From Rhizobium sp. NLR16a (GTDB taxonomy: Bacteria > Pseudomonadota > Alphaproteobacteria > Rhizobiales > Rhizobiaceae), in contig NZ_CP072865.1 of assembly GCF_017948245.1 (NCBI RefSeq), positions 1,885,501 to 1,949,500 of the forward strand: DNA of 64,000 bases, read 5' to 3'. The notes beneath the pieces were generated by a model. That model had not been told where the DNA came from. It was given only the letters and a program-made list of their open reading frames with translations, and did no database searches. Position 1 is the first letter of the stretch. Every line of letters begins with the position of its first letter. Positions 1 to 64,000 of this stretch are shown in pieces. A program made the translations under genes and the position numbers.

Positions 1-2
1 AA

Positions 3-686
3 GCGGCCATCGAGAAGGGCGTCTATGTTGGTGAACAGCTGGCTCAGTCGAATTGTTCGCCGCGATTGAGGGAAGCCTTCAAGTCACTCCAGGACAAGCT
101 CGAGGCGCGCTCTAACATCATTCAGGTAGGCATGTACAACCAGGCATGTGGACGTGTCTTGAGAGGGGATGTCGAGGAACTTTCGCCCACGCTTTTCGAG
201 CTATTGCGATCACACGTCGAGCTCGTCTTTGCTGCGGCGTCGCAGTTTGAAGATTGGCGGGTATTCCGTGAGAATGCGGTGGACATAGATCGAGACTCCG
301 TCGCCGCACTTTCCCAAAGCACGCTTGCCTTGGTACGAGGTCTTAAAGCACAACCGGACACGGATCCCGATGTAGCGGCCGCTCTCGATACTGTGGTGGG
401 CTGGACACAAGACAAAGCGGCTGACAAACGCGACGTGCTTGCTCTGACCGGCACTCTGCAAAACCTATGGTCTCTCGCTGCCAAATCTGCGCTTGCCAAG
501 GAAGTTGCCAGCGAAGGTCGCAAGCTCGTAGCCAAAGCTATAATCGCAACTCTTCTGGCCGCCACCACGGCCGGCGCGCTCGCTGCCTTCGGCAAGGTGC
601 CTGGAGCGGAGTGGATCGAAACGACCGTCGCATATTTCAAATCTGCGACAGAAAGCCCTGCTGCCGCGCCCGACAATAATCGGTAG
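3..686 (+). CDS. Partial hypothetical protein, C-terminal membrane segment
   Basis: The reading frame is open to the left edge of the window, so the gene starts outside it; an internal TTG at 66 is only the first possible start seen. The visible 227 residues are mostly helical and polar. A hydrophobic stretch near the C-terminus (KAIIATLLAATTAGALAAF) could be one transmembrane helix, leaving a short polar tail. I recognise no family. It could be an accessory gene of the island. The stop at 684-686 is clear, and the lack of stops over 680 bases with ordinary rhizobial codon use supports a real gene. Confidence 0.6.
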   Translation, partial: AAIEKGVYVGEQLAQSNCSPRLREAFKSLQDKLEARSNIIQVGMYNQACGRVLRGDVEELSPTLFELLRSHVELVFAAASQFEDWRVFRENAVDIDRDSVAALSQSTLALVRGLKAQPDTDPDVAAALDTVVGWTQDKAADKRDVLALTGTLQNLWSLAAKSALAKEVASEGRKLVAKAIIATLLAATTAGALAAFGKVPGAEWIETTVAYFKSATESPAAAPDNNR

Positions 687-729
687 CCCCGCCCGAAGGC
701 GAGGCCACGTCATTAAAACCCTGGCACGC

Positions 730-918
730 CTACTGCCTGTACGGCCTATCCCTTTCCGATACTTTGATCCCCTCGCAGCGAAGCTGATCAGAGCCAGACA
801 AGTAGCGGCGCAGGTTGCCGATCTGCATGTTTTTATGTCGAGGGCAGTAGCCGTTTGTTTTATGTGGCTTGCACAGCCCGCAGGCTGCAATGCGTGGACG
901 TTTCCTCTTGTGATGCAT
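730..918 (-). CDS. Small basic Cys/His-rich protein (CGLCKPHK motif)
   Basis: This is a 62-residue very basic protein. Its N-terminal half holds CGLCKPHK followed by a CPRHK group, spaced like a small zinc-binding knuckle. Small rhizobial proteins with a C-x-x-CKPHK core are familiar from genomes of this order but have no known role. The ATG at 918 is preceded by GGAG at a suitable distance, which supports this start. Functions such as nucleic-acid binding are inference only. A perfect inverted repeat (GTGCGCC, 5-base loop) sits just upstream at 940-958. Confidence 0.5.
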   Translation of the reverse strand: MHHKRKRPRIAACGLCKPHKTNGYCPRHKNMQIGNLRRYLSGSDQLRCEGIKVSERDRPYRQ

Positions 919-939
919 TTCGATCTCCGAGCGAAGTCG

Positions 940-958
940 GTGCGCCCCGATGGCGCAC
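940..958. repeat. 7-bp perfect inverted repeat with 5-base loop
   Basis: GTGCGCC and GGCGCAC flank CCGAT. It lies upstream of the small Cys/His protein and downstream of the exported Tyr-rich gene on the minus strand. It has no T-run on either side, so an operator or a weak factor-dependent terminator is as likely as an intrinsic terminator. Confidence 0.35.
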
Positions 959-1083
959 GCGTTTCTGTCGGAGATGGATGGTCGTGCTGTTCATCTGCAC
1001 TCTTTACTACAGCGGCGAGAAACGGAAAAGCCGCCGGCAGGTGACGCCGACGGCGCGCTTGTTGGCCACCCTGGCATTGGCGA

Positions 1084-1428
1084 CTAGAAATCGAAATATA
1101 CGCTCACGCCTGACCGACGATGATACGGGTAATTGCGATAGCCGTAGTCGCGATAAGGGTAGTAATCGCGATAACCATAATAGTCGCGGTGGCCGTAATA
1201 CCGCGGTCGATAGCACGAGCCATAATACCGGCAGTCACGGTAAGCGTACCGGTGTTTCTTCCAGTGGCCATACGCATGTCCATGACCGTGGCGACGGTAA
1301 TGGATCAGATCGACGTCGGCGGCGGACATCGCTATTGATTTCGGCACGACCATCGGCGTGGCGCTTAGCGGCAGGGCGAAAGATGCAGACAAGACCATTG
1401 CTGCAAGTGTGGAAAAAAGCATCTTCAT
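1084..1428 (-). CDS. Exported Tyr/Arg/His-rich small protein
   Basis: This 114-residue protein begins with a clear signal peptide: a basic start, then a hydrophobic core ending at an ALP/SATP-type cleavage site near residue 24. The mature part is dominated by Tyr, Arg, His, Gly and Asp in short imperfect repeats (RYYGHRDYYGYRDYY and variants). Such low-complexity, periplasmic or surface proteins are common in Rhizobiales and mostly uncharacterised. The ATG at 1428 has AAAGGAT upstream. A perfect 18-bp palindrome lies about 30 bases upstream of the start. Function unknown; metal or surface binding would be a guess. Confidence 0.7.
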   Translation of the reverse strand: MKMLFSTLAAMVLSASFALPLSATPMVVPKSIAMSAADVDLIHYRRHGHGHAYGHWKKHRYAYRDCRYYGSCYRPRYYGHRDYYGYRDYYPYRDYGYRNYPYHRRSGVSVYFDF

Positions 1429-1456
1429 CGGCGCATCCTTTCAGGCTGCGATTTTG

Positions 1457-1474
1457 GGTTAATGAGCATTAACC
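1457..1474. promoter_or_regulatory. Palindrome upstream of exported Tyr-rich gene
   Basis: GGTTAATG-AG-CATTAACC is a perfect 8-bp inverted repeat around a 2-base centre, 29 bases upstream of the start of the Tyr-rich gene. The size and position fit an operator for a dimeric regulator. The TTAA half-sites are 6 bases apart, not the 7 expected for CtrA. Confidence 0.4.
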
Positions 1475-1568
1475 TCCGATGAACGGCTACGCGCTTGGAG
1501 GAAGACCGGCCGGCGCGCCGCTGGTGTGGTCGCGGGTGGTGATCGCGCCGGCCATTGGTGTTCGGTTA

Positions 1569-1606
1569 GCGCTCGGTCGCGTCATGCGGCGACTGCGACC
1601 GAGCGC
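1569..1606 (-). terminator. Strong stem-loop after HNH gene
   Basis: A 12-bp perfect stem (GCGCTCGGTCGC / GCGACCGAGCGC) with a 14-base loop lies 24 bases past the stop codon of the HNH gene on the minus strand. No long T-run follows, so termination is likely but not of the classic intrinsic form. Confidence 0.5.
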
Positions 1607-1629
1607 TTGTCGGCCAGGGCGGGCCGAGC

Positions 1630-1929
1630 TTAGAATTTGCAGCCGGCGATGAATTCCCAAAATTCGCCCCGCCGGTACGTCTTGAAGGTGAGCCAGTCCA
1701 TTGCAGACCCGCGCATGTCATTGCACTCGCGGCAGGCTGCGGCCATGTTATCAACCTTGGTCCAGCCCTTGCGGCGCTGAGTGATCAGGTGCTCCAGCGT
1801 AGCTGCGCTCTGCGGGATGTGACGGGCGCCGCGAGGTATCAGGATCATCGCGCGATCGCAGTAGCAACACTTGCCGCCCTGCTTCTCGAAAAGATCACGA
1901 ACAAGAGCTCGCTTCACTCCGGTCTTCAT
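1630..1929 (-). CDS. HNH endonuclease
   Basis: This 99-residue protein has the HNH/zinc-finger layout: a CCYC pair near residue 21, a LEHL sequence in the middle (the first H of the fold), then N-x8-CRECN with a Cys pair and Asn/His-region residues. It would cut or nick DNA using one metal ion. The ATG at 1929 has AGGAA upstream. A longer frame to 1995 exists but overlaps the previous gene more. It overlaps the end of the upstream minus-strand gene by 35 bases, so the two are probably cotranscribed. A second HNH protein sits beside the terminase at 30 kb; the two are not alike outside the motif. Confidence 0.8.
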   Translation of the reverse strand: MKTGVKRALVRDLFEKQGGKCCYCDRAMILIPRGARHIPQSAATLEHLITQRRKGWTKVDNMAAACRECNDMRGSAMDWLTFKTYRRGEFWEFIAGCKF

Positions 1930-2203
1930 TTGGGTTCCTGCATGCGGTGAGATGGCTTCCTTCGACCGTGCGGAACGGGCGGCCAGCCATGTCACCGGTG
2001 ATCAGTTGGATTTCGTAAATCTCTCTTCCCATCGCCGACCGAGAGCGCCTCATCACGGTTGCGACGTTTTGGCCGAAAGCCACGGTATCGCCTGCAGCGA
2101 AACGAAACTCCTTGGCGTGGTAAACTCGAGTTGGTCGTCTGCCAAGCAGCGCCCTCGGCAACAAGCTTCTGTCGGCGTGGCTTATCGGTGCATGAATGGT
2201 CAT
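1895..2203 (-). CDS. Hypothetical protein, 102 aa
   Basis: The ATG at 2203 is preceded by GAGGAG at good spacing, so I chose it over the longer frame to 2275. The middle reads as a small beta-rich fold (FRFAAGDTVAF, a long beta pattern, GRPFRTVEGSHL). The C-terminus is polar and Ser/Asn-rich. No family recognised. It is the first gene of a two-gene unit with the HNH protein. Confidence 0.55.
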   Translation of the reverse strand: MTIHAPISHADRSLLPRALLGRRPTRVYHAKEFRFAAGDTVAFGQNVATVMRRSRSAMGREIYEIQLITGDMAGRPFRTVEGSHLTACRNPNEDRSEASSCS

Positions 2204-2331
2204 CGTGGTGCTCCTCGTTGTGTACGTAATTGTTAGTATTTGTATATCGAATGATTTCATGGCGGTCAACAGCAAAATGCGATAAATGTTAGCATGCTGC
2301 GAACGTGCGGCTTGTTATGGAGTGAACTGCA

Positions 2332-2499
2332 ATGGCGAAGACGGCCGCGATCGGCATTCGCATAGAGCCTGAGTTGAAGGATGCCATCGAAATGGCCGCC
2401 AAGGCCGAGCGCCGTTCCGTGGCGTCGTACATCGAAAAATTGATCGCCGATGATCTTGAGAAGCGTGGGCTTCTGCCGATAGCGGAGCGCCACTCCTGA
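2332..2499 (+). CDS. Small ribbon-helix-helix protein
   Basis: A 55-residue protein with the Arc/CopG pattern: a short beta strand (IGIRIEPELKDAIE), helix one rich in Ala/Lys/Glu, a Ser-Val-Ala turn, and helix two (YIEKLIADDLEKRG). Such proteins bind operator DNA as dimers and often act as phage regulators or antitoxins. RBS GGAG lies about ten bases before the ATG. The stop overlaps the next gene's proposed start by three bases, so the pair should be translationally coupled. Confidence 0.65.
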   Translation: MAKTAAIGIRIEPELKDAIEMAAKAERRSVASYIEKLIADDLEKRGLLPIAERHS

Positions 2500-2771
2500 A
2501 ACTTCTTACAATTAAGCAAGCCGCCGAAGCACTCGCCGTTTCTGTCTCGACAATCCGCACTCTAGTCACCGCCGGCGAGCTGGCCTTCATCCAGAAGGGA
2601 ACCGGCGCCGAGCGCCGCCACATGGCGTTTGATCCCGCTGACATCGAAGACTACGTGCGTCGCAAGAAAACCCGCATGGTGCCTGCACAAGCCGACTCAG
2701 TTTCGCACCCGGGACGCCCCAGTAGCTTCCTGGCACAACGCGCAGCTAGGCTGGCCGCGAAGGCCGCTAAG
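2496..2771 (+). CDS. Helix-turn-helix (excisionase-type) protein, probable CTG start
   Basis: The frame encodes KLLTIKQAAEALAVSVSTIR followed by a GELAFIQKGTG wing and a DIEDYVRRKK helix, the standard layout of the excisionase/MerR-like HTH_17 family. The frame is closed by a stop at 2457 and has no ATG, GTG or TTG before the domain. The only near-start codon in the right place is CTG at 2496, overlapping the TGA of the upstream gene. About 91 residues result, with a basic Ala/Arg-rich tail. Either CTG is used through coupling, or a start codon has been lost. Confidence 0.55.
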
Positions 2772-2958
2772 AAGGCAGGTCGGTGAAAAGTCAACGACGC
2801 TCTCCTGACGCTGGCGTGCCTTGACCGACTCGGCGCGATTCAATAGCGCATAGAACTGCGGCCCACCAATCCGCACACCACCATGTGAGGAGACCAACAA
2901 CAAGCTTTCGGCATTCGTGCCGGCGGCAATTTGTTTGTTCTTTTTTGGAGGTGCGCTC

Positions 2959-3261
2959 GTGGAGCCAACCATCCCACTCGATACCATCTACACAGTTGAC
3001 GAAGCTGCCAACCGGTTGCGGTTGACCAACAGAGCGCTCATCAAGATCGCCAGAGAATATGGCTACTGCTCAAGGTCTGGCCGCGACTACCTGTTCTCGG
3101 AAGCTGATCTCTTGGCGATATGGCAGGCTCTACGAGAGCCGGCGAAATCGCCCAAGCCCGCGCCGGTGAAGCCATACATTTCTGATCATAGGCTTTACGA
3201 AAGCCTTCAGAAGCTAACCAGAAAGAAGCTTCCAGCGTCCAAGCGGGCGGTGCGCGCATGA
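2959..3261 (+). CDS. HTH protein, excisionase-like
   Basis: The GTG at 2959 follows a GGAGG at about 7 bases and is preferred to the longer frame from 2917. The 100-residue product starts with TIYTVDEAANRLRLTNRALI, a winged HTH_17 pattern, then a FSEADLLAIW helix. The C-terminal half is basic (KKLPASKRAVRA). It probably binds DNA as a phage regulator or excisionase. Its stop overlaps the ATG of the next gene (ATGA). Confidence 0.65.
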   Translation: MEPTIPLDTIYTVDEAANRLRLTNRALIKIAREYGYCSRSGRDYLFSEADLLAIWQALREPAKSPKPAPVKPYISDHRLYESLQKLTRKKLPASKRAVRA

Positions 3262-3527
3262 TCACAGAACCCCGTCTCATGGGACGAAAGGATGCCGCAG
3301 CTTACTGCGGCATCGCCGAATCGACGTTCTCGCTCTGGGTGGCCACGCACAAGATGCCGCCGTGCATCCCTGGAACCAGGAAGTGGGACAGAAGAGCGAT
3401 CGACGCCAAGCTTGACGAGATCAGCGGTCTCGACGTGATTCCGGCGGAGGATCGATATACCAAGTGGATGCGTGAGAACTCAGGCGAGACCGATCTGCAG
3501 AAGTGGCGGCGCGAACGGGATGCCTGA
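3258..3527 (+). CDS. HTH protein, AlpA-like
   Basis: An 89-residue protein beginning with a RKDAAAYCGIAESTFSLWVA helix-turn-helix, then IPGTRKWDRRAIDAKLDEI, the typical recognition and wing region of AlpA/excisionase proteins. The C-terminal half (YTKWMRENSGETDLQKWRRE) is charged. It is coupled to the previous gene through an ATGA overlap. This makes a run of one RHH and three HTH proteins in 1.2 kb. Confidence 0.65.
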   Translation: MITEPRLMGRKDAAAYCGIAESTFSLWVATHKMPPCIPGTRKWDRRAIDAKLDEISGLDVIPAEDRYTKWMRENSGETDLQKWRRERDA

Positions 3528-3577
3528 CGCGGTCCGCGATAGAGACATCAGACCGTTGGCCGGCTGACGATTGGCGC

Positions 3578-3615
3578 CCGGCATTCTATGAATAAACATG
3601 TGGATTAAATGCCGG
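3578..3615. repeat. 8-bp inverted repeat in a gene-poor gap
   Basis: CCGGCATT and AATGCCGG face each other across 22 bases, about 50 bases past the AlpA-like gene. The gap 3528-3889 holds no reading frame I can support: short frames are broken by stops. The repeat may be a terminator or an operator; there is no T-run. Confidence 0.3.
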
Positions 3616-3889
3616 TCGTGCGCACGGCCTCGGCGATTTCAGCCATAATGCTCTCGCCGCCAAGGGAACGACTGTGCCTGGAAACACAATGATGTCGTCC
3701 CTTAGCGACTGGAGCTGTACCCGCAAAGGAGGGGGATGGTCAGGGCCATTCCCCTCCGGATTAGGCTCAACTAACCTGCTACAAGTCACCTAGTTGCGCA
3801 ACATGCAACGTGTCAAACGTTTCAGTCATCAACAGGCTGGTGAGTTGCCCTCACTGTGTTGAGCAGCCGCCAACCGGAGTCCAGTTAAC

Positions 3890-4177
3890 GTGGCCACCGA
3901 TACCGCCGCTCTCCTCGAAGACGCCGCCGATCGAATTGCGGATGTTTCCCGGGCCGATCTTCAGATCATGCTTCGTCGGGCCGCGCTGCTGTTGCGCAAC
4001 TCGGGATCGATCGCCTTTGATAACGATGTGGAAGAAGCCTTGCGGGATCTGTCCGGCGAATTTGGCAAGACGCGCAACGATACTGTCAGGTATATCGTCC
4101 GGGAGTGGATGGAGCAGAACACCTACCTGCCGGTGCACGAGCTGGACGAAGATGGCGATGTTGATGGGAGTGCATGA
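3890..4177 (+). CDS. Hypothetical protein with RHH-like C-terminus
   Basis: A 95-residue acidic protein starting at GTG. The N-terminal half is two amphipathic helices. The part around GKTRNDTVRYIVREWMEQN resembles the second half of a CopG-type ribbon-helix-helix, but the first strand is not obvious. No firm family. RBS GGAG lies about 12 bases upstream. It precedes two further plus-strand genes with short gaps, suggesting one unit to 4810. Confidence 0.5.
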   Translation: MATDTAALLEDAADRIADVSRADLQIMLRRAALLLRNSGSIAFDNDVEEALRDLSGEFGKTRNDTVRYIVREWMEQNTYLPVHELDEDGDVDGSA

Positions 4178-4195
4178 CGCGTCAGGGAGACAACA

Positions 4196-4405
4196 ATGAC
4201 TATCCGCATAGACCTCATCGATAAGGCCAACCTTCTGCGGGACCAGCTCCGCCTGTTAGAGATGGCGGCGCATGCGGTGGATGACCGCGACCAAAGAAGC
4301 GCGCTTATAGGAGGCTGTGAGCAGGCCAAGGAATTTATGGAAGAATTGCTCGACATGATGCGAAGCATGCCAAAGAGCGAGCCAATCGCGGCAACGAACG
4401 AATAG
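4196..4405 (+). CDS. Small helical hypothetical protein
   Basis: A 69-residue protein predicted to be a helical hairpin: a Leu/Arg-rich first helix and a Glu/Met-rich second helix. The ATG has GGGAGAC upstream. No recognised family. It sits between an RHH-like protein and the secreted nuclease-like gene, with gaps of 18 and 27 bases. Confidence 0.5.
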   Translation: MTIRIDLIDKANLLRDQLRLLEMAAHAVDDRDQRSALIGGCEQAKEFMEELLDMMRSMPKSEPIAATNE

Positions 4406-4432
4406 CTGCGAGCCGGCCGAACAAGAGACTAA

Positions 4433-4810
4433 ATGATGATCGCCGGGCTGATCCTCTGCGCTTCGCTCACGGCAGTCGACGGCGACACCGTGAAATGCGA
4501 CGGGCAGAACATGCGACTGCTGGGAGAAGGTGTTCCGCTCGTCAGCGGCATCGATACGCCGGAGATCGGGAGCCATGCCAAGTGCATTAAGGAACGGAAA
4601 CTCGCCCTGATCGCCAAGGTAAGGCTGAAAGAGCTTTTGGCTGAAAAGGGATTGAGGGTCGTCTTCATCGGCGCGGTGGATCGTACGCCATCGCACCGAC
4701 CGCTCGTTAACATCTACAGAACGAACGGCGAAGAAATCGGCAAGAAGCTGCTCAGGGAAGGTTTCGCGCGGACCTGGAGCCCGAAGCAGCGGAACGATTG
4801 GTGTGATTGA
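4433..4810 (+). CDS. Staphylococcal-nuclease-like (thermonuclease) protein
   Basis: A 125-residue protein. The N-terminus is short and hydrophobic and may be a signal peptide. It is followed by the nuclease hallmarks DGDTVKCDG, MRLLG and GIDTPEI, which supply the calcium-binding Asp residues and the first catalytic region. The later part (LVNIYRTNGEEIGKKLLREG) matches the second half of the SNase barrel. Such proteins cleave DNA or RNA outside the cytoplasm. Rhizobial islands and prophages often carry one. Confidence 0.75.
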   Translation: MMIAGLILCASLTAVDGDTVKCDGQNMRLLGEGVPLVSGIDTPEIGSHAKCIKERKLALIAKVRLKELLAEKGLRVVFIGAVDRTPSHRPLVNIYRTNGEEIGKKLLREGFARTWSPKQRNDWCD

Positions 4811-4857
4811 ACAGTCCAGGCAGAAGCGTTGCGCTAAGACGACGTCGCGATTCGACT

Positions 4858-5247
4858 TCATGGCAAAACAGTAAAAACTCTAATAACTCCGATGAAGTCT
4901 TCCAGTGGGCAACTGCCCGCGACGACGTCCTCGATCTTGCTAGCCCAGAACTCATCATCAGGCATAATTAGGGTGGCTCCATTTTTCGCTAGAAACTCTG
5001 CACTGGCGTGAAACGCTGTTCTTTTGTTGCCTTGTTCGAAGGCGTGCGCCTTCGCGATCCCGAAGAGCATAATGCCAAACGCTCGCACGAGATCTTGGCT
5101 CTCGTAGAGCCAATGGTTCCTTGGCGACATCACGGCGCTTTCCAACGCGCCAAGGTCTCGCAAAAAGTGCGTCTCGCCAGTCCTAAAAACCTGCTGGGCG
5201 TTGATCGTAATCACGCTCTCGACATCTACCCAGATTGGCGTGGTCAT
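4858..5247 (-). CDS. Doc-type toxin (Fic superfamily)
   Basis: This 129-residue protein matches Doc in length and motifs. HFLRDLGALESAVMSPR near residues 27-43 is the conserved N-terminal region, and HAFEQGNKRT at 68-77 is the Fic-fold active site in its Doc form. Doc inactivates EF-Tu by phosphorylation; family members are toxins paired with a small Phd antitoxin. Here the gene overlaps, by ATGA, the end of an upstream 191-residue gene that does not look like Phd. Codon use is more AT-rich than the neighbouring phage structural genes, suggesting separate acquisition. Confidence 0.8.
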   Translation of the reverse strand: MTTPIWVDVESVITINAQQVFRTGETHFLRDLGALESAVMSPRNHWLYESQDLVRAFGIMLFGIAKAHAFEQGNKRTAFHASAEFLAKNGATLIMPDDEFWASKIEDVVAGSCPLEDFIGVIRVFTVLP

Positions 5248-5819
5248 CTAGCCAAGTATGCCGTGACTATTGGATATCGTTTATTTAGGTCTTCCCGAAT
5301 AGCCGCTTCATCACCGGCAATGGCTCGGGCTTGTTCCCGAATCTTACTATCGATCTTCGGCTGAATCTCCTGCTGAAGATAAGAGATAAAGGCCTCTTCT
5401 ATTCCCACCGCCTGCTCGTGCGCTTTGATAGATTCAGCGCTTTTTGCGCGAAAGTATCTCCGCTTGCTCGGGTCGCTAATGCGAGCGGCACGCTGATCGA
5501 TAAGTTGCTGCATTTGTTGGAGGACCTGACGCGAGCGCAAGACGTTTTTATACGCGCTCGTGCCGTAATCCAGGCAAGCAAGTCTCAAGCCTATCAGGGC
5601 CGCTCTATTGTTGTCTTGAATCGCACTTTCAACCTCCCGAGCGAGGCCTGCTCGATCGAGTGCATCAGCAGAGCGAAGTTTAAGGACAAATTTTGCGAAA
5701 CCCCGCGCGTAAGCGGCTGCCACCTCTCCCGGGTCGGCATCCAGCGACGGCCAATCCGGATTGAGGAAGTCCTCGAACCTTTTCACCCGCTCTTTTAAGA
5801 GTGCTGCAGACATCGCCAT
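5244..5819 (-). CDS. Unknown protein coupled to Doc toxin
   Basis: A 191-residue, mostly helical protein; the ATG at 5819 follows AAAGG. It has long charged helices and a stretch ISDPSKRRYFRAKSAESI that could be a linker. The stop overlaps the Doc start, so the two are one operon with this gene first, the position normally held by an antitoxin. It lacks the Phd/YefM N-terminal DNA-binding pattern and is more than twice the size of Phd. It could be an unrelated antitoxin, a cofactor, or an independent gene. I recognise no family. Confidence 0.6.
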   Translation of the reverse strand: MAMSAALLKERVKRFEDFLNPDWPSLDADPGEVAAAYARGFAKFVLKLRSADALDRAGLAREVESAIQDNNRAALIGLRLACLDYGTSAYKNVLRSRQVLQQMQQLIDQRAARISDPSKRRYFRAKSAESIKAHEQAVGIEEAFISYLQQEIQPKIDSKIREQARAIAGDEAAIREDLNKRYPIVTAYLAR

Positions 5820-5918
5820 CAATACCTTTTCATCAATAGATACGGCATCATTAGCTCATGTTCAATCGCCGCCAGTGCAGAGTGGCGTCTCTTAGACATG
5901 CTTGCTGTAAAACAAAGC

Positions 5919-5951
5919 AGCCGCCTCCCCGGCTAAGGAGAGGCGGCTGGC
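5919..5951 (-). terminator. Intrinsic terminator, minus strand
   Basis: AGCCGCCTC and GAGGCGGCT form a 9-bp perfect stem. On the minus strand it is followed by a T-rich run (GCTTTGTTTT). It would stop transcripts coming leftward from the phage late genes before they enter the Doc operon. Confidence 0.6.
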
Positions 5952-6015
5952 GGTTGCGGCTAGACTAATCTCCGCCCTCCTGCTCAGATGGCGCATCTTG
6001 GCGGGAGCAATAACA

Positions 6016-6867
6016 ATGCATGAGAATTCACCGTGCTACTGCGGTAGCAGACGCAAATTTAAGAAATGCTGCGGCGCTCGCGGCGGGGGAATATCAAACC
6101 AGTTTTTTGTCGCGGCCGGTGAGGCTAACCCTTCATTGGGAGAACTCATTTCAAAGGTCAGAGCATTTTTCGATCGCTCGTTTTCAGGAACAATCCAGCA
6201 AGGGCTCACGTCAGATTACGTGATAGGAGGAGATAAGTTTATTGACCGCGCCAGCGTGTCAATCGTTACGCGCGATCCTGATCGCGCGTTTGTTTATTTA
6301 GCCCATGAGTTGTTACATCTAGATTTGCATGCCCGCGGCTACGGCATATATCGGGGTTGGCCTGGTTTAGCGCCTAAAGTCGCCAACGCAGCCCAGGCTT
6401 TCAAGCGAGACCTAGAAGACCTTGTTAATCAAATGCACCATCTGATTTTCTTCGAGCAATTCGTCGAAATGGGTTTTCCGCCGGCTCTTTTTGTGCTGCC
6501 AGTCGCGCCACCTCAAGATTATTCTGAGTTCTCAAAGATCCACAAGGCCATGGGATTCCCGGAGCTTCATGGGTTTCTTCGGCTTTGGTGGGCACATGAG
6601 GCCATTCGGCACTATCTCGCTCCTATGCAGGGACAACCCGATGAATCACGAAAAGTCGACATTATAATCGGCCAGGCGATGTCAGTTTTCCATGATTTTG
6701 ACTGCACATGGTCAGATATCGTTCGTTGGGTCGATAACGGTGGTTTTAAAAAACCCGAGGGATACATTCCCGCATTCAATAATCTCGCTACTATACTTGC
6801 CATGCCCCGTCCGACATTCGCGTCAATAGATCCCCGCACATTGGCTATACAAACTCTGCCACTGTAG
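6016..6867 (+). CDS. SEC-C zinc-binding protein with HExxH metallopeptidase-like motif
   Basis: This 283-residue protein opens with CYCGSRRKFKKCCG (residues 7-20), a SEC-C-type zinc motif. At residues 97-101 it has HELLH in a helix (YLAHELLHLDLHARGYG), the HExxH core of zinc metallopeptidases; a downstream helix (NQMHHLIFFEQ) might give the third ligand. I know no named family with this pairing. The ATG at 6016 has GGGAG nine bases upstream; an earlier TTG at 5998 lacks one. It is more AT-rich than its neighbours and is read against the late genes, like a phage moron. A host-interaction or defence role is inference. Confidence 0.7.
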   Translation: MHENSPCYCGSRRKFKKCCGARGGGISNQFFVAAGEANPSLGELISKVRAFFDRSFSGTIQQGLTSDYVIGGDKFIDRASVSIVTRDPDRAFVYLAHELLHLDLHARGYGIYRGWPGLAPKVANAAQAFKRDLEDLVNQMHHLIFFEQFVEMGFPPALFVLPVAPPQDYSEFSKIHKAMGFPELHGFLRLWWAHEAIRHYLAPMQGQPDESRKVDIIIGQAMSVFHDFDCTWSDIVRWVDNGGFKKPEGYIPAFNNLATILAMPRPTFASIDPRTLAIQTLPL

Positions 6868-6963
6868 GTGTTTTCATCAAAGGATTGCATCTGCCTCAGT
6901 TGATCGAACAAGGCGCGGTGTTGCTCAAGGGTGGAGCCCTTATTGCTGCCGCTCGTATAGAAA

Positions 6964-8340
6964 TCACGCATAAGCAAGCCTCGGATTGTCGACGAAGAAA
7001 TAGCCGAGCCGCTTGACCTTTGCCCGCATCAAAGCGGTTCCTCCGACCCCAAGCGCGCGATCAGCGTTCGGATAAAGACGGATTGACAGATTGGCGGTGT
7101 CGGAGCTGACTTGAACGGCGTCAGTCATAAGCCAATAGGTCTGCTGCTGCGCGTCGCCGATAAGGCCGCTCCATCCGCCTTCGTACAGAGCGCGACGGCC
7201 GTTCGCCCAAAGTTGCGGGACAAGCAGGGCGTCATTGCCCATGACCTCGATCTCGGCGATAGACCGTACCCACTGGCCGGTTTGCCCCACCACCGTGAAA
7301 TCGCCCGTGGTACCGATACCAAGCTGGTAATAAGCAGTCGCGCCCGTACCTACAGCGGTAATGTCGAAAATGCGCGTCTTGCCGCCAGTGTCTGGGTTAT
7401 CTTCCGACGAGAGAGCGAGCGTAGAGCTTCCGGTCCCGCCCTTCTGCGTCCTCATACCGGTCGGCGTTGAGCCCGTACCGTTGGCCGTCACGCCGCCGTT
7501 GCCCAGGAGCGTAGGATAGGGATACTTGTTGAGACCGGTATTCCACAGCTCCAGCGCATAGTTGCGCGCCGGGATAAGCAGATCCAGGATCTGATTGATC
7601 AGCCGGGCGCACTTGAGCGCGCCTTGCGTTCCAAGATGGATATAGTCCGACATGTTGGAACGATCGGTCCATCCGGTATTCGTCGGGTCGAGCGCGATGT
7701 CATAGTCAACCAGGATGGCTTTTGATTTCGGCAGGGTTGGCACCCATGCGCGGATAGCAGCATTGATGTAGGCGCGATTGATATTGTTGTCGGCACCGTT
7801 GAAGGCGTTGGCCGGATCATTCACCCAAGGAGGCATGGTGCCGATAACGCAGAACACACCTGCGTCCATCGCCATTTGCAGGGTCTCTTGGAAGTAGGCG
7901 AACGTTGCTGGCCCTGTTCCAGTACCAACGGAGTTATTCACCGATGGCCGGTAGAACATCATATCGGGATGCATCGGCAGAAGGTAATTAACCATCATTG
8001 CGCGATGGCTGGCCGCATTCGATCCGGAAATGGCCTGATTGGCGCCTGTCGTGTATCGGTCGCTCGACGGGCTGAAAGCCCCTGTATCGGCCGGCCAGTT
8101 GTCGTGTCGAAACCGCTGATGCATCATCAGAGCTAGGTTCAACTCGCCGGCGTTGGTCTGCCAGCAGTTCACCGTGCCTGGGTTTGCGCCCTCGATGCCG
8201 TGAGCGATCAGGCTGTCTCCGATCGTGCCAATCTTCGGATTGACGAACGTAGGGTAAGCATCTCCCCCGCCCTGACGGCGGGCAGCAACGCTATATCGCC
8301 CGATCGGCGAGAACAGCGGAGTAAAAGGAGAACTAAGCAC
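6964..8340 (-). CDS. SGNH/GDSL hydrolase, phage tail-associated
   Basis: A 458-residue protein. Block I of the SGNH fold is IGTIGDSLIAHG near residue 40, and a late IHLGTQG supplies the catalytic His (block V). A C-terminal beta-rich part follows from about residue 260. GDSL enzymes of this kind deacetylate or de-esterify surface polysaccharide; on phages they are often tail-spike or fibre enzymes. A GTG at 8340 or TTG at 8343 are the possible starts, both overlapping the end of the previous gene. It is the last gene of the late operon, after the lysis genes. Confidence 0.75.
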   Translation of the reverse strand: MLSSPFTPLFSPIGRYSVAARRQGGGDAYPTFVNPKIGTIGDSLIAHGIEGANPGTVNCWQTNAGELNLALMMHQRFRHDNWPADTGAFSPSSDRYTTGANQAISGSNAASHRAMMVNYLLPMHPDMMFYRPSVNNSVGTGTGPATFAYFQETLQMAMDAGVFCVIGTMPPWVNDPANAFNGADNNINRAYINAAIRAWVPTLPKSKAILVDYDIALDPTNTGWTDRSNMSDYIHLGTQGALKCARLINQILDLLIPARNYALELWNTGLNKYPYPTLLGNGGVTANGTGSTPTGMRTQKGGTGSSTLALSSEDNPDTGGKTRIFDITAVGTGATAYYQLGIGTTGDFTVVGQTGQWVRSIAEIEVMGNDALLVPQLWANGRRALYEGGWSGLIGDAQQQTYWLMTDAVQVSSDTANLSIRLYPNADRALGVGGTALMRAKVKRLGYFFVDNPRLAYA

Positions 8341-8596
8341 CAAAGACCCCGCACGTTTCGCCTGCGACGCGGCTGAAGCGGTATGTGCCTGGCGCGGTGA
8401 TGGCGATGGCGGGGCGGAAAGGCGTCAGCTCTCCAACGTCGGTATAGCCGCCGGCGTCGTCCTTCAGCGTGACGCGCACCCGGGCCTGAGACCCCAGAGC
8501 GCCCTTGATGCCGACGGTGACGGTGGAGCCGGACGCTACAACGAGATCAGCAGAATTGGCCGCGGTGGAGCCCACCGCGAGAAGTTCGGTTGCCAT
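8333..8596 (-). CDS. Small beta-rich phage protein
   Basis: An 87-residue protein of repeated beta patterns (STAANSADLVVASGSTVTVG and similar), Ala/Gly/Val-rich, without charge clusters. It looks like a small structural or decoration protein. The ATG at 8596 is chosen because the longer frame to 8716 has an unlike composition. It overlaps the start of the SGNH hydrolase gene, so the two may act together at the tail. Confidence 0.6.
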   Translation of the reverse strand: MATELLAVGSTAANSADLVVASGSTVTVGIKGALGSQARVRVTLKDDAGGYTDVGELTPFRPAIAITAPGTYRFSRVAGETCGVFGA

Positions 8597-8624
8597 GATG
8601 ATATCCAGGAGATTGGGAGAGGAA

Positions 8625-8933
8625 TTAGCCGCGCGTGGTGTGCCGCTGTGGTGAGTTCTCATAAAGGCGATCGAGGCGCTCATGCACGCCGTCGATTCGG
8701 TTGCCCACGCCCTCAATAGCGCGCAGCAATTGTGCGGTCTGCTCGGCCTGGCTGGTCTTGGTCGCGAATGTTTCTGCAGCGTGTAGCTTGTGCGCGGCGA
8801 GGTCGGCGCCGACCTTGTCGGCCTTGTCCTCGGCGACCTTCACCTTGGCCTCGACGCGAGCCCATACGCGCCAGCCGGCGCCGGCTAGCATGACGAAGAA
8901 GCCGACAACGGCCATTATCTCTGGTCCGGTCAT
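8625..8933 (-). CDS. DUF2730-like membrane/coiled-coil phage protein
   Basis: The N-terminus has one hydrophobic segment (IMAVVGFFVMLAGAGWRVW), followed by an Ala/Lys/Glu-rich coiled coil to about residue 80 and a basic end. This matches the layout of DUF2730-type phage proteins, found beside lysis genes in Mu-like and related phages. A role in lysis is possible, but the sequence does not prove it. The ATG overlaps the stop of the Rz1-like gene by four bases. Confidence 0.6.
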   Translation of the reverse strand: MTGPEIMAVVGFFVMLAGAGWRVWARVEAKVKVAEDKADKVGADLAAHKLHAAETFATKTSQAEQTAQLLRAIEGVGNRIDGVHERLDRLYENSPQRHTTRG

Positions 8934-9232
8934 GGCTTCGCCTCCAGACCGCCGTCGCGGTCAGCATAGAAATCGCGCAGCGCCAGATGCCGCCGGATGC
9001 ATGTCAGAAGCCGCTCGCGATCGGTGATCCAGAGCTTTTCTAGTTGGGCCTGCGTCAACGCCTTGTCGCCAAGGTCGACCGGGCCGAGGCAGCGCGCCGT
9101 TAATGTGCTGTCCGGCCGCACCAGTTTCGGTGGCGCGGGCGGCACGATCAGTCTATCGGACCTTGTTAATGCGGCGCACGCCGGGAGCACCGAGAGCAGT
9201 GCGGCCAGCATCAGGATCTTCGCCAGCTTCAC
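8930..9232 (-). CDS. Rz1-like outer-membrane spanin lipoprotein
   Basis: A 100-residue protein with a lipoprotein signal peptide whose lipobox is LPAC near residue 19, then a Pro-rich stretch (IVPPAPPKLVRPDS). Rz1-type o-spanins have the same two marks. The gene overlaps the i-spanin gene by 80 bases in another frame, the usual Rz/Rz1 arrangement. It would fuse inner and outer membranes in the last step of host lysis. It is longer than lambda Rz1 (60 aa). Confidence 0.75.
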   Translation of the reverse strand: MKLAKILMLAALLSVLPACAALTRSDRLIVPPAPPKLVRPDSTLTARCLGPVDLGDKALTQAQLEKLWITDRERLLTCIRRHLALRDFYADRDGGLEAKP

Positions 9233-9524
9233 GCTCGAGCTCCTTAATCTTCAATTCCAGGGATTCGTTTTCGGCTTGCATCTGGGCGATGCGTTCCGCC
9301 TCGCGGGCCTTGGCTGCGTTGTTCGCCGCGGCCTGCCGCTCGGTCTCAGCGTTGGCTGCCTCGGCGGCTGCGGCATGTTCCGCAGCAATGACGCCCTTAT
9401 AGTGCGCCTCGGCCCGGGCGTAGCCGCGGTGGTCGACGTAGGCATAAGCGGCCAGCAGAAGCGCGAGCGCGGCCAGCGCGCCGACTACGCGGCGGCCGAT
9501 GGGTCTCAAGAAGAACGCGATCAT
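9153..9524 (-). CDS. Rz-like inner-membrane spanin
   Basis: This 123-residue protein has one N-terminal transmembrane helix (VVGALAALALLLAAYAYV) followed by a long periplasmic coiled coil of Ala, Glu, Arg and Asn residues. That is the i-spanin pattern. Its 3' end overlaps the lipoprotein gene, and its start overlaps the stop of the lysozyme gene by four bases. It is expected to pair with the lipoprotein to bridge the periplasm. Confidence 0.75.
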   Translation of the reverse strand: MIAFFLRPIGRRVVGALAALALLLAAYAYVDHRGYARAEAHYKGVIAAEHAAAAEAANAETERQAAANNAAKAREAERIAQMQAENESLELKIKELEREAGEDPDAGRTALGAPGVRRINKVR

Positions 9525-10117
9525 TGCGACAGCCCCGACACGCAGATTTCAGCCTCGCCGGCCCGCTGGGCATCACCCATCTCGCGGCGCTTCACCAGGC
9601 CCTGCACGACATGGCCACCGGCCTTGTTCCACGCGGTCTGGGCTTCGCATGCCTCGCGATAGCGGCCCTGCACCGCCAGGCGCGCCGCGGTCGAGTTGAC
9701 CATGCCGGACACGCCGAAGTTATAAGCGCCGGAGATCATCGCTGCCTGCACGCCGATCGGGAAGCGGGTGAAACCCTTGATCTGCTTCGTCAGCGGCCCG
9801 TAATAGTCGCGCTTGACGCGGGCCTCGAGGATGGCCTCGCACTCGGCGGACGTGAAGCTCATGCCGGGCTTGACCGGCTTGCCGTCGATCTGCGTTTCGC
9901 CGTGGCAGATGTCCCAGATCTTGGCGTAAGGATCCCAGTGCGATTTGAGCACCAGGCCCTCCCACGGCTTGATCAGCGTTTCCGTGGCGAGGATGACGGC
10001 GGCCGGGCGCTCCGGTTCGGCGAAATATGACTGGCCGCCAGCCAGCACGGCCGCGAACATGGCGCCGGCAATGGCAGCCTTGCCGCGCTTCGTCGCGACA
10101 ATCTTATTTATCGGCAA
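9521..10117 (-). CDS. SAR-type GH24 lysozyme (endolysin)
   Basis: The T4-type catalytic region is visible: WEGLVLKSHWDPYAKIWDIC followed by HGET, giving the Glu, Asp and Thr of the GH24 triad. A weakly hydrophobic Gly/Ala-rich N-terminal helix (GKAAIAGAMFAAVLAGG) fits a signal-arrest-release anchor, so export may not need a holin pore. The TTG at 10117 has AGGAGG seven bases upstream and is preferred to the longer frame to 10156. Length is 198 residues. It overlaps the end of the holin-like gene. Confidence 0.85.
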   Translation of the reverse strand: MPINKIVATKRGKAAIAGAMFAAVLAGGQSYFAEPERPAAVILATETLIKPWEGLVLKSHWDPYAKIWDICHGETQIDGKPVKPGMSFTSAECEAILEARVKRDYYGPLTKQIKGFTRFPIGVQAAMISGAYNFGVSGMVNSTAARLAVQGRYREACEAQTAWNKAGGHVVQGLVKRREMGDAQRAGEAEICVSGLSQ

Positions 10118-10355
10118 CTGGTGCCTCCTTGTTCTGGATGAGCAGGCGCGCGACATACGCGCCGACGAGCAGCGCGAGCGTCAGCCACCACGGCAGGTAG
10201 TCGGAGACGACCGGCACGACGTTGAGGATGATGTCGGCAAGCATCGCCAGCTCGATGAGACGAAGCGACCAGGCGCGCTTGAGTGTGCTGGCCGCATCGG
10301 GTATGAGCACGCGCGCGACAACGTCACGCGCGCCTGAGTAAAGCGTGCGAAGCAA
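10104..10355 (-). CDS. Holin-like small membrane protein
   Basis: An 83-residue protein with two hydrophobic segments (about residues 33-50 and 56-72) separated by SDYLPWW, and a charged tail ending in a Lys/Asp sequence. Size, topology and place just upstream of the lysozyme fit a phage holin or pinholin. No specific holin family is recognised, so the name rests on context. Confidence 0.6.
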   Translation of the reverse strand: MLRTLYSGARDVVARVLIPDAASTLKRAWSLRLIELAMLADIILNVVPVVSDYLPWWLTLALLVGAYVARLLIQNKEAPVADK

Positions 10356-10381
10356 TGGTGGGCTCCGATTTTGGGAGTGGG

Positions 10382-10885
10382 TTAGACCCGCTTGAGGCCG
10401 ATCTGGAAACTGTAGTGGTGGTTCCGACCGTCGTAGGCCCGGTTAACCCAGCCGAACCACAGCTTGACGTAGAAGCTGGCGGCGAGCGGCTGGTCACGCT
10501 TGAAGCAGAAGAACGGAACGCCAGCCGCCGTCTTCATCAGATAAAGCTGCTGGTTTGGATCCAGGCTGAGCCGCGCTTGGACAATGGCAGACCCGGCCGC
10601 AGGCATGCCGAGCACTGTCGACTGCCAGCCGTGGGCCGGGTTTCGACAGATCCAACATGTGCGTTGCCACCAGAGGCGCCAGCCGCGGAGACCGGCTCTG
10701 TATCCCCTCACCCGCTGCGTTACGCCACCGTCGAGATCGGCATCGAGCGTTGAAAACCACTGCAGCACACCAGGCAGGCGTGGGCCGGTCAGAAGCGACA
10801 ACCCAGCAAGTGCCGGCGCCAAAAGATAGGACAGCAGCACGAACGCGAGATTGATCGGGAAATAGGCCAGGTAGCGAAGGATCAT
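10382..10885 (-). CDS. Phage membrane protein, DUF7338-like
   Basis: A 167-residue protein with a strong N-terminal hydrophobic region (residues 1-35, two possible helices) and a soluble Trp/Arg-rich part with CWICRNP, an N-rich stretch, and a KLWFGWVNR motif near the end. Similar proteins occur between tail and lysis genes of alphaproteobacterial siphophages. Function unknown. It overlaps the upstream gene by four bases. Confidence 0.6.
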   Translation of the reverse strand: MILRYLAYFPINLAFVLLSYLLAPALAGLSLLTGPRLPGVLQWFSTLDADLDGGVTQRVRGYRAGLRGWRLWWQRTCWICRNPAHGWQSTVLGMPAAGSAIVQARLSLDPNQQLYLMKTAAGVPFFCFKRDQPLAASFYVKLWFGWVNRAYDGRNHHYSFQIGLKRV

Positions 10886-11238
10886 AGTTGGGCCGCCGCA
10901 ACGAAGAAACCGTCGATCTGCTGCGGAGTGAATCCCATGGCGGCAAAGCCTGCCGCCATCATCGGCTCCGTCCGAACGAAAGTGCCGGAATACTCATAGG
11001 CGATCTGTACATCACGCGGCTGCTGCGCCACCCATGCATCCACGCTATCGAGCAACCCTGCCGCCAGGAGTTGAAGCTTGAACTGGCGTGCCGACACCGA
11101 TACCGCCGGCAGGGGCTTGTAGTGATGGGCAAGCACCGCAGGATCATCGTTCGCCAGAAATTCCTCAGCGAAGCCTTCCTGAGGTTGCTCAAACAGTCCA
11201 GCGATCTCGCCATCGGCACTTCGTGTAACATAAGGCAT
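10882..11238 (-). CDS. Tail-fibre assembly-like protein
   Basis: The 118-residue product starts MPYVTRSADGEIAGLFEQPQ and continues with a helical part that reads like small chaperone-type proteins found straight after tail fibre genes. The ATG at 11238 overlaps the last base of the fibre stop codon region. An alternative start at 11256 is less likely. The name is by position and general resemblance. Confidence 0.5.
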   Translation of the reverse strand: MPYVTRSADGEIAGLFEQPQEGFAEEFLANDDPAVLAHHYKPLPAVSVSARQFKLQLLAAGLLDSVDAWVAQQPRDVQIAYEYSGTFVRTEPMMAAGFAAMGFTPQQIDGFFVAAAQL

Positions 11239-12380
11239 TATGCGACCCTCTTGCATGGGAAATAGAACCCGTCATTCCAGACCCAAATGGTGCCGGAAGC
11301 GCCAGCGACATATCTGACCTGCTTGCTCGTGTTCGTGAAGACGTCTCCTCCCCCGACTGCAAAGCCGCTGGCAACCTGAATAGTGCCAACGCTACCGCCT
11401 GAGTCGTTGCCGCCGGCGACAAGGACGCCCTTGGCGGGGTCGTGGACCAGAGCCGAGTTGGTGGTCGCCGCGGAGGAAAACATGAGTCGGAGCTTAGCTT
11501 TGACCCTAGCGCCATTTGGCACCGTGATGGCCAAGAGCGCTGATGTAGTCGAGATAGCAATGTTCGTTGCTTCTCTGATGGGCGTCGTAAACGTATACTC
11601 GCCGCTGGGCTCCATCGTGAACTCTCGAATATTCGAGCTGGCGTCAGTCAGCGCAACGCCGATCGGCGTAAGGACATCATAGCCGGTCAGCAGCGACAAG
11701 CTTACGCCGCCCACAGTGGCAGAAGTCGAAAGCACCACCTCACCCGTCCCGTCCGACTGCTTGCGCAGCGCGTAGACGAAATAAGTGGCATTGGCAGCTT
11801 TGGTGCCAGTGTCCAGGCCGCCGCCATTGCCGGCCACCCAAGTGCCGTTGATATTTTTTGTCAGAGTGCCAGCCGAAATCGCCACCTTGCTCAGCGCCTT
11901 GACTTTGAAGGCAGCGATATCGAGATGCGTCAGCGGCGTCGAGCCGTTTGGCAAGACAATGCCGCCTTCGACAAAGTCCGGACCGAGCAGCGGCGCGAGA
12001 AAGGTGCTCAAGGCGGTGAGGGTCAGGCTCTTCGTGCCGCCCGCCGCGCTATCCCAAATGCCCAGTTTGTCGGCGCCGACGGGAGTTGTCTTTGCCGTCG
12101 CTGCATTGATCGATGCGCCGAGACCACTGAAGGTAACGACATTCGTTGCGGTATCGACAGCCAGCAGCAGAATGTCGTCAGCTCCATCGTAGAAATATAG
12201 CTGCAACTGCCCTGCTATGGCCGTGGAAACCCATGACGTCCCGGCGACCGCATAAGACGGCCGGGTAGCGCCGGAGTTGCCGCTGAGAAGGGCCTGAAGG
12301 CTATCATCCATGCGCGTCGCCATGAGTGTCGGCGAGGCTGGGCCGGTCGTCGGCACACTAAAATCTGTTGGCTGGCTCAT
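11238..12380 (-). CDS. Tail fibre / receptor-binding protein
   Basis: A 380-residue beta-rich protein, low in Cys and high in Ala, Thr, Ser, Val and Gly, as phage fibres are. The N-terminus (SQPTDFSVPTTGPASPTLMA) may attach to the tail tip. The C-terminal part ends IWVWNDGFYFPCKRVA. It follows the J-like gene with a four-base overlap. It probably reaches host surface structures together with the SGNH hydrolase. Confidence 0.65.
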   Translation of the reverse strand: MSQPTDFSVPTTGPASPTLMATRMDDSLQALLSGNSGATRPSYAVAGTSWVSTAIAGQLQLYFYDGADDILLLAVDTATNVVTFSGLGASINAATAKTTPVGADKLGIWDSAAGGTKSLTLTALSTFLAPLLGPDFVEGGIVLPNGSTPLTHLDIAAFKVKALSKVAISAGTLTKNINGTWVAGNGGGLDTGTKAANATYFVYALRKQSDGTGEVVLSTSATVGGVSLSLLTGYDVLTPIGVALTDASSNIREFTMEPSGEYTFTTPIREATNIAISTTSALLAITVPNGARVKAKLRLMFSSAATTNSALVHDPAKGVLVAGGNDSGGSVGTIQVASGFAVGGGDVFTNTSKQVRYVAGASGTIWVWNDGFYFPCKRVA

Positions 12381-15300
12381 TGAACGTATCCATATCCTTT
12401 CGCCACGTAGTCAAAGGTTCGCACAACCGGCGCCCCAGATGAATTGCGGAAGATGATCGTGAAACCAGCTGCGGTCTTGCTGGTGATTTGGTAGTAGTCG
12501 CCGGTCTGCATGTCTTGCGCGACGATCGCGATGCCGCTCAGCACGTAATAGGCGGGCGAGAAGTTTATCGTGCGCCCAGAGGTTGGCACCAACAAATCGT
12601 TTTCGGCGATGACGCGGTCAGGCATATCGACCGTCACACCCAACGAGTGGACAATCGGCGTGACGTCAAACTGGAATGACTGCAGCTTCGCCCTGAAGCG
12701 ATAAGCTCGCGCAGACACATCGGACGTCACCAATTCAGCCCAGTCCGACCATGCCGGCGCCCCAGTCGGATCGTCATTGGTCAATGAGACCTCAACGCGA
12801 ACGTTCCACAACGAATCCGATGCTAGGCCGAAGAATTCGGGCACATCAAACCAATCCGGCCGATCGAAGAGATTGAGACTGGAAACCACGCCGGACGCGC
12901 CAACTGCGGCCGTTAGGCGAGATGTGTAAACCTCGCCGAGATCGATGATGTCGGCGAAATCGTAAATGCCATCCGCCTCATATCCTGTCGTAGACAGGAA
13001 GTAGTCGGTGACTGAAAACCAGTCGACGAGATCGAAGACGTTCGACGCGGTATCGAGCATCAACCCGCCGCCAGCGGCGATAACACCGGACTTGTTGCCC
13101 AGGAAATCAGGATCTTCCTGCAGCACCTCTGCCGCGTTGAAAGCGGTCAGCGGATTGACAGTGCTGACAACAATGGCCGCATTCAGTGACATCAGGCCGG
13201 CATAGTTGACGGCCTTGATCAGATAGGTGCCCACCATGGCGGGAACCTGCGTCTGCGATCCGATGACATTCGTGCGCAATTGCGCTGCCGTTTGCCAGGT
13301 GACACCGGTGACGGCCGGAGAGAACCGTATTTCACTATGCGAGAGCGCCTGATCTGCCTGCAGCGTCCACTGCAGCATTGCGATGTCGCCGTTGATGGCG
13401 ACGCGGAAGTCTTCAATGTCCGCCGGGTTGTTGGCGAAGATCGCGCAAATGAACGACGAAGTGAGAAAGTCCGACAACTCGCCATTGGCAAAAACCGCCC
13501 TTATGCGGACGTCATAGACACCCGTCGCGAGATCGACGAGGCGGATTGCCGGCGCGCTAACGCTCGATGTCGTGATCCACTGCGTATCGCCGTTGGCTCG
13601 ATATTGCACGATGTAAGATGCAGCAGCTCCCGCGTCCGGCGCCTGCCACGCCATATCGATCGCTGACGTAGCCGGCGCAGTCGTCCAGACCGTCTCGACA
13701 TAAGAGAATCCGCTCGGCGCCGAGGCCCGATAATCCGGAACCGGGGCAATGCCCGTTTCGAACTCAGGGATGTCCCCTTTATCTGCGTCCATGATGGCCG
13801 GCGCGTCATCGACGAGTTCCAGACGCGCAGAAAGATCTTGCCTCGCCGTGATGCTCTTGACGCGCAGAACGACGCTTTCAAATCCATTCTCGCCAAACAT
13901 CGCGAGATCGCCTGGCGCCGGCAAATCACCGGCATCTGAAAACTGGAACGAGTTGAACTCGCCGTCGACGCCTGTAATCGTTCTGATGATAGACGAGCCA
14001 TCAGCGCCGCGAAAGCGCATCGAATAGGTCTTGCCGGCCTGCATCGTCAGCAGATCGTCAATCACAACGCCATCGGGCGAGGATGTGACTGACCGCACCC
14101 GCGCCGCACCCGCGCCCCAGAGCACGACATCATGGTTTACGCGGACACGGTCGCCCCTGGTGCAGACCAGATGTTCAAAGTCTGTGTCGAGCGAATAGGT
14201 CTCCCGTTGCAGCCGAAGCTGCGCCAGGTGATAGCGCCCGTGTTTCCAGATCAAATCCTTGTCCGTAACGCCGGAGAAATCGATCCCTTCGAACTTGGTG
14301 GCGTTGTCCTCGTCATATCCGTCGTCATAGACAACCCGCTCATCGTTCAGGTAGCTGTTGTCGCGGTTGATGAACTTGACGCGGAAGCCGTGCGGCAGAT
14401 CCGTGTAGGCCCGCACCGAAGAGAAGTTGGCGGAGTTCCGTGGCGTGAAATGCTGCACGATCGGCGAGTCGGCTATATCCCAGACAACTCCCCACCGCCC
14501 GTCGCGGAAAGTGACCGCAGCTCGGCCGGCGGCCGCGATTTCCGTCAATCGTTCGTAGACAGATTTCTGGTCGGTCGCCACAAGATCGAAGGTGAAGCCG
14601 TTCGTCTCGCAGTACGCATGCCAGTCTTGCAGGCTGACGATGTCTATCGAGCTCCCGTCGACGGGTCGCGCGTTCGCATTGCCCTGCAACACCTGCCGGA
14701 AGTGATCGGCTGGGTTGCGAGTTACCTGCCCGGATGACCAGGTAACACCATTCCATGACCGGATTTTCGGGCTGGCGATGCAGTTCAGTGTGTTGACAGT
14801 GCCGTTGAGCTGACCGGTCGCCTTGATCCGCATCGCGATCAACGTCAGAGGCTTCGAGAAGCTGACCACCGGCTCATTGCGCCGGCCCCGCACGGCAGTC
14901 CAATAGACGGTCTCGGAAACGGTGTCCTTGCCGCTGTAATCGGAAGACGATTTGCTCAGCCGGACATCATACTTGCCGCGGGTGACCGTCTTCTTCAGCG
15001 TCCGGCGCAATGCCTGGGGCGAGTTCGACGTCAGGTCGAAGGTGCCGAAGGAGAGCCATGTGCTACTGGTCGAAAGCTTGTATTGAACTTCGATGGTAAC
15101 GGTATAGTTGACGCGATTGCCGTTGGATGACTTGTACCGATAGATGCCGCTCGGCGCGCTAACATCCACAGAGATCTCATCAATGTTGTCTGCTGTCGTG
15201 CGCTGCACCCAACCCGCCTCGGCATCCAGAACGACAGAGACGTCCTCCTGATAAACCGGCTTCGTGTAAAGCGTTGGCGGCGTAACCGTATGGTCCTCGA

Positions 15301-16021
15301 GGATCTGGTATTGGACATCCTCGAATTTCGAGATCGCGGTCTCGCCGATCTTCAGGTCTGACACGGCGATCGGACCATAGCCGACCACAAACAGCATACG
15401 CAGATACTGATCGTCTCCGACCAGTTCCGTATACGCGCCGGCAGCGTATGGCGGCGAGATCCGGTGCGTGCCGAAGATCTCCGGGATCGCGCCATATTGC
15501 GCCGCCTGGTTCTGCGCCCCGCCGATCGAATAAAGCGTGGTCGTGTTCGGGAGGGAATCTGGCTTGGCGACCGGAAACAAAGCATTGATGATCAGGCTGC
15601 CGGCCAGCGATATGCCGGCGCCTATAAGGCCGGTTGCCACACTGGCTGCCGTAGAGCCAGCAGCAAGGCCAAGAACGCTCGTCGCGAGCCATGGTGCAAC
15701 AACTGCGGCGAAGATGGCAACGACGAGCCCGGCAATCGCGCGGAGGGCGCCCTTCCCAGGAACCTTCACTATCGTAACCGAAGCGCCCGGCTTGACGCGG
15801 ACGCGGCGCCAGTTCTTTTGCTCGATGGAGTTCCCATTGATCGCAATGTAGAGCCTGCTCGGCTCAATATCACAGCGCTCGATGATCTCTTCAATCGAGA
15901 GGCCGGCCGGAAGGCTGATGTGCTCTCGTCCCGAGCGCAGCGGAGATCGACGCAGATAAACGTCTACGCTTTCGCCAGGCGCAATGATTTCAACAGGCGC
16001 CGTTGTCGGTACAAGCTGCAT
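12377..16021 (-). CDS. Tail tip/host specificity protein (lambda gpJ-like)
   Basis: The 1214-residue length matches lambda J (1132 aa). The first 80 residues form a small ubiquitin-like fold followed by two hydrophobic Gly/Ala-rich segments (about residues 85-150), as in J-like proteins that take in the gpI-type region. The middle is the baseplate hub. A fibronectin type III-like domain lies at about 760-855, and the C-terminus would bind the receptor. It follows the NlpC/P60 (gpK-like) gene, the lambda order. Confidence 0.85.
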   Translation of the reverse strand: MQLVPTTAPVEIIAPGESVDVYLRRSPLRSGREHISLPAGLSIEEIIERCDIEPSRLYIAINGNSIEQKNWRRVRVKPGASVTIVKVPGKGALRAIAGLVVAIFAAVVAPWLATSVLGLAAGSTAASVATGLIGAGISLAGSLIINALFPVAKPDSLPNTTTLYSIGGAQNQAAQYGAIPEIFGTHRISPPYAAGAYTELVGDDQYLRMLFVVGYGPIAVSDLKIGETAISKFEDVQYQILEDHTVTPPTLYTKPVYQEDVSVVLDAEAGWVQRTTADNIDEISVDVSAPSGIYRYKSSNGNRVNYTVTIEVQYKLSTSSTWLSFGTFDLTSNSPQALRRTLKKTVTRGKYDVRLSKSSSDYSGKDTVSETVYWTAVRGRRNEPVVSFSKPLTLIAMRIKATGQLNGTVNTLNCIASPKIRSWNGVTWSSGQVTRNPADHFRQVLQGNANARPVDGSSIDIVSLQDWHAYCETNGFTFDLVATDQKSVYERLTEIAAAGRAAVTFRDGRWGVVWDIADSPIVQHFTPRNSANFSSVRAYTDLPHGFRVKFINRDNSYLNDERVVYDDGYDEDNATKFEGIDFSGVTDKDLIWKHGRYHLAQLRLQRETYSLDTDFEHLVCTRGDRVRVNHDVVLWGAGAARVRSVTSSPDGVVIDDLLTMQAGKTYSMRFRGADGSSIIRTITGVDGEFNSFQFSDAGDLPAPGDLAMFGENGFESVVLRVKSITARQDLSARLELVDDAPAIMDADKGDIPEFETGIAPVPDYRASAPSGFSYVETVWTTAPATSAIDMAWQAPDAGAAASYIVQYRANGDTQWITTSSVSAPAIRLVDLATGVYDVRIRAVFANGELSDFLTSSFICAIFANNPADIEDFRVAINGDIAMLQWTLQADQALSHSEIRFSPAVTGVTWQTAAQLRTNVIGSQTQVPAMVGTYLIKAVNYAGLMSLNAAIVVSTVNPLTAFNAAEVLQEDPDFLGNKSGVIAAGGGLMLDTASNVFDLVDWFSVTDYFLSTTGYEADGIYDFADIIDLGEVYTSRLTAAVGASGVVSSLNLFDRPDWFDVPEFFGLASDSLWNVRVEVSLTNDDPTGAPAWSDWAELVTSDVSARAYRFRAKLQSFQFDVTPIVHSLGVTVDMPDRVIAENDLLVPTSGRTINFSPAYYVLSGIAIVAQDMQTGDYYQITSKTAAGFTIIFRNSSGAPVVRTFDYVAKGYGYVQ

Positions 16022-16030
16022 GGATCTGCC

Positions 16031-16420
16031 TTATTGGTTGAGGCGGTAGAATCCGGAAATCCGGTTTCGCCAGCGCATGTCGCCGATTCGGTCGATGACT
16101 GAGGGATGCGGCCCCTCGCTGTGGAGCACGAGGCCATGCCCAAGGAACACGCCGACGTGGCTGTCGTGGCGCCCTGCCCGCATCAGCACGCAATCGCCAA
16201 TCTTCGGGACATCAACTGGATGCCAGTGTTTCTCACGCTCCTCGGCGACCAGTGGGCTGATGGCGCTGCGGTGAAACTCGCGAGCGTCCATTTCCGCCGA
16301 GTAGGACGGAACTGATGTCCCGAGCACGTCCCGATAATAAAGAAAAAGGACACCCCAGCAGTCCGCGCCGGTGTAGTCGCGCCCATGGGGCACGTAAGGA
16401 ATTCCGATGAAGCGTTCCAT
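16031..16420 (-). CDS. NlpC/P60-type tail peptidase (gpK-like)
   Basis: A 129-residue cysteine peptidase domain: ADCWGVLF carries the nucleophile Cys, DSHVGVFLG the catalytic His, and VLHSEG the third polar residue. It probably cuts peptidoglycan stem peptides during entry or tail assembly. It lacks the extra JAB domain of lambda gpK. It starts at the last base of the upstream gene's stop region. Confidence 0.85.
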   Translation of the reverse strand: MERFIGIPYVPHGRDYTGADCWGVLFLYYRDVLGTSVPSYSAEMDAREFHRSAISPLVAEEREKHWHPVDVPKIGDCVLMRAGRHDSHVGVFLGHGLVLHSEGPHPSVIDRIGDMRWRNRISGFYRLNQ

Positions 16421-16923
16421 CAGAACAGCCCCGGGAACGATCCTGGCGTAAATTGGCCGGCAGGATGCGGCTCGTTGACCAGCGCATCCGCCACCAACGT
16501 GACCGATATCGCGTGGTCATCCATCGTCGCGTCAGACATCTGCAGCACCGGCATCGTGATCTCGACCATGTCAGGATCCGACGCGAGGATGATCTCCAAC
16601 TTGACTGCTGGCGGCGTGGTGAAGGTGCGAAGAATAGAGACCAGAGTGCGGTCGATGTTGTCCATCGTCAGTTGGACGCGCGGCGGAGCATCGCTGCGAT
16701 CATCCGGCAGCGTGAAGTCGAAAGGCAAAAAGATGAACTGCTCGCCCCGGCTTTCCGTGCCATAGACCAGCGGGTCGTCTGACAGGCGCGTCGTCGGGTC
16801 GCTGGAGATATAGATCGGCTCGTCGAGATCGTCGTGAGTCACGGTCAAGAGGCAGATCGGAACCTCGTCTGTCTCCTGTGAGAAAATCCCAGCAAGAAAC
16901 CCAGGCGAAAGAATACGGCTCAT
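16420..16923 (-). CDS. DUF1833 tail protein (gpL-like)
   Basis: A 167-residue protein with the DUF1833 pattern: VPICLLTVTHDDLDEPIYIS near the N-terminus, FDFTLPDD in the middle and repeated beta strands. It sits where lambda places gpL, between the M-like and K-like genes. It lacks the Cys cluster of lambda gpL, so no Fe-S cluster is expected. A structural role at the tail tip is inferred from the context. Confidence 0.75.
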   Translation of the reverse strand: MSRILSPGFLAGIFSQETDEVPICLLTVTHDDLDEPIYISSDPTTRLSDDPLVYGTESRGEQFIFLPFDFTLPDDRSDAPPRVQLTMDNIDRTLVSILRTFTTPPAVKLEIILASDPDMVEITMPVLQMSDATMDDHAISVTLVADALVNEPHPAGQFTPGSFPGLF

Positions 16924-16938
16924 CTGATATCCAGGCTG

Positions 16939-17292
16939 TTAAGGCAAAACCTCAAGGGAGAATGAAACGACCCAGGAATTGCCGTCGAGTGTTGCCTTGT
17001 GGGGTTCTTTCAATCGAACCAGGAGATCCGACCCGCCGAGGCGGTCGGGGAACGTAAAGGCCTTCGCGCCGTCCGAAATGGAATCCCGCACGAATGTAAG
17101 GAAGTCTCCATACTCGGCATAAGACATGACCATCTGTCCGCTTTGGCCCCAGACATTCGCCGAGGTGCGCCGCCTAGTCTTCGCTGGACCGATAGATGTT
17201 TCGGAGCGCAGAACATTGTCTGCGCCCCCTTCGTCGTATGATGTTGCTGTGAAAAACTTCGGCAGGGTCACCGGCCAAACTGGAACAGTCAT
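16939..17292 (-). CDS. Minor tail protein (gpM-like)
   Basis: A 117-residue beta protein beginning MTVPVWPVTLPKFFTA and ending WVVSFSLEVLP. This start-and-end pattern is typical of phage minor tail proteins just after the tape measure gene. The start overlaps the tape measure stop by four bases. Confidence 0.75.
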   Translation of the reverse strand: MTVPVWPVTLPKFFTATSYDEGGADNVLRSETSIGPAKTRRRTSANVWGQSGQMVMSYAEYGDFLTFVRDSISDGAKAFTFPDRLGGSDLLVRLKEPHKATLDGNSWVVSFSLEVLP

Positions 17293-20200
17293 CGCCTTGC
17301 CAATCCTCCGCGCAGCCCGAACTGCGATTGCATTGCGCCGCGCGACCTCGATCCCGGCGTTGAGACCTTGTCAGCCACCATTTCATCTATCAGCACGTCG
17401 ATTTGCGTACCGCTCGACGTCTGTCGCGATTTTTGCGTGACCTGCGCGTTTGCGTTGTTCGTGATGTTCACCACGACGCCAGAAGCGCCAGATGACGCCC
17501 TGCCGGCAACACGAGAACCGCCGGCGGCCCCGACCAATCCACCGCTCGCAAATCTTGCGATGGAGCCGGAATTGATCGCGTCCAGCAACCTTCGATGCCG
17601 GCGCGCAGATGCGGCATTCACGACAAACTCGCCGTTGGAAAGCATCGCTGGGATGCTATCGCTGGTCGGGCCGCCAGGGCCTGAGACATGGCCGCCATCA
17701 GCATAAGTGCGGGTATTGAACGCCGAGGAGGCTGCTCCACCCGAACTCACGCCACCGAACAGGCTAGCGAGCCAGCCAAACAAGCCGCCGCCACCACCGG
17801 AAGAACCGCCGGCGGTTGCGCCAGATTGAAGGGTATTGCCTAGCTGGCCAAGGCCGTTGCCGAACTGGCCGAGGTTCTGGGTCGCAGAGCCAACAGCTGG
17901 GTTGAAGTTCCGAAGTCCGCCGGTTGCGGAGTCGGTCGTGCCGGAAAGCCGCGTCAACGCACTATTGAATTTCTCGACGTATTGCGTGCCGGTCGTGCCA
18001 AGCATATCGGCCGCATTGCCGCCGCTGCCCACCGATCCTGGGCCGCCAAACCAAGCCTGCGCAGCGCCCGAGGCACCGTAACGCCCTGCATAGCCGCCGA
18101 AGATCTTTTGAAAGACAGCATCCTGCGCCGACGAGGATGCAAGGTACTGTGACGGCGACAGCGAATAGCCAAGCGCCTGCCGCGTCCAGGGGCCGACATT
18201 GGCACCCATCACCTGGTAGGCGCCATATGCGCGGTCGCCAGAAGCAGTCACAGGCCCCATGGCCGAATAGTTGCCGCCGCTTTCGATGGACTTGATTGCG
18301 GCCGCGTAGGCCGCGATGTTGCCAAGCGGCGCCCGCGTGACCGGGATAACTGGCGCCCGGCCGAGATTGTCGTTGGCTCCGATCAGCTGGCCGAGCGTCG
18401 TGTTCGCCACGAAATTGGCATTGGCGGCGCCAGAGCGGGCTCCGACGTTACCGAGGATCCCGCCACCAGATCCAGCGCCGAGAATGCCATTGATCAACTG
18501 ATCGATAAGCCGGTCGGCAATCTTCGAGATCTGGTTTAGCGCGGCGTTTTGGATGGCGTCAGCAAATGCCTTGCCGATGTCGCCCCCGTTATTCAGCAGA
18601 GCATTTTTGAAGTCGCCGAAGAACGACCTGAGATCGGATCGCGCGTCCTCGATATTCAGAAACTTGCGGATTTGGCCGGCTTCTGGGCTGTTCAAATCCT
18701 CCGGCAAGCCGTACTGGCGAAGCGTCGTTGTGATCTGCTGGTCTTGCTTGGACAGCGAGTTGTATCGCGCGTCCATGAGCAAATCCTGCTGCAGCTTTGC
18801 CTTCGACAGCGTTTCAGAGTACTGCTTGTAGAGCGCAACCTTCTTTTCGATTTCCTTGCGCTGCTGCTCACTTAGCGACCTGCCCTTATCCTCTGACCGC
18901 TGGAATAGGTCCAGCGCGAAGCGGGCAGCATCAGCGTCGACGCCGTACTTACCGAGGAGGTCGATCTCCTGCTGCAGTTGGCCGATACGGTCATCGGCAA
19001 TCTTCACCAGGTCGCGATACGCATTCGCCGCTTTGGTCGCAGCCGTTTCCGCCTGCTTGTTTGGCTCTTCACCAAGCTGGATCGGCTTTGCCGTCGGTGT
19101 CGGAACTGGAACGGGGAGCCCGCGACCAGTGTCGATCGTCGGGTTTCGGTTTTCCTCCTGCTGCTTCCTATAACGCTCGATCTCGTTTGGATCGGTCAGC
19201 AGCTTTCCATTGTCCGAATATATGGGGCCGAGAGTGCCGAGCGTCGGAAGGCGGCTCTTATCAACGTTCTCGTTGAACAGCGGCGCGCTTTTTAGCTTGT
19301 CCGCCTCGCTTCGTGCGCCAGCAATCGAAGTCGCGAGAACATCAAATGTCTTCGCGAAATCACCAACAGCCTTAATGCCCGTTTCCTGCATGAGAGCAAG
19401 AAGGGCGGCCTGCACTGCCTTGGCCTGCTCAGTTGTGGCTGTGCCGTTGGCGATTCCATCGCTGAGTTCTTTATATGCCTTTTGGAGCGCGCCGACCTTC
19501 GCAGTGTCGGCCGCTTGATCATTGAAGGTCTGGAGGAACTCGGCGTATTTTGCCTGTGTCAGGCCGATATTCTTGCGGAGTTCAGTCCATTGCTTGTCTG
19601 CCTCCGCAAGGGAAGCATCTTTTTGTTCTTTGACGTCGAGAAGTCTCTGACGCTCGTCCGCGTATTTCTTGAGCTCTGGAAGGACACTGCCCCATTTGTC
19701 GGCGACGCGCTGGATCAGCTCGTCTTCCTTTTTGAGGGCCTCTTCTGATTTTTTGCCGCCTTCGCCCACCGATGTGAAATACTGGTAGGCAGCGCCACCG
19801 GCCGCGATAAGCCCGATAGTGACCAACGAGACCGGGCTAACTAGGCTAGCGAACGCCGCGCCGAGTCCAGCAATAATCTGCTTGCCAGAACCCATTGTCT
19901 GGAAAACAGACGCGAGCTGGGTGCCCTGCTGCAATGCAATCGTCAGCGGCTTGCTGCCGCCCTGAAGCTGAACCGCAATGTCCTGGAACTGAGCGGCGAT
20001 GTTTGCTGTCTGGAATGCGCCGGCGCCACCAGCAGCTCGCTGCGCAGGAGTCGCCTCAAGGGCGGCATTGCGACCTTTTATGGCTGCTGTAGATGCAAGC
20101 GCAGCCTGGCGCTCCTTGCTGATCGCGAGCGCCATTTCATTCGCGGAGATTGCACCGACGGCGTGCGCCTGCTTGATTTCGGCTACGGCCGCCTTGTATT

Positions 20201-20501
20201 GCGTGATCGTCGCAAACAGCGGATTGTACTTGGCGCGGAGCCGTTCCAATTCCTTGCCCTGGTCGGCGAGCGCTCCAGTCCACTCCTTCGATGCTTTCGT
20301 TCCAATGCCGACCATGGCATTGATGCGGTTCTGCATTGTGGAAGAAATGGAGTTGTCGATCGACTTGCCGACAGCCGTGAACTGCTTCTGCACCGATCCC
20401 GACAAGCCCGCCAGATCGCGCTCGATGCGCTGGATGCTGCGACGGAGCGTGGCCTGATCAGTGCTGATTGAAATAATCAGGTCATCGGTATTGTCAGCCA
20501 T
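17289..20501 (-). CDS. Tail tape measure protein with lytic-transglycosylase-like insert
   Basis: The 1070 residues start with a helical region typical of tape measures; hydrophobic Gly/Ala segments lie near residues 185-255. At about 730-830 there is a soluble domain with KSIESGGNYSAMGP and GAYQVMG, the signature of SLT-type lytic transglycosylases, probably used to open peptidoglycan during DNA entry. The C-terminus carries GGPTSDSIPAMLSNGEFVVN, a motif seen in many lambda-like tape measures. Length predicts a tail of roughly 150-160 nm at the usual 1.5 angstrom per residue. Confidence 0.9.
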   Translation of the reverse strand: MADNTDDLIISISTDQATLRRSIQRIERDLAGLSGSVQKQFTAVGKSIDNSISSTMQNRINAMVGIGTKASKEWTGALADQGKELERLRAKYNPLFATITQYKAAVAEIKQAHAVGAISANEMALAISKERQAALASTAAIKGRNAALEATPAQRAAGGAGAFQTANIAAQFQDIAVQLQGGSKPLTIALQQGTQLASVFQTMGSGKQIIAGLGAAFASLVSPVSLVTIGLIAAGGAAYQYFTSVGEGGKKSEEALKKEDELIQRVADKWGSVLPELKKYADERQRLLDVKEQKDASLAEADKQWTELRKNIGLTQAKYAEFLQTFNDQAADTAKVGALQKAYKELSDGIANGTATTEQAKAVQAALLALMQETGIKAVGDFAKTFDVLATSIAGARSEADKLKSAPLFNENVDKSRLPTLGTLGPIYSDNGKLLTDPNEIERYRKQQEENRNPTIDTGRGLPVPVPTPTAKPIQLGEEPNKQAETAATKAANAYRDLVKIADDRIGQLQQEIDLLGKYGVDADAARFALDLFQRSEDKGRSLSEQQRKEIEKKVALYKQYSETLSKAKLQQDLLMDARYNSLSKQDQQITTTLRQYGLPEDLNSPEAGQIRKFLNIEDARSDLRSFFGDFKNALLNNGGDIGKAFADAIQNAALNQISKIADRLIDQLINGILGAGSGGGILGNVGARSGAANANFVANTTLGQLIGANDNLGRAPVIPVTRAPLGNIAAYAAAIKSIESGGNYSAMGPVTASGDRAYGAYQVMGANVGPWTRQALGYSLSPSQYLASSSAQDAVFQKIFGGYAGRYGASGAAQAWFGGPGSVGSGGNAADMLGTTGTQYVEKFNSALTRLSGTTDSATGGLRNFNPAVGSATQNLGQFGNGLGQLGNTLQSGATAGGSSGGGGGLFGWLASLFGGVSSGGAASSAFNTRTYADGGHVSGPGGPTSDSIPAMLSNGEFVVNAASARRHRRLLDAINSGSIARFASGGLVGAAGGSRVAGRASSGASGVVVNITNNANAQVTQKSRQTSSGTQIDVLIDEMVADKVSTPGSRSRGAMQSQFGLRGGLARR

Positions 20502-20519
20502 GCGTTGCGCATCCTAAAA

Positions 20520-20548
20520 TGAAAAAGCCCGCGGTGGTTGTGGGCCTT
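20520..20548 (-). terminator. Weak stem-loop with T-run between chaperone and tape measure
   Basis: On the minus strand a GCCC...GGGC stem with an 11-base loop is followed by TTTTTC. It lies between the tail chaperone and tape measure genes, next to a plus-strand gene. It may tune late transcription or end an antisense message. Confidence 0.4.
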
Positions 20549-20556
20549 TGGGGGAA

Positions 20557-20799
20557 ATGATGGATGGGTGGCTGAAAGGACTGATTGCCTGCGCCTGCGT
20601 CGTCGTGATTGCCGGGGGCGCATACATGGCATACGACATCAATCAGCGGCGATTACAGCGCCTCGCCGCGGCCGAGGAAGAAACGATCCGTGGAGGATGC
20701 CGTCAAGCTCTGCTTGACAAAGGCATGCGAGAAATGCGTCTGGTTTGTCGCGACGAAGGCTATATCACCGATGACGAATTTTATCGCGCAGGTCTTTAG
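20557..20799 (+). CDS. Small single-pass membrane protein read against the tail operon
   Basis: An 80-residue protein with one transmembrane helix (GLIACACVVVIAGGAYMAY) and a charged cytosolic or periplasmic tail containing two Cys. ATGs at 20557 and 20560 both follow a G-rich RBS. It is oriented opposite to all tail genes, and its stop codon overlaps the stop codon of the tail chaperone. This is the position of a moron gene; superinfection exclusion is a possible role, not shown by sequence. Confidence 0.5.
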   Translation: MMDGWLKGLIACACVVVIAGGAYMAYDINQRRLQRLAAAEEETIRGGCRQALLDKGMREMRLVCRDEGYITDDEFYRAGL

Positions 20800-21373
20800 C
20801 CATACTTCGCCACGAGCGCTTCCAACTCGCGATCGCTTGGCGCATCGGTATTCTGCTCGTCAACGCCCTGCGCTTCATTGTGACCTTCGATCCCATCGAA
20901 GAATTCGGTGAGCGTGGCATCCCAAAAATCCGCAGGCCGCCATTTGAGGCCGCCGATGCCGATTCTCATCCATTGGCGCCAAGGAAACGGCGTGTCATCC
21001 AGGACGCCGCGCCCTTTCTTGTCTACGCCGCCTCGTCGACGGCTTCCACGTTTCCCTCGTCACCGTCAAAGTGATGGGCCAAGATCGCAGAAAAGGCCAC
21101 GGCGCAGGCCGGAAAGTGTTTCAGTTTCAGCTTAGTGATCGCCTCAATAGCGTTGCCCTTGACGGTCAGAAGCTCGATGGCTGCGACAGTGGCGGCCGCC
21201 TCGACGCCAGACAGCCGCAGGAACAGATCATTCAGAGACTTGCACTGCAGGCGGCTCGACAAGGCAGACAGGCCGCCCATTGTTGCCGCAACTACGAGCT
21301 CGACGCCGTCAATGACGAGACGCGCTTCGCCGCGCGCCCCGTTGACCGGATGCTTGTATTCTTGATCAGTCAC
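20796..21373 (-). CDS. Tail assembly chaperone, G/GT-type with -1 frameshift
   Basis: The first frame (21373-21023, GTG start after AGAGGAG, 116 aa) ends soon after a GGGAAAC heptamer at 21056-21050. This is a canonical X-XXY-YYZ slippery site in phase with the first frame. A -1 slip continues for 84 more residues to a TAA at 20796, giving about 192 residues. The extension contains WRQWMRIGIGGLKWRPADFW, like the tail chaperone family of gene transfer agents and related siphophages. Position between tail tube and tape measure is that of lambda G/GT. Confidence 0.8.
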
Positions 21374-21396
21374 AGAATTCTCCTCTTTCTGATCGC

Positions 21397-21834
21397 TTAG
21401 ACTTCAGGCGCGAAGGTGAGCGTGTCACCGGCGGTGAAGGTCGCGGAGAATTCCATGTTCGGCTCGACGTCACCAGACGCGGTGAAATCGGTCACAAACC
21501 ACGAGCCCGAGAAGGTTCCGAGACCGGGCACGATCACCTTCGCGTTGAATGCGGTCGCGTTGATGACATGCGTCATGAACGCCGACATGTTGGCGCCGGC
21601 GACGTAAGCCCCAGATCCCGTGAACGTGCGATTTGCAATTCCCGGGCGGCTCGTCTTCTGAACGACGTTGCCAGGATTGGCGCAATCCGGAATGGTCGTG
21701 TCGACTTCGCCCGCCGAGAGGTTGAAGCTGCGGGTTTTGAGGCCGCAAAGGTTGGTGAATACTTCCGTCGGGGAGCCGCCGTCACCGATTTGAATGAGCA
21801 GGGTACGTCCAAGTACCTGACCGACTGATGCCAT
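21397..21834 (-). CDS. Major tail tube protein
   Basis: A 145-residue protein starting MASVGQVLGRTLLIQIGDGG, with CGLKTRSFNLSAGEVDTT and a late FSGSWFVTDF strand. This matches the tail tube (TTP-2) family of gene transfer agents and related siphophages. It follows the DUF3168-type completion gene and precedes the tail chaperone, as expected. Confidence 0.8.
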   Translation of the reverse strand: MASVGQVLGRTLLIQIGDGGSPTEVFTNLCGLKTRSFNLSAGEVDTTIPDCANPGNVVQKTSRPGIANRTFTGSGAYVAGANMSAFMTHVINATAFNAKVIVPGLGTFSGSWFVTDFTASGDVEPNMEFSATFTAGDTLTFAPEV

Positions 21835-21893
21835 AATAGTCTCCTGATGTGGTGATTAGCGCGGTTGGCGCGATGGTTATTATGCCGCCCGCG

Positions 21894-22304
21894 CTACGCA
21901 GTTGGCTTCTCGACGCGGGCAACGAATTCGATGACTGCGTGCGAAGTGAGGCCGTCGGCGTCGCGGAAAACGCGCGTCTGACGGTGATTGATCGAAATCA
22001 GATGATTGGTGGCCAGCGTCAGTGGTGCGAGGTGCAGGCTTTCGGCAACTGCATCAGCGATCCGCTTGACCTCTGGGAAGCCGACGGCACGCGACCACGC
22101 GTGCATCGTCAGATAGACTTGGCCGCCGCTGACGCAAGTTGCATCATCACGAAGGAATTGCGCCTCGCCGATCGTGAAATATGGGAAAATCGCGCCTTCC
22201 GGCGGCTGGTCATAGACACGCGAGCCTATAAGCGCCGAAAGGGTGGCGTCAGCCTTCAATCGCGCCACTATAGAGCCCTGCAGTTCCAGATCTGGGCTTG
22301 CCAT
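21894..22304 (-). CDS. Tail completion protein, DUF3168
   Basis: A 136-residue protein reading ELQGSIVARLKADATLSALI, RVYDQPPEGAIFPYFTIGEA and VYLTMHAWSR, all features of DUF3168 proteins. These close the tail at the head-proximal end. It is followed after 59 bases by the tube gene. Confidence 0.8.
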   Translation of the reverse strand: MASPDLELQGSIVARLKADATLSALIGSRVYDQPPEGAIFPYFTIGEAQFLRDDATCVSGGQVYLTMHAWSRAVGFPEVKRIADAVAESLHLAPLTLATNHLISINHRQTRVFRDADGLTSHAVIEFVARVEKPTA

Positions 22305-22323
22305 GAGATATCCTGCCTTCTGG

Positions 22324-22815
22324 CTATTTGCCCATGGCCTCGCGCACAGCTTTGTTGACGGCCGCGCGAATTCGCTTGCGAATTGCCGGCTTCATGGCGC
22401 GATAAGTCGGAAAGATGTGAGGCTGGGCCGCGGTGCCTGGATGCATACCGGCGCCCGATGCTGCGGCAAGCTTCTTACCGAGCACTGTGCCGCCGCCCTT
22501 TGCTGTGCTGTGCGGAGCCGTTCCGAACTCGAGGAAACGCCAGATGTATTCCGCAAAGATGCCGGCCGCCGACGGATCTTTGGTGGCGGTTGTGCCGACG
22601 GTTTCTTGCTGAGGCCGGCTCGACAGACGATCGCCTTCTATGCTTTCCGCATATTCCAGCGTATCGCCGCGAGGAGCCCGCGCCTGAATGGCATCAGCAA
22701 CTTCCTTGGCCGCCTCAAGCTTTGCGCTTGCGGCATATTTCTCAACGTTCGGCGCCAGTTGGTTCAGGCGCCGCATGAGTGCCTCGCGCCCCTTTAGCTC
22801 CGCTGTGATAGCCAC
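22324..22815 (-). CDS. HK97 gp10-like head-tail protein
   Basis: A 163-residue protein with an N-terminal helix (ELKGREALMRRLNQLAPNVE) and a late WRFLEFGTAPHSTAKGG, the hallmark sequence of the HK97 gp10/tail-completion family. The C-terminus is a basic helix. It shares one base of overlap with the upstream adaptor gene. Confidence 0.8.
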   Translation of the reverse strand: MAITAELKGREALMRRLNQLAPNVEKYAASAKLEAAKEVADAIQARAPRGDTLEYAESIEGDRLSSRPQQETVGTTATKDPSAAGIFAEYIWRFLEFGTAPHSTAKGGGTVLGKKLAAASGAGMHPGTAAQPHIFPTYRAMKPAIRKRIRAAVNKAVREAMGK

Positions 22816-23171
22816 TACGTCGCAACTCCTTGCACCGCCATCAAGTCTAGATAGGCGTTCCTCTCGTCGAAGTTCGCCACAGACGTGATGTTGAAAATGC
22901 GCGATTGGTTGCGCGCGTCAACGGCTCGCCACGCTGTGGTGACGCTCCTCGCCTCGATGCAGCTGCGGATCTGTATGACGAACGGCTGCACACCAGACAG
23001 ACGAGAGGCTATGACTGGCTCGCTTCCCTTCAAAGGCCTCAGTTCGGCCGCAGTCGTGAAGACTATGATCCAATCACCGGCCTGCTCGTTGCCAAACCCG
23101 TCGTCGACGAGTTGGCGCCTTTGGAAGTGCAGCCTCTCTCGAAGCCTACCAGCGCCTTTGGTCTCTGTCAT
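22815..23171 (-). CDS. Head-tail adaptor (head closure) protein
   Basis: The 118 residues start GAGRLRERLHFQRRQLVDDG and include FVIQIRSCIEAR and IFNITSVANFDERNAYLDL, the standard pattern of SPP1 gp16/HK97 gp9-type head closure proteins. It is coupled to the small protein upstream through an ATGA overlap. Confidence 0.8.
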   Translation of the reverse strand: MTETKGAGRLRERLHFQRRQLVDDGFGNEQAGDWIIVFTTAAELRPLKGSEPVIASRLSGVQPFVIQIRSCIEARSVTTAWRAVDARNQSRIFNITSVANFDERNAYLDLMAVQGVAT

Positions 23172-23344
23172 CGTCCACCCGCTTTTGGTGACTTCCGACC
23201 AGCTGGCCGGTCAACGACTTCGGCCCGCTCGCCAGCCTCTTCGGCGCAAGCCCGCGTCACAAACTCGATGGTGCCCGCTTTGTACGCGATGGTCACGGCG
23301 GGCGTCGCGCGCCAGTCGAAATCAGCGACAAAGCGAACCCACAT
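23168..23344 (-). CDS. Small phage protein, 58 aa
   Basis: The frame starts MWVRFVADFDWRATPAVTIA and ends with a basic Lys/Gly/Arg tail. It fills the gap between the decoration-like and head-closure genes with one-base and four-base overlaps, so it must be translated in this tightly packed operon. Similar short proteins with a WR.....AYK pattern occur at this place in GTA-like siphophages. Function unknown. Confidence 0.65.
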   Translation of the reverse strand: MWVRFVADFDWRATPAVTIAYKAGTIEFVTRACAEEAGERAEVVDRPAGRKSPKAGGR

Positions 23345-23748
23345 TAGAGTGTAACCCCTGGATCGATCGGCGAGATTGCAAGGACGGCCGTCGTCTTTGC
23401 GATACCGACGAGAACCGGATCCATGCCGGTCGTCAGGTCTGCGCGAGGGCAGATGCCGCCAGGAGTGCCGCTAAGCCAATAGTCCTGGCCGGCAACGAGC
23501 GTCGCGCCGATAGTGATGTCGCCAGACTTCTGGATAGCAACCGGCTGACCGGCCGATGCAGCGTTGAGCGCGATGCCGTGAACCTGGCGGGTGCCAGTGC
23601 CGTTGTTGTCGGAAAGCATCCAGCGATTGGTTGTGGCGTTAAGATATATCGTCTTGCCGGCTGCGATGGCCTCGCCAGCGATGCCGGAATCGATGCCTGC
23701 ATTGGTGCCAGGAAGCACGTTTGCTGGCGTAACCGTAATGTCTGCCAT
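23344..23748 (-). CDS. Putative capsid decoration protein (DUF2190-like)
   Basis: A 134-residue beta-rich Gly/Ala/Thr-rich protein without long helices. The pattern AGEAIAAGKTIYL, VHGIALNAASAGQPVAIQKS and GQDYWLSGTPGG resembles capsid-stabilising decoration proteins of the DUF2190 type. It lies in the head-tail junction module. Confidence 0.6.
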   Translation of the reverse strand: MADITVTPANVLPGTNAGIDSGIAGEAIAAGKTIYLNATTNRWMLSDNNGTGTRQVHGIALNAASAGQPVAIQKSGDITIGATLVAGQDYWLSGTPGGICPRADLTTGMDPVLVGIAKTTAVLAISPIDPGVTL

Positions 23749-23766
23749 GGGAAGGTCTCCTGCGGC

Positions 23767-24309
23767 TTACGCGCCGCGTCTATGGTTGCAAAGCAGCGCG
23801 TCGAACGCAGTCCAGACTGGCAGCTCTTTGCTTTCGCGCTGCTCGTAGGCATCGGCGATCCAGAGCAGCATCGCGTGTTTGATGGATGGCGGCAGAGCGG
23901 TATAGCCAACGACAGCGGTCATCGTGATGCGCGACCCGTTGCGCGTGACCGGCCACTGCTTGCCGTATGCTGGCAGGATCGACGACTCGAGGCCGTCGAA
24001 GCGCGTCTCTGTGTCGGCGGCGTCAACGGTCGCATTCGTGCCGTCGGTGGCGATATAGGCGATCGAGGTGACCGACTGCACAGGTGCCACCGGCAAGCGA
24101 TCGAAATCGCAGAAGGTGTCGCATTTCACTTCGATCGTCTGCGTTGCCAAGGGCGTATTGCAGTATCGCTCGACATAATCACGTGCCGCGGTGATGAGGG
24201 CATCGAATAGCGCGTCATCATCGTTGTGCAAAACCACGCAATGGCGTTTCGCATCCGCGACTGAGATAGGCTCACTCGGAGCCTGCGTCACCTTCGGCGG
24301 ATACCACAT
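23767..24309 (-). CDS. Head-tail connector (gp6/gp15-like)
   Basis: A 180-residue protein with PISVADAKRHCVVLHNDDDA and a long helix ALITAARDYVERYCNTPL, the phage connector pattern of HK97 gp6, followed by a beta region and a C-terminal helix. Its start overlaps the preceding gene by 38 bases. Confidence 0.85.
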   Translation of the reverse strand: MWYPPKVTQAPSEPISVADAKRHCVVLHNDDDALFDALITAARDYVERYCNTPLATQTIEVKCDTFCDFDRLPVAPVQSVTSIAYIATDGTNATVDAADTETRFDGLESSILPAYGKQWPVTRNGSRITMTAVVGYTALPPSIKHAMLLWIADAYEQRESKELPVWTAFDALLCNHRRGA

Positions 24310-24484
24310 TGGCCTTGCCCTTCTTGCGAGCCGGTGCTGCGGCCGGCACTTCGTCAGCTTCCGCCTTCACGGCAAAGCCAGCTTCGATCAAGCGCTCCGC
24401 CTCGGCATCTACAAATTCACGCTCGTCGCCAGGCGCCAAGTTGAATTCAGGGCCGGACAGGCCGGCTATCATTTTCAAAAGCAT
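24272..24484 (-). CDS. Small acidic phage protein between capsid and connector
   Basis: A 70-residue protein: a beta-turn start (SGPEFNLAPGDEREFVDAEA), then a helix (ERLIEAGFAVKAE) and an Ala/Lys/Glu-rich disordered tail. Similar short proteins follow the capsid gene in many HK97-like phages. It may be part of the head-completion module; function unknown. Confidence 0.6.
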   Translation of the reverse strand: MLLKMIAGLSGPEFNLAPGDEREFVDAEAERLIEAGFAVKAEADEVPAAAPARKKGKANVVSAEGDAGSE

Positions 24485-24502
24485 GTCGCCTCCTGAAAAG
24501 AA

Positions 24503-24530
24503 TGGCGGGCCAGCCTAAGCCAGCCCGCCA
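24503..24530 (-). terminator. Stem-loop after capsid gene
   Basis: TGGCGGGC and GCCCGCCA form an 8-bp perfect stem with a 12-base loop, just after the capsid stop codon and before the next gene. No T-run follows, so it is more likely an mRNA-stabilising or attenuating hairpin of the highly expressed capsid gene than a full terminator. Confidence 0.45.
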
Positions 24531-24535
24531 ATCGA

Positions 24536-25810
24536 TTAAGCCTGCTGCAGATACTTGACGGATGCCGTATCGAGCAGCTCACCGTCGAAGCGGATGAGGC
24601 CAGCGATACCGAGATCCGGCCAGAAGCGCTCGCGCAGGACGCCGATCACCGGCGAACCAACCTTACGGACCCAGTACTTGCCGAGGTCGCCGAAGATGAT
24701 GGTCTTGTTGCCGGTTGCGATGTTCGCCATCGCCTGGTTGATGCTGTAGTTGTAGCCCAGCAGCGTGCCCGGTACGCCTTCCTTGACGTTGCCCATCTGC
24801 CAGAGGTAGTTGCCTTGGCCGTCCTTCAGCTTGCGGATAGCCGCCAGCGTCAGGTCGTTGAACATGAAGCGAACCTTCGGCGACATACGATATGCCGGGT
24901 CGACGGAATGCGTCAGGTCGATGATTTCATCAGAGGCAATCGCAGCAGCAGCAGCGGCCGTCTTGCCGAGGGTTGCAGCGGTCACGATGCCGTTCGGCGC
25001 GCTGGTGCCGGTGCCGGTCGTCAGCTGTGCGTTGGCGAGGCGGCCGAGGCGTTCGCCGAGCAGGTCAGCGAGCAGGGCTTCCATGTTGAAGATGGAGTCC
25101 TGCGCGAGCTGCCAAGAGAACTTCACGAACTTCGTGTTGAAGTCGTAGGCTTCAAGCTGCTTCTGACCGAATACTGCATCGGCAGAACCGTCGTCAGTGA
25201 GCGCCGTCCCTTCGGTGCCCTGGACGCCGGTCTTGCCGGTATCGTCGGTCGTCGGGATCGGCAGCTGGTTGCCCGCGGTCGTGACGAGCTCGCTGACAAC
25301 ATCAGCATCGTACATCGGACCAAACGCCTTCATGGAGCGAACCAGCAGGTTCTGCATCTCGACGGGCACGGTATAGCCGCCAGCCGCGTTCGTTCCGCCG
25401 GTCTGGATTCGCTTTTCGATGTTCTCGACGCCGGCGCGCAAGACCTTGCGTTCTTCGGGATCGAGGGCGTCGATTGACGCGCCATTGGCGATGAACTTCA
25501 GGAAAACTTCGCGGTATTCGATCTGTTCGCCAGTTTCGGAACCGAATGCGCGCTCTTCAGAGCCGGCGCCGGGACGCTTCTTGGCGCGCTCTTCTTCCTG
25601 GCGAGCAGCGAAGCGGGCTTCGATAGCGGCCTGATCTTCTTCGCGCTTGATGTTGCGTTCGACGCGGTCGAACTCGGACATGATCGTGTCGTGGCGAGCT
25701 TCAAGCTCAGCCGCGCGGGCCTCGTCGGTGTTCTTTTTGATTTCTTCCAGGGCAGCGCGTGCTTCCGTGACGAGACGGCCGCGCTTTTCCTGCAGCTCGG
25801 TGAGAGTCAT
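24536..25810 (-). CDS. HK97-type major capsid protein
   Basis: The 424 residues begin with a Lys/Glu/Arg-rich coiled-coil delta domain (to about 105) that the prohead protease would remove, followed by the HK97 fold: SMKAFGPMYDADVV, FVKFSWQLAQDSIFN, and DPAYRMSPKVRFMFND. The ATG at 25810 has GGAGAC upstream. The gene order portal, protease, capsid is intact. Confidence 0.9.
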   Translation of the reverse strand: MTLTELQEKRGRLVTEARAALEEIKKNTDEARAAELEARHDTIMSEFDRVERNIKREEDQAAIEARFAARQEEERAKKRPGAGSEERAFGSETGEQIEYREVFLKFIANGASIDALDPEERKVLRAGVENIEKRIQTGGTNAAGGYTVPVEMQNLLVRSMKAFGPMYDADVVSELVTTAGNQLPIPTTDDTGKTGVQGTEGTALTDDGSADAVFGQKQLEAYDFNTKFVKFSWQLAQDSIFNMEALLADLLGERLGRLANAQLTTGTGTSAPNGIVTAATLGKTAAAAAAIASDEIIDLTHSVDPAYRMSPKVRFMFNDLTLAAIRKLKDGQGNYLWQMGNVKEGVPGTLLGYNYSINQAMANIATGNKTIIFGDLGKYWVRKVGSPVIGVLRERFWPDLGIAGLIRFDGELLDTASVKYLQQA

Positions 25811-25894
25811 GCAAGTCTCCAAAATGTGGTGCTGTGGGGGTGAATGGCAGGACGTCGTGTCCGGCCCTCCGGCTGGTGGCCGGGTGACTACGGG

Positions 25895-26494
25895 TCAGTC
25901 CTGCCGGATGCCCCGAATTTTCTGTTCCTGGCGAGCTTCGCGCTCGGCAATGCGTCGGCGCGCTGCCGCGGCGTTCCGGGCGCCGCCCTCAGCCCTGGCC
26001 GCTGTAAGCGACCGCAGGCCAATGGTGGTGTCATCATAGGCCGGCCAGGCAACTGCGGAGACCTCAAGCAGGTTGAGCTTCTCGATGGTCCTCACCGGGA
26101 CGGCGCCGGTTTCGTCCCAGGTTTCCTTGGTCACGCGGAATCCGAAGCTCATGCCGCTGATATCGCCGCGCTCGACCAGAACCCAGAGATCGTTTCCGTC
26201 GGTCGTGTCCGGCACGTCGATTTCCACGAGAAGGCCTTTGCCGTCTTCCTGCAGTCGCAGCGTGCCGCTCTTGGTGCGGCCGATCACTCGGCCCATGTCG
26301 TGGTCGACGAGGGCGCGGATGTCGCCTTTGACGGCATCTGTGAAGGCGCCAGGAGCGATCTTCTCCTGGAAGTAGCCGCCGATATCGGCCAGCCGCTCGA
26401 ATACGGCGGCGTAGCCGACCAGCGTGCGCTTGTCGTCCGCCGCGCGGTGCTCGACGTCAGCGATGAGGCTGCGCTTTTCAATTTCTGTCGTCAT
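25895..26494 (-). CDS. HK97-type prohead protease
   Basis: A 199-residue serine protease of the HK97 gp4 type: VGYAAVFERLADIGGYFQEK and FTDAVKGDIRALVDHDM (catalytic His), then GDISGMSFGFRV (catalytic Ser), and a final strand with EVSAVAWPAY. The C-terminal basic helix would be self-processed. It overlaps the portal gene end by four bases. Confidence 0.9.
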   Translation of the reverse strand: MTTEIEKRSLIADVEHRAADDKRTLVGYAAVFERLADIGGYFQEKIAPGAFTDAVKGDIRALVDHDMGRVIGRTKSGTLRLQEDGKGLLVEIDVPDTTDGNDLWVLVERGDISGMSFGFRVTKETWDETGAVPVRTIEKLNLLEVSAVAWPAYDDTTIGLRSLTAARAEGGARNAAAARRRIAEREARQEQKIRGIRQD

Positions 26495-27762
26495 GCGGCC
26501 TGCGCCCCATCATCATCGGTGTTGTTGTCGTTGGCCGGCGGTTCTGTGGCGGGCTTCGGCTGCGAGCCGAGTGCCACGGTCGCTCCTTGGATATGCAATT
26601 TCGCCGCCTCGCCGCCCTTGGACGGCAGGTTCTCCAGCTCGCGAACCTCATCCGGCGTTCGGATTGAGTTTTGGATCGCGATTCCATAGCCTTCCATGCG
26701 AGTCTTAAAGTCGCCCCGCAGAAGACCGTCGAGATTGTGCTCAATATAGCGGTTGCCGGCGGACCGACCGAAGAACTTCAGATTAATCTCGTCCTCAAGC
26801 GCCTTGGCCCACTGGCCTATCAGGTGCTTGGTTAGGTGCAGATCCTGCTGCTCTACATTGTTAAACGTGGCCCGGGTGAGATCCTGTAGAAACACCGGCG
26901 GCAGCTGGTATGTCCTCGCCACCTCCTCCACTTGGAATCGGCGGGCCTCGATCATCTGCCCTTTGGCAGGATCAAGGCCGACTGCGGTAAGGTCGTAGCC
27001 AGGCGGAATGGGGAATACCGATTCCCCGGCGCCCTTCGCTGCGTCGACGGCTCGCTTAATGTCAGCCTGGGCGCGCTTGAGCGCTTCCCCACTTGCCGGC
27101 AGCGGCCCTTTCAGCGCGAGCGGCGGGACGCCGCCACCGGCAAAGAAATTCGAGCCGTAGTCGTTCATGGCGATCGCGAGCTGGATCGCCTTGGATGCCT
27201 GCGCGATCGGGCCGTAATGCCTCAATCCGCAGCTGCGGCGCATGAACGGAACGTCGATGACGTCAGCCGCGTCGTACGTCTTGCCGTCGTACTCGTAGGA
27301 AATCTTGAGGCCGACGCGCTTCACGGTCGTCTTCGTCGGATCCATCGGCCAAAGCGAATCCACGCCCTGCGGCGTGCGCTCGATGTAGGCGAGCCCGCGG
27401 CCGTGGGTGAAAACCTGCTGCCAGAACCACTGCCAGAACGCGAAGGAGCCAATGCCGTCGTTCGGCGCCACATTGACGACCGTTTCCAGCCGCCCTGTGA
27501 TGCGCGTGGCGCCGGCCTTCGTATTGCGGTAAGCATGCCGCGGCAGCGCAGCGAGCGTGCGCGACATGAATGCCACCGCGGCCCAAACTGCCGGCACCGT
27601 GAGGGCGCTATCAACCGTGACGGCCGGCAGATTCGCCGAATTGATCCCGAAGAACGCAAGAAAGTTGTCTGCGCTCACCGGGATCGTCGGATTTTCGATG
27701 GTTGCTCGGGTTTCTGGCGATTTTTCCGCATTTGGGCGGCTAAACCAGTCTTTCAAAGCCAT
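26491..27762 (-). CDS. HK97-type portal protein
   Basis: A 423-residue portal with PAVWAAVAFMSRTLAALPRH, the characteristic LPPVFLQDLTRATFNNVEQQ-type region, and a C-terminal part ending in an Asn/Asp-rich disordered tail with PPANDNNTDDDG. It joins head to tail and guides DNA packaging. It abuts the terminase large-subunit gene. Confidence 0.9.
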   Translation of the reverse strand: MALKDWFSRPNAEKSPETRATIENPTIPVSADNFLAFFGINSANLPAVTVDSALTVPAVWAAVAFMSRTLAALPRHAYRNTKAGATRITGRLETVVNVAPNDGIGSFAFWQWFWQQVFTHGRGLAYIERTPQGVDSLWPMDPTKTTVKRVGLKISYEYDGKTYDAADVIDVPFMRRSCGLRHYGPIAQASKAIQLAIAMNDYGSNFFAGGGVPPLALKGPLPASGEALKRAQADIKRAVDAAKGAGESVFPIPPGYDLTAVGLDPAKGQMIEARRFQVEEVARTYQLPPVFLQDLTRATFNNVEQQDLHLTKHLIGQWAKALEDEINLKFFGRSAGNRYIEHNLDGLLRGDFKTRMEGYGIAIQNSIRTPDEVRELENLPSKGGEAAKLHIQGATVALGSQPKPATEPPANDNNTDDDGAQAA

Positions 27763-29334
27763 TTATGCCGCCTTGTTGATGGAGAATTCTGGGTCATCCC
27801 ATGGGCTCGCCATGTCGGCTGCACCCTCGTAGGTGCCGGCCATTGCCGTTGCCATGGTGAGCGCCACGGCGCCGTCGATGCGGCCGCGTGACTTCTGCTT
27901 GTCGAGCTTACGGTTTCCACTTGGATCCTGCTTCACCGTGGCATTCATCATGCACATCGTCAGAACGGGATGGCCGCCGTGGGCAATCTTCTTGTTGAGG
28001 ATCAAGCTTTCGAGCTCCCGCAGAGCCGGCGACATTGATGCGAAGCCTTGGCCGAACTGCTCGAATACGGCTTGATCGCCGTCCAGTTGCTCGTCGGTAA
28101 AGCCGGCATTTTGAAGCCAGGGCTTCAAGTGCCGCCAGTTCCAGCGGTCAAAAGCGATCTTGCGAATGTCCAGACGATCGAACAGGCCGCGCAAGTGATG
28201 TGCGACGAACTCGTAATCGACCGTTGGCCCAGGTGTCGTCTCCAGCAGTTGCTGGCCGTGCCAGACGTCATAAGGAACTCGGTCGGCCTTTGCCTTCTCT
28301 CGAAGGCTATCACCGGGCAGCCAGAACGTCGGCTTGACGTGCCAGATGCCGTCGCGAGGCGCCATGAGCACCAGCGACGTCAAGTCTGAAACTTCTGACA
28401 GGTCGAGGCCGCCGAATACTGGCAGGCCTTCAAAATCTTCGATCGACGCATCGCAGGCGCGCCACACCGCTGGAGCTACGAACGGCGCCGACGCGTCAAT
28501 CCGCTGGTTTAGGAACAGCCAGCGAAAGCTCGCTTCCTTGCTGGGCATGCGGCTCGCTAGGAGCGAGAAGTCCTCAACATCCTTGATAGACCGGAACACG
28601 CCAAGCGCCGGGTTAGCTGCGGCCCATGCGTCACGGTCATCAAGGTCGCATTCCGCCGGCGCGGAATAGATATGGCTAACGATGCGAGGATCCTTCGACG
28701 TCTCGGCGTCGTCTATCCAGCGCGAAAAGAGATCGTTGTCTGTGGCGGCCTGCGTCGAGATGGCGAACAGCATCGCGCGCCCTTCGTAGGCGCCCTGCGA
28801 CGTTTCGATCGCCTCGACAAAATCGTCAGTCGGGCCTTTGATCTGGCCGACCTCATCGAGGATGGCCAGGATCGGCGAGCCGCCGTGCGCGCTCTTGGCC
28901 TCCGCCGAGCTAGCCTGATATTCGACGTTCTTTGCCAGGCCGACAATCATCTTGGCCGACGGCACAATGCGCGCGAGCTTCGAAAGCTCCGGCGACATCA
29001 TCACCATCTTGGCGGCGTAATTGAAGACCTCGGCGGCCTGTTTGCGCGAGCGGGCGCCAGACACAATGCGACCGTTGGTATAAGCCTCGGGGCCAACGAT
29101 ATGCGCCAGCAGCAGGCAGGCAATCAGACCGGTCTTCCCGTTCTTACGGGCGATCGACAGGTATGCGCGCGACGTTCCTTTCGGATTGTCATAGACCGCC
29201 AGAATGAATCTGCGCTGGAAAGGGAGAAGCTTCACCGGCTTGCCGAGCAGCGTGCCTTCCGGCACCAGGCAGTAACGCTCGATGAACGCGATCACGCGCT
29301 CGCCGCGGGTGAGCGGCTTTGGCTTCTTTGCCAT
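27763..29334 (-). CDS. Terminase large subunit
   Basis: A 523-residue packaging ATPase/nuclease. The N-terminal ATPase has a Walker A-like SIARKNGKTG near residue 64 and Walker B in PILAILDEVGQ, while the C-terminal RNase H-like nuclease begins with VFGGLDLSEVSDLTSLVL. This is the type found with HK97-like portals. It lies downstream of the small subunit with an eight-base gap. Confidence 0.9.
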   Translation of the reverse strand: MAKKPKPLTRGERVIAFIERYCLVPEGTLLGKPVKLLPFQRRFILAVYDNPKGTSRAYLSIARKNGKTGLIACLLLAHIVGPEAYTNGRIVSGARSRKQAAEVFNYAAKMVMMSPELSKLARIVPSAKMIVGLAKNVEYQASSAEAKSAHGGSPILAILDEVGQIKGPTDDFVEAIETSQGAYEGRAMLFAISTQAATDNDLFSRWIDDAETSKDPRIVSHIYSAPAECDLDDRDAWAAANPALGVFRSIKDVEDFSLLASRMPSKEASFRWLFLNQRIDASAPFVAPAVWRACDASIEDFEGLPVFGGLDLSEVSDLTSLVLMAPRDGIWHVKPTFWLPGDSLREKAKADRVPYDVWHGQQLLETTPGPTVDYEFVAHHLRGLFDRLDIRKIAFDRWNWRHLKPWLQNAGFTDEQLDGDQAVFEQFGQGFASMSPALRELESLILNKKIAHGGHPVLTMCMMNATVKQDPSGNRKLDKQKSRGRIDGAVALTMATAMAGTYEGAADMASPWDDPEFSINKAA

Positions 29335-29342
29335 TCACTTCG

Positions 29343-29807
29343 CTAGTCCGGTCGCGCCAGCAGATCATCCTCTAGTGGGTTGTCACCCTCGATTGCCTTG
29401 GCCGCACCGCGGCGCTTCGCTACATCCCTCGCCTCGCCCGCTTGCGCACGCGCGTGGAGCGACAACGACCGACGGAACGACAGTATCGAGCTGGCGTGCA
29501 TCTGCACGATTGATTTTCGCGGGTTAGCTACCGGCGTGCCCTTTTCGGAGTAGGCAACGCCGCCTTCGTCGCGCAAAAGCTTTTGCTCTCGCGTCAGGTC
29601 GGCCATGTTGCGGGCTAGCATTGCGGCGAGTTCGAGCTGGTGGGCCGACCAGTCTGACCGCGCATATTCTGAGATGACGTTGCGGAAGAACGGAAGGTCT
29701 TCCTCGTCGAGCGGCACGTTGTCCGGCGGCAGAATATCCGCCGTCGCCTTGGCCATGACGCGCACGGCTTCGGCCGCGCTGTCGATGCGCGCTTTCCTCT
29801 TTGCCAT
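29343..29807 (-). CDS. Terminase small subunit (P27-like)
   Basis: The 154-residue protein reads MAKATADILPPDNVPLDEED, then ELAAMLARNMADLTREQKLL and a basic C-terminal helix, a pattern of P27/Nu1-like small terminases that recognise the phage packaging site. The ATG at 29807 with GGAA upstream is preferred to 29873. It is placed directly before the large subunit. Confidence 0.7.
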   Translation of the reverse strand: MAKRKARIDSAAEAVRVMAKATADILPPDNVPLDEEDLPFFRNVISEYARSDWSAHQLELAAMLARNMADLTREQKLLRDEGGVAYSEKGTPVANPRKSIVQMHASSILSFRRSLSLHARAQAGEARDVAKRRGAAKAIEGDNPLEDDLLARPD

Positions 29808-29934
29808 GGCGGTGGATTCCTCATTCGGCCTCGCGCGCTTGCGCGCACGGGAGGCAAAAATCTGTATTAGCACTAACGCGAATGCCCGACGCCGCTCCCA
29901 TAGGCGATGGCGCCGAAACGGCGACCACCCCTCC
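29808..29934. other. Candidate packaging-site region
   Basis: A 127-base gap separates the HNH and terminase genes. It contains GCGCGCTTGCGCGC, a self-complementary stretch, and a C-rich run near 29928. Phages with an HNH protein next to terminase usually have a cos site here. No overhang can be read from a prophage sequence, so this is inference from position. Confidence 0.3.
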
Positions 29935-30258
29935 CTACCCTAGCTCGATGGGATACCCATCAATGCCGTAGGTCACGACCTTCTTGCCGCGCTCCATCAT
30001 CTGCTTGGCGCTGTCGTGATGGTGCTTGCAAAGGGACTGCAGATTGGTTGGATCGAAGAAGAGTTCAGGATCGCCATTGTGACGCCGCTTGTGGTCGACG
30101 ACGTCCGCCTCTGTGATCTCCTCGGTCACCAAGCAGAACTCGCATAGCGGTTGCATCGCCAGCTGATGCTGTCGCAACCGGCGCCATGCCGCACCCTTAT
30201 ATAGGTGCTGCCATGCGGCGCTATCGGCGCGCTGTTTGGTGTCAGGTGTGGGCGCCAT
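29935..30258 (-). CDS. Phage HNH endonuclease
   Basis: A 107-residue HNH protein: PLCEFC and a later SLCKHHHDS supply the zinc Cys/His, while ADVVDHKRRHNGDPELFFDP holds the DH pair and the Asn of the HNH site. Such proteins next to terminase stimulate cos cleavage during packaging in HK97-like phages. The N-terminal YKGAAWRRLR stretch is standard for the family. Confidence 0.9.
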   Translation of the reverse strand: MAPTPDTKQRADSAAWQHLYKGAAWRRLRQHQLAMQPLCEFCLVTEEITEADVVDHKRRHNGDPELFFDPTNLQSLCKHHHDSAKQMMERGKKVVTYGIDGYPIELG

Positions 30259-30268
30259 CGCGACAACC

Positions 30269-30745
30269 TCAACCAGGAATGCGATGGCGATCCCGCACTC
30301 TCAGGATATCACCGAAGATATAGGCGACACGCAGAAACGCCAAAAAGCCCCATAGCGACAGGAATGACCATGCTGCAAATACGTGGAACCGCCACGATGC
30401 TTCGGCATCTATATTGAAGGACGTTATCGACATCGCAATGCTTGAGAAGGTCAGGCAGAAGCCGAGGTATATTGCTCTCTTTGTGTATGTTAAAAAGAGT
30501 GCCATCTCCCTGGTTTCGCGTATCGCTTCGATGAAGCCGCCGCTCTTTCCCGCAACAAAGCCAAAGATACCGAAAACGAAACCTGTCTGGATAGAAGACC
30601 AATCGAATACAGAGGAATAAACGTTGCTTAGATCGAAGCTCTTGCTAGCGGCAGCATATGTAAGGTCCGTGCGAAAAAAGTAGAGCGCAGCCACCATGCA
30701 GGCGGCTGCGGCGACCGGACCAAATCGCTCAAAGAGATCGCTCAT
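30269..30745 (-). CDS. Four-segment membrane protein, RexB/KwaA-like position
   Basis: The 158 residues contain four likely transmembrane segments, near 8-24, 45-65, 88-110 and 120-145. The pattern VYSSVFDWSSIQTGFVFGIF followed by a GKSGGFIEAIRETRE loop resembles a family of tetraspan proteins of uncertain role. It overlaps the upstream 280-residue gene by ATGA. This pair has the order and sizes of lambda rexA-rexB, in which the membrane protein causes ion loss on infection. Kiwa also pairs a tetraspan protein with a soluble one. No direct homology is claimed; the region is AT-richer than the packaging genes. Confidence 0.6.
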   Translation of the reverse strand: MSDLFERFGPVAAAACMVAALYFFRTDLTYAAASKSFDLSNVYSSVFDWSSIQTGFVFGIFGFVAGKSGGFIEAIRETREMALFLTYTKRAIYLGFCLTFSSIAMSITSFNIDAEASWRFHVFAAWSFLSLWGFLAFLRVAYIFGDILRVRDRHRIPG

Positions 30746-31584
30746 CCGATTATCTTCTTCATCTCGGCGGTCAAATAGCCTACCTTTACCCAATAGTTCT
30801 TTACTGGGTCGCGATCATCGATAGCCAGTGTGTCACGCAGCACCTGCCTCTCTTCGATGAGATCGATTTCCTCTGTAGAGTCGTCAACAGTCGTCACCGC
30901 TGACAGTTTGTCAACACGAGCGTGCGGACCAATAGCAGTGGAGAGTAGGTCGGCGAGGCCTTTCACTGCGTCCGACAAATAGCCTTTGCGATGACCCATC
31001 GACAACTCGATGCTTATGCTTGGTGCTTCATATGCTTCCGCAAGCGCCTTTAATCCCGATGACGCAGCATGACCGTCGCCGGCCAAATCGTTCATCGAGT
31101 CTGGCGATGCCACCCGTATGGCAAGCTTTCGCACTGACCCCGCATTGAACTTCTTCCACGCATCCTTGTTGAGCCGCGGCTCCACGGAATAAAACGCAGC
31201 GCCGTGATAGATGCGCAGGTATTCTAGAACTCGTCCCAACGAAACGACACGGGGATCGTGTTGAAAACCTATAACACCCAATTTGTGGTTAAGGCGAAAG
31301 ACAATGCTGTGACCAAGCTGTTTAGCAGTTAGCGGTTTCCTCACGGATCCATCTAATTCACTTGGCAAGTTTGTTGATTGACAACGGACGAACTCACCAA
31401 CAACAGCGTCCCCGCCGTCATCCTCAAGTTCTTCCAGCCGGATGGTATAATCCTCAGCCAGAGGATGTTCTCGTTTTGCGCGATCCGGCTCTTTGGCAAT
31501 TTGCCTAAGGATGTCGACCATCGGCGGTTTTTTTGGATCATCACGAGTGACGTTGTAGAAGCGAAAAGTAAAACTCTTATTCAT
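30742..31584 (-). CDS. RexA-like/DUF6731-like cytosolic protein
   Basis: A 280-residue protein beginning MNKSFTFRFYNVTRDDPKKP, reminiscent of DUF6731-type proteins. As far as I can compare from memory, its layout resembles lambda RexA (279 aa): a first beta/alpha part, HSIVFRLNHKLGVIGF in the middle, then a VEPRLNKDAWKKFN-type region and a repeated strand with SISIELS. The start was chosen at the ATG after a GGG-rich stretch; the longer frame to 31749 crosses a hairpin. It forms an operon with the membrane protein, and an abortive-infection role is inference. Confidence 0.6.
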   Translation of the reverse strand: MNKSFTFRFYNVTRDDPKKPPMVDILRQIAKEPDRAKREHPLAEDYTIRLEELEDDGGDAVVGEFVRCQSTNLPSELDGSVRKPLTAKQLGHSIVFRLNHKLGVIGFQHDPRVVSLGRVLEYLRIYHGAAFYSVEPRLNKDAWKKFNAGSVRKLAIRVASPDSMNDLAGDGHAASSGLKALAEAYEAPSISIELSMGHRKGYLSDAVKGLADLLSTAIGPHARVDKLSAVTTVDDSTEEIDLIEERQVLRDTLAIDDRDPVKNYWVKVGYLTAEMKKIIG

Positions 31585-31679
31585 TGCCCAACCCAGTATA
31601 GTTGAGACAATACAACATAAACGCGTAGATTTGAAAACGGCAGAGTTCGCTGCGTCCACATGTTCTAGCAGAAACGAAA

Positions 31680-31714
31680 GCGCCGAGCTCGACCCGAAGG
31701 GAGCCCGGCGCAGG
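31680..31714 (-). terminator. Terminator-like hairpin insulating the RexAB-like operon
   Basis: GCGCCG and CGGCGC enclose AGCTC/GAGCC arms. On the minus strand the stem is followed by TTTCGTTTC. It would stop leftward transcription coming from the replication genes before the two-gene operon, which therefore needs its own promoter in 31585-31680. Confidence 0.5.
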
Positions 31715-31799
31715 ATTACCGCGTCGCGAGAGGAGGCGCGCTGCGGCAATTGGTAAGATTTTTGCTGTAACGTCCCCGGATATTTTCCAGGGATACGAG

Positions 31800-32489
31800 A
31801 TGGCCTTAAGTCAGTTTCAGATAATCAAGTCGTTAGGCGAAGCCCTGTCGTGGTTCGAGCGTGAGCTTGCCTGGGGTGTTCCAGCGTCGGAACTTAATCA
31901 TCTCACTGGCCGTATCGGTGAACTCTACACAGCTATGTTCACCTACGGGCAAATGGCGCCCGAATCGAAGCAGCGTGGTTATGACGTGGTGAGCGCGGAC
32001 GGGCAGAAGATCTCTGTTAAGACAGTGACCTCTTCAACCCAAGTCTCATTCAATGAAAACACATTCGGCGATGTCGATCGGGTGGTGGTCCTCAGGATCA
32101 ACGCGAAGGAGCTGGCGATCGAAATATTGATGGATCTTCCGGCATCAGAAGCTCGAGACAGCATGCGGACACGCGCTGGAAAGCTTGTCTTTCCAACCTA
32201 CAAGTCGCCAACACAGGCCGACCACGTTCCACTCAGCAACCTACAAATCACTAAAGTGGCGAATGCCGGCCAAATACAAATTCGCCAGTACGAGAACGGG
32301 ACTGTCGAGGTTTTGAGGGATGGCCAGCTTCTCGCACCCGCTTTGCCTGTTCTTCGCGAGCTATCGATCGAACTCGGCATTGATCATCTTAACAGCACTG
32401 GGACGCCAAAAAACACCCGTCACCTAGGCGATCAGATCATCCGGGAATTGCATGCGCGGCAGCAGGAGGCATCAGCGCAAGACGAATAG
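31800..32489 (+). CDS. PD-(D/E)XK nuclease-like protein
   Basis: A 229-residue protein. LTGRIGELYTAMF (Glu41) is followed by RGYDVVSADGQKISVKTVT, giving Asp62 and S-x-K at 72-74. This is the Glu, Asp, x-x-Lys order of PD-(D/E)XK nucleases, with Ser in place of the second acidic residue. The C-terminal half has a QIQIRQYENGTVEVLRDGQ strand pair and a helical end. It runs divergently from the RexAB-like operon across a 215-base gap, next to phage morons. A restriction or defence role is likely but unproven. Confidence 0.6.
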   Translation: MALSQFQIIKSLGEALSWFERELAWGVPASELNHLTGRIGELYTAMFTYGQMAPESKQRGYDVVSADGQKISVKTVTSSTQVSFNENTFGDVDRVVVLRINAKELAIEILMDLPASEARDSMRTRAGKLVFPTYKSPTQADHVPLSNLQITKVANAGQIQIRQYENGTVEVLRDGQLLAPALPVLRELSIELGIDHLNSTGTPKNTRHLGDQIIRELHARQQEASAQDE

Positions 32490-32555
32490 GAAAGAGGCTG
32501 GCCCGGCGAACTCGCGAGTCTCAAACGTCCGCGGTTGACGGCGCCCCAAACTGAA

Positions 32556-32583
32556 GAGGGCCACCGAATGGCGGCCCTTTATC
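32556..32583. terminator. Bidirectional terminator between convergent genes
   Basis: AGGGCC and GGCCCT with an inner CC/GG pair form a hairpin followed by TTTAT on the plus strand and preceded by a short A-tract. It lies between the convergent nuclease-like gene and the 312-residue phage gene. Confidence 0.5.
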
Positions 32584-32597
32584 TTCAATCAAATACA

Positions 32598-33536
32598 TCA
32601 CAGCGCGCCACATTTGGGCACATCGATTGAAACTTTATTGTCGTTTGCTACGGCGAGAACCCTCGCCGCCTCGATTAAAGCCGCTTTCCCGGCCCGATCG
32701 GCATAGTCTTCACTGTACCCCAGTCGCAAGCCGATCGACCTGAGCGTGCCTCGTGCAAAGACTTCCTCAATCACCGTCGCCGCTTCGCCTCGCGTTGCTT
32801 CTGGTGCTTCCCAGGCTTGGGCTCCGCTCGATGTATTGCCCTTTGGGCTCGAGATCCCGCCTAGGAAAACGGCGTTCTTCGCGACAGCGTCACTGCACCT
32901 CGTCGCCGGAATCGGCAACTTTTCCAAAGGCACCGTCCCGTCGATACCCAGGCTCTGCAGCAGGCGCCGGCCTTCCGCTACACCATTCAAAGGATCCAGC
33001 ATGGGAGGCAGCATCGGCTGGCCAGACATATTCCGAGGCAACGGATAGGCATCGAATGGGGACGGCGCCGTTGCCCTTGTTTTTAGGTAGCGGGCTGGAT
33101 CGCGTTGATGAACAGCGTCTCCGCCGACCTGCGCTACTCGATCGACTGGCCGAAGCCGGTGACCCTTCTTTGTTACCGCCCACTCGATGAGGCGGCCGCG
33201 TAGAAACTTCAGGGATCCGAGCGAAATGCGTTCATTGTTCTTTCGATCGTCCGTCGGATCAAACTTCTGCGAGGCGCCTTCCGCGGCTTTTAACAGCTCG
33301 CCGACTGTGGGGCGGATCTCCTGCCGACCGTCGGCGAGGTCAGCTGACCAGTTACCCTCTGTTTTCGGCTTAGCTGCCGCCATGGCTGGAGCCAAATCCG
33401 GATGGTTGTCAAACAACCACCGGAGCGCCGGGAGCGTGCCGCGATAACGGGGCTGCTTTGGTTTACGCGTCTTATTGTCATTTGCGGGAATGGGACGATC
33501 GGCCGACAGGGCCTCGGCGAATGATTTGAATTTCAC
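32598..33536 (-). CDS. Unknown phage protein of the replication module
   Basis: A 312-residue protein, mostly helical, with IPANDNKTRKPKQ near the N-terminus and ARVLAVANDNKVSID near the C-terminus. The middle region carries LKFLRGRLIEWAVTKKG; a Pro-rich linker follows, then GTLRSIGLRLGYSEDYADRA, an HTH-like helix pair that might bind DNA. The GTG start overlaps the upstream stop by GTGA. No family recognised. Confidence 0.6.
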   Translation of the reverse strand: MKFKSFAEALSADRPIPANDNKTRKPKQPRYRGTLPALRWLFDNHPDLAPAMAAAKPKTEGNWSADLADGRQEIRPTVGELLKAAEGASQKFDPTDDRKNNERISLGSLKFLRGRLIEWAVTKKGHRLRPVDRVAQVGGDAVHQRDPARYLKTRATAPSPFDAYPLPRNMSGQPMLPPMLDPLNGVAEGRRLLQSLGIDGTVPLEKLPIPATRCSDAVAKNAVFLGGISSPKGNTSSGAQAWEAPEATRGEAATVIEEVFARGTLRSIGLRLGYSEDYADRAGKAALIEAARVLAVANDNKVSIDVPKCGAL

Positions 33537-33754
33537 TTGTGGGCCTTTCTTGCTGAGAGGATCGGCTCGTTGTCATTGACAGCCACCAGGCTGCCGGCAT
33601 CGGTGACGGTTGGCCGCATCGCGGCCAAGTCGTTGAGCCTTTCGAACGCTGCCCGCTGGCCGCGGGGGAGGATTTTGTCGTGCAGCATCTCGGGCGCAGC
33701 ACCGCGGCCCGGGAACGGCCCGCCGATATTTTGGACGCGTATGCGTAACGGCAT
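33533..33754 (-). CDS. Small phage protein with NDN motif
   Basis: A 73-residue basic protein (MPLRIRVQNIGGPFPGRGAA...) that ends VAVNDNEPILSARKAHK. The ATG at 33754 has AGGAAA upstream. It is coupled to the 312-residue gene. No family recognised; function may concern replication or DNA metabolism by context only. Confidence 0.55.
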   Translation of the reverse strand: MPLRIRVQNIGGPFPGRGAAPEMLHDKILPRGQRAAFERLNDLAAMRPTVTDAGSLVAVNDNEPILSARKAHK

Positions 33755-33785
33755 GTCTTTTCCTTTCAGAGCGTGGGAGCGCTGC

Positions 33786-33820
33786 GGTGGTTTCCACCAC
33801 CGCGAGGTGCTTCCACCTCG
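33786..33820. repeat. Two nested palindromes next to GGTGGAA array
   Basis: GGTGGTTTCCACC at 33786-33798 is a palindrome built of the same GGTGG/CCACC units as the array. CGAGGTG-CTTC-CACCTCG at 33803-33820 is a 7-bp hairpin with a tetraloop. Together they look like protein-binding or replication-signal DNA. Confidence 0.5.
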
Positions 33821-33840
33821 CCGGGGGTTATAGGGGGAGA

Positions 33841-33902
33841 GGTGGAAGGGTCGGTGGAACGCGGTGGAAGGGTGGTGGAAGGCCGGTGGAAGGTCGGTGG
33901 AA
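33841..33902. repeat. Iteron-like array: six GGTGGAA direct repeats
   Basis: GGTGGAA occurs at 33841, 33853, 33863, 33874, 33885 and 33896, so the units start 12, 10, 11, 11 and 11 bases apart: about one DNA helical turn each. The last unit overlaps the end of the primase-helicase gene. All copies face one side of the helix, as in iterons that bind a replication initiator. The array may be the phage origin. Confidence 0.6.
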
Positions 33903-33903
33903 A

Positions 33904-36018
33904 TCACTCTTCGTCCCTTTTTCGTGAAAAATAATCATCCGCGGTGACGATTAGCCTCTGTCTTTGTTTCGAGGCCGGGCCTTCCCAAACCAGTTTGATT
34001 GTCCCATCCTCCAGGAGCCGCTGCATTGCAGCTTCGAGTGATTTCTTCGAAACGCCGCCGGCGCTTGGATGCTTCGCCATTTTCGCCGGTGCGAAGTTTG
34101 TCCCTGGCGACGCCCCCACATGCTGGCCGGTTCTCGAGAAGGTGCGAAGAAGATCAATGAAGGTTCTCTCTGCCTGCCGGTTAAGCAGTCCGATTGCCGG
34201 TGAGGATCCAGCAATCTCTGGAACGAAACATCCGCTTTCCCATCGGAGCCGGATTTCGTTACCGACGCCGGCGTAGTTTATCTTCTTATTTGTCAGGAAC
34301 CGAAGATCTGTGTCAGCCTCCTTGTCATCGGACCGGCTGAAATAGAGCATGGAGCGTGAGCTATTTTTCCATCCCGTGCTGCCCGACGATCCCGTGCCGG
34401 ATCGAATACCCTCTTGCGATGGATGCGCCAGGAGCATGATCGAGCAGTCCAGCTCAATGGCCAACTTCCGAAGCATGCCAATAAATTGCCGCGCCTGCCC
34501 ACGTTTGATCTCATCTCCGCCGAAGAGATCCGCGACAGTATCGAGAACGATGAACCTGGGTTCGAAGCTTCGAGCGAGCTCGCAGAACTTCGTCCAGACC
34601 TTCGTCGGCTGCAGCACCCCCTTAGAATCGGGCACTGCCAACAGAGCGTCCAAGTCGGCCATCGGCACCAGCCGGAAATCGCTTAGGTCGGAGAGCTGTC
34701 GCCCATGTCCGCGGACGATATCGGCAAGCCGTCGATGGAACTCATCCTCTTCGTCCTCAGCGCCGAGATACAGAACCTTGCCAGGCTTGGGCGAAAGGCC
34801 TGCGGTGTCTACCGCGAGCGCCGACGCGGCGCCGAACTGAAGCGCAAGCAGAGATTTACCTACGCCACCATCGCCGGATAGGATTGTCACCTGTCGGTGA
34901 GGAATCCAATCGGCGATGAACCATTCACGAGGAGGCACCTCTTTGCCTTCCCAATCAGCCGGATTGACCACAGGCAATTCGGAAATGATCGATGCGGGCG
35001 GGACGTTGTCATTAGCCGCTTCTAGCTTTTGAGCAGCTGATTTCTCTCTCGCTCGCTCGACCATCCGCGAGTGATCCATCGGGGGTGTGTTGTCAGCAAC
35101 TTCTCGTTCCGGGATCTGTTTCGGATTCAGGATGCCCGCATCGAGCCCGCGCTTAATCTTCGCCCACGTCTCCCGCTCTCCATCTTTTGCGACGACCCCA
35201 TTAGCTTGCGCAGCGGCGTAGAGACCGGCCTCGGCTTCGGAGCGGCTCAAGAGGTTGGCACCGACGAAGCGCCCGAGATTGTAAGCCGAGGCATTGACCT
35301 GGTGGCCGCGGGCGCCTTGCGCTGTCGACGCGAGGATGCGTAGCTCGTCGTCGACGCTTGCTTCCACGTAGCGATCGGTGGCGCGGGTACGATAGTCGAA
35401 GGTGTGACCCGGCGTCGGCGCCGACTGCTGCGGTGTCGCCAGCTTCATCAGCCACTCTGGAGCCTCAGCGATGTCGAAGTCGTTGTCCCAGGCATAGCGT
35501 CGGCCGTCGGCCATGACGCTGCCGGCAGCAATGACGTAGCCGCCCTCGCCTCGCAGATCGGCGCCAGGACCGATCGACGCTCGGTTCTTTACGTCGGAGC
35601 TATATTTCCAAAAATAGTGCCGGCCGCCGCTGGCCGTTGTGGCCGTTCGGGTCTCCGGCAGCCTACCGTGCTTCGCCTCCATCTCAGCGAGCCAAATGCG
35701 GCCGTCCGCGTGACCAGGTGGCACGTCGATGTCGAGGACCCACGCACCGATCTTCTCCCCGGTGGGCACGCCGATCATTGCGTCTGGAAAGCGCGCCCAG
35801 AGCCTGCCGATGAGTGGCGTGTTTAGCGTCGCGCCGTTCAGCCCGTTGGAAATAAGAGGCGTCTTGGCGCCGCGAGTCTCGATCTCACCGGTCTGCGGGT
35901 CTGCGACATCTTCGGGAGCGTGGCGGCAGGGAAAGACAGGCCAGCCCATTGCGTTGTATTCGAGCGCAACGGCTAGCGCGGTAGAGGGTTCAGGCTGCTG
36001 CCGGGTTGCTGCGGTCAT
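33904..36018 (-). CDS. Bifunctional primase-polymerase / RepA-type helicase
   Basis: The 704-residue protein has an N-terminal primase-polymerase (prim-pol) domain to about 200, with catalytic WVLDIDVP (Asp96, Asp98) and SGGRHYFW (His134). A middle helical region follows, then a RecA-like ATPase: Walker A GDGGVGKS at 382-389, Walker B FIVLDTVAD at about 489-497. The C-terminus is a winged-helix-like tail with basic residues. It would prime and unwind the phage origin, and the GGTGGAA array lies at its 3' end. This type is common in Rhizobium and other alphaproteobacterial phages. Confidence 0.85.
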   Translation of the reverse strand: MTAATRQQPEPSTALAVALEYNAMGWPVFPCRHAPEDVADPQTGEIETRGAKTPLISNGLNGATLNTPLIGRLWARFPDAMIGVPTGEKIGAWVLDIDVPPGHADGRIWLAEMEAKHGRLPETRTATTASGGRHYFWKYSSDVKNRASIGPGADLRGEGGYVIAAGSVMADGRRYAWDNDFDIAEAPEWLMKLATPQQSAPTPGHTFDYRTRATDRYVEASVDDELRILASTAQGARGHQVNASAYNLGRFVGANLLSRSEAEAGLYAAAQANGVVAKDGERETWAKIKRGLDAGILNPKQIPEREVADNTPPMDHSRMVERAREKSAAQKLEAANDNVPPASIISELPVVNPADWEGKEVPPREWFIADWIPHRQVTILSGDGGVGKSLLALQFGAASALAVDTAGLSPKPGKVLYLGAEDEEDEFHRRLADIVRGHGRQLSDLSDFRLVPMADLDALLAVPDSKGVLQPTKVWTKFCELARSFEPRFIVLDTVADLFGGDEIKRGQARQFIGMLRKLAIELDCSIMLLAHPSQEGIRSGTGSSGSTGWKNSSRSMLYFSRSDDKEADTDLRFLTNKKINYAGVGNEIRLRWESGCFVPEIAGSSPAIGLLNRQAERTFIDLLRTFSRTGQHVGASPGTNFAPAKMAKHPSAGGVSKKSLEAAMQRLLEDGTIKLVWEGPASKQRQRLIVTADDYFSRKRDEE

Positions 36019-36271
36019 CGGCTGTTACGAGCTCCAAGTAACTGTTGCGGGCGGCGTCGACAATTGCTGCAGTCGTTTGAGGCGAGAAAGTCACCGCCCG
36101 GCGACCACCAAGCGCGGTGGGCGCATAGGTCAGGAGTCGGCCATCCGGCGCTCGCAACAACCGCATTCCGCAGATCCTGATGTCATCGGTGATTTGCAGG
36201 TCGAAATTTGCGACGTGCTTCATCACCCCGCCGCCCGGATCGGCGGCAGGCGTCATGTTGGCGACTATCAT
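35990..36271 (-). CDS. Small phage protein upstream of primase
   Basis: A 93-residue protein: VANFDLQITDDIRICGMRLL followed by APDGRLLTYAPT and a C-terminal helix, a small beta sheet then helix. It resembles, loosely, SpoVG-like or host-inhibition proteins, but I cannot assign a family. The ATG at 36271 follows the upstream stop by two bases, and its end overlaps the primase start by 29 bases. Confidence 0.55.
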   Translation of the reverse strand: MIVANMTPAADPGGGVMKHVANFDLQITDDIRICGMRLLRAPDGRLLTYAPTALGGRRAVTFSPQTTAAIVDAARNSYLELVTADDRSNPAAA

Positions 36272-36273
36272 GG

Positions 36274-36696
36274 TCAGCCGACCAGTGCGTTGGTCAGCGG
36301 TCCGAAGTCTCTGGCGCCTCGGCCGCGATTCTTGGTTGCGAAGAAGCGACCCTTGATTTCTCGGGTGTCGCCTACCCGCTCCTCCACACCGCAAGCGGCC
36401 AGGAATGCATCAAGGCGCGCGGATCGACGCTTGCCTTCCTGGCCTGTGAGGAAGGTGAAGGTTGCCTCTTCACGGTATCCGGCGCCGACGGGCTGGGCGT
36501 AGATGGTCAGGCGCACCAGTTCGTCAGCGTCGTCGATGACTTCGACGTCGACTACGTGCCAGCCGTACCAGCCGCGGACAGTAGCCATGCGATCGGCAGC
36601 CTGGCGCTCGACTATCGCGACGTCTTCGGGCTTCTCGATCATGGTGAATGCGATGACTTCGGTTAAGGACGGACCTTGAATGTCGGAAATGCGCAT
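36274..36696 (-). CDS. Hypothetical phage protein of early operon
   Basis: A 140-residue alpha/beta protein (MRISDIQGPSLTEVIAFTMI..., then YGWHVVDVEVIDD and a basic middle). It may belong to phage single-strand-binding or DUF669-like proteins, but the motif evidence is weak. It is the second gene of the early minus-strand operon, after the AlpA-like regulator. Confidence 0.5.
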   Translation of the reverse strand: MRISDIQGPSLTEVIAFTMIEKPEDVAIVERQAADRMATVRGWYGWHVVDVEVIDDADELVRLTIYAQPVGAGYREEATFTFLTGQEGKRRSARLDAFLAACGVEERVGDTREIKGRFFATKNRGRGARDFGPLTNALVG

Positions 36697-36792
36697 GTGT
36701 CTCCTCTCCGCCGGCGCGGGCCGGTCGGCAAACGTGATGAGGTGGTGGCGGGGCTTTGTCGGCGTGAAGCCGGCGATTGTCCAGAAAATGGC

Positions 36793-37011
36793 CTAGGCGG
36801 CGCGAACTCGACCGTTGTCGTTGGCGCCGTCCCATGTCTCGGATCGACGGCGTTCGGACATCCACGCGTCCAGATCTGAGGTTGAATAGACCACGGCTCG
36901 ACCGAGTTTGAAGTATTTTGGGCCTCCGCCAAAATGGCGAAGCTTGTCGAGGCTGGATTTTGAAAGGCCGATATAGTGAGCGGCCTCTTTGACTCGGATG
37001 TTTCGTTGCAT
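36793..37011 (-). CDS. AlpA/excisionase-like HTH protein next to tRNA
   Basis: The 72-residue protein (MQRNIRVKEAAHYIGLSKSS, then KLGRAVVYSTSDLDAWMSER) has the full AlpA/HTH_17 pattern. The ATG at 37011 has GGAGGTG directly upstream, while the ATG at 37023 has no RBS. Its place about 190 bases from the tRNA 3' end suits an excisionase or an early regulator of the element. It ends with GANDNGRVRAA. Confidence 0.75.
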   Translation of the reverse strand: MQRNIRVKEAAHYIGLSKSSLDKLRHFGGGPKYFKLGRAVVYSTSDLDAWMSERRRSETWDGANDNGRVRAA

Positions 37012-37201
37012 TGGCACCTCCATGTTTCAGGTTGATGCCGGTGATATGATGTATTTTCCGAATCGAGTTTAGGCGAACAAATACGAATTAAGTGCAGGTA
37101 AACGAAAAGGCTGAAGATGCACGCACTTGGATCGGTGGCGACTCGGTGGCGACCAGCAAGCCGTTGCAGGATTGGCATTCTTACTAAGTGATTGAAACTA
37201 T
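37012..37201. other. Proposed attachment region of the prophage
   Basis: The AlpA-like gene and the CCA end of tRNA-Lys are separated by 190 bases with no supported gene. A short direct repeat (GGTGGCGACTCGGTGGCGACC, 21 bases of which the half-unit GGTGGCGAC is repeated) lies at about 37135-37155. No second copy of the tRNA 3' end is present in the window, so the other attachment site must be outside it. Confidence 0.45.
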
Positions 37202-37277
37202 TGGTGAGAGCGTCGGGGTTCGAACCCGAGACCTACTGATTAAAAGTCAGTTGCTCTACCGGCTGAGCTACGCTCTC
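37202..37277 (-). tRNA. tRNA-Lys (anticodon UUU)
   Basis: 76 bases with a 7-bp acceptor stem (GAGAGCG / CGCTCTC), encoded CCA, D arm AGCTCAGCCGGTAGAGC, anticodon loop CTTTTAA with TTT, and T arm GGTTCGAACC. It is the boundary between phage and core DNA, with its 3' end toward the phage, the normal target of tyrosine integrases. Confidence 0.95.
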
Positions 37278-37487
37278 CCTCTCCGCGGGTGTGAAGCACC
37301 CCGGCTGGAAGTGGGCGGAACATAGGCAGGTGACCCATTGCGGTCAACCGAAAAATTCGGCTTTTGCAAAGGTAAGGCACATTTCTCTGGCGCGCAAAGG
37401 CAGATTTGTCGCCCACGCAAAAAGGTGATTGGCAATCCGGGCCTGCGACGCTAGGAACAGGGCGCAGATTGCAGCCGGAGAGAATGC

Positions 37488-38237
37488 GTGTCGATTGCCG
37501 ATATTTCCCTGTGGAGCGCGTTATTGGCAGGGGCGCTATCCTTTCTTTCGCCCTGCGTGCTTCCCCTCGTCCCACCCTATCTCTGCTATATGGCCGGCAT
37601 TTCGGTCGAGCAGTTCCGCGGCGGCGGGGCGGTGGCGGTTTCGCCGACGATCAGGCGCGGCGTGCTGTTTTCGGCGCTGCTCTTCACGCTCGGCTTTGCC
37701 ACCGTCTTCGTGGCGCTCGGCGCCGGTGCATCGAGCATCGGCATGGCGCTTCGCCAGCACCTCGATCTGCTCTCCAAGATCGGCGGGCTGGTCATCATCG
37801 TCATGGGGCTGAATTTCCTCGGCCTCTTTCGGATCGGTCTGCTCGCCCGCGAGGCGCGCTTCCAGGCTGGTGGCAAGCCGGCGACGCTGACGGGCGCCTA
37901 TGTCATGGGCCTTGCCTTCGCCTTCGGCTGGACGCCTTGCATCGGGCCGGTGCTCGGCGCCATCCTCGGGGTCGCCGCCTCGCGCGAGACGGTCGGATCC
38001 GGCGCCGGGCTGCTTGCGATCTATTCGCTCGGTCTTGCTATCCCCTTCTGGATCGCCGCCGGCTTTTCCGGCGCCTTCATGCGCTTCCTGTCGCGCTTCC
38101 GCCGCCATCTCGGCACGGTGGAAAAAGTGATGGGCGTCTTCCTTGTCCTCACCGGCCTCGCCTTCCTGTTCGGCTGGGTCAGCGATGTGGCGATCTGGTT
38201 CCAGCAGACCTTTCCGATCCTGATGCAAATCGGCTAG
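37488..38237 (+). CDS. ccdA: Cytochrome c biogenesis protein CcdA
   Basis: A 249-residue inner membrane protein with six to seven hydrophobic segments. The two redox Cys lie in FLSPCVLPLVPP (Cys23) and FGWTPCIGPVLG (Cys151), the pair that carries electrons from cytosolic thioredoxin to periplasmic thiol proteins for cytochrome c and disulfide handling. The GTG start has GGAGAG upstream. It is the first core gene after the tRNA. Confidence 0.9.
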   Translation: MSIADISLWSALLAGALSFLSPCVLPLVPPYLCYMAGISVEQFRGGGAVAVSPTIRRGVLFSALLFTLGFATVFVALGAGASSIGMALRQHLDLLSKIGGLVIIVMGLNFLGLFRIGLLAREARFQAGGKPATLTGAYVMGLAFAFGWTPCIGPVLGAILGVAASRETVGSGAGLLAIYSLGLAIPFWIAAGFSGAFMRFLSRFRRHLGTVEKVMGVFLVLTGLAFLFGWVSDVAIWFQQTFPILMQIG

Positions 38238-38283
38238 AAGAGATTCTTCCCCGCCGACCTTCCCGCGAAAACCGGACTTTCCC

Positions 38284-39246
38284 TTGGCCGACATCATCAG
38301 CCTGCTGCTGCCGTTCTTCGGCCTGATCCTGATCGGTTATGCCGCCGCCAAGGCGACGAAGCAGCCGGCCGTAGCGCTCGGCTGGCTGAACACCTTCATC
38401 ATCTACGCCGCCCTGCCCGCTTTGTTCTTCAAGCTCGTCTCGCGCACGCCGATCGAAGAGCTGACGCGGCTCGATTTCATCGTCACAGATATCGCCGCTA
38501 CCTATGCGGTCTTCATCCTGCTCTTTGTCATCGGCCGTTTGGTGCGCGGCAATCCGCTTGATGAATGCACCATCCAGTCCTTTGCCGGCGCCTATGGCAA
38601 TATCGGCTATATGGGGCCTGGGCTGGCGCTGCTGGCGCTCGGCGAAGGGGCTGCCGTGCCGGTGGCGCTGATCATCTGCTTCGAGAACGCGCTGCATTTC
38701 ATCGTGGCGCCGGCGCTGATGGCGGCAGCCGGCGACGACAAGCGCTCGGCCGGCCGGCTTGCCGCCGATATTGCCCGCAAGGTGGCGCTGCATCCCTTCA
38801 TCCTGTCGACGGCGGCGGGCTTTGCCGTCGCCGCCTTCCACATCGATCAGCCGCTGGCGTTCCAGCGCCTCGTCGACTACCTCGCCCAGGCGGCCGCGCC
38901 CTGCGCCCTCTTCGCGATGGGGGTGACGCTGGCGCTGAGGCCGCTGAAGCGGATTCCGGCTGAGATCGGCTACATCGTGCCGGCGAAGCTGATCCTGCAT
39001 CCGATCGCGGTTTTCATCGCGCTGACCGCTGTGGGCGGTTTCGAGCCGGTCTGGATCCAGGCGGCCGTGCTGCTGGCCTCGCTGCCGACGGCGACCAATG
39101 TCTTTGTCATCGGCCAGCAATATGGCGTCTGGCAGGAACGGGCCTCGGCGACGATCCTGATCACGACGGTGCTTTCGGTGGCCAGCGTTTCGCTCTGGCT
39201 GATCGCGATCCGCTCAGGCCTTCTTCCGCTTCAGCTTTTCCCTTAG
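38284..39246 (+). CDS. AEC (auxin efflux carrier) family transporter
   Basis: A 320-residue protein with about ten hydrophobic segments. The N-terminus DIISLLLPFFGLILIGYAAA and the late ATNVFVIGQQYGVWQERASA region are typical of AEC transporters. Members export or take up small organic acids and similar solutes; the substrate here cannot be told. The TTG at 38284 starts 47 bases after ccdA, without a strong RBS. The stop lies inside the 3' end of the convergent gene. Confidence 0.8.
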   Translation: MADIISLLLPFFGLILIGYAAAKATKQPAVALGWLNTFIIYAALPALFFKLVSRTPIEELTRLDFIVTDIAATYAVFILLFVIGRLVRGNPLDECTIQSFAGAYGNIGYMGPGLALLALGEGAAVPVALIICFENALHFIVAPALMAAAGDDKRSAGRLAADIARKVALHPFILSTAAGFAVAAFHIDQPLAFQRLVDYLAQAAAPCALFAMGVTLALRPLKRIPAEIGYIVPAKLILHPIAVFIALTAVGGFEPVWIQAAVLLASLPTATNVFVIGQQYGVWQERASATILITTVLSVASVSLWLIAIRSGLLPLQLFP

Positions 39247-40425
39247 CGAGTCCGGAATATCGCGGAAGCCCCGGCCCGGCTCGATGCCCTCGCGCATCAC
39301 GAGGTTGCGCAGCGGCGGAATGGCCGAGAGAAGATGCAAGCCGGCAGCGCGCAGCATCTGAACGGGGAGGAAATCGGAAAGCAGCGAGCGGTTGAGCAGA
39401 TCGACGCTCGCGGTGCGCGTCATGACGTCGGCGCGGCGACGGCGGTCGAAGCTTTCGCCGGCATCGGCCGGCAGCGGCAGTTCCGCCCTGTCGCAGAGAA
39501 TGTCGGTGAGCGCCATGATATCGCGCAGGCTGAGGTTCAGCCCCTGCGCCCCGATCGGCGGGAAGACATGGGCGGCCTCGCCGATCAGCGCGATGCGCCC
39601 CTTGCCGAAACGATGAGCCATCATGCCAGACAGCGGCCAGACCTGCACACCTTCCTCAATGCTCACCTTGCCGAGCATGGACTGCATCTGCGCCTCGACG
39701 AGAGAGCCCAGTTCGGCCAGCGGCAGTTCCATGCGGGCGGTCGCCTCGGCGGGATCCTGCACCCAGACGAGGCTGGAGCGGCTTCCTGGCAGCGGCACCT
39801 GGGTGAAGGGACCATGCTTGGTGTGGAATTCGCTCGATATATTCTGGTGCGGCAGCGAATGGGCGAAATTCAGCACCATGGCCGATTGCGGATAGGACCA
39901 GTTGCGCACGCCGATACCTGCCGCCTCGCGCAGCTTCGAGCCGCGGCCGTCGGCGCCAACGGCAAAATCGGCCGTCATCGTCTCGCCGCCGGCAAGCGTG
40001 ATCGACACCCTCTCGGCGGAGATGTCGATCGATTCGGCCATTTCGGTGAAGCGGGTGATATTGCCCTCGCCTACCGTGGCCGCTTCGAGGATCTCGGTCA
40101 GCGCTGTGTTGGGGAAATTGTAGCCGAAGGCATCAAGGCCGACCTCGGCGGCGCGGAAAGTCGTGGTCGGCGCCCGCAGCAGCCGGTCGGTGCTGTCGAT
40201 GATTCGCATGCTGGTGAGAGGTGCTGCCGCCGAGCGCAGCTTTTCCCAGAGCGTCAGGCGGTCGAGGAAGCGGATCGACTGATCCATCAGCGCCGTGGTG
40301 CGCCGGTCCTCCTTTGCAGCAACGGGAGCCACCAGCGCCACACTGCGGCCGCCGCGGCCAAGCGCAATGGCGGCGATCATGCCGGCGAGGCCGCCACCGA
40401 TCACCGCGATTTCGAATGTCTTCAT
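39214..40425 (-). CDS. UbiH/UbiF/COQ6-type FAD monooxygenase
   Basis: A 403-residue flavoprotein: dinucleotide fold IGGGLAGM at about residue 9, GADGRGS in the middle, and IGEAAHVFPPIGAQGLNL, the C-terminal FAD motif of aromatic hydroxylases (Glu for the usual Asp). It probably hydroxylates a ubiquinone precursor. The ATG at 40425 opens the Rossmann fold immediately. Which hydroxylation step it does is open. Confidence 0.8.
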   Translation of the reverse strand: MKTFEIAVIGGGLAGMIAAIALGRGGRSVALVAPVAAKEDRRTTALMDQSIRFLDRLTLWEKLRSAAAPLTSMRIIDSTDRLLRAPTTTFRAAEVGLDAFGYNFPNTALTEILEAATVGEGNITRFTEMAESIDISAERVSITLAGGETMTADFAVGADGRGSKLREAAGIGVRNWSYPQSAMVLNFAHSLPHQNISSEFHTKHGPFTQVPLPGSRSSLVWVQDPAEATARMELPLAELGSLVEAQMQSMLGKVSIEEGVQVWPLSGMMAHRFGKGRIALIGEAAHVFPPIGAQGLNLSLRDIMALTDILCDRAELPLPADAGESFDRRRRADVMTRTASVDLLNRSLLSDFLPVQMLRAAGLHLLSAIPPLRNLVMREGIEPGRGFRDIPDSLREKLKRKKA

Positions 40426-40463
40426 GCTATATTTCCGCCATCGTAAAGAGGCGGACCGGCCGC

Positions 40464-40976
40464 TTATGCGGCCGGCTTCGCCTGACGGCGCCAACTATAG
40501 CCCTTGCCGGCTTCGGCGTCACGCACCGCCGGCTGATAATGATGGGGAATGCCGGGAAGACGGTTTTCGGCGAGCCGCTTCAGCGCCGTCGCGTTGGTCA
40601 CGGCAAAGCTGTCGATGCCGACACGCAGCATCAGCGGCACCTGATCGATCAGCACGTCGCCGACGGCGCGCAGCTCGCTGGTGTAACCGAGCCGCTGGCG
40701 CAGCAGCGAGGCATGGCTGAAGGCGCGGCCGTCGTTGAAGGCGGGAAAGGCGACCGCCACGATTGCAAGGCGATCGAGATATGGCTCGAGGCGGCGCACG
40801 TCATCGGCCGGCTTGATCAGCACGCCGAGGCCGACATCATTGCTTTCACCGGCCCTGGCGATCAGTTCGTCGAGGCCGAGCAGCGGCTTCTGCGCGCCTG
40901 TTGCCTTCACCTCGTCGGTTTCAACAACCCAGGGATCGTTGTCGACAAAACCGGTTTCTCTCCAGATCTTCGTCAT
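40464..40976 (-). CDS. DUF934 protein of sulfite reduction cluster
   Basis: A 170-residue protein: MTKIWRETGFVDNDPWVVET start and LGVLIKPADDVRRLEPYLDR, SLLRQRLGY, GDVLIDQVPLMLRVGIDSF are typical DUF934. This family sits behind cysI or cysH in alphaproteobacteria and is thought to assist sulfite or APS reduction; no biochemical role is established. AGGAGGGG precedes the ATG pair 40979/40976. It starts ten bases after cysI. Confidence 0.8.
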   Translation of the reverse strand: MTKIWRETGFVDNDPWVVETDEVKATGAQKPLLGLDELIARAGESNDVGLGVLIKPADDVRRLEPYLDRLAIVAVAFPAFNDGRAFSHASLLRQRLGYTSELRAVGDVLIDQVPLMLRVGIDSFAVTNATALKRLAENRLPGIPHHYQPAVRDAEAGKGYSWRRQAKPAA

Positions 40977-40986
40977 CATCCCCTCC

Positions 40987-42657
40987 TTAAGCCGCTTCGG
41001 CGGCCGAGCCGTAGAGCGCATCCTTGAACGGCTGCGGCCCGACGCGGCGATAGGCGGCGAGGAAGGTTTCGGACGGATCAAGCCGCAGGCCGAGATAGGT
41101 GTCGACGATCGTCTCGATCGCATCCGTCACCCGGTCCGGCTCGAAGCCGCGGCCGATTATTTCGCCGATCGAGGTATGTTCGTCGCCCGAACCGCCAAGC
41201 GTGATCTGGTAGAGTTCGGCGCCCTTCTTCTCCACGCCGAGCAGACCGATATGGCCGACATGGTGATGGCCGCAGGCATTGATGCAGCCGGAGATCTTGA
41301 TCTTCAGCTCGCCGATCTCGGCCTGGCGCTCGGGACTACCGAAGCGGCGGGAGATTTCCTGTGCGACCGGAATGGAGCGCGCATTGGCAAGCGCACAATA
41401 GTCGAGCCCCGGACAGGCGATGATATCGGTGATCAGGCCGGCATTGGCTTCGGCCAGATTGATGGCGACGAGGCCACGATAGACAGCTTCGAGATCGGCC
41501 AACGCCACATGCGGCAGAATGAGGTTCTGCTCATGGCTGACGCGGATTTCGTCGAAGGCATATTCTTCGGCGAGATCGGCGATGGCCTCCATCTGCGCAT
41601 CGGTGGCGTCGCCCGGAATGCCGCCGATCGGCTTCAGCGAGATCGTCACCATGCCGTAATCGGGATTCTTGTGCGGCTGCACATTCTGCTGGACCCAGCG
41701 GGCGAAGGCCGGATCGGCCTTCTTCCAGCGGGCGAGGTTTTCCCAGCCCTCGGCGCGCTCGGGCAGAGCAGGCAGCGCGAAATAGGCAGCGATCGCCTCG
41801 ACATCCTGTTCCGGCAGCTTGAGTTCGCTATCCCTGAGCGCGGCGAATTCGGCCTCCACCTGCCGCGTCAGTTCTTCGGCGCCGGTTTCGTGCACCAGGA
41901 TCTTGATGCGGGCCTTGTACTTGTTGTCGCGGCGGCCGTGCAGATTGTACACGCGCACGATCGCCGTGGTGTAGGAGAGCAGATCCTCCTCGGGCAGGAA
42001 GTCGCGGATCAGCTTGGCGATCATCGGCGTGCGGCCCTGGCCGCCGCCGACATAGACGGCAAAGCCGATCTCGCCCTTGTCGTTCCTCTTCAGGTGCAGG
42101 CCGATATCGTGGACCTGGATCGCGGCGCGGTCGCGCTCGGCGCCGGTCACGGCGATCTTGAACTTGCGCGGCAGGAAGGAGAATTCCGGATGGACCGACG
42201 ACCACTGGCGCAGGATTTCCGCATAGGGCCTGGGATCGGCGATCTCATCGGCGGCCGCACCGGCGAAGTGATCGGCGGTGACGTTCCGGATGCAGTTGCC
42301 CGAGGTCTGCAGCGCGTGCATCTCGACGCTCGCCAGATCGGCCAGCGCATCGGGAATGTCAGACAGCTTCGGCCAGTTGAACTGCAGGTTCTGGCGCGTG
42401 GTGAAGTGGCCATATCCGCGGTCATAGGTGCGGGCGATATGGGCGAGCATGCGCAGCTGGCGCGCGCTCAGCGTGCCGTAGGGAATGGCGATGCGCAGCA
42501 TATAGGCATGAAGCTGCAGGTAGACGCCGTTCATCAGGCGCAGCGGCTTGAACGCATCCTCGGCAAGCTCGCCCGAAAGGCGGCGCTGAACCTGGTCGCG
42601 GAACTGCTCGACGCGCTCGCTGACAAAGGCATGATCAAATTCGTCGTAACGGTACAT
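40987..42657 (-). CDS. cysI: Sulfite reductase hemoprotein (NirA/CysI type)
   Basis: A 556-residue protein with the duplicated nitrite/sulfite reductase fold and the Fe4S4-siroheme ligands, ACPGLDYC and SGCINACGHHH, in the C-terminal third. It reduces sulfite to sulfide with six electrons. A nitrite reductase is the alternative; the neighbours cysG and DUF934 and the DUF2849 gene argue for sulfite. Length is typical for ferredoxin or flavodoxin dependent enzymes. Confidence 0.85.
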   Translation of the reverse strand: MYRYDEFDHAFVSERVEQFRDQVQRRLSGELAEDAFKPLRLMNGVYLQLHAYMLRIAIPYGTLSARQLRMLAHIARTYDRGYGHFTTRQNLQFNWPKLSDIPDALADLASVEMHALQTSGNCIRNVTADHFAGAAADEIADPRPYAEILRQWSSVHPEFSFLPRKFKIAVTGAERDRAAIQVHDIGLHLKRNDKGEIGFAVYVGGGQGRTPMIAKLIRDFLPEEDLLSYTTAIVRVYNLHGRRDNKYKARIKILVHETGAEELTRQVEAEFAALRDSELKLPEQDVEAIAAYFALPALPERAEGWENLARWKKADPAFARWVQQNVQPHKNPDYGMVTISLKPIGGIPGDATDAQMEAIADLAEEYAFDEIRVSHEQNLILPHVALADLEAVYRGLVAINLAEANAGLITDIIACPGLDYCALANARSIPVAQEISRRFGSPERQAEIGELKIKISGCINACGHHHVGHIGLLGVEKKGAELYQITLGGSGDEHTSIGEIIGRGFEPDRVTDAIETIVDTYLGLRLDPSETFLAAYRRVGPQPFKDALYGSAAEAA

Positions 42658-42665
42658 CGTCTTCC

Positions 42666-42980
42666 TCAGACTGCAATGAATTCGGGATCGGCAGGAGCGT
42701 AGCCCGGCGCATATTCCATGGTCGGCCCTTGCGCGCGGATGCGCTCGCGAAGGCGCAACGGCCAGAGAATGCCGTTGGTTTCCTGAACATCGACGACGGC
42801 GACGTCAACGACCTCGTTGTCGGCATAGGACTTTTTGCCAATGGCTTCCAATGCTTCGACGGCTTCGTTGTGACGGGCGACAAGCGCCTCCTGCAGCGAG
42901 GTCGACCATTTGCCGTTCGCATCCAGCCAGACGGCAATGCCGTCCGTCAGCCGGTTGGCTGTCAGAACCTTGTCACCCAT
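42666..42980 (-). CDS. DUF2849 protein
   Basis: A 104-residue protein starting MGDKVLTANRLTDGIAVWLD and including VVDVAVVDVQETNGILWPLR. DUF2849 proteins lie between cysG and cysI in rhizobia and related genera, and are sometimes suggested to be a small partner of sulfite reductase. RBS AGGAG. It begins three bases after cysG. Confidence 0.8.
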   Translation of the reverse strand: MGDKVLTANRLTDGIAVWLDANGKWSTSLQEALVARHNEAVEALEAIGKKSYADNEVVDVAVVDVQETNGILWPLRLRERIRAQGPTMEYAPGYAPADPEFIAV

Positions 42981-42982
42981 AT

Positions 42983-44419
42983 TCAGCTCCTTGCAAGTTC
43001 CTCGAGCCGGGCGTTCTCGCGCGTCAGCGGCTCGGACAGTTCGAAATTGGCGCCGGCGACAGCATCGCCGATAATGACCATGACCGGCCCGGTCAACTCG
43101 TCGCGATGCTGCAGATCGGGCAGATCGGCGAGCGTGCCATGCAGCAGACGGCGCTCGGTGCGGCTGGCATTCTCGATGACGGCGACCGTGGTCTCGGAGG
43201 GAATGCCGGCCCGCATCAGCCGCTCGGCGACCGAGGCGGCGACCGTGCGGCCCATGTAAACGGCGATCGTCGCGCCGGAGACGGCAAGGCTTGCCCAATC
43301 GGGCAGCACGTCGCCGGTGAGATCGTGGCCGGTCGTGAAGACGAGCGAGGAGGCAACGCCGCGCAGCGTCAGCGGCAGCTCGAAATCGGCAGCGGCAGCG
43401 AAGGCCGAGGTGATGCCGGGCACAACCTCATAGGTGACGCCGGCGGCGCGCAACGCGGCCATCTCTTCCCCTGCCCGGCCATAGACCAGCGGATCGCCGG
43501 ATTTCAGGCGGACAACGCGCTTGCCCTGGCGGCCGAGCTCGACGAGCAGTTCGTTGATCTCTTCCTGGGACTTCGAATGGCAGCCCTTGCGTTTGCCGAC
43601 GGAAAGCCGCTCGGCATCGCGGCGGCCCATATCGACGATCGCCTGCGGCACGAGCGCATCGTAGACGATGACATCGGCTTCCATCATCACGCGCTGAGCG
43701 CGCAGCGTCAGCAGATCTTCAGCCCCCGGACCGGCGCCGACAAGCCAGACATGGCCGGCGACCCGATCCATGGAATGCAGCAACCGGTCGGCGGCGTGGC
43801 GAGCCTGCGGCAGATTGCCATTGGCGATTGCGTCGGCAACGGGGCCGGAGAAGAACCGGCGCCAGAACACCCGGCGGGAAACGCCGCGGGGGACCAGCTG
43901 TTCAACTGATCTGCGGTAGTTCGTCGCCAGTGCGGCCAGGCGCCCGAGCGAGGGGGAAAGAAGCTGGTCGATCTGGGCGCGGATCATCTGCGCCAGAACC
44001 GGTCCCGCGCCTTCGGTGCCGATCGCAACGGCGACGGGGGCGCGGTTGACGAGCGCCGGCGTGAAGAAATCGCAGTAATCGGGCTGATCGACGGCATTGG
44101 CGGGGATATTCGCGGCGCGGGCGGTGTCGGCGATGCGGCGGTCTTCGGCCTCATTCCCGGTGGCGGCAAAGACAAGGGCCGCACCCTCGACCTGGCCGGC
44201 GGAAAAGCCGGCGCGCACCGTCTCGATGCGGTTGGCGATCAGAAAGGCATGATAATCGGCTTCCGGCTGGTCGGCATAGGCGATAATCCGCGCCCGCGTG
44301 TTCAACAGCAGCCGCACCTTGGCGAAAGCCTCGTCACCATTGCCGAAGACAGCCGTCTTCTGGCCTTCCACGCGAAAGAAGGCTGGAAATACCGAAAGCT
44401 GCTCAGTCCTGGAAGACAT
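42983..44419 (-). CDS. cysG: Siroheme synthase CysG
   Basis: A 478-residue two-domain enzyme. The N-terminal part (VFPAFFRVEGQKTAVFGNGD) is the NAD-dependent dehydrogenase/ferrochelatase. From about residue 240 follows the uroporphyrinogen III methyltransferase: VWLVGAGPGAEDLLTLRAQR, KRKGCHSKSQEEIN, and GDPLVYGRAGEE. It supplies siroheme for cysI next door, so the order cysG-DUF2849-cysI-DUF934 is one operon. The ATG at 44419 is chosen over the longer frame. Confidence 0.9.
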   Translation of the reverse strand: MSSRTEQLSVFPAFFRVEGQKTAVFGNGDEAFAKVRLLLNTRARIIAYADQPEADYHAFLIANRIETVRAGFSAGQVEGAALVFAATGNEAEDRRIADTARAANIPANAVDQPDYCDFFTPALVNRAPVAVAIGTEGAGPVLAQMIRAQIDQLLSPSLGRLAALATNYRRSVEQLVPRGVSRRVFWRRFFSGPVADAIANGNLPQARHAADRLLHSMDRVAGHVWLVGAGPGAEDLLTLRAQRVMMEADVIVYDALVPQAIVDMGRRDAERLSVGKRKGCHSKSQEEINELLVELGRQGKRVVRLKSGDPLVYGRAGEEMAALRAAGVTYEVVPGITSAFAAAADFELPLTLRGVASSLVFTTGHDLTGDVLPDWASLAVSGATIAVYMGRTVAASVAERLMRAGIPSETTVAVIENASRTERRLLHGTLADLPDLQHRDELTGPVMVIIGDAVAGANFELSEPLTRENARLEELARS

Positions 44420-44687
44420 TATCAATCCACTTCGAAGTTGCCAGAATATGCCCGTGATCGACAAGGGATTGAAGGAACAGAAATCCGAAAGCCCAGGCAA
44501 GCGCGTATTCTTTTGCTCGCCTCATCGGCGATTTGAGAAAAGTCAACCGTGCTGACGACAACCACCTGTTCCCACTCTCTTTGTTGCGGTGCAGTGTAAA
44601 GCCTGTGGCAAACGACGTCCACCGGCGTTTGCCGCATTTCGCTCGTGCCGCCAAGGCGATAGACTGTGGCAAAACCGGAGACCATCA

Positions 44688-45275
44688 ATGCCCGACAAGA
44701 CCATTGCCGCCCGCCTTCTTTCGGTTATCGAGGATGATATCCTGCCGCTGACGGAACGCGGCGTCTCCTTGGGCAACAAGGTGTTCGGCGCAGCGATCCT
44801 GCGCAAATCCGATCTGTCGCTGGTCGTCGCCGAGACAAATAACGAGCTCGACAATCCGCTTTGGCATGGCGAGGTGCATACGCTGAAGCGCTTCTACGAG
44901 CTTGGCGACAAGCCGGCGACCAAGGACCTGATCTTCCTGTCGACGCACGAACCCTGCACCATGTGTATGTCGGCGATCACCTGGGCCGGCTTCGACAATT
45001 TCTACTATTTCTTCAGCCACGAGGATTCCCGCGACGCCTTCGCCATTCCGCATGATCTGAAGATCCTGAAGGAGGTCTTCGGGCTTGAACCCGGCGGCTA
45101 TCGCAGGCAGAACGCCTTCTGGAACAGTTTTGCCATCGCCGATCTGGTCGAGACCGAGGAAGTTTCTCGGAAAACGGCGCTGAAGGCGCAGACCGCCCGC
45201 ATCAAGGCGCGCTACGACGCGCTGTCTTCCACCTACCAGTCGTCGAAGAGCGCCAACGACATTCCGCTTAATTGA
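44688..45275 (+). CDS. Cytidine/deoxycytidylate deaminase family protein
   Basis: A 195-residue protein with the zinc motif HGEVH and a later PCTMC, the standard CDA core. An N-terminal helix and a C-terminal extension after about residue 140 (QTARIKARYDALSSTYQSSK) set it apart from short deaminases. The ATG has GGAG upstream. Substrate is unknown; guanine, nucleotide or RNA base deamination are all possible. Confidence 0.75.
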   Translation: MPDKTIAARLLSVIEDDILPLTERGVSLGNKVFGAAILRKSDLSLVVAETNNELDNPLWHGEVHTLKRFYELGDKPATKDLIFLSTHEPCTMCMSAITWAGFDNFYYFFSHEDSRDAFAIPHDLKILKEVFGLEPGGYRRQNAFWNSFAIADLVETEEVSRKTALKAQTARIKARYDALSSTYQSSKSANDIPLN

Positions 45276-45281
45276 GGCACC

Positions 45282-46220
45282 ATGGAACCTTCCAAAGACA
45301 TTTCACGGCTGATCGAGATCATGGCGGCGCTGCGTCATCCCGAAACCGGCTGCCCCTGGGACATCGAGCAGAATTTCCAGACGATCAAGCCCTACACAAT
45401 CGAAGAAGCCTATGAAGTCTCCGACGCGATCGAGCGCGGCGATATGGACGATCTCTGTGATGAACTCGGTGACCTGCTTCTACAGGTCGTCTTTCACGCC
45501 CGCATGGCCGAGGAGGCCGGCGAATTCTCCTTCGGCGACGTGGTCAACGCCATCACCACCAAGATGATCCGTCGCCACCCGCATGTCTTCGCCCGCTCGG
45601 AAGCGGACACACCCGACGCTGTGAAGATCCAATGGGACGAGATCAAGCAGGCTGAAAAGCGCGAGCGCGCCGAGCGCCGGGCCAGGCGCGGGATCACCGA
45701 GGATTTCAAAGGCGGCTTCCTGGGCTCTGTGCAGCGCAGTTTTCCAGCGCTGACCGAGGCGCTGAAGCTGCAGGAACGCGCCGCCAAGGTCGGCTTCGAC
45801 TGGTCAGCGCCCGAGCCGATCCTCGACAAGATCGAGGAGGAGATCGGCGAACTCAGAGTGGCACTTCGCGAAGGCGACCGCGCCAAGGTCAGCGACGAAC
45901 TCGGCGATCTGATCTTCGCGGTCGTCAATATCGGCCGACATGTGAAGGCTGATCCGGAACAGGCACTACGGGGAACGAACACGAAATTCAGACGCCGATT
46001 CAGCTATATAGAGCATGTTCTTGAAGCGGAAGGCGAGACGCTTGAAGGCGCGACGCTGGAGCGAATGGAGGAAATCTGGCAGGCGGCGAAGGCGATCGAG
46101 AGGGCTGTGACGGCAGCCCCACCCTCCGTCATGCTCGGCCTTGAGCCGAGCATCCACACCTCATCCACCAGCGCCAGTGGCATGGATCCTCGGCTCAAGG
46201 CCGAGGATGACGGAGACTGA
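45282..46220 (+). CDS. mazG: MazG nucleoside triphosphate pyrophosphohydrolase
   Basis: A 312-residue MazG with two helical domains: IMAALRHPETGCPWDIEQNF, YEVSDAIERGDMDDLCDELG (metal-binding EExxE-like) and a second copy with IEEEIGELRVALREGDRAKV. It hydrolyses NTPs and can degrade ppGpp or damaged nucleotides. The last 30-odd residues (from AAPPSVMLGLEPSIH) are coded by a palindromic repeat that has inserted near the 3' end, so the natural end is probably about residue 280. Confidence 0.9.
   Translation: MEPSKDISRLIEIMAALRHPETGCPWDIEQNFQTIKPYTIEEAYEVSDAIERGDMDDLCDELGDLLLQVVFHARMAEEAGEFSFGDVVNAITTKMIRRHPHVFARSEADTPDAVKIQWDEIKQAEKRERAERRARRGITEDFKGGFLGSVQRSFPALTEALKLQERAAKVGFDWSAPEPILDKIEEEIGELRVALREGDRAKVSDELGDLIFAVVNIGRHVKADPEQALRGTNTKFRRRFSYIEHVLEAEGETLEGATLERMEEIWQAAKAIERAVTAAPPSVMLGLEPSIHTSSTSASGMDPRLKAEDDGD
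46125..46215. repeat. Rhizobial palindromic repeat inside 3' end of mazG
   Basis: The left arm CCGTCATGCTCGGCCTTGAG and the right arm CTCAAGGCCGAGGATGACGG are imperfect inverted copies about 90 bases apart at the ends. The same kind of element occurs at 61180-61260. It supplies the last in-frame codons of mazG. Confidence 0.75.
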
Positions 46221-46276
46221 GGTTGGCTTCTCGCCAAACTAGCCGGCCTGAGGAGCTAACGCATTGCCACGAGACT

Positions 46277-46470
46277 CTTCTCCCCAGCGGGGAGAAGATG
46301 CCGGCAGGCAGATGAGGGAGCGAGCGACAATAGGAGCGAGGCACTGAGCGCAAGCGAAGGGCAACATGGATGTTCTGCCGTGTGTCCCCCTCATCCGACC
46401 CTTCGGGCCACTGACCGGGATCGAGCCGCGGGTCTCGACCCGTCCTTCGGCCCCCTGGCGAGAAGGAAAA
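46277..46470. repeat. RIME-like mosaic repeat pair
   Basis: CTTCTCCCCAGCGGGGAGAAG at 46277-46297 is a hairpin followed by GCCGGCAGGCAGATGAGGG; a second, opposite-facing block begins CCCCCTCATCCG near 46385 and ends in GGCGAGAAGG near 46468. These match the motifs of rhizobial intergenic mosaic elements. Between them lies a further unique stretch. The gap 46221-46477 holds no other gene I can support. Confidence 0.6.
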
Positions 46471-46477
46471 AGCCGCC

Positions 46478-47803
46478 TTACCGCTCCCAATCGTCCTTCG
46501 AAGCCTTCGGCCCATTGCCGATGCGGCGCTCGAGTTCGGCCGCCTCGGTTTCCGACAAGCGCAGATCGAGCGTGATCGAGCCGTCCTCATTGTCCTCGCG
46601 GCCGTCGACGATCGCGTGGTCGTAGAGCCAGGGCAGCAGCGCCAGCTTGTCGACGGGAAGGCGGATCGTCGTTTCGGTCATCACGCCGGAAAGCCTGCGG
46701 CTGATCTCGTCCATCAGCGTATCGACGCCCTCGCCGCTGACGGCCGAGACGGCGACAACGTTGCTGGCGCCCGCCGCCCTCTGCACCATAGTGTCGTGGA
46801 CCTCAGGCTCCAGCCGGTCGATCTTGTTCCAGACCTCGATCAGCCGCTTCTCCGCTTCGGCCTCATCAATGCCGAGGTCGCCGAGGATGCGCATCACATC
46901 GGAGCTCTGCGCCTGGTTGTCTGGATCGGACATGTCGCGGACATGCAGGATGAGGTCGGCTTCCAACACCTCTTCCAAGGTGGCACGGAAGGCGGCGACG
47001 AGGTGGGTCGGCAGGTCGGAGATGAAGCCGACGGTGTCGGACAGGATGACGGTGCGGCCATGCGGCAGCTTCATGCGACGAAGCGTGGGGTCGAGCGTGG
47101 CAAAGAGCATGTCTTCGGCCAGCACGCCGGCACCCGTGATGCGGTTGAACAGGGTCGATTTGCCGGCATTGGTGTAGCCGACGAGCGCGACGATCGGATG
47201 CGGCACCTTGCGGCGCTTGGCGCGATGGAGCTGGCGGGTGCGCACGACCTGTTCCAGCTCGCGTTCGAGCTTGATGATGCGGTCCTGCAAGAGCCGCCGG
47301 TCGGCTTCGATCTGGGTTTCGCCGGGGCCGCCCATGAAGCCGCCGCCGCCGCGCTGGCGTTCAAGGTGGGTCCAGCTGCGCACCAGTCGGCCCTTCTGAT
47401 AGTTCAGATGGGCGAGATCGACCTGCAGCGTGCCTTCCTTGGTGGAGGCACGGCGGCCGAAAATTTCAAGAATTAGGCCGGTCCGGTCGATGACCTTGGC
47501 GTTCCATTCTTTTTCGAGATTGCGCTGCTGCACCGGGGTCAGCGGATGATCGACGATGACGAGACCCGAATCGCGCTCGTCGAGCAGCGCCTTGATCTCC
47601 TCGATCTTGCCGGTGCCGAGCAGGGTCGCCGGTCTCGGATCATTGACCGGCACGATCGAACCGTTGACGACGTCGAGGTCGATCGCCTGGGCAAGGCCCG
47701 TCGCTTCTTCGAGCCGGCTTTCCGGCGTGCGGGTCGAGGCCGATTCCGTCTGGCCGCCGCGGCTGCGCGATTTCAGAACCGGCACGACGACAGTCGCGCG
47801 CAT
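46478..47803 (-). CDS. hflX: GTPase HflX
   Basis: A 441-residue ribosome-associated GTPase: N-terminal HflX domain with GTGKIEEIKALL and FGRRASTKEGTLQVDLAHLN, the GGPGETQIEADRR linker, and the G domain with VALVGYTNAGKS (G1), DTVGFISDLP (G3) and NKID (G4). It follows hfq downstream, the common order. The frame also continues upstream of the ATG at 47803 to near the hfq stop, so the true start could be a non-ATG codon. Confidence 0.9.
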   Translation of the reverse strand: MRATVVVPVLKSRSRGGQTESASTRTPESRLEEATGLAQAIDLDVVNGSIVPVNDPRPATLLGTGKIEEIKALLDERDSGLVIVDHPLTPVQQRNLEKEWNAKVIDRTGLILEIFGRRASTKEGTLQVDLAHLNYQKGRLVRSWTHLERQRGGGGFMGGPGETQIEADRRLLQDRIIKLERELEQVVRTRQLHRAKRRKVPHPIVALVGYTNAGKSTLFNRITGAGVLAEDMLFATLDPTLRRMKLPHGRTVILSDTVGFISDLPTHLVAAFRATLEEVLEADLILHVRDMSDPDNQAQSSDVMRILGDLGIDEAEAEKRLIEVWNKIDRLEPEVHDTMVQRAAGASNVVAVSAVSGEGVDTLMDEISRRLSGVMTETTIRLPVDKLALLPWLYDHAIVDGREDNEDGSITLDLRLSETEAAELERRIGNGPKASKDDWER

Positions 47804-47880
47804 GTCGTCCCTGTGCTTGGCGGCCTCAGGGATGATCGAATCGTTCTTGGTATCGCGTGTCGAAATGACGGCTGATCCCG

Positions 47881-48123
47881 TTAGGACGCGGCTTCTTCAC
47901 TCTCGAACATCTGCATCGGCTGACCCGGCATGATCGTCGAGATCGCATGCTTATACACCAGCTGCGAGTGGCCGTCACGGCGAAGAAGAACACAGAAATT
48001 GTCGAAAGAGGTAACAACACCCGTGAGTTTCACGCCGTTGATCAAAAAGATTGTCAGGGAAATCTTTTGCTTGCGAACAGTATTGAGAAATAAGTCCTGC
48101 AGATTCTGAGAACGTTCCGCCAT
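47881..48123 (-). CDS. hfq: RNA chaperone Hfq
   Basis: An 80-residue Sm-like protein: [20 protein letters not shown] and the loop with [11 protein letters not shown], the conserved Sm1 and Sm2 parts. It forms a hexamer that pairs small RNAs with mRNAs. The ATG at 48123 is the family start, preceded by a purine-rich region; the longer frame to 48174 is not used. It lies upstream of hflX in the same direction. Confidence 0.95.
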
Positions 48124-48234
48124 CGCGCCGCTTCTTTCTTTATTGCCGACCCGAGTTGGCCGGTAGAATATCAATCAACCTCTCCATGCGAGACCGGCAG
48201 CACCCTCATTCCACCGGTCCAGCAAATCTTGGTA

Positions 48235-49098
48235 TCAAATCGCAATCTTTTCCGCAACGTCGAAAAAGGCTTCGCGGACTTTCTGCGAGATGCTGCCGGG
48301 ATGGCCGTTGGCGATCGGCAGGCCATCGACGGAAACGACCGGAAAACAGATACTTGTCGCTGCCGTCAGGAAGACCTCGCGGGCTGCGAGCATTTCGGAA
48401 ACGGAGAAACTCCGCTCGGCGATTTTCAAGCCCAGCCTGGCGGCCACGTCGAACAATGTGGTGCGGGTGATGCCGCGCAGGATGCCGTGTTCGGCCGGAC
48501 GCGTCACCAGCGTTCCACCCGAATCGACCATCCAGACATTGGTCGCCGCCCCTTCCTTCACCATGCCGTCGCCATCGACATAGATCGCCTCCTGGGCACC
48601 GGCTTCCTTGGCCTGCTGGCGGGCCATGGCATTGGGCAGCAGGCCGACGGATTTGATGTCGACGCGGTCCCAACGGTTGTCGGTGACGGTGATCGCCTTG
48701 ATGCCGTTGGCGTTCTTGGCCGCGATGATCTTCGGGTCGGTGCTCTTGGCGGTGATCACAAGCGAGGGCGGCGTACCCTCGGCTGGGAAGACATGGTCGC
48801 GGCGAGCGACGCCGCGGGTCACCTGCAGGTAGAAAAGCCCGTTGCGCACATGATTGCGGCGCAGCGTCTCGCGAATAACCTGCGTCAGCGCGGCCCGACT
48901 CATCGGCCAGGCGATGCTGAGTTCCCCGAGCGAACGGTCGAGACGGTTCAGATGGCGGGTGAGATCGACGATATAGCCGTGACGCACCTCGCACACTTCG
49001 TAGACCCCGTCGGCGAACTGATAGCCGCGGTCCTCGATATGCACGCTGGCATCGGAATGCTTGACGTAGCGGCCGTTCACATAGGCGATTCTCGGCAT
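48235..49098 (-). CDS. D-amino acid aminotransferase (class IV PLP)
   Basis: A 287-residue fold-type IV PLP enzyme. DIKSVGLLPNAMARQQAKEA contains the PLP-Lys region and the substrate loop, and VHIEDRGYQFADGVYEV is the N-terminal signature of D-amino acid transaminases and branched-chain relatives. It is near ntrX-hfq as in other rhizobia. It makes D-Ala or D-Glu for the cell wall or removes D-amino acids; sequence cannot separate these. Confidence 0.85.
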   Translation of the reverse strand: MPRIAYVNGRYVKHSDASVHIEDRGYQFADGVYEVCEVRHGYIVDLTRHLNRLDRSLGELSIAWPMSRAALTQVIRETLRRNHVRNGLFYLQVTRGVARRDHVFPAEGTPPSLVITAKSTDPKIIAAKNANGIKAITVTDNRWDRVDIKSVGLLPNAMARQQAKEAGAQEAIYVDGDGMVKEGAATNVWMVDSGGTLVTRPAEHGILRGITRTTLFDVAARLGLKIAERSFSVSEMLAAREVFLTAATSICFPVVSVDGLPIANGHPGSISQKVREAFFDVAEKIAI

Positions 49099-49158
49099 GG
49101 GAAACCTGGTCTTCGAGATGTGAGAGAGACCGGGCGCGGCGTTGCCGCGCCGGTATGA

Positions 49159-50523
49159 TCAGACGCCGAGCGACTTCAGCTTGCGGTGCAGCGCCGAGCG
49201 CTCCATGCCGACGAACTCGGCGGTGCGCGAGATATTGCCGCCGAAGCGATTGATCTGGGCGATCAGATAATCCTTCTCGAACATCTCGCGGGCTTCGCGC
49301 AGCGGCAGCGTCATGATGTGATAATCGTTCTTGGCCGAAACCTTGGGCAGCATGTCGCCGAGATCGGTCGGCAACATGTCCGCGGTGATCGGCGTATCCG
49401 GGCCGTCGGTGCGGGCAAGGATCATCAGCCGCTCGATGTTGTTGCGCAGCTGGCGGATATTGCCCGGCCAGTCATGCGCCTGCAGCACCGCCATGGCGTC
49501 ATCACCGATGCGGCGCGGACGGATGCCGGCCTGTTCCGATATCTGGCGCATCAGCTGGTCGACGAGGAAGGGAATATCCTCGCGGCGCTCGGCAAGCTGC
49601 GGCACGCGCACCGGCACGACGGCCAGGCGATGATAGAGATCCTCGCGGAACCAGCCTTCGGCGATGCGGCTTTCGAGATTATAGGCCGTCGAGGAAATGA
49701 TGCGGACATCGACCTTGACGCGCTTGGATCCGCCGACCCGCTCGAACTGCTGATCGACCAGCACACGCAGGATCTTGTTCTGCGTCTCGCGCGGCATCTC
49801 GCCGACCTCGTCGAGATAGAGGATGCCGCGATGGGCCTCCTCGAGTGCGCCGATCTTGCGCGCCTGGCCCGGCGTTCCCTCGGTGCCGAAGAGCGCCACT
49901 TCCATGCGATCGGGCGTGATATTGGCGGCGTTGAGCGCCACGAAGGGGCCGTTGGCACGGGCCGACTTCTTGTGGATCATCCGCGCTACCAGCTCCTTGC
50001 CGGAGCCGGACGCGCCGAGAATCATGATGCGGCTGTTGGTCGGCGCCACCTTCTCGATCGTCTGGCGCAGCTGCGAGACGGCGACCGAAGTGCCGATCAG
50101 TTCCAAGGCGTCGCCGGTGCGCCGTTTCAGCTCGGAAACCTCGCGCTTGAGCTTGGAATTTTCCAGCGCGCGCTCGGCGATCAAAATCAGCCGGTCGGCC
50201 TTGAAGGGCTTTTCGATGAAATCGAACGCGCCGCGCTTGATCGCCGAGACCGCGGTTTCGATGTTGCCGTGGCCGGAGATCATCACGACGGGGAGATCGG
50301 GATGACGGGTCTTGATCTCATCCAGCAGCGACAGGCCGTCGAGCTTGCTGCCCTGCATCCAGATATCGAGGAAGATCAGCCGCGGCACGCGATCGGAAAT
50401 CGCCGCCAGTGCGCTGTCGCTGTCATGGGCCGTGCGTGTCTCATGACCTTCGTCGGAGAGAATGCCGGAAACGATCTCGCGAATATCGTGCTCGTCATCG
50501 ACGACGAGAATATCAGAGGCCAT
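49159..50523 (-). CDS. ntrX: Nitrogen response regulator NtrX
   Basis: A 454-residue regulator: receiver domain with phospho-Asp53 (RLIFLDIWMQ), AAA+ domain with Walker A GASGSGKE (170-177) and a C-terminal Fis-type HTH ending in ERSALHRKLKSLGV. The sigma54-contact loop is not GAFTGA: the region reads LFGTEGTPGQARKIGALEEA, as in other alphaproteobacterial NtrX. It probably does not act as a classic sigma54 activator. The start overlaps the ntrY end by 11 bases. Confidence 0.9.
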   Translation of the reverse strand: MASDILVVDDEHDIREIVSGILSDEGHETRTAHDSDSALAAISDRVPRLIFLDIWMQGSKLDGLSLLDEIKTRHPDLPVVMISGHGNIETAVSAIKRGAFDFIEKPFKADRLILIAERALENSKLKREVSELKRRTGDALELIGTSVAVSQLRQTIEKVAPTNSRIMILGASGSGKELVARMIHKKSARANGPFVALNAANITPDRMEVALFGTEGTPGQARKIGALEEAHRGILYLDEVGEMPRETQNKILRVLVDQQFERVGGSKRVKVDVRIISSTAYNLESRIAEGWFREDLYHRLAVVPVRVPQLAERREDIPFLVDQLMRQISEQAGIRPRRIGDDAMAVLQAHDWPGNIRQLRNNIERLMILARTDGPDTPITADMLPTDLGDMLPKVSAKNDYHIMTLPLREAREMFEKDYLIAQINRFGGNISRTAEFVGMERSALHRKLKSLGV

Positions 50524-52783
50524 AAGCGCTTTCCTTGTCATTGGCTGCGGGAGCGGCGGGCGCTGGCTCCAGGCGTGGCAGATGCACGCGGATCATGGCC
50601 CCTCTTCCCCGGTCAAAATCGGCGGGCGCATCGTGCAGCTCGAGCTGCCCGCCATGTTCCTCGATGATCTTCTTGACGATGGCGAGGCCGAGGCCGGTGC
50701 CCTTCTCGCGCATCGTCATATAGGGTTCCAGAATGCTGTGGCGGTTTTCCACCGGCAGACCGCGACCATTGTCGATCACGTCGACGGTGAAACGGTCGCG
50801 GGCCACATCGAGCGCGGCGCGCACGAGAACCTTGCGCTCGTCCCGTTCGTCACTCGGAACGGCTTCCAGCGATTCCACGGCATTCTTGATAAGATTGCCG
50901 AACGCCTGGCCGAGCATGCGACTGTCGAACAGGCCCTCTAGCGGCTTATCGCCGAACTCCGAGAGGAAGGTGACGTGATGATTGCCCATCTCGCGGAGGA
51001 AGATCGCGTCGCGCAGGATATCGCGCAGGTCGCTCGGCTCCTTGGTCGGCTTGGGCATGCGGGCGAAAGCGGAAAATTCGTCGACCATGCGGCCGATATC
51101 ACCGACCTGGCGAATGATCGTATCCGTGCACTGATCGAAGACGGTGCGGTCGTCCTGGTTGATCTGCTTGCCGTAGCGGCGCTGGATGCGCTCGGCGGAC
51201 AGCTGGATCGGCGTCAGCGGATTCTTGATCTCATGGGCAATGCGCCTTGCCACGTCACCCCAGGCAGTCGAGCGCTGGGCGATGACGAGATCGGTGATAT
51301 CGTCGAGCGTGATCACGTAGGATTCGCTCATGTCGCGCACTTCCTCGCGGGTGACCTGCACGCTCAGTGTTCTCACCGTGCCGCCGCGCACGAGCGCGAT
51401 CTGCTTGCGGAAATCGCCGCGATGACGCACCGCCGCCTCGGTCAGCACCTGATCGACCTCGGGCGCAATGTCGGCGAGCTGCTTGCCGAGCATCTCGTCG
51501 GCCGACAGCGACATCAGCGTCTCGGCCGAACTGTTGACGATGGCGATGCGGCGATCCTGTTCGACGCCGATGACGGCGGCGGTCACGCCCGACAGCACCG
51601 CTTCGATGAAGCGGCGACGATCGTCGACCTCGTCCTTGGCTTCGAGGATCTCGTCGCGCTGGGTGCGGATTTCCGAGATCATCTTGTTGAAGGTGCGCGA
51701 CAGATTGGCGACGTCGCCATCGACGGCATGCACCGGCACGACAATATCCATATTGCCCGATGCAACGCTGTCAGCCGCGGTGATCAGCAGCCGGATCGGC
51801 CGCACGATGCGGTCGGCGACCGCAATTGCCGTCCAGATCGCCGCAAGCAGCACGATCAGCGCGAAGCCGATGTAGAGCACGGCGAAGGCGATCTGCAGCG
51901 AGAAGCGGTTGGCCTCCATCGAGCGGTATTCGGTGGCGTTTTCCTCCATCATGCGCATGGCGCCCATGACCTTGGGATCGACGGCCCGCACCGTATAGAG
52001 AAACGTGCCCTGGATGGCATCGAGCTTGATGATGGCGCCGACGAGGTTGGTGACTCCGGGCGGGATCAGCGTCGGCTGGCCGGCCGCCGCCTTTTCCAGC
52101 GCATCCTGCGGAATGGCCGGCAACGGTTTTTCCGTGGCGATATCGGCCTGGACGACCACCGAACCGTCGCTTTCGACAAGGAAGGCGCCGAGCAGGCCGC
52201 GGCCCCTTGCCTGGCGCGTCATCAGTTCGGCAAAGCCCGTCCTGTCGAGGCTGTAAAGGGCGCGGTTGCGCTCCAGGTCGTTGGCCATGGACACCGTCTG
52301 CCCCTGCAGGTAGCTGGCGTTCTCCATCATATAGGCCTGGCCGATATTGCGCGACGAGCTGACGATCGACTGGGTGCGCAGCGCAAACCAGCGATCGAGG
52401 CCGGCATTCAGCGTAATGCTGGCGAACATCGCGACGAGGATCGCCGGCGTGATCGCGACGATCGAGAAGAGCACGACGATACGAATGTGCAGGCGCGCAG
52501 CCGCCCTGCCCCGGGTGCGCGCCTTGAGCAGCCTTGCCACCTCGCGGGCGATCAGCGCCAGCAGTGTCAGGACGAAGAAGGAATTGACGATCACCGAGGT
52601 GATGACGACATGCGAGGTCGGCGCGATCGGCGTCAGGCCAAGCAGTATGAAGAGTGTGATCGTTGCGCAGAGCAGCGCGCCGCCTGCGAGCACGAGGCCG
52701 GGCACGGCGAAAAGCGCGCGGCGATCGGTCACCGTCGTCACCGCCTCGGCCGCCGCCGCCGGCGCTACCCCATCCTGCGTCAT
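50513..52783 (-). CDS. ntrY: Nitrogen sensor histidine kinase NtrY
   Basis: A 756-residue membrane kinase. The N-terminal part has three to four hydrophobic segments and a periplasmic loop; a HAMP domain follows at about 330-390, a PAS domain, and the kinase core with [20 protein letters not shown] and the ATP-binding DNGRGLP and GTGLGLAIVKKI. It phosphorylates NtrX. The ATG at 52783 with AGAGGC was chosen; one at 52819 is possible. Confidence 0.9.
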   Translation of the reverse strand: MTQDGVAPAAAAEAVTTVTDRRALFAVPGLVLAGGALLCATITLFILLGLTPIAPTSHVVITSVIVNSFFVLTLLALIAREVARLLKARTRGRAAARLHIRIVVLFSIVAITPAILVAMFASITLNAGLDRWFALRTQSIVSSSRNIGQAYMMENASYLQGQTVSMANDLERNRALYSLDRTGFAELMTRQARGRGLLGAFLVESDGSVVVQADIATEKPLPAIPQDALEKAAAGQPTLIPPGVTNLVGAIIKLDAIQGTFLYTVRAVDPKVMGAMRMMEENATEYRSMEANRFSLQIAFAVLYIGFALIVLLAAIWTAIAVADRIVRPIRLLITAADSVASGNMDIVVPVHAVDGDVANLSRTFNKMISEIRTQRDEILEAKDEVDDRRRFIEAVLSGVTAAVIGVEQDRRIAIVNSSAETLMSLSADEMLGKQLADIAPEVDQVLTEAAVRHRGDFRKQIALVRGGTVRTLSVQVTREEVRDMSESYVITLDDITDLVIAQRSTAWGDVARRIAHEIKNPLTPIQLSAERIQRRYGKQINQDDRTVFDQCTDTIIRQVGDIGRMVDEFSAFARMPKPTKEPSDLRDILRDAIFLREMGNHHVTFLSEFGDKPLEGLFDSRMLGQAFGNLIKNAVESLEAVPSDERDERKVLVRAALDVARDRFTVDVIDNGRGLPVENRHSILEPYMTMREKGTGLGLAIVKKIIEEHGGQLELHDAPADFDRGRGAMIRVHLPRLEPAPAAPAANDKESAYGL

Positions 52784-52995
52784 TCGGCCTCTCTTCAGAC
52801 GGCATCCGCCGTCCGCCATCCGATCGAAACCAAACAACGCCGGCTCAGGAGAGCCAGCGTCGGAACGACTCGATCGGGAGCGAAATGTCCAAAACCCTTG
52901 CGTGACCTTTAAGCAACGCATTGTGGCGAAAATGCAACGCGCCTCGTCATGTTGTCAAGGCGAAGCACCCGCAGCGTCACAGTTTTGGCGACTGT

Positions 52996-53985
52996 TTAGA
53001 AGCGACGCGGTTCTTCCGGTTTGTTTCCGGCAATCGCATCAATGCGCTCCAACACATCAGCGGTCAGCTTGTGCCTGTGCGAAAGGGCCGCGAGATTATC
53101 CTGCAGCTGGCTGGCGCGCGAGGCGCCGAGAATGACGGTCGAGACGTTGCGATTGGCGAGGCACCACAAAAGCGCGAGATGGGTAATCGATAAACCGATC
53201 TCGTCCGCGAGTTTTGCGAGTTCGCCGACTTGTCGGAGCTGAGCGCGGCCGGCATCGCTCGACCATTTTTCCTTCAGCCATTCGTAGCCGGGCAGATTCA
53301 TGCGGCTGTCGGCGGGCACGCCGTTATTGTATTTGCCGGTCAGGACGCCGGAGGCGAGCGGCGACCAGATCGTAGTGCCAAGGCCGAGCAGTTCGTAGAG
53401 CGGGAGATAATCGGCCTCGACCTTCTGGCGTTCGAAGATGTTGTATTGCGGCTGCTCCATCGTGGGCGGCGTGATGCGCAGGTCACGGGCAACGGCGTAG
53501 GCTTCGGTCAGTTGCTGGGCAGACCATTCGGACGTCCCCCAGTAGAGCACCTTGCCCTGGGCGACGAGATCGTGCATGGCTCGGACCGTTTCCTCGACCG
53601 GCGTGTCGATATCAGGGCGGTGGCAGAAATAGAGATCGAGGTAATCGACCTGAAGCCGCTTCAGCGCCGCATGGCAGGCATCGGTCACATGCTTGCGCGA
53701 CAGGCCGCGCTGCGTCGGTTTCTCACCTCCCCAGAAGACCTTGCTCGAGACGATGAAGCTGTCTCGGCTCCAGCCCAGTGACTTGAGCGCTTCGCCCATG
53801 ACGATCTCCGACTTGCCGCTTTCATAGCCTTCGGCATTGTCGAAGAAGTTCACCCCGTTATCATAGGCAAGCCGCATGAGGTCGACAGCGTCGCCGCCAT
53901 TCACCTGCTTGCCGAAAGTGACCCATGAGCCGAAGGAGAACTCGCTCACCTTCAGGCCCGATTTTCCCAAACGACGATATTCCAT
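52996..53985 (-). CDS. Aldo/keto reductase
   Basis: A 329-residue TIM-barrel reductase, start MEYRRLGKSGLKVSEFSFGS. The tetrad residues are present in NFFDNAEGYESGKSEIVMGE (Asp, Tyr) and the Lys and His later in FIVSSKVFWGG and LYFCHRPD. It resembles the potassium channel beta-subunit/YghZ type more than the xylose reductases. It lies between ntrC and ntrY. Its substrate is unknown. Confidence 0.8.
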   Translation of the reverse strand: MEYRRLGKSGLKVSEFSFGSWVTFGKQVNGGDAVDLMRLAYDNGVNFFDNAEGYESGKSEIVMGEALKSLGWSRDSFIVSSKVFWGGEKPTQRGLSRKHVTDACHAALKRLQVDYLDLYFCHRPDIDTPVEETVRAMHDLVAQGKVLYWGTSEWSAQQLTEAYAVARDLRITPPTMEQPQYNIFERQKVEADYLPLYELLGLGTTIWSPLASGVLTGKYNNGVPADSRMNLPGYEWLKEKWSSDAGRAQLRQVGELAKLADEIGLSITHLALLWCLANRNVSTVILGASRASQLQDNLAALSHRHKLTADVLERIDAIAGNKPEEPRRF

Positions 53986-54329
53986 CACGCAGCTCCCGCA
54001 GGTTAGAACATGGGCCGACAATTTACCGGCCTCGACATCACATTCGATCAGCGATCGATCGGTCTAATCTATGGCGCCCGCACGGATATACGAGGCGCAG
54101 CCCGCTAAATTGGCCGCCTGAAACACGATGCCGCGGCTCTGGTCAGCCCGACCGTAAAGAAAAGGGCGCTCCACGGCATCAGCCGGAGCGCCCATGGCAT
54201 GCGGGCGACGACAATTGCGGCGGAAGTCGACAGCAGCAGCGGCAGATGACGAGATGCGGAACAGATAGGCAACATGCGAGCGGATTTGGGAATGCTCTCG
54301 CCCGCTGATCGAGCCATGCCATCCACCAG

Positions 54330-54349
54330 TTATCCACAGCTTATCCACA
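54330..54349. promoter_or_regulatory. Two perfect DnaA boxes in tandem
   Basis: TTATCCACA occurs at 54330-54338 and again at 54341-54349, both exact matches to the bacterial DnaA-box consensus, 11 bases apart in the same orientation. They lie in the 584-base gap between the aldo/keto reductase and ntrC, beside an AT-rich stretch. I see no supported protein gene in this gap. The site could bind DnaA for titration or regulation; there is no sign of a full chromosomal origin. Confidence 0.6.
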
Positions 54350-54439
54350 GGCCCGGCGCCGATGACCGCAGCAACTTCAATGACATTTGGTACACGGCAA
54401 ATAATAGCTCACAAATACTATGTGACCATTGAATGACAC

Positions 54440-54569
54440 TGCGATTTTGTTTGCCGGCGCAGATACAAACCGCGACCGAGCTTGGATAGATTAGGTTTTG
54501 TTCCCGACCGTGGCGGCGGATACTGGGGAGGAGTGGCGGTGGGCAAACGAGGAGCCCACCGCCTTTTTT

Positions 54570-54570
<1 letters not shown>
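54440..54570 (+). ncRNA. Candidate small RNA ending in intrinsic terminator
   Basis: The plus strand has no protein gene here, yet it ends in a strong intrinsic terminator just before the ntrC stop. The 5' part from about 54440 is unassigned, and no convincing promoter is read by eye. The start is a guess. A short antisense RNA overlapping the ntrC 3' end is the other possibility. Confidence 0.3.
54535..54570 (+). terminator. Strong intrinsic terminator (plus strand)
   Basis: GGCGGTGGGC and GCCCACCGCC form a 10-bp perfect stem with a 9-base loop, followed by seven T residues. On the minus strand the hairpin directly follows the ntrC stop but without a T-run. So a plus-strand transcript is the one it terminates best. 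Confidence 0.8.
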
Positions 54571-56017
<1,447 letters not shown>

Positions 56018-56021
<4 letters not shown>

Positions 56022-57172
56022 CGAGAAGGTCCTGTCGAGCTTGCGGAAGAAGCATCCTCGAGCGAGGCGTCCTTCGACGCCGGCATGAGAACGCGGAAAG
56101 TCGTGCGGCTGTTCTGGCTGTCGCATTCGATGATGCCGCCGTGATCGCCGATGATCTTGGCGACCAGCGCCAGGCCGAGGCCGCTGCCATTCGTCTTGGT
56201 GGTGATGAAGGGATCGAAGAGATGCGGCAGCAGGTCGGCAGGAACGCCGGGGCCATTGTCGTGGACGCAGAATTCCAGCGGCAGCGAGATCTTTTCGCGG
56301 GTGCCGGCGACCGAAAGACGGATGCCGGGACGATAGGCCGTCGTCAGCATGATCTCGCCATCCGGCCGATCGCCGACCGCTTCGGCGGCGTTCTTCACCA
56401 GGTTGAGGAAGACCTGAACGAGCTGGTCGCGATTGGCATAGACCGCCGGCAGCGACGGGTCGTAACTCTCGGTGATGCGGATATTGCGGGCAAACCCCGC
56501 CTTGGCGACCGCCTTCACGTGATCGAGCACGGAATGGATGTTGACCGGCATGCGGTCGACCGGGCGTTCGTCGGAAAAGACCTCCATGCGGTCGACCAGC
56601 GAGACGATGCGATCGGTCTCGTCGCAGATCAGCCGGGTCAGTGCCCGGTCGTCGTCGATGACGGATTGTTCGAGCAGCTGGGCGGCGCCTCGGATGCCGG
56701 AGAGCGGGTTCTTGATCTCATGGGCCAGCATCGAGGCGAGACCGGTCACCGAGCGGGCGGCGGCGCGGTGCGTCAGCTGCCGGTCGATCTTGTCGGCCAT
56801 CGAGCGTTCCTGAAAGACGATGACGACGGCGCCGGGCTCGCTCAGCACCGGGGCGACATAGAGATCGACGAGCTTGTCCTGGCCGAGGCGCGGCGAACTC
56901 AGATCGACGCGGTATTCGTTCACCGGCGCCTTGCGCTCACGCACCTGGTCGATCAGGGCGAGCAGCGGACTGCCGAAGGGAATGAAGGTCGAGATCCGGT
57001 ATCGCGCCAGATGCGAGGCGCTGGCACCGAAAAAGGCCTCCGCCTCCCAATTGGCGAAGGCGACGAAACCGGATTCGTCGACCATGACGACCGGGTTCTG
57101 GATGGCGTTCAGCACGGCCATGGCAACGGTTCCGCCGGCGTAGTCGGGCGGAGAGGTCATATCCTTGTTCAT
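56018..57172 (-). CDS. ntrB: Nitrogen sensor kinase NtrB
   Basis: A 384-residue cytosolic kinase: PAS domain ([20 protein letters not shown]), phospho-acceptor His151 in [20 protein letters not shown], and an ATP domain with DNGPGVP and [12 protein letters not shown]. It phosphorylates NtrC under PII control. The gene starts four bases inside the dusB end and is cotranscribed with it and ntrC. Confidence 0.95.
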
Positions 57173-58188
57173 GCCGCCTCCCGGCTATCGAGCGCACCTG
57201 CAGCCAGCGCGTCATAAAGGCGCCCGGCTACCTCACGCGGGTCACGCGAGGTCATGATGTCTGCCTTCTCGCCACCGGCAAGCGCGGGAGCAAAACGCTC
57301 GAGATACCAGCCGAGATGCTTGCGGGCATGGCGGATCGCCACCGCCTCGCCGTAGAAGTCGAGCATCATCCGGTAATGTTCGACGGCGATATCGGCAATC
57401 TCTTGGCGTCGCGGCTCCGCCACTCCGGCGAGCACGCCGGCATGCCACGGCCTGCCCTGGCAGCCCCTGCCGATCATGACGGCATCGGCGCCGGACCGGC
57501 GCAGGATTTCCTGCGCGTCGTCGGCGGTCTCGACGTCGCCATTGGCGATCAGCGGAATGGAGATGACCTGGCGGACAGCGCCGATCGCTTCCCAATCGGC
57601 GCGGCCTTCGTAAAACTGCATGCGGGTGCGGCCATGAATGGTCACGAGCTGGATGCCAGCCGCCTCGGCGCGGCGCGCAATGTCGGGCGCGTTGATGGAA
57701 TTCTCGTCCCAGCCGAGGCGCATCTTCAGCGTCACCGGAATGTCGACGGCCTTGACCGTCGCCTCGATCAGGCTGAGCGCGTGATCGGGATCGCGCATCA
57801 GCGCCGAGCCGGAATAGCCGCCGATCACCTTCTTTGCCGGACAACCCATATTGATGTCGATGATATCGGCGCCATGATCGGCAGCGATTTTCGCCGCTTC
57901 CGCCATCCAATGCGCCTCGCGCCCGGCGAGCTGCACCATATGCGGCCGGAAGCCGGCAGCCTTCAGCCGCGACCAGGATTCGGCGGTGTCGTTGACCAGC
58001 TCGCGGCTCGCCACCATCTCGGTGACGACGAGGCCGGCACCGAAGCGCCAGGCAAGCTCACGGAAGGGCATATCCGTGACGCCGGACATCGGCGCCAGCA
58101 CAACGCGGTTCCGCACGGAAACGGGTCCGATTCGGAAAGGCGCTGCGAGATTCTTGCAAATCAAATGATTATCTTTCAGGCACACCAT
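57169..58188 (-). CDS. dusB: tRNA-dihydrouridine synthase DusB (NifR3)
   Basis: A 339-residue flavoenzyme with [15 protein letters not shown], where Cys116 is the active-site Cys, and [15 protein letters not shown] with FMN-binding residues. It reduces uridines in tRNA D-loops. In alphaproteobacteria the gene (nifR3) leads the ntrBC operon, as here. The ATG at 58188 gives a slightly long N-terminus; a TTG a few codons inside is an alternative. Confidence 0.9.
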
Positions 58189-58329
58189 GGAACTGCATTA
58201 TTTTTAGCCACAGATCGGTGCCTTTGCCAAGGGGGCTCGGATCGGAATCGATATTTTTCGGGCAGATGCTGGAAAAGGCCAAAGCAAGGGGTTAGAGCAC
58301 TCCGGTCAATTCCGCATAATAGGGGATTT

Positions 58330-59547
58330 ATGCTGCAAATGCCGTCCAAGCAACCAATATCGGCTGGGATTGTCATCGTCGCCGCCGGCCGCGGCGAGCG
58401 CGCCGGATCCTCCACGGAAGGCCCCAAGCAATATCGCATGATCGGCGGCAAGCCGGTTATCGCGCATACGCTTGAAAACTTCATGACATGGGAGCCGGCA
58501 GCTGAGATCGTCGTCGTCATTCATCCCGATGACGAGGCGCTGTTTGCGACGGCGCTCTGCCACGTCGTCTCGGCGACACCGATCGAAACGGTGCATGGCG
58601 GCGCGACCAGACAGCAATCCGTGCTTGCCGGCCTTCGATATCTCAAGGACAAGAATGTCAGCCATGTGCTGATCCACGATGCGGTGCGGCCCTTCTTCGA
58701 CCATGGGCTTCTCGGCCGCATTGCCGAGCGCCTCTGCGACGGCGCGCAGGCGGTGCTGCCGGCCATGCCGGTCACCGATACGCTGAAACGCGCCGACAGC
58801 GCCGGCACCGTGCTGACGACGGTCTCGCGCGAGCATCTCTACGCGGCGCAGACACCGCAATCCTTCGCCTTCGAAACCATCCTCGGCGCGCATGAGAAGG
58901 CGGCGGCCAGCGGGCGAAGCGATTTCACCGACGACGCCTCGATCGCCGAATGGGCGGGCATTCCGGTGACGATCGTCGCGGGCACGCCCGACAACGTCAA
59001 GCTGACGGTCAAGCGCGATATCGCTATGGCCGACGACAAACTCTCGGCCTCGCTGCTTCCGGACGTGCGCACCGGCAACGGCTATGACGTGCACCAGCTC
59101 GAGCCGGGCGATGGCGTGACGCTCTGCGGCGTGTTCATTCCGCATGATCAGAAGCTCAAAGGCCATTCCGACGCCGACGTCGCGCTGCATGCGCTGACCG
59201 ACGCCCTGCTCGCCACCTGCGGCGCCGGCGATATCGGCGATCACTTCCCGCCGTCCGACCCGCAATGGAAGGGCGCGGCCTCGAAGATCTTCATCGAGCA
59301 TGCCGCCCGGATCGTACGCGAGCGCGGCGGCACCATCATGAATGCCGACGTCTCGCTGATCGCCGAGGCGCCGAAGGTCGGCCCGTATCGCGAGGCCATG
59401 CGGGCAAGACTGTCGGAATATCTCGGCATCGATCTCGAACGCTGCTCGGTCAAGGCGACGACCAACGAGAAGATCGGCTTCGTCGGCCGGCGCGAAGGCA
59501 TCGCGGCAATCGCCACGGCGACCGTCGTCTATCGCGGGAGGAAATGA
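58330..59547 (+). CDS. ispDF: IspDF bifunctional MEP-pathway enzyme
   Basis: A 405-residue fusion. IspD (residues 1-240) has [15 protein letters not shown], the CTP-binding start, and makes CDP-methylerythritol. IspF (about 245-405) has [12 protein letters not shown] and [20 protein letters not shown], with zinc-binding Asp and His, and makes the cyclodiphosphate. Fusion of these two steps is typical of alphaproteobacteria. RBS AGGGG precedes the ATG. It is divergent from dusB. Confidence 0.95.
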
Positions 59548-60047
59548 TGAGCCTTTTTCCCCCGGATATAATTTCGGCGGCTGAGGCGATCATCCGCGAT
59601 TTCACCGCGTCGGGGCAGATGGTCTCGACCGCCGAATCCTGCACCGGCGGGCTGATCGCCGGGGCACTGACGGAGATATCCGGTTCATCCGCCGTCGTCG
59701 ACCGGGGATTCGTCACCTATACGAATGCAGCCAAAGTCGAGCTGCTCGGGGTGCAGGAACAAACATTGCTTCGTTTCGGTGCGGTCTCTGAGGAAACCGC
59801 GCGGCAGATGGCGCATGGCGCCCTCTTCCGCTCGCGCGCCACGATTGCCGTCGCCGTCACGGGCATTGCCGGCCCCGGCGGCGGGTCGTCGGAAAAACCG
59901 GTCGGGCTCGTGCATCTCGCCGCCAGATCGCGCACCGGCGCACTCATTCATCGAAAAATGCTTTACGGCGATATCGGCCGCAGCGCGGTGCGGCTGGCAA
60001 CGGTCAAGACGGCGCTGGAGATGGTGCATTCGCTGCTCGTCGACTGA
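59544..60047 (+). CDS. CinA C-terminal domain / PncC-like amidase
   Basis: A 167-residue protein with [39 protein letters not shown] and [20 protein letters not shown], the nicotinamide-nucleotide amidase (PncC) domain without the N-terminal CinA part. It recycles NMN produced by ligase. The ATG overlaps the ispDF stop by ATGA, and GGGAGG provides the RBS. Confidence 0.9.
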
Positions 60048-60065
60048 CGCGGCTGCGATCGTCCG

Positions 60066-60518
60066 TCACACCGTGGCGTAGATCCTGTTCGCCCTTGTCT
60101 CGAAGGCTTCGGTGAACATGCGGAAGGCGCGGTCGAACATCGAACCCATCAGCGCGCCCAGAATGCGGCTCTTGAACTCGTAGTCGATGAAAAAATTGAT
60201 CGTGCAGCCGCCGGCCGGGGTCTCGGCGAAATGCCACCGGTTTTCCAGATATTTGAACGGACCATCGATATATTTGACTTCGATGACGTGTTCGGCTCGG
60301 TTCAACAACACCTGGGTCGTGAAGGTCTCGCGGATCGCCTTATAACCAACCGTCATGTCGGCCAGGAGCAGGATCTTGCCGTCGCGCTCCTTGCGGCTCC
60401 TGACGGAAAGCGCTTCGCAGAGCGGCAGGAATTCGGGATAACGCTCGACATCGGCAACGAGATCGAACATCTGGTCGGGCGTATGCGGTACGGATCGGTG
60501 CGTTTCGAACTGCGGCAT
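60066..60518 (-). CDS. Coq10/RatA-type START-domain protein
   Basis: A 150-residue START-like protein: MPQFETHRSVPHTPDQMFDL, DVERYPEFLPLCEALSVRSR and a C-terminal helix FDRAFRMFTEAFETRA. The family binds ubiquinone (Coq10) in alphaproteobacteria and mitochondria; E. coli RatA is named a toxin that blocks ribosome assembly. Coq10 is the more likely role here. A GTG at 60527 is an alternative start. Confidence 0.8.
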   Translation of the reverse strand: MPQFETHRSVPHTPDQMFDLVADVERYPEFLPLCEALSVRSRKERDGKILLLADMTVGYKAIRETFTTQVLLNRAEHVIEVKYIDGPFKYLENRWHFAETPAGGCTINFFIDYEFKSRILGALMGSMFDRAFRMFTEAFETRANRIYATV

Positions 60519-60527
60519 AGGCGGCAC

Positions 60528-61106
60528 TTAAGCGGGCGCGCCCAGAAGATCAAGGAGTTCGCGCATCTGGCGGCGGGATTTTAGCTGAAGAACCTGGTTG
60601 CCAAGGCCGCGTTCGGCGCTTCCGGCGACATAATCCCGAAGTGCGGCTTCGATCAGTGGCACGGCGTCCCGCTCGAAATTCCAGATATAGGCAAGCGCAT
60701 CCAGCGAGATGCGCTCAGGACAGCCGGCCGGCAGTTCGGGACGGTTACGCCGAAAATAACGAAACGTTCTTGAGACGGCGCCAAACAGACACGCATATCT
60801 TGACGGACGAAGCCAAATCACGGCCTCGGCGCGCGGCAGCCGGAGATGGAAGGAATTGAGGCCGGTTCCATCCATGATCCAGCGCTCTTCCGTCACGGCA
60901 TCGGCGATAAGACGGTCAATCTCGTCGCGCGGCCTCTTTCTCCAGCCCGGCAGCCAGTAGAAGTCGCGGTCCATGGAAATGTAGCGAAGATCGAGCTTTC
61001 GCGAGAGCCCCCTTGCAAGCGTGCTCTTTCCGCTGCCAGGGCAACCGATCACCAGGATGCGATCGGCATCGGCCAGCGTCGATTTCAATCCGGATATGAT
61101 ATTCAT
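60528..61106 (-). CDS. P-loop kinase-like protein (FlaR/topology modulator type)
   Basis: A 192-residue ATPase with Walker A RILVIGCPGSGKSTLARGLS at residues 17-36 and a DRDFYWLPGWRKRPRDE region, typical of proteins annotated FlaR or DNA-topology modulation protein; a small-molecule kinase is as likely. The frame upstream to 61280 is a palindromic repeat, not protein. It precedes the Coq10-like gene by ten bases, so the two may be cotranscribed. Confidence 0.75.
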   Translation of the reverse strand: MNIISGLKSTLADADRILVIGCPGSGKSTLARGLSRKLDLRYISMDRDFYWLPGWRKRPRDEIDRLIADAVTEERWIMDGTGLNSFHLRLPRAEAVIWLRPSRYACLFGAVSRTFRYFRRNRPELPAGCPERISLDALAYIWNFERDAVPLIEAALRDYVAGSAERGLGNQVLQLKSRRQMRELLDLLGAPA

Positions 61107-61179
61107 TGGCTGCCCAAAGAAAACCTTGGCAAAATCCACCGCAGTCAGTTTGTTGCCTAACCTCCCCATCCTACTCGAC

Positions 61180-61260
61180 GTCATCATCGGCCTTGTGCCG
61201 AGGATCTGCTGCCCTATCGATCGGTTGCAGATGCTCGGGACAAGCCCGAGCATGACGAGA
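61180..61260. repeat. Rhizobial palindromic repeat upstream of P-loop gene
   Basis: GTCATCATCGGCCTTGTGCC and the closing GGGACAAGCCCGAGCATGAC are inverted, imperfect arms of the same element as at 46125-46215. It lies between the start of the P-loop gene and the end of lipA. Confidence 0.65.
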
Positions 61261-61283
61261 GAGAGCTTGGCAGCACCCAAACC

Positions 61284-62255
61284 TTACTCAGCCGCCAGCA
61301 ACAACTTCTTCTCACGCGCCGCTCTCAGCCGGGCAAAATCATCGCCGGCATGGTGGGAAGAACGGGTCAGCGGGCTGGAGGCGACCATCAGGAAGCCCTT
61401 GCTGTAGGCGACGGTTTCGTAGGATTTGAACTCGTCCGGGGTGACGAAGCTCTCGACCTTGTGGTGTTTGCGGGTCGGCTGCAGGTACTGGCCGATCGTC
61501 AGGAAGTCGACATCGGCGGTGCGCAGGTCGTCCATCAGCTGCAGCACTTCGTTACGCTCCTCGCCGAGGCCGACCATGATGCCCGACTTGGTGAACATGG
61601 CGGGATCGAGTTCCTTCACCCGCTGCAAGAGCCGGATGGAATGGAAATAACGGGCGCCGGGGCGAACCGTCAGATAGTTGCCGGCAACCGTTTCCATGTT
61701 GTGGTTGAAGACGTCGGGCTTGGCGGCGACGACGCGCTCTAAGGCGCCCGGCTTCTTCAGAAAATCAGGCGTGAGGATTTCGATCGTCGTTGCCGGCGAG
61801 GCCTCGCGGATCGCCCAGATCACCTTTTCGAAATGTTCGGCACCGCCGTCTTCGAGATCGTCGCGGTCGACGGAGGTGATGACGACGTGGCTGAGGCCCA
61901 TCTCCCTGACGGCCTTGGCGACGTTCTCGGGCTCGGCCATGTCGAGCGCGTTCGGCCTGCCGGTCGCGACGTTGCAGAAGGCGCAGGCGCGGGTACAGAT
62001 CTCGCCCATGATCATGAAGGTCGCGTGCTTCTTGTCCCAGCACTCGCCGATATTCGGGCAGCCGGCCTCCTCGCAAACGGTGACGAGCTTGTGCTCCTTC
62101 ACGATAGCGCGGGTCTCGGCATATCCCTTGGAGGTCGGCGCCTTGACGCGGATCCAGTCCGGCTTGCGCATGACTTCCGTATCCGGCCGATGCGCCTTCT
62201 CCGGATGGCGTACGCGCTTGGCGTCAGGATTGATCGTGTCGAGAATGGTCACCAT
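61284..62255 (-). CDS. lipA: Lipoyl synthase LipA
   Basis: A 323-residue radical SAM enzyme. [12 protein letters not shown] is the auxiliary cluster motif and CTRACAFC the SAM cluster motif (C-x3-C-x2-C). The C-terminal part [20 protein letters not shown] is conserved. It inserts two sulfurs into octanoyl groups on 2-oxoacid dehydrogenases. It lies near lpdA, matching the common rhizobial pdh-lpd-lipA cluster. Confidence 0.95.
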
Positions 62256-62311
62256 TACGGTATCAGCTTTCCGCCGCCCTATGCGGCACAGTCTCTATAG
62301 CGCGTCGCGAT

Positions 62312-62560
62312 CTAGCGCCGCACCAGTCGCGCAAGGAATATCAGCAGGCAGGCGCCGAGGAAACCCGTCACGAAATAGCCGAGCCGTCCGCCGGCCAGCT
62401 GAACGTGAAACTGGGCGAGGATGGCGGTGGCGACGACCGAGCCGACGATGCCGAGCACAATGTTCAGGAAAATCCCGTATCGGGCATCCATCAGCTTGCC
62501 GGCGAGCCAGCCTGCAAGTCCGCCGATGATGATTGCCGAAATCCAGCCCACGCCTTCCAT
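62312..62560 (-). CDS. GlsB/YeaQ/YmgE family membrane protein
   Basis: An 82-residue protein with three hydrophobic segments: SAIIIGGLAGWLAGKLMDAR, then GIFLNIVLGIVGSVVATAIL and a C-terminal FVTGFLGACLLIFLA. This is the transglycosylase-associated GlsB family; role unknown, linked to stress in enterics. A similar gene lies directly upstream. Confidence 0.75.
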   Translation of the reverse strand: MEGVGWISAIIIGGLAGWLAGKLMDARYGIFLNIVLGIVGSVVATAILAQFHVQLAGGRLGYFVTGFLGACLLIFLARLVRR

Positions 62561-62583
62561 GCCTGTCCTGACCTCAAACTGCG

Positions 62584-62838
62584 CTACGCGACCGCCCTTG
62601 CGACCAGCACCACGATGATGGCGCCGACCGTGGCGTGGATGATCTGCACGACCAGCGCGTTTTCAATGCCCAGCGAAATGCCGAGCGCGCTGAACAGATA
62701 ACCGCCGACGAAGGCGCCGATGATGCCGCTCAGCAGGCATCTGATCAGGCCGCCGCCACCGACGACCAGACTTGCCAGGAAGCCCGCAACCAGACCGATC
62801 AGCAAAAACACCAGCAACGCCTGCGTCTCCATAGACAT
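62584..62838 (-). CDS. GlsB/YeaQ/YmgE family membrane protein, second copy
   Basis: An 84-residue protein: MSMETQALLVFLLIGLVAGF and ALGISLGIENALVVQIIHAT with three hydrophobic segments and Gly-rich centre. It is similar in layout to the neighbour 23 bases downstream; the two are a tandem duplicate pair in one operon. The ATG at 62838 is preferred to the longer frame to 62892. Confidence 0.75.
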   Translation of the reverse strand: MSMETQALLVFLLIGLVAGFLASLVVGGGGLIRCLLSGIIGAFVGGYLFSALGISLGIENALVVQIIHATVGAIIVVLVARAVA

Positions 62839-62913
62839 GATGATTTCCTTTCGCTTTTTCCACCCGACCGGAGCGACTTCCCGCTCCGGCAAAAAAGGGC
62901 GGCCCCGAAATTC

Positions 62914-64000
62914 TCAAGCGTTCAGCACACGGCCATAGGCATCGAGCACCGCTTCCTTCATGGTTTCCGAAACCGTGGGATGCGGGAAGATCGTATGCAT
63001 CAGCTCTTCCTCGGTCGTTTCGAGGTTCATGGCGACGACGAAGCCCTGGATGAGCTCGGTAACTTCGGCGCCGACCATGTGGGCGCCGAGCAGCTCGCCG
63101 GTCTTCTTGTCGAAGATCACCTTCACCATGCCCTGGTCTTCGCCGAGCGCGATCGCCTTGCCGTTCGCCGCGAAGGAGAAGCGGCCGACGCGAATGTCGC
63201 GGCCCAGTTCCTTGGCCTTGGCTTCGGTGAAACCGACGGAAGCGACCTGCGGGTTGCAATAGGTGCAGCCGGGAACCTTGCCCTTGTCTGTGGGATGAAC
63301 ATTCGGCAGCCCGGCGATCTTTTCGACGCAGACGACGCCTTCATGCTCGGCCTTGTGCGCCAGCATCGGCGGGCCGGCGACGTCGCCGATCGCATAGATG
63401 CCGGCGACATTGGTCTTGCCGTAACCGTCCGCGACGACGCAGCCGCGGTCGGTCTTGATGCCGAGTGCCTCGAGGCCGAGGTTCTCGATGTTGCCCTGAA
63501 CGCCGACAGCCGAAATCATCCGGTCCGCGGTGATCTGCTGCACCTTGCCGTCCGACGTCTCGACATGCGCCGTGATGCTTCCCGCACCCTTCTCGACCTT
63601 GGTCACCTTGGCACTGGTGAAGATCTTGAGGCCGCGCTTTTCCAGCTGCTTGCGGGCGATAGCGGTGATTTCGGCATCCTCGACCGGCATGATGGTCGGC
63701 ATGACTTCGACGACCGTGACGTCGACGCCCATCGAGCGGTAGAAGCTGGCGAATTCGATGCCGATCGCACCCGAGCCCATGACGATCAGCGACTTCGGCA
63801 GCGCGTCCGGCTTCAGCGCTTCGAAATAGGTCCAGATCAGCTTGCCATCCGGCTCGATGCCGGGCAGCGCGCGCGGGCGGGCGCCGGTCGCGATGATGAT
63901 GTGCTTGGCGGTATAGGTGCCCTCGCCCTTGACGTTCTTCGGCAGCGGATGCTGCGGCTCGACAACAGGCTTCGACGACTTGCCGACGACGATCTCGCCG
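62914..64000 (-). CDS. lpdA: Dihydrolipoyl dehydrogenase, partial
   Basis: The frame is open to the right edge, so the N-terminal FAD and redox disulfide region lies outside. The visible part begins GEIVVGKSSKPVVEPQHPLP, then IIIATGARPRALPGIE, the NAD fold (MGSGAIGIEFASFYRSMG), and the dimer domain with ...MHTIFPHPTVSETMKEAVLD, whose His-Pro-His-Pro-Thr and Glu are the active-site base pair. It serves pyruvate and 2-oxoglutarate dehydrogenase. Next to lipA it is probably the pdh-linked copy. Confidence 0.95.
   Translation of the reverse strand, partial: GEIVVGKSSKPVVEPQHPLPKNVKGEGTYTAKHIIIATGARPRALPGIEPDGKLIWTYFEALKPDALPKSLIVMGSGAIGIEFASFYRSMGVDVTVVEVMPTIMPVEDAEITAIARKQLEKRGLKIFTSAKVTKVEKGAGSITAHVETSDGKVQQITADRMISAVGVQGNIENLGLEALGIKTDRGCVVADGYGKTNVAGIYAIGDVAGPPMLAHKAEHEGVVCVEKIAGLPNVHPTDKGKVPGCTYCNPQVASVGFTEAKAKELGRDIRVGRFSFAANGKAIALGEDQGMVKVIFDKKTGELLGAHMVGAEVTELIQGFVVAMNLETTEEELMHTIFPHPTVSETMKEAVLDAYGRVLNA

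Follow-up and report, generated by a model that had tools for sequence, protein, structure and literature searches.

Two overlapping genes lie on the minus strand of a prophage in Rhizobium sp. NLR16a, within the 64,000-nucleotide stretch of DNA that was analysed as a whole (hereafter, the window). The first, A (30742..31584), encodes a DUF6731-type soluble protein of 280 residues with a predicted RexA fold, and the second, B (30269..30745), encodes a four-segment membrane protein of 158 residues, described here from its translation, hydropathy and a predicted model. By the positions of the open reading frames, the stop of A and the start of B share an ATGA. The pair is confirmed, and its coordinates, sizes and coupling are exactly those of the two-gene layout given in a preliminary description of this DNA. 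The start of A is kept across an alignment of 48 relatives, as seen in about half of its rows. Hydropathy averaged over the 50-row alignment of the B family gives hydrophobic segments at residues 11-29, 46-64, 91-109 and 120-138, and the predicted model of B consists of four long helices (pLDDT 83, pTM 0.74), in agreement with the four likely membrane segments first ascribed to it. The stretch between segments two and three falls within the conserved core of the family.

Downstream of the pair, beside the terminase genes, an HNH endonuclease gene is found (29935..30258, minus strand; PHROG, E 1.4e-28), which is the neighbour earlier called nuclease-like. Upstream, a DUF6998 gene (31800..32489, plus strand; Pfam, E 4.3e-10) is transcribed divergently, and the 215-base gap that the gene positions leave between it and A (31585..31799) is where the pair's own promoter probably lies; a scan of 29800-32700 for sigma-70-like sites on the minus strand found none. 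A terminator insulating the pair, also proposed from the sequence at first, is doubtful, the sole well-placed candidate being a nine-pair hairpin at 32578-32557 (minus strand) with a poor T run; the scan returned nine terminator-like sites where 3.6 were expected, and one of the nine falls within B.

Related prophages carry variable cargo in the DNA upstream of the HNH gene, which itself marks the edge of this slot and lies outside the A/B system. Related loci were taken as the best 80 of 156 found with the large terminase (L112-L191). Among these, the HNH gene is kept in 64/80 and the small terminase in 71/80, some of the 16 loci without the HNH gene being cut by a contig end at that place, while A, B and the DUF6998 gene are found in 0/80 at E <= 1e-3. 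The slot (29935-33536 here) yielded 236 ORFs from 60 loci, called mechanically and including many that are not genes, which fall into 102 clusters with 77 singletons. Base composition also distinguishes the pair: GC3 is 0.53-0.54 in A and B, 0.74 in the genes for the HNH endonuclease and the small terminase, and 0.60-0.63 in the two genes on the other side, and GC is 48-55 percent across A/B compared with mostly 57-65 percent around it. The DUF6998 gene is likewise lower in GC than the phage core and is a second cargo candidate beside the pair; it has no match in 17 pair-bearing loci. A tRNA-Lys gene (37202-37277), a likely integration site, borders the phage-type region on the right.

Conserved linkage of the two genes

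Database searches at E <= 1e-3 retrieved 53 proteins for A and 51 for B, own copies included, of which the homologue alignments took in 48 and 50, respectively. Matches to A occur in 6/397 genomes of the order and matches to B in the same six, adjacent and on one strand in each case. The chance of both picking the same six genomes is 2e-13, and these counts together are more than chance would give. Of the 15 distinct contigs, other than the pair's own, that were retrieved with A or B as query, both genes are present in 13. In one locus (L007) only A is present and the contig end cuts the locus, and in another (L020) B is present and an A match is absent. In three further loci (L017-L019; about 5883-6468 in L017) the B-type gene is preceded by the last 41 residues of A only, with no ORF of at least 90 residues ending at that stretch, so that A is either broken or decayed there, or too divergent to be recognised. 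The pair is conserved together in other genomes, which the preliminary description had required of a Rex-like reading.

Little else travels with it. When 17 loci were compared using 13 window genes as queries, only A and B recurred, with two exceptions, a primase-like match in L008 and a capsid-type match in L020. The contexts of the pair vary from phage contigs to apparent metabolic genes (L004), and in one case (L024) it adjoins a recA-like and a transposase-like gene, as read from the sequences. In the search for close relatives, annotated phages gave A one match, at chance level, in a 2.3-kb gene of a Vibrio phage (E 1), and annotated plasmids gave no match for A or for an Enterobacterales-type relative.

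Family and predicted fold of the soluble protein

DUF6731 (PF20505) is the sole Pfam family matched by A at E <= 1 (E 3.1e-5; 24.1 bits, against a curated cut-off of 27); the RdgC family profile is unmatched. Several close homologues carry a precomputed DUF6731 domain, and the name DUF6731 family protein is given to two. Furthermore, the A family aligns with distant DUF6731 proteins at a two-profile E of 7e-14 (hhalign), and A alone is beaten against the distant profile by 0/102 decoys. By sequence, A thus appears to belong to the DUF6731 superfamily, which it had been said to resemble; it also matches a PHROG of unknown function.

Direct comparison with lambda RexAB was negative throughout. 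The lambda proteins, used as yardsticks, match PF15969 (RexA) and PF15968 (RexB) plus the PADLOC Rex models, whereas A is unmatched by PF15969 or PADLOC RexA and B by PF15968 or PADLOC RexB. No similarity of A to RexA or of B to RexB was found by BLASTP or hhalign, and thus the strict sequence family of the pair is not RexAB. Two profiles of A (A1 and A6) run against PDB sequences by hmmsearch did not find RexA. The RexA motifs first ascribed to A, HSIVFRLNHKLGVIGF and VEPRLNK, are the A family's own; BLASTP and profile comparison with lambda RexA came out empty.

Fold comparison speaks differently. The predicted structure of A has the two-domain RexA/RdgC fold, with lambda RexA as the top VIA match (12.8) and RdgC far below it, so the RexA-like layout attributed to A finds its counterpart in the predicted fold. 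The VIA rmsd of 15.6 indicates that the domains of A and RexA are arranged differently, and Foldseek ranks RdgC above RexA. RdgC is not known to have a membrane protein as its partner. For B, the fold search gave nothing at E <= 0.001; weak rows for NINJ1 and Orai were set aside.

The leading place of RdgC in Foldseek would suit a reading in which the pair is the phage's own regulatory or recombination accessory, an RdgC/RexA-type DNA binder tuning lysis and lysogeny with B as its anchor and with no part in defence; lambda RexA reportedly biases the lytic switch without dependence on RexB (PMC11077077). Such a role is unlikely, given that the pair behaves as transferable cargo, the sole unit common to the compared loci, that some copies sit among apparent metabolic genes, and that related prophages do without it. 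More improbable still is an addiction module, in which a membrane toxin would stabilise the prophage and have no antiviral action. Two overlapping genes, one for a small membrane protein, in low-GC cargo would fit it, but it is a sensor-effector pair that has this gene order and fold, and neither A nor B matched any PADLOC model, toxin models included. B had no significant family match in Pfam, PADLOC or PHROG.

DUF6731 genes and their membrane partners

Matches to PF20505 were found in 6/398 genomes of the phylum, own genome included. Thirteen distant DUF6731 genes were collected, five from the phylum search, one from a search of a related class, five from prophage contigs and two from phages, namely Pseudomonas phage AUS531phi and an apparently untailed Vibrio phage of the Vinavirales class, which carries a DUF6731-like gene and its partner at L070, 1389-2896; this DUF6731-like gene is unmatched by PF20505 itself. 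Two DUF6731 fragments that score below the cut-off and contain stops (L062, L063) were left out, and a match below the cut-off was also seen in a control genome, that of Methanocaldococcus jannaschii. In 13/13 loci the next gene encodes a protein that has four hydrophobic segments and is 138-162 residues long, and it overlaps the DUF6731 gene in 12/13, start positions being chosen by hand. In AUS531phi, a repressor with a peptidase S24 domain, the DUF6731 gene and the membrane gene follow one another in the order of lambda cI-rexA-rexB. The membrane gene of this phage (L069, 3824-4270) is annotated from 3914, and an in-frame ATG at 3824 restores the predicted first segment.

Several of these partners are recognised as RexB-like. 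PADLOC RexB matches 5/37 hand-chosen partner proteins at E <= 1, including those of AUS531phi (E 7e-5 over 91 residues), the Vibrio phage (1.6e-4), L034 (2.2e-4) and L038 (4.4e-3). A RexB profile built here scores the partners weakly, with a best E of 0.0011 among 180 proteins; its 13 best rows represent 12 different proteins, all of them DUF6731 partners. One of the 37 partners also weakly matched KwaA (E 0.017), which touches on a Kiwa-like system, where labour is similarly divided between membrane KwaA and DNA-associated KwaB. This is the least probable of the alternatives, since the Kiwa operon has its membrane gene first and A has a RexA/RdgC fold. The comparison with KwaA and KwaB proposed in the preliminary description gave no PADLOC match for A or B. 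The PADLOC candidate PDC-M67A matched 2/12 distant DUF6731 proteins (E 5e-6 and 2e-4) and did not match A itself; like DUF6731 (PF20505), it is given no function, and a literature search found no paper mentioning DUF6731 or PDC-M67.

The two ends, A/B and RexAB, may be connected through these intermediates. By hhalign, the distant DUF6731 family aligns with the RexA family along a single colinear stretch of 199 columns (E 1.1e-4), the B family with the distant partners at E 8.9e-4 (1.4e-5 with divergent rows only), and the distant partners with the RexB family at E 3.5e-4. In the five comparisons so controlled, which do not include the link between the A family and distant DUF6731, 0/60 column shuffles reached the real score, and for the B links neither did any of 150 shuffles that kept hydropathy classes. 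The direct comparison of B (divergent rows) with RexB was not significant, 25/150 shuffles being as good. Under single-sequence decoys the remote links appear weak. Lambda RexA was matched or beaten by 3/102 soluble decoys against the distant DUF6731 profile and by 8/102 against the merged profile; lambda RexB by 1/10 against the merged partner profile and by 10/10 membrane decoys against the B family profile; and B by 1/10 membrane decoys against the partner profile. The decoy test of P0002 gave 1/10 against the distant partners and 1/10 against RexB. The membrane control is a small one, because only ten membrane decoys were found.

The predicted RexA/RdgC fold, the linkage and the relatives, whose DUF6731 partners match a RexB model, support in substance the Rex-like reading with which the preliminary description began, and the RexA motifs first ascribed to A do not. 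We put at roughly two in three the probability that A/B is prophage cargo of the RexAB type, a divergent cassette for phage exclusion by abortive infection, and it is probably a distant cousin of lambda RexAB. With a little less confidence, we favour the wider view that DUF6731 and its four-segment partner form an unrecognised RexAB-type branch in Pseudomonadota and their phages, spanning both a Pseudomonas phage whose locus follows the lambda order cI-rexA-rexB and a Vibrio phage that apparently has no tail. The rhizobial and Mesorhizobium-type clade would then move as a plug-in cassette, its membrane effector having drifted past direct RexB recognition.

Comparison with Rex-type systems and a possible mechanism

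RexAB was the first exclusion system found, and to our knowledge its trigger is still unknown. Lambda RexA-RexB and A/B share the order of the genes, their sizes (279/144 and 280/158 residues), the RexA fold of A and the four hydrophobic segments of B, and profile matches connect them stepwise by way of DUF6731 and its partners. They differ in lacking direct sequence similarity, in a short gap between the lambda genes where A and B overlap, and in position: the lambda pair lies behind cI, whereas A/B lies between HNH/terminase and replication-type genes, with no repressor beside it in the window.

Only five Rex-like systems are counted in one report (PMC12894663). RexABpp of Pseudomonas putida (PP_5643/PP_5644), described there, is a prophage-borne pair of a RexA-like protein and a partner with four transmembrane segments, both needed for defence; its RexA binds DNA, and over-production arrests growth only with RexB. 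Dyes enter a subpopulation of cells, and no depolarisation was measured (PMC12894663). Unlike A/B, RexABpp lies behind a CI-like repressor and is of different size, about 37 kDa (PMC12894663).

By analogy with these systems, A is predicted to be a DNA-binding sensor and trigger and B a RexB-like effector, and together they may shut down the infected cell, stopping rival viruses. As RexA and RdgC suggest, A would bind DNA as a dimer without sequence specificity and would sense replication or recombination structures of the incoming phage, or a phage protein. Contact with B would follow, plausibly through the cytoplasmic part that joins segments two and three of B, and B, if it acts like the RexB proteins of lambda and P. 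putida, would damage or open the inner membrane; growth would cease and the infection would abort. The roles could conceivably be inverted, A being a cytosolic antiviral effector that B tethers to the membrane until infection. The anatomy is alike in mycobacteriophage Butters, whose gp30/gp31 are so described (PMC12894663), but of the five systems counted there Butters alone is the exception, and B has a conserved core that suggests a role beyond tethering; we regard this inversion as unlikely, though somewhat less so than the other alternatives.

Should DUF6731 pairs prove to be RexAB, a testable role could be given to a family that has had no known function, many diverse homologues could be used to locate the residues with which RexA senses infection and the gated part of RexB, and defence-finding tools, which missed A/B, could be extended. 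Rhizobia would have a defence of Rex type, open to testing with phages of laboratory strains; a literature search on RexAB in rhizobia listed only titles on DNA repair or recombination, in keeping with the earlier remark that no such system was known in rhizobia.

DUF4747 is mentioned for RexA in two reports (PMC6426596, PMC6426606); its profile matched 0/350 genomes, but the controls were silent too, so this negative carries no information. The overlapping exclusion genes of phage Fc02 were rejected as a relative, as their anatomy differs (PMC9936078). The two reports describe gp30/gp31 of mycobacteriophage Sbash and gp44/gp43 of Gordonia phage CarolAnn as RexA-like soluble proteins with four-transmembrane partners and Rex-like exclusion (PMC6426596, PMC6426606). 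This type differs from A/B in size (372/165 residues), and the Sbash pair is also not behind a repressor (PMC6426596). Sbash gp30/gp31 have no profile similarity to the DUF6731 side or to the lambda RexA and RexB profiles built here, and hence DUF6731 stands closer to lambda in sequence than does this accepted Rex-like system.
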